Origin: Gammaproteobacteria bacterium
Lineage (GTDB): Bacteria > Pseudomonadota > Gammaproteobacteria > Steroidobacterales > GCA-2729495
DNA length: 11,648 nt
Direction of reading: 5' to 3'
NCBI GenBank assembly: GCA_023150055.1
Contig: JAKLLP010000033.1
Span: forward strand, 1-11,648
Shown here: in pieces, positions 1-11,648 of the stretch
How positions within the stretch are numbered: position 1 is the first letter of the stretch
Layout: the number at the start of each line of letters is the position of its first letter
The notes under the pieces: model-generated
Database searches by the model: none
Told to the model about the DNA's origin: nothing
The model's input: only the letters and a program-made list of their open reading frames with translations
Position numbers and translations under genes: made by a program

Positions 1-272
1 CGGCGGTACTGCTGGACGAGTGCCGCGGGATCCCCGAATCGCGCCATCACCCCGGCCTCGGCGGCGACCGCTGGGCGTCCCGTGAGCTTGACCAGCACCC
101 GTCCGAGCGCCTCGCTGAACGCGGCCGCAGTGGCCTCCGCCGAGTCGTCGGCAACGAGCACCGTCGCCGAGTAGAGATCCTCCACCACGGCGGCCGTGGC
201 CACGGCCGAGGCGAGCGCGGCCGCCGCGACCAGCGCCATCGTGCCCGCCCTCATCCGCTTCCAGAGAATCAT
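1..272 (-). CDS. DUF2066 family secreted protein, N-terminal part (cut by left edge)
   Basis: The reading frame is open from an ATG at 272 down to base 1, giving 90 codons with no stop, so the C-terminal part lies outside the window. The first 28 or so residues ([10 protein letters not shown], then an Ala/Val-rich stretch) look like a signal peptide with a basic start, which suggests export to the periplasm. After it come an [12 protein letters not shown] strand and a helix ending in RVLVKLTGR, which resembles the start of DUF2066 proteins. That family has no well-established function to my knowledge. A second in-frame ATG lies at 254, but the one at 272 is preceded by GAGG about 8 bases upstream and gives the better signal peptide. 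It is transcribed away from purM, as in other gammaproteobacteria I recall. The family call rests on recognition of pattern and context. Confidence 0.7.
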
Positions 273-294
273 GCGCCCACCCTCATCGCGCTCT

Positions 295-300
295 ATTATA
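295..300 (-). promoter_or_regulatory. Candidate -10 box for the DUF2066 gene
   Basis: On the minus strand these six bases read TATAAT, a perfect sigma-70 -10 consensus, in an otherwise GC-rich spacer. It lies 22 bases upstream of the ATG at 272, which would give a short leader. No good -35 hexamer is present 17 bases further upstream (the bases there read GGCGGG), so the promoter may need an activator or may be fortuitous. Confidence 0.4.
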
Positions 301-365
301 GTCAGCCCTCGCGCCGGCCCGCCCGGTCCGGGCATATTCATTACCCAGAACTCGGCAGGATCGGC

Positions 366-1400
366 ATGAGCCCGGACAGACCCCTCACTTACAAGGACGC
401 CGGTGTCGATATCGATGCGGGCGACGCGCTGGTCGAGCGCATCAAGCCGCTGGCGCGCCGCACGGCCCGGCCGGGCCTGCTCGGCGGCATCGGCGGCTTT
501 GGCGGGTTGTTCGAGATCGACCTTGCCCGCTATCCGCGGCCCGTGCTGGTGGCGGGAACCGATGGCGTGGGGACCAAGCTGCGGCTCGCCCTGGACCTCG
601 ACAAGCTCGACACCGTGGGCATCGACCTGGTCGCCATGTGCGTCAACGACGTCGTCGTCCAGGGCGCGGAGCCCCTGTTCTTCCTCGACTACTACGCCAC
701 CGGGAAACTCTCGGTCGAGCAAGCCGAGACCGTCGTGCGTGGCATCGCCGCTGGCTGTGAACTCGCCGGCTGCGCGCTCCTGGGCGGCGAGACGGCGGAG
801 ATGCCCGGCATGTACGCGCCGGGGGATATCGATCTCGCCGGCTTTGCCGTCGGCATCGTCAACCGCGACCGGATCATCGACGGCGCCACGGTCGCACCGG
901 GCGACGTGCTCCTCGGCCTCGCCGCCTCCGGCCCGCACTCCAACGGCTATTCGCTTATCCGCCGCATCCTCGAGCGCCAGCCGGATGCCGCGGGGAAGCC
1001 CTGGGACGGGCTGACGCTCGGCGAGCGCCTGCTCACCCCCACCCGCATCTACGTCAAGCCACTGCTCGCGCTGTTCGGCCAGTGCGAGGTGCGCGCACTG
1101 GCGCATATCACCGGCGGCGGCCTGCCCGGCAATGTCGAGCGCGTGCTTCCCGCTGATGCCGACGCCTGCATCGACCCGGCAAGCTGGCAGCGGCCGGAAG
1201 TCTTCGCCTGGCTGCAGACCACCGGCCAGGTCGCCGATGCCGAGATGTATCGCACCTTCAACTGCGGCATCGGCATGGTGGTGGTGGTCGCGCGCAACGA
1301 CGCCGAGCGCGCCCTGCAGGCGCTGCGCGCGGCCGGCGAAACCGTGCAGAAGATCGGCGAGATCCGCCCCGGCACCGGCCGGGTCCGTATCGGCACATGA
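366..1400 (+). CDS. purM: Phosphoribosylformylglycinamidine cyclo-ligase (AIR synthetase)
   Basis: PurM converts formylglycinamidine ribonucleotide to aminoimidazole ribonucleotide using ATP, the fifth step of de novo purine synthesis in the cytoplasm. The 344-residue product matches the usual length (E. coli about 345). It has the family landmarks in order: [13 protein letters not shown] start, the glycine-rich GGFGGLF (43-49), GTDGVGTK (64-71), [18 protein letters not shown] (93-110), [11 protein letters not shown] (140-150), [12 protein letters not shown] (188-199), [10 protein letters not shown], and [11 protein letters not shown] near the C-terminus. An AGGA ribosome binding site ends five bases before the ATG. 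The stop overlaps the purN start by four bases (ATGA), so the two are probably translationally coupled. A perfect GCCCGG-T-CCGGGC palindrome (321-333) sits in the leader, with unknown meaning. Nothing in the protein looks damaged. Confidence 0.97.
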
Positions 1401-2032
1401 GCGCGGCGGGCGCCACACGCCTGCGCGTCGCGGTCCTCGTCTCCGGCAACGGCTCGAACCTGCAGGCCCTCCTCGACCAGCGCGACGCCGCTGCGCCGGG
1501 CTACGACATCGTCGGCGTCGTGAGCGACCGCCCGGGCGTCTTCGCACTCGAACGCGCCACCCGCGCCGGCATACCGGCCATCACCGTCGACTACCGGGCC
1601 TGCGGCGGACGTGAAGCGTTCGCACGCCGACTCGGTGAGGAACTCGACGCCCTGCAACCCGCACTCGTCGTGCTGGCAGGGTTCATGCGCATACTCCCGG
1701 CTGAACTCGTCAACCGCTACCGCGGATATACGGGTCTCGATACCTACCGGCGCGCGCTCGAAGCGGGCGACCCCTGGCACGGCACCACGGTGCACTTCGT
1801 CACGCCCGACCTCGATGCCGGCCCCGCCATCCTGCAGTACCGGCTCGCGGTCACCCGAGGGGATACCGAGGAGACCCTGCGCGAGCGCGTGCAACGGGGC
1901 GAGCACCGGATCTACCCGCAGGTCGTGCACTGGATCGCCGCCGGGCGGGTCGGCATGGAAGGCGGTGGGGTGCTGCTGGACGGCCGCGCACTCGCGCGGC
2001 CGGTGATAGTCGACGAAGATCAGTTGACCTGA
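1397..2032 (+). CDS. purN: Phosphoribosylglycinamide formyltransferase, lacking the catalytic Asn/His segment
   Basis: PurN transfers a formyl group from 10-formyltetrahydrofolate to GAR in purine synthesis. The 211-residue product has the family fold signature: [13 protein letters not shown] (14-26, GAR phosphate loop), [10 protein letters not shown] (91-100, folate site), [19 protein letters not shown] (128-146, with D140 matching the catalytic Asp144 of E. coli) and a normal C-terminus ending near WLDG/LLDGR. Between G110 and Y111 (bases 1726/1727), however, 12 residues are missing relative to the E. coli protein as I recall it. The missing stretch contains NIHPSLLP, including catalytic Asn106 and His108. 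The frame is kept, so the gap is 36 bases. The total length looks normal only because the N-terminus is about 8 residues longer. As written, the enzyme should be inactive or badly impaired; a genuine deletion, an assembly artefact, or compensation by another enzyme such as PurT are all possible. The identity of the gene is certain; its activity is not. Confidence 0.93.
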
Positions 2033-2304
2033 TCTCCTCCCGCGACCGGCAGACGAACAGGCGGCCCAGGCGCGGTGAGCCCTCGAAGAATTCCAGAGCC
2101 CGCTCAGGGCGACCCCTGCCGCCGGCAGAGGCCGCGCGGCAGCACAGCACCCGCGCCGCTGCCCTCCCGGAGCGCCCCAGCCGCCTGGCACAGCCCGCCG
2201 CCGATTTCACATTATCGGTCTCACGGGGCTTCTCCTCGTCGATTTTCAAAGTATCCTGATTGCCTGCGACACGCAGCGCCCCCCGGTAGGGGCCGCGCCA
2301 CGAC
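2033..2304 (+). other. Non-coding junction between purN and the glycan locus
   Basis: These 272 bases hold no gene I can support. The left two thirds stay very GC-rich; from about 2207 the sequence becomes mixed (ATTATC, TTTTCAAAG), which could house a promoter for the radical SAM gene, although no convincing -35/-10 pair is visible. On the minus strand bases about 2036-2130 read as a plausible peptide (ERALEFFEGSPRLGRLF), but there is no start or continuation I can identify. It could be the remnant of a gene lost when the downstream cluster was inserted, or chance coding in GC-rich DNA. Confidence 0.4.
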
Positions 2305-3555
2305 ATGACCACCGACGCCAACCGGATCATCATGGATTTGCAGGTAACAGCACCCGAAGATTTTGCCCGCAGGGCGCAAGGCCTCCTCGAACGCGGCCAG
2401 GCGGAAGACGCCCATCGGCTGTGCTGCGAGGCGCTCGACCAGTTCCCGGACGAACTCGACCTGCTGATGCTCCGGGCGCACATCGAAGCCTCGCAGGGGA
2501 AGTTCATCGGTGCGCTGGCCACGCTCGACCAGTTCCTGCAGAGAAAGCCCGGCGATCCGCTCGCGCTCAGCAACCGGAACAAAGTGGAGGCACTTCAGCG
2601 CAGCAGCCGCGAGCACCCCTACACCGTCCGTTATCTTCAGCATCGCTCGGTTCACATGGACTACCCGCGCACCGTGTCGATCGAAACGACCGGGCGATGC
2701 AATGCCACGTGCAACTTCTGTCCCGCGCCGGAACTCGAGCGCAAGCACCTCGCCATGCCGGAGGCACTGTTCCGCAAGATCATCGAGGACCTCAAGGCAA
2801 TACCCGAGCACGTGCCGCTCAACATCAACACCAACGTGGTCAATGAGCCGTTCATGGACAAGAGGATGTTCGCGCGGCTGCAGTACATCAACGAGCAACT
2901 CCCACGCGCGCGCATCCAGATCTACTCCAATTTCAACGTGCTGCCGCGAAACTACATGGCGAGCTTCCGCAAGCTGCGGAACTTCATGAGCCTGAACGTC
3001 TCGTTCAACGCGGCCAACAAGCACGACTACGAATCGGTCATGCACATCGACTTCGACCGCACCGTCGAGCATCTGCGGACCTTCATGACCGGGAACCGGA
3101 GCGACCGTTTTCTGCGGCCCCCGGTGATCCTTTCGCGGGTGGCCGACAACACGAATGCGGACAAGGCCTATATCGAGGACTGCCGCAAGTTGTTTGCCGA
3201 ATTCGAAGAAGGTGTCGACTATTTGCCGAAGATCAAGCCACGCATCACATGGCTCGGCGACACGCACATCAAGCAGGGACAAATACCCTACTTTCTGCCC
3301 TGCGATGCCTGGCTCGACATGAACATCATGTGCACGGGGGTCGTGCCGCTATGCTGCATAGACGCCCATGGCGACCACGCCGTGGGGGACGTCAGCAAGC
3401 ACTCCGTGCTGGATGTCTACAACTCACCCGGTTTTCGCAAGCTCCGCGAAAAACACCTGCAGCGCGAGGGCCTCAACCCCTGCGGCGGCTGCTCGCCCTA
3501 TGCCGAGGTGCGGGAAGACCCGAACCATTTCGCTTTTCGGACCGTAAACGACTGA
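2305..3555 (+). CDS. TPR-like / radical SAM / SPASM-type protein of unknown substrate
   Basis: The 416-residue protein has three parts. Residues about 12-100 form paired helices with TPR character (alternating small and large hydrophobics, ending LQRKPGDPLALSN). The radical SAM core begins around residue 120 and carries the CNATCNFC motif, with C132, C136 and C139 as ligands of the SAM-binding 4Fe-4S cluster. The NEP of NVVNEPF (179-181) sits where the family usually has GEP. The C-terminal part has C333, C343, C350, C351, C393 and C396, consistent with a SPASM or twitch domain holding one or two auxiliary clusters. SPASM proteins modify peptides or sugars by radical chemistry; the substrate here cannot be read from sequence. 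A possible ribosome binding site (GTAGGGG) lies rather far (about 12 bases) before the ATG. An in-frame ATG at 2332 is the alternative start. The next gene, a sulfotransferase, begins 177 bases downstream on the same strand. Confidence 0.85.
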   Translation: MTTDANRIIMDLQVTAPEDFARRAQGLLERGQAEDAHRLCCEALDQFPDELDLLMLRAHIEASQGKFIGALATLDQFLQRKPGDPLALSNRNKVEALQRSSREHPYTVRYLQHRSVHMDYPRTVSIETTGRCNATCNFCPAPELERKHLAMPEALFRKIIEDLKAIPEHVPLNINTNVVNEPFMDKRMFARLQYINEQLPRARIQIYSNFNVLPRNYMASFRKLRNFMSLNVSFNAANKHDYESVMHIDFDRTVEHLRTFMTGNRSDRFLRPPVILSRVADNTNADKAYIEDCRKLFAEFEEGVDYLPKIKPRITWLGDTHIKQGQIPYFLPCDAWLDMNIMCTGVVPLCCIDAHGDHAVGDVSKHSVLDVYNSPGFRKLREKHLQREGLNPCGGCSPYAEVREDPNHFAFRTVND

Positions 3556-3732
3556 TATGCCGCGGGGTGGCCGACGCTGCACCAGCCCGCTTTTGTCACG
3601 CGAATCCGCCGGACAGGCTTCATTCATTGCGCTGCGCTCAGCCGAATGGCCGCTGCGGACCAGCAGTTGCGCTTTTCCGGGTAACCGCCTCGCGGCCAGG
3701 ATCGCGACCCCGAGCTACGGCTGAAAGTTGCC

Positions 3733-4359
3733 ATGCCCGTTTTCGTAAAAGGCGGAACTTCGATTCTTTTCGTGCACATCCCGAAGACAGGAGGCCGAAC
3801 AATTGAATCCAAGTTCCAGGACTCCGGTTATCAATTGTCCTACATCGATATGGAGGCGGAGGGCCTGAACCGTCTGCGGTGGTGCTCGCCGCAGCATATG
3901 GACTCAAGCCAGTACATCCGAATCCTTGACCTGTCGAAGTTCGCTTTCATGTTTGCCGTCGTCAGGGAGCCTGTAAGTCGACTGAAATCCGAACTGGGCA
4001 TGCACTTGCAGCAGAACTTCCGCAACAGCGTCGAGCAGAACGATCAGTGGGTCATGGACGCGCTGGCCGGCTACCAGGCCAATCCGTATCTGTACGACAA
4101 CCATTTGCGGCCACAGTACGAGTTCATTGCCCCGGGGGTTGCTGTGTTTCGTTTCGAAGAGGGGCTCGATGCCATCCTTGCCGAAGTGGAGAGACGGCAC
4201 CCTGATATCTCGCTCGTGCCAGGCCATGCCCGCATCGGGTCAAGAGCAGAGCGCAGCGGATTCTCGAGCTCCGAGATCGCACTGAGCGAGGACGTGACCC
4301 GGCGAATCAGGGCGTTTTACGCTGCAGATTACGAGCGGTACTACCCCGACCTGCTCTAG
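3733..4359 (+). CDS. Sulfotransferase family 2 protein (HIPKTGG type)
   Basis: This 208-residue protein carries the two PAPS-binding elements of Golgi-type (family 2) carbohydrate sulfotransferases. The 5'-phosphosulfate loop is FVHIPKTGGRTIE (13-25), and the 3'-phosphate motif is FAVVREPVSRLKSEL (74-88) with R78 and S86. The expected reaction is transfer of sulfate from PAPS to a sugar hydroxyl, probably on a nascent polysaccharide in the cytoplasm, since no signal peptide or membrane segment is visible. The C-terminus ends in a DYERYYPDL stretch, common in this family. The ribosome binding site is weak (GAAAG about 7 bases before the ATG). Only 8 bases separate its stop from the GT61 gene, so the two are probably co-expressed. 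GC is clearly lower than in purM: 32 of 60 bases in 3961-4020 against 49 of 60 in 421-480, by hand count. The acceptor is unknown. Confidence 0.87.
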   Translation: MPVFVKGGTSILFVHIPKTGGRTIESKFQDSGYQLSYIDMEAEGLNRLRWCSPQHMDSSQYIRILDLSKFAFMFAVVREPVSRLKSELGMHLQQNFRNSVEQNDQWVMDALAGYQANPYLYDNHLRPQYEFIAPGVAVFRFEEGLDAILAEVERRHPDISLVPGHARIGSRAERSGFSSSEIALSEDVTRRIRAFYAADYERYYPDLL

Positions 4360-4367
4360 AGCACGCC

Positions 4368-5225
4368 ATGCTTTATCGACATTGCCTTGCTACCGCCACC
4401 TCGTCAGAGTGCGATGGCCGTAATCGTTATCGCAGGAATCTCAATGGCGCCCTGTACGACGAGCGGGGACAACTTGTTTTCGACAGCCTGAGGAACAGCT
4501 CCTACGCCGATGTCAGGCATGTCGCGCCCTCCTACATCTTCCCCCACGAATACGCCGACGTACCCTTATTCAGGGGAAAGTACTTCTATTGCGGCCACTT
4601 CCATGGCCACTTCGGGCACTTTCTCATCGAGACACTGCCGGAGCTTTATCGGGCCAAAACGTTGATGACCGGGGGAAAATACCTTTTCCATCCGTTCGAA
4701 TGGCAGTCAGCACGGGTCAACCTGACCTTCAGTTACGTACAGGAGGCCCTGTCGTTGCTCGGTATCTCTCCCGACGAACTGTCGTTCGTTGAGCATGACT
4801 GTGTTGTCGAGGCCGTCGAGGTCCATCCACGGCGGGTGGTGCCAAACCACTCCATGGACGACTCCTGCGCCGATGTCTACAGGTTCATGGCTGGGCGTGT
4901 GGAGGCTGCTCGCGGATGCGGCGAGAAGATCTTCATGTCGCGCAGTCGCATCCCGGACTCACGGGGCAACGAGCCCGCGTTCGACGCGCAGATGCAGCAG
5001 CTCGGCTATACCGTCATTCATCCCGAGGAGCTGCCATTGCGCGAGCAGATCGCAGTCGTGAAGTCGGCCCGAACGCTGGCGGGCTTCGACGGGAGCGCAC
5101 TGCATCTGTCTGTCTTCATGGCCGCCGGCGGCGTGGTGGAAATCATCGGCAACAGGTGCGCGGTCAATACCGTGAACTGCAACCGGCTGAGCGGGCAGGA
5201 AACCCGGCGAATCCAGCTCACCTGA
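4368..5225 (+). CDS. GT61-type glycosyltransferase (DUF563, capsule/EPS type)
   Basis: The 285-residue product matches the pattern of glycosyltransferase family 61 (DUF563) found in bacterial capsule and exopolysaccharide loci. The His-rich segment GHFHGHFGHFLIETLPE (76-92) corresponds to the family's GHF-L-E-L-P motif. KIFMSRSRIPDSR (187-199) matches the K-I-Y-I-S-R strand before the C-terminal half, and GFDGSALHLSVFM (239-251) matches the G-x-HGS/DGSA-L-x-N-x-x-F donor-site region. There is no signal peptide or membrane span, so it should act in the cytoplasm on a lipid-linked glycan. The start at 4368 follows the sulfotransferase stop by 8 bases, with a weak GAGC as the only ribosome binding candidate, which suggests coupling. 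The 9-base GGCCACTTC occurs twice in quick succession within the His-rich motif. The sugar donor and acceptor cannot be told; with the rfb genes nearby, rhamnose or a neighbouring residue is conceivable. Confidence 0.82.
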   Translation: MLYRHCLATATSSECDGRNRYRRNLNGALYDERGQLVFDSLRNSSYADVRHVAPSYIFPHEYADVPLFRGKYFYCGHFHGHFGHFLIETLPELYRAKTLMTGGKYLFHPFEWQSARVNLTFSYVQEALSLLGISPDELSFVEHDCVVEAVEVHPRRVVPNHSMDDSCADVYRFMAGRVEAARGCGEKIFMSRSRIPDSRGNEPAFDAQMQQLGYTVIHPEELPLREQIAVVKSARTLAGFDGSALHLSVFMAAGGVVEIIGNRCAVNTVNCNRLSGQETRRIQLT

Positions 5226-5269
5226 GGTCCGCCAGCGATCTCGCGGCGCGTTGTACTGATCGACATCGC

Positions 5270-5905
5270 TCAGCTCGATCCACGGTCGAAATCGTAGCCA
5301 AAAAGCTCGATATCATCCCGATAGCATGCCCGCACATGCTCCCGCGTCTCGGCATCGAAATACTCCCGATAGTCTCGCCGCTCGGCTGAGACATTCCTGC
5401 GAGGCAGTGGCACACGCTCACCGAATATCCGCTGGAAAATGGGTTCGATTCCTGCCTCGAGGTTCTCGAAGCGCACGACTTCATCGACGATCAGGTTCTT
5501 CCCGGAGTCGCAGACGAACTCCCATTGCGGCTCAAACCGCCGGCGGACCTCGGGTTGCCCCGGCACGGGATAACCGTTGAAAACGAAGTCGCGAAAATCA
5601 ATACCAGCCGGACCAACGAGGAACTTGTAGGCCGATACCAGCCGGTCCCACGGGTTACGCACGACAGCAAACTTGAAGTAGTCGGCATAATCAATGGGGG
5701 CAATGTAACCAAGGTCGATGTATTCCGCGGCTTTCAGGTGCGCGAGCCGTCTGGGTCCTCTCACGGGGTCGGGGTTTTCGCGCATCAACAACGGCGCGCG
5801 CGTCTCCCAGGTAAGCCCCGACTTCTGGACGAACACCAGTTCGATGCTTTGCCCCGCCGTCTTGGGGACATGAACAAAAATGGTGCGGTAACGATGAGAA
5901 ATCAT
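5270..5905 (-). CDS. Sulfotransferase family 2 protein, distal gene of the rhamnose operon
   Basis: The 211-residue protein has the 5'-phosphosulfate motif FVHVPKTAGQSIE (10-22) and the 3'-phosphate motif FAVVRNPWDRLVSAY (79-93), with R83 and S91 in the expected places. Both are typical of family 2 carbohydrate sulfotransferases, which use PAPS. No signal peptide or membrane segment is seen. It lies 138 bases beyond rfbB on the same strand and is probably transcribed with the rfb genes. An AGG about 5 bases before the ATG is the only ribosome binding candidate. It differs enough from the 3733-4359 protein (TAG versus TGG in the P-loop, different middle and C-terminus) that the pair is not a recent duplication; they probably sulfate different positions. 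Its 3' end faces the GT61 gene with a 44-base gap. Placement right behind dTDP-rhamnose synthesis suggests, but does not show, that the acceptor contains rhamnose. Confidence 0.88.
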   Translation of the reverse strand: MISHRYRTIFVHVPKTAGQSIELVFVQKSGLTWETRAPLLMRENPDPVRGPRRLAHLKAAEYIDLGYIAPIDYADYFKFAVVRNPWDRLVSAYKFLVGPAGIDFRDFVFNGYPVPGQPEVRRRFEPQWEFVCDSGKNLIVDEVVRFENLEAGIEPIFQRIFGERVPLPRRNVSAERRDYREYFDAETREHVRACYRDDIELFGYDFDRGSS

Positions 5906-6043
5906 GTCAGCCTGTCCGATGCGAGTGGACCCCTGTCAATGTCAACCTCTCGTCCTGCATCTGGCGGATCCCGCATCAGCCGCACCAGACGGTGATACGC
6001 CCCTTCGCCCGCGGCAGTCATCGCTCCACATGCCGTCATGACA

Positions 6044-7135
6044 TCACGCGGAAACAACGGAGTTGCTGTCTGACCTCGCCAGCACCCCGTCGCACCACTC
6101 CTGGTTGCCCAGGTACCACTGCACCGTCGCTGCCAGGCCACTGGCCAGGTCAATGCTCAGCCTGAAGCCGAGCTCCTGCCTGATCTTCGACATATCTATT
6201 GCGTAGCGACGATCGTGTCCTGGCCGGTCCGGCACGAAGGTCTGCAGTGACGCCACCGGCCGCCCATGGGCGGCCGGGCAGTCGGGAAACCGGTCACGTA
6301 AATCCGGGTCCTCCCCGAAACAGCGGTCCACCAGTTCGCAGACCTGCGCGATCAGCTCGAGGTTGGAAACCTGGGTCTCGCCGCCGACATTGTAGGTTTC
6401 ACCAGGCCTGCCATGAGCGAGGACAAGATCGAGAGCACGGCAGTGGTCCTCGACGTGCAACCAGTCGCGAATGTTCAGGCCATCACCATAGACCGGGAGT
6501 GGAATGCCACGCAGGCAGTTCAGTATGAACAGGGGAATCAGCTTCTCCGGGTACTGGAACGGGCCGTAGTTATTCGAGCAGTTCGAGATCGTCGTTTCGA
6601 GCCCGTACGTCCGGGAATAAGCGCGGACCAGCAAATCCGCCGCCGCCTTGCTGGCCGCATAGGGCGAGTTGGGTGCAAACGCGGTCCGCTCGGTGAAAGG
6701 CGGATCAGCCGGACCAAGCGACCCGTAGACTTCGTCGGTCGATACATGGTGAAAGCGGTGACGGGGTACCCGGCGATCGACGAGCCAGGCGCGCCTCGCC
6801 GCCATCAGCAGGCTGTGGGTGCCGCTGACGTTGGTATCCACGAACGCCTGCGGTCCCTCGATCGACCGGTCGACATGGCTTTCAGCGGCAAGGTGCACGA
6901 GCGTGTCGATCTCGTGCAGGCGCATGAGCCGGTAGATCTCCGCTTCGTTTCTGATATCGCCCTGAACGAAAGTGACGGTCGGAAGGCCGAGCACATCGGC
7001 GAGGCTGGGCAGGTAGCCCGCGTAAGTCAGCGCGTCATAGACCAGAATGCGATCGCCTGGATGCTTCCGGCACCAGTAGCGAACGAAATTGCTGCCGATG
7101 AAACCCGCGCCACCCGTTACCAGCAGACTAGACAT
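6044..7135 (-). CDS. rfbB: dTDP-glucose 4,6-dehydratase
   Basis: RfbB (RmlB) dehydrates dTDP-glucose to dTDP-4-keto-6-deoxyglucose using bound NAD+, the second step of dTDP-L-rhamnose synthesis. The product is an extended short-chain dehydrogenase with TGGAGFIG (7-14) for NAD binding, catalytic Thr133-Asp134-Glu135 in STDEVYG, Tyr159 and Lys163 in YAASK, and SNNYGPFQYPEKLIPL downstream. The C-terminus ends normally after TVQWYLGNQEW, at 363 residues, close to the usual 350-360. I chose the ATG at 7135 (MSSLLVTGG); an in-frame ATG at 7153 would add MRWWRR, which does not fit the family start. The chosen start overlaps the end of rfbD by 8 bases. The following 138 bases to the sulfotransferase contain no gene I can support. 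Confidence 0.96.
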   Translation of the reverse strand: MSSLLVTGGAGFIGSNFVRYWCRKHPGDRILVYDALTYAGYLPSLADVLGLPTVTFVQGDIRNEAEIYRLMRLHEIDTLVHLAAESHVDRSIEGPQAFVDTNVSGTHSLLMAARRAWLVDRRVPRHRFHHVSTDEVYGSLGPADPPFTERTAFAPNSPYAASKAAADLLVRAYSRTYGLETTISNCSNNYGPFQYPEKLIPLFILNCLRGIPLPVYGDGLNIRDWLHVEDHCRALDLVLAHGRPGETYNVGGETQVSNLELIAQVCELVDRCFGEDPDLRDRFPDCPAAHGRPVASLQTFVPDRPGHDRRYAIDMSKIRQELGFRLSIDLASGLAATVQWYLGNQEWCDGVLARSDSNSVVSA

Positions 7136-8000
7136 GCGCCGCCACCATCTCATCGAACATCAGCCGCAGATTGGTCCGCCAATGCACTGACTCGACACCG
7201 AGCAGAGCACAGGTCTCGCTGGAATCGAGCACGCTGAAAGCTGGCCGCTGTGCCGGCGCACCATACTCGCGGGTGGTCACCCGCTCGATCGGGGGCGCTT
7301 CTGGCAGCATGCCGCGGGCCGTGGCATCTTCCAGGATCGCCAGCGCAAACTCGAACCACGATGCCTGGCCCGCATCGGCATGGTGGAACATGCCGGCAAC
7401 GTCGTTCCGCTCCGCGAGGCGCCACAGGACGCCGGCGAGACTGGCAGCCCAGGTCGGGGATCCCACCTGGTCACCGACCACGCGCAGCGACTGGCCGGCG
7501 CGCGCCTTTTTCAGGATTGCCTGCACGAAACCCTCGCCCCACGCTGAATACAGCCAGGCCGAACGCACAATGACCGCCCGGGAACTCGCCCCGAGAACGG
7601 CCTCCTCTCCTTCCCGCTTGGAGCCGCCATAAGCACTCAGCGGCCCCGGGCGGTCGGAGGGCCGGTAAGGCGCGAGGGCGCGGCCGTCGAAGACGTAATC
7701 GGAGGAAACATGAATCAGCCTGATACCCCACCGGTCGCAGGCCCGGGCCAGGATACCCGGAGCCACCGCGTTGACGGCATATGCCTGCCGCGGCTCCCGC
7801 TCCGCCTGATCGACGGCGGTGTATGCGGCCGCATTCAGCACGACGGCGGGCCGTTCCGAAGCGAGGCAGGTTTCCACAGCCGTGCTGTCGGTGATGTCGA
7901 GTTCCGCGCGCGTCATGGCTCGCACCTGCGCACCGTCTGGTGCCCGCCGCAACAACTCGCCGCCCAGCTGACCGGCGGCTCCGGTAACCAGGACTTTCAT
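7128..8000 (-). CDS. rfbD: dTDP-4-dehydrorhamnose reductase
   Basis: RfbD (RmlD) reduces dTDP-4-keto-L-rhamnose to dTDP-L-rhamnose with NAD(P)H, the final step of the pathway. The 290-residue protein shows VTGAAGQLG (5-13) as the nucleotide-binding loop, LNAAAYTAVDQAE (55-67), the catalytic region HVSSDYVFDG (97-106), and the Tyr124/Lys128 pair in YGGSK. SAWLYS and VGDQVGSPTW follow, as usual. The length is typical (E. coli about 299). The start overlaps the rfbC stop by four bases (ATGA), with GGAG just upstream inside the end of rfbC. The stop lies within the beginning of rfbB. Every junction in this operon is an overlap, so the enzymes are likely made in balanced amounts. Confidence 0.96.
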   Translation of the reverse strand: MKVLVTGAAGQLGGELLRRAPDGAQVRAMTRAELDITDSTAVETCLASERPAVVLNAAAYTAVDQAEREPRQAYAVNAVAPGILARACDRWGIRLIHVSSDYVFDGRALAPYRPSDRPGPLSAYGGSKREGEEAVLGASSRAVIVRSAWLYSAWGEGFVQAILKKARAGQSLRVVGDQVGSPTWAASLAGVLWRLAERNDVAGMFHHADAGQASWFEFALAILEDATARGMLPEAPPIERVTTREYGAPAQRPAFSVLDSSETCALLGVESVHWRTNLRLMFDEMVAAHV

Positions 8001-8545
8001 CGCTCCAGTTCTGCGTCGGCCAGGGCGAGGCCCTGCCGGTCCTTCTGCGACAGCACCGGCTCCCGCCCTTCCGGCAGCGGCCAGTCGATGGCCAGGTGTG
8101 GGTCGCTCCAGAGAATGGTTCGCTCGCCGTCAGGGTGGTAATAGTCGGTGCACTTGTAAATGACGTCTGCCGTCTCGCTCAGTACCAGGAAGCCATGGGC
8201 AAGCCCCGGCGGCACCCACAGCATCCTCCGGTCAGCCGCTGAGAGGCGCAGGCCGAACCATCGGGCGAACGTCGGCGAGCCCGCGCGGAGGTCCACGACG
8301 ACATCGAACACATCGCCACTGCTGACGCGCACCAGCTTGCCCTGCGGCTTGCCCAGCTGGTAATGCAGACCACGCAGTACGCCGTGTACCGACCGGCTGT
8401 GGTTGTCCTGAACGAATGGTGCCTCGATGCCGAGGGCTGAGAACTCCCGGGCATTCCACGTCTCCATGAAAGAGCCGCGGTGGTCCTCGAACACGACGGG
8501 CTCGAGAACCTTGACCCCCGGGATCGGCGTATCGACTGCGCGCAT
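7997..8545 (-). CDS. rfbC: dTDP-4-dehydrorhamnose 3,5-epimerase
   Basis: RfbC (RmlC) epimerises C3 and C5 of dTDP-4-keto-6-deoxyglucose. The 182-residue cupin protein matches the normal length of about 180-185. It has FEDHRGSFMETW (19-30), NHSRSVHGVLRGLHYQ (48-63) with catalytic H61, K70, Y130 in VIYKCTDYYHP, and D169 in SQKDRQG. These correspond to the His-Asp dyad and Tyr known for Salmonella RmlC (about H63, D170, Y133). The ATG shares one base with the rfbA stop (TGATG), consistent with translational coupling. Confidence 0.97.
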   Translation of the reverse strand: MRAVDTPIPGVKVLEPVVFEDHRGSFMETWNAREFSALGIEAPFVQDNHSRSVHGVLRGLHYQLGKPQGKLVRVSSGDVFDVVVDLRAGSPTFARWFGLRLSAADRRMLWVPPGLAHGFLVLSETADVIYKCTDYYHPDGERTILWSDPHLAIDWPLPEGREPVLSQKDRQGLALADAELER

Positions 8546-9420
8546 CAGTCGCTTTCATGCAGCACGGACAGCAGATACTGGCCGTAGCCGCTGCTCGTCA
8601 ACGCGCCTGCCAGGCGTTCCAGCTGCTTTTCGTCGATAAACCCCATGCGGTAAGCGATTTCCTCCGGGCAGGAGATCTTCAGGCCCTGCCGCTCCTCGAC
8701 CAGCCGCACAAAGTTCGCGGCATCGAGCAACGACTCATGCGTTCCGGTATCGAGCCAGGCAAAGCCCCGGCCAAGACGTTCGACCTGCAACTCACCCCGA
8801 TCGAGGTAGTGACGGTTGACGTCGGTAATCTCGAGTTCACCCCTGGCCGAAGGCCGCAGCCCCCGGGTGATGGCGACGACGGAAGCGTCGTAGAAATAGA
8901 GCCCGGTCACCGCCATGCTCGACTTTGGCTTCGCCGGCTTCTCCTCGATATCCGCCGGCTGACCCGACCGGTCAAAGGAGATCACTCCATAACGCTGCGG
9001 ATCGCGGACATTGAATCCGAAGATGGTGGCACCGGACGCGCCGGCTGCGCGTCCGAGGATCTCGCGAAAGCCCCGGCCGAAAAACAGGTTGTCCCCAAGC
9101 ACCAGCGCGACCCGGTGACTACCGATGAAATCCTCGGCGATCAGAAAGGCCTGCGCGATCCCGCCAGGCTGTGGCTGGACGGCGTACTCGATATTCAGGC
9201 CCCACTTAGCACCGTCGCCGAGCACCGCCTGAAACGACGGCTGATCATGCGGGGTGGTGATGACGAGGATGTCCCGGATTCCCGCGAGCATCAGGACCGA
9301 CAGCGGGTAGTAGATCATCGGCTTGTCGTAGACGGGCAGCAACTGCTTGCTGATCCGGTGCGTCAGCGGATGAAGGCGGGTCCCGGTTCCCCCGGCCAGA
9401 ATGATTCCGCGGCAGTTCAT
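8545..9420 (-). CDS. rfbA: Glucose-1-phosphate thymidylyltransferase
   Basis: RfbA (RmlA) joins glucose-1-phosphate and dTTP to make dTDP-glucose, the entry and usual control point of the rhamnose pathway (family members are inhibited by dTDP-rhamnose). The protein has the nucleotidyltransferase signature [16 protein letters not shown] (5-20) followed by [17 protein letters not shown] with Lys25, then VLGDNLFFG and a C-terminal [12 protein letters not shown] region with [13 protein letters not shown]. The start is set at the ATG at 9420: it gives 291 residues, the standard length, begins two residues before the signature, and has GGAGA at 9426-9430 with a 5-base spacer. A longer frame back to 9504 would add 28 residues with no family counterpart. 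This is the first gene of the operon; the promoter should lie in 9421-9659. Confidence 0.97.
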
Positions 9421-9425
9421 GCAAA

Positions 9426-9430
9426 TCTCC
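9426..9430 (-). promoter_or_regulatory. Ribosome binding site deciding the rfbA start
   Basis: On the minus strand this reads GGAGA, five bases before the ATG at 9420. It is the best ribosome binding site of the operon and supports the 291-residue RfbA rather than the 28-residue-longer version starting at 9504. Confidence 0.75.
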
Positions 9431-9512
9431 GCAACTTGACCCAAATGCTGCCAAGGATATCTGTGCCGACGCCATCTGGACACGGAAAGGCTACCAGATT
9501 GCATCGCACATC

Positions 9513-9530
9513 AAAGTTACAACCAACTTT
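9513..9530. repeat. Inverted repeat AAAGTT-N6-AACTTT in the divergent promoter region
   Basis: Two perfect 6-base arms are separated by 6 bases, giving a symmetric 18-base site in the most AT-rich part of the spacer. The spacing suits a dimeric regulator contacting one face of the helix. It could equally be a chance palindrome; there is no second copy that I noticed in the window. Confidence 0.4.
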
Positions 9531-9659
9531 TACCGCATAGATCTCTTCCATTTAGCAGGATGCCACTGACCCACCCCACTTGGTTCAGTAGGAAGAAGTC
9601 ATCTGCAGCACAACGCCCGCCCTGCTGTTTTGTCAGCTATATGCGACGCTCCGTCGCCC

Positions 9660-11099
9660 ATGAATATTGTTTTCATCATGACTGACACGCAGACCAAGGC
9701 CATGGTCGGCGCGTACGGTCACCCCCAGATGGATACGCCAAACCTGGACCGACTTGCCCGGGAAGGCATCCGTTTCGAGCGAGCCTACACCACCTCACCG
9801 CTCTGCACATCGGCGCGCAGCGCGCTCTTCACGGGACTTCACTCCCAGGTGAACGGCGCCTGGTGCAATCACATCGCACCCGGACGCGGGGTGGCCATGA
9901 TGGGCGAGATTTTCCGCTACTACGGCTACCGGGCCGGGTACACCGGCAAGTGGCATCTCGATGGAACCACATATGCCGGCACCGGCATTCCGGGCGGTGG
10001 ATTCGAGCCTGACTGGTGGTATGACGGCCTGCGGTATGTCCAGGACATCGGCCCTGAACGGTTCCAAGCGTACCGCTCGTGCCGGACACCGGCCGACTTG
10101 CGCAGGGCCGGGGTCGTCGAGGGCGATCTGTGGGGCCCTCGCGTCGCCGACCGCGCGATCGACTTCCTCGGCAGCGTCAAGGGCGAGCCGTTCGTCCTGG
10201 TCGTCTCGTTCGAGGAGCCGCATGCTCCAGCGCTGGCGCCGCCTGAATACTGGGAGCGCTTCGCCTCCATCGGTCTGCGCGCCCGCCCCAACCGCGCGGC
10301 ATCGACTGCCAGCAAGCCGCGGTTGATGCAGATACAGCGTGAAGAAAGGGGCGAATTGGGCACGCCCCCGCAAGGGCTGGTCTTTTTTCCCGAGTTCTTC
10401 GGGTGCAACAGCTTCATCGATCGGCAGATCGGGCGCGTGATTGATGCCGTCGATCAGCTCCACCCGGACGATACGACGATCATCTACACGACGGACCACG
10501 GCGATCTGCTCAACAGCCACGGACTCATCGGCAAAGGCCCGATGATGTACGAGGAATCGTGCAATATCCCGCTGATCATCCGTCGACCGGGAGGACCGCA
10601 AGGCGCGGTGAGCGACGCGCTGGCCAGTCATGTGGATCTCCTGCCCACCATGCTCGACCTCTGCGGGCTGGCCCAACCGCCAATCCTGCAGGGCCGTTCC
10701 CTGGGGCCCGTGCTTGTCGATCCAACCGCGAGGGTTCGCGACTACACGCTGCTCGAATTTCATCGTTACGCAATAAACAACGACAGCTTCGGCGAGTTTT
10801 ATCCCGTTCGATGCGTGGTCGACACCCAATACAAACTGGTCATCAACCTGTTCGAGACGGACGAGCTGTATGACCTGCGCAACGATCCGTACGAGATGAA
10901 CAACTGTCTCGGCGACCCGAGGCTCGCCGATGCGCGCGACCGGTTGCACGATTGGCTGCTCGCCGAAATGGACCGGATTCGCGACCCGTTCCGCAGCTTT
11001 CGCTGGGGGAACAGGCCCTGGCGGCAGGCAAGAGAGCAGTTTTATTTCGGCGGCGCCAATCGCGAGCGCCCCCCGGGTTTTCCCTTTTTCACCGATTGA
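9660..11099 (+). CDS. YidJ-like type I sulfatase with noncanonical CTSAR active-site motif
   Basis: Type I sulfatases hydrolyse sulfate esters using a formylglycine made from Cys or Ser. This 479-residue protein follows E. coli YidJ (as recalled) almost end to end: NIVFIMTDTQ at the start (D9 metal ligand), SPLCTSARSALFTG (46-59) with candidate formylglycine C49 and R53, YTGKWHLDG (94-102; K97, H99), SFEEPHAP with H188, YTTDHGDLLNSHGLIGKGPMMY (D279, H280, K292), and the C-terminal SFGEFYPVRC, DELYDLRNDP and RDPFRSFRW segments. In YidJ the active-site motif is CTPAR; here Pro is replaced by Ser (codon TCG at 9810-9812). That may weaken recognition by the formylglycine-generating enzyme. There is no signal peptide, so the enzyme appears cytoplasmic, like YidJ. 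I chose ATG 9660 over TTG 9630 because it starts exactly at the family N-terminus; neither has a clear ribosome binding site. In this locus it may remove or recycle sulfate from the same glycan. Confidence 0.92.
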   Translation: MNIVFIMTDTQTKAMVGAYGHPQMDTPNLDRLAREGIRFERAYTTSPLCTSARSALFTGLHSQVNGAWCNHIAPGRGVAMMGEIFRYYGYRAGYTGKWHLDGTTYAGTGIPGGGFEPDWWYDGLRYVQDIGPERFQAYRSCRTPADLRRAGVVEGDLWGPRVADRAIDFLGSVKGEPFVLVVSFEEPHAPALAPPEYWERFASIGLRARPNRAASTASKPRLMQIQREERGELGTPPQGLVFFPEFFGCNSFIDRQIGRVIDAVDQLHPDDTTIIYTTDHGDLLNSHGLIGKGPMMYEESCNIPLIIRRPGGPQGAVSDALASHVDLLPTMLDLCGLAQPPILQGRSLGPVLVDPTARVRDYTLLEFHRYAINNDSFGEFYPVRCVVDTQYKLVINLFETDELYDLRNDPYEMNNCLGDPRLADARDRLHDWLLAEMDRIRDPFRSFRWGNRPWRQAREQFYFGGANRERPPGFPFFTD

Positions 11100-11167
11100 C
11101 TGCCCACCGCCACTCCAGTGGGCGGCACGTGACCTGACTCACAACCCTGGTGCCACGCCCCAGCACC

Positions 11168-11189
11168 CCCGGGAAGAGCGCCCGGGTTT
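11168..11189 (+). terminator. Possible weak terminator after the sulfatase gene
   Basis: CCCGGG at 11168-11173 and again at 11181-11186 can pair as a 6-bp GC stem with a 7-base loop (AAGAGCG), followed by only three T residues. It lies about 70 bases beyond the sulfatase stop. The short T run makes it weak; an imperfect hairpin at 11110-11128 (CCGCCAC/GTGGGCGG with one bulge) lies closer to the stop but has no T run. Confidence 0.35.
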
Positions 11190-11209
11190 CCCCAGTGGCC
11201 ACTAGGGGG
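11190..11209. repeat. Near-perfect palindrome around AGTGGCCACT
   Basis: A 10-base perfect palindrome (11194-11203) is flanked by CCCC on the left and GGGGG on the right, with a single unpaired A. It lies in the spacer between the convergent sulfatase and third sulfotransferase genes, directly after the candidate terminator. It may be part of a bidirectional transcription end or a protein site; nothing decides between these. Confidence 0.35.
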
Positions 11210-11252
11210 ATGAAATCACTTCTCCGCCGCTTCTTCGGAAGATCGGCACGCG

Positions 11253-11648
11253 TCACACATTGAAACCCATCTGCCTCACGAATGCGACATCTGCAGGGTC
11301 AACCGCTCGCCAGTCATGTTTGTTGTAGCGACCGACCGAGGTCGGCGTTCGAACAAGACGGGCCAAGGCCGCGAGTTTTTCCGGCGCTGCTTCAATCCCG
11401 GCGAATTCCAGCATCCGCCTTGTCGATTCCAGCGGATTTTCGCAGAACGAATCGTGGCGCAGGAACAGGAATCGCTCGCCCAGCTGGGCCCCAAGACGAA
11501 GGATACGTTCATGAGCAACTCGCCAGAACTTCAGCGAGTAATAGGGCGTCAGCTCCCATCCGTGCCCCAGGAGGTGATCCCCCCAGAAAACCAGCTGGTT
11601 CTGATTGTCGCTGTAAGCCATATCGAGGCCGTTACGAGCAACGTGTAT
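11253..11648 (-). CDS. Sulfotransferase (Sulfotransfer_1/3 type), C-terminal part, cut by right edge
   Basis: The frame is open from the right edge to a TGA at 11253-11255, giving about 131 residues; the N-terminal half with the 5'-phosphosulfate loop is outside the window. The first visible residues, IHVARNGLDMAYS, match the 3'-phosphate-binding segment (IHVxRxxxDxxxS) of PAPS-dependent sulfotransferases. FLFLRHDSFCENPLESTRRMLEFAGI corresponds to the R-Y-E-D-L-x-x-x-P segment and following helix, and TSVGRYNKHDWRAVDP to the family's C-terminal G-R-Y/W region. An internal ATG at 11621 is not the start, because the motif begins before it. This subfamily differs from the two HIPKTGG-type enzymes to the left, so the locus uses at least two sulfotransferase lineages. 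It converges on the sulfatase gene with a 153-base gap. The acceptor is unknown. Confidence 0.8.
   Translation of the reverse strand: MHVARNGLDMAYSDNQNQLVFWGDHLLGHGWELTPYYSLKFWRVAHERILRLGAQLGERFLFLRHDSFCENPLESTRRMLEFAGIEAAPEKLAALARLVRTPTSVGRYNKHDWRAVDPADVAFVRQMGFNV

Follow-up and report, generated by a model that had tools for sequence, protein, structure and literature searches.

A 36-base in-frame gap in the purN gene of a gammaproteobacterial draft genome: a probable local assembly error

Introduction

What does it mean when a purine-pathway gene is open from start to stop and lacks the core of its active site? In PurN, Asn106, His108 and Asp144 (Escherichia coli numbering) constitute the catalytic triad and SLLP is a tetrahydrofolate-binding motif, as stated, citing earlier work, in PMC4786211. 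In the window (hereafter, the whole stretch of 11,648 nucleotides that was analysed), the purN gene is without 36 bases that its relatives carry. Here, we describe this gap, its distribution among relatives and similar gaps in the same draft genome, and weigh an error of the draft against a real loss.

Results

PurN lacks a single 12-residue block

The purN product scored 157.5 bits against TIGR00639, above the curated cut-off of 150.1; the match covered residues 10–185 of the protein and positions 2–189 of the profile, i.e., it was 12 residues short. The purM and purN genes overlap by a few bases (Table 1), and the purM product showed no deficit against its own family profile, residues 7–334 corresponding to profile positions 1–330. 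As revealed by alignment with the solved E. coli PurN, there is one gap of 12 residues, corresponding to E. coli residues 103–114 (RLLNIHPSLLPK), which takes out the catalytic Asn106 and His108 together with SLLP (numbering counted off the alignment). The catalytic Asp144 is retained as Asp140, in a column that is invariant in the alignment of relatives. At the join, the protein reads NRYRG followed by YTGLD, in frame and free of N. Thus, the first-pass annotation, which had claimed the loss of exactly 12 residues holding Asn106 and His108, is confirmed by this single gap; its placement of the join at 1726/1727 with an intact frame agrees with the codon positions and the stop-free ORF, and the NIHPSLLP motif, the numbering and the catalytic Asp (D140), which it had named, proved correct upon alignment to E. 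coli PurN.

Table 1 Features of the window and of other contigs of the draft genome (positions are those of the window unless a contig is given)
Feature	Position	Strand	Description
purM	366..1400	+	Directly 5' of purN; TIGR00878, 443.2 bits
purN	1397..2032	+	ORF of 211 residues, no stop, frameshift or N; 12-residue block missing
Junction	1726..1727	+	36 bases of the relatives absent, between Gly110 (codon 1724-1726) and Tyr111 (codon 1727-1729)
Asp140 codon	1814..1816	+	Corresponds to catalytic Asp144 of E. coli, as counted from the alignment
ORF following purN	2305-3555	+	Weak radical-SAM maturase matches; N-terminal part weakly matches a TPR protein model
ORF	3733-4359	+	No NCBIfam match at 1e-3
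ORF	5270-5905	-	No NCBIfam match at 1e-3
rmlB, rmlD, rmlC, rmlA	6044-9504	-	Above cut-offs; dTDP-rhamnose pathway
Arylsulfatase-like ORF	9630-11099		Same window
Run of 13 N	L031:11649-11661		Same contig, just past the end of the window
FHA-domain cyclase-like protein	G000 contig C479, L097:6028-6918	+	18 residues of the FHA core missing
NUDIX protein	G000 contig C473, L091:74-649	-	In-frame 15-residue gap
HNH_2 protein	G000 contig C473, L091:14488-15423	+	In-frame 23-residue gap

The gap is private to the draft among the relatives compared

The occurrence of PurN was surveyed in 60 genomes, namely the draft itself (G000) and 59 others, including nine genus-mates. A strong match (E-value of 3.3e-32 or better) was found in 54 of the 59, and all 54 relatives were longer than the window's gene over the same span by 27–36 nt, the difference being exactly 36 in 45 of them (by arithmetic on the match rows). 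In a MAFFT alignment, the 12-residue block was present in 29/29 relatives, including 9/9 genus-mates; the alignment contained one clean 12-column gap, in the window's PurN and in none of the 29 relatives (0/29). The alignment of PurN from the closest relatives, a check proposed at the outset, thus showed the block in every sequence. Both Asn and His were also kept in 19 relatives taken from named records, with uncultured Gammaproteobacteria among the nearest (20 were fetched, and L055, which matched only residues 3–68, was left out). Moreover, the motif, sought as an exact coding pattern, was matched once in each of the eight genus-mates searched and nowhere in the draft itself. Among the 44 positions that are invariant in the other 29 PurN sequences, seven fall inside the gap and the other 37 carry no substitution, a pattern that, judged on this alignment, is more than chance would give.

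The remainder of PurN is conserved

At the remaining 37 invariant positions, no substitution was found (0/37). Comparison with the gene of the single-contig genus-mate G007 (L002) gave dN of 0.22 and dS of 0.83, inside the range of the other pairs. Therefore, the loss of constraint outside the lesion that marks a decaying pseudogene was not found with either measure, and on these sequence comparisons PurN outside the gap is free of visible decay and under the same constraint as in the relatives.

The AlphaFold2 model of the window's PurN (20-row alignment; mean pLDDT, 86.6) is without the strand that bears Asn and His, and its pLDDT falls below 50 at residues 110–113, whereas the model of an intact relative (L038; 19-row alignment; mean pLDDT, 95.2) has a strand at residues 112–116. 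The overall fold is preserved in the model, with TM scores of 0.81–0.86 (by query length) against the ten best PurN structures. Because the model loses the Asn/His strand and has low pLDDT at the junction, activity of the shortened protein as a transformylase is predicted to be unlikely. The protein resembles PurN (phosphoribosylglycinamide formyltransferase; TIGR00639, PF00551; E. coli structures 1cde and 1c2t) in its score above the cut-off, in having purM directly upstream, and in its catalytic Asp, 37 other invariant positions and largely kept modelled fold, and differs from it in missing the 12 residues that include Asn106, His108 and SLLP.

Other genes of the purine pathway

In the draft, purH and purD were found above the respective cut-offs, as was purL, which is cut by a contig end and whose product (842 residues up to that end) aligns end to end with solved PurL. 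PurT (TIGR01142), a formate-dependent GAR transformylase, could replace PurN, and the first-pass annotation had supposed that it might rescue a defunct PurN. It was found above the cut-off in 12 of the 60 genomes (own draft included in the 60); unlike these 12, the draft (73% complete) and the nine genus-mates gave no PurT match above the cut-off, which does not favour that supposition. The search for purT or a second purN, likewise proposed earlier, thus yielded, for the draft, no purT above the cut-off and a single PurN match. PurT above the cut-off together with no PurN-grade match was seen in three relatives, namely G032, which belongs to the same family, and G044 and G057, which share the order. 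In these, PurN seems to have been replaced by PurT, and such replacement therefore occurs in this order; where the replacement is a true one, purN has disappeared and is not notched.

Three further genes of the draft have private in-frame gaps

The draft comprises 2.65 Mb in 517 contigs and is 73% complete. A sample of 81 stretches, ten of which were wholly masked, amounted to 606,766 bases; its comparison with 1.2 Mb of G007 gave 139 reciprocal-best ORF pairs with 46,915 aligned columns and a median identity of 74.6%, among which some weak pairs are probably shadow frames. When a gap was counted only if it had at least 10 residues and both 15-residue flanks were at least 53% identical, four gaps were found in the draft versus none in G007, a small count. 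With the flank filter off and a threshold of at least 6 residues, the numbers were about equal (11 in the draft versus 9 in G007). Of the gaps of at least 10 residues, those that failed the flank filter numbered three for the draft and one for G007; each was close to the end of an ORF, where the sequences matched poorly.

In addition to PurN, the counted gaps are those in the FHA-domain, NUDIX and HNH_2 proteins (Table 1); they span two contigs, the latter two sharing one. The FHA gap lies in the domain core, and therefore the Pfam FHA domain is no longer detected. Among 22 matching relatives of this protein, all 21 readable ones were longer by 39–57 nt, the remaining one (G038) being split over two contigs. 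The NUDIX protein also had 22 matching relatives, six of which were split at the same place and left out of the count, and the 16/16 represented by a single row were longer by 42–60 nt. For the HNH_2 protein, 5 of the 10 matching relatives had an N-terminal row, and all five were longer by 69 nt (hand arithmetic); the matches of the other five start no more than 6 residues from the junction and are uninformative. Wherever the relatives are readable, these three gaps are, by match length, private to the draft.

An additional NCBIfam scan covered 38 further draft ORFs out of 199 candidates that G007 did not cover. In this coarse test, the 19 ORFs above a family cut-off had profile spans exceeding the protein spans by at most 9 residues, two ORFs below the cut-off showed deficits of 10 and 11 residues, and 12 had no NCBIfam match at the strict E-values used. 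Within the window, rmlA, rmlB, rmlC and rmlD showed deficits of at most 1 residue against their best models.

Reading frame and sequence features at the junctions

All four gaps (PurN, FHA, NUDIX and HNH_2) are in frame, and none is out of frame. An error blind to the frame would give four of four in frame by chance with a probability of about 0.02; without PurN, which had been picked by the reader, three of three would be obtained with a probability of about 0.05 (calculated by hand with the same share). In the compared draft sample, two ORFs whose C-terminal part had no match being left out, no out-of-frame deletion was found. The search for adjacent matches of the same gene in different frames flagged two draft loci, of which one coincides with an N run and the other is a tandem paralogue pair; the unfiltered frame-change lists, part of which was checked, consisted mostly of shadow frames. 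When 37-base deletions were planted, a test slightly looser than that of the survey recovered them in 106 of 122 genes.

The PurN junction contains no N, and no repeat able to explain a false overlap was found there. Direct-repeat slippage was considered and rejected: the boundary matches per 24 bases (5 for PurN, 4 for FHA, 9 for HNH_2 and 8 for NUDIX), compared at the deletion spacing in G007 and judged against the same genes, were not unusual. A hairpin was also rejected, as DNA folding was no better than that of shuffled sequences (z of 0.62 for the junction and 1.05 for one relative). Six-base palindromes, seen post hoc, lie at or beside three of the four junctions.

Runs of exactly 10 N are a habit of assemblers. 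In the unmasked draft sample, 22 of 27 N runs were exactly 10 long and were therefore taken as a mark of short-read scaffolding.

The rest of the window

The two window ORFs without an NCBIfam match look, as we assume, like sulfotransferases, and together with the arylsulfatase-like ORF they perhaps form a sulfated-glycan island. The contig continues beyond the run of 13 N, which lies within an ORF that is presumably also sulfotransferase-like. Neither a tRNA nor an Rfam match was found in the window. The first-pass annotation had considered relaxed constraint on purN beside a glycan island; this is unsupported, because the rest of PurN is constrained and three like gaps occur on two other contigs.

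Discussion

Collectively, the 36-base gap in purN is probably a local error of the draft genome (probability, about 0.6), as judged from the assembled sequences. Two stretches of purN would have been joined across a short unassembled interval, and the living cell would keep an ordinary PurN; we infer both that short reads underlie the draft and that the assembler produced the join. Such an error is likelier than a dead enzyme because other genes of the draft show private gaps and the rest of purN is healthy. Among the three readings offered at first, an assembly or consensus error is accordingly the best supported one, with a private gap, three like gaps elsewhere and no decay. The case is similar to the local assembly errors of metagenome-assembled genomes treated in PMC7111523, in that short private changes affect conserved genes, several in a fragmentary draft. 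It differs in that those errors are recognised by lack of read support, whereas the present gaps are known from the assembled sequence, and all four are in frame. In PMC7111523, the word "deletions" has 0 occurrences and a gap of the present kind is not described, and nothing specific on in-frame assembly deletions was met in the literature searched. What speaks most against a plain assembly error, though weakly, is that the gaps are in frame only; ordinary gene decay fits this even less, because decay would leave frameshifts and stops. Also on that side, the gaps are few: three others versus none, two of the three on one contig.

The main rival to an assembly error is a real and recent deletion: the sampled population would carry a purN null allele, its cells taking up purines from outside or using a PurT encoded by sequence missing from the bin. 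This is possible, though clearly the less probable of the two. A null allele would be compatible with the gap-free, in-frame junction, and the restriction of the gaps in four genes to in-frame lengths fits selection on real genes better than blind error; G032, G044 and G057, moreover, have purT above the cut-off and no PurN-grade match. However, neither the draft nor any of the nine genus-mates has PurT above the cut-off, the rest of PurN is without decay, and the other purine genes sought are present. Gene loss would also bring frameshifts or stops, and the sole frame change found, apart from the two ORFs left out, sits at an N run.

A real deletion that leaves a working protein, whether this acts as a formyltransferase through a rebuilt site or has a non-catalytic role such as binding pathway partners, is very unlikely. 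Although normal constraint in the rest of the protein and the overall fold kept in the model are what a working protein would show, the model is without the Asn/His strand and has low confidence at the junction, and the lost Asn106, His108 and SLLP have catalytic and folate roles according to PMC4786211. No positive evidence was obtained for the other role that the first-pass annotation had allowed. Similarly improbable is the broader view that the lineage fixed several in-frame losses (in the PurN active site, the FHA core, NUDIX and HNH_2) with the frames kept open, and that the shortened PurN was selected for a role other than formyl transfer. A second, intact purN elsewhere in the genome that frees this copy is the least probable of all: an extra copy could be unbinned in a draft of this completeness, but the draft holds one PurN match and no exact match to the motif, and each of the nine genus-mates has one PurN-grade match, the second rows being weak (E-values of 6.8e-9 to 2.3e-5) and presumably Fmt-like.

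If the gap is an assembly error, it warns that the catalytic core of a housekeeping gene can drop out of a draft without a change of frame; the gene therefore still passes its family cut-off, as PurN does here, and escapes frameshift checks. According to section 9 of PMC7111523, when such errors are left uncurated, protein-coding sequences that are incomplete or incorrect spread through databases. If, alternatively, the gap is real, the organism would have purM, purL, purH and purD without a working PurN or PurT, and would be either an unexplained purine auxotroph or the bearer of another GAR transformylase.
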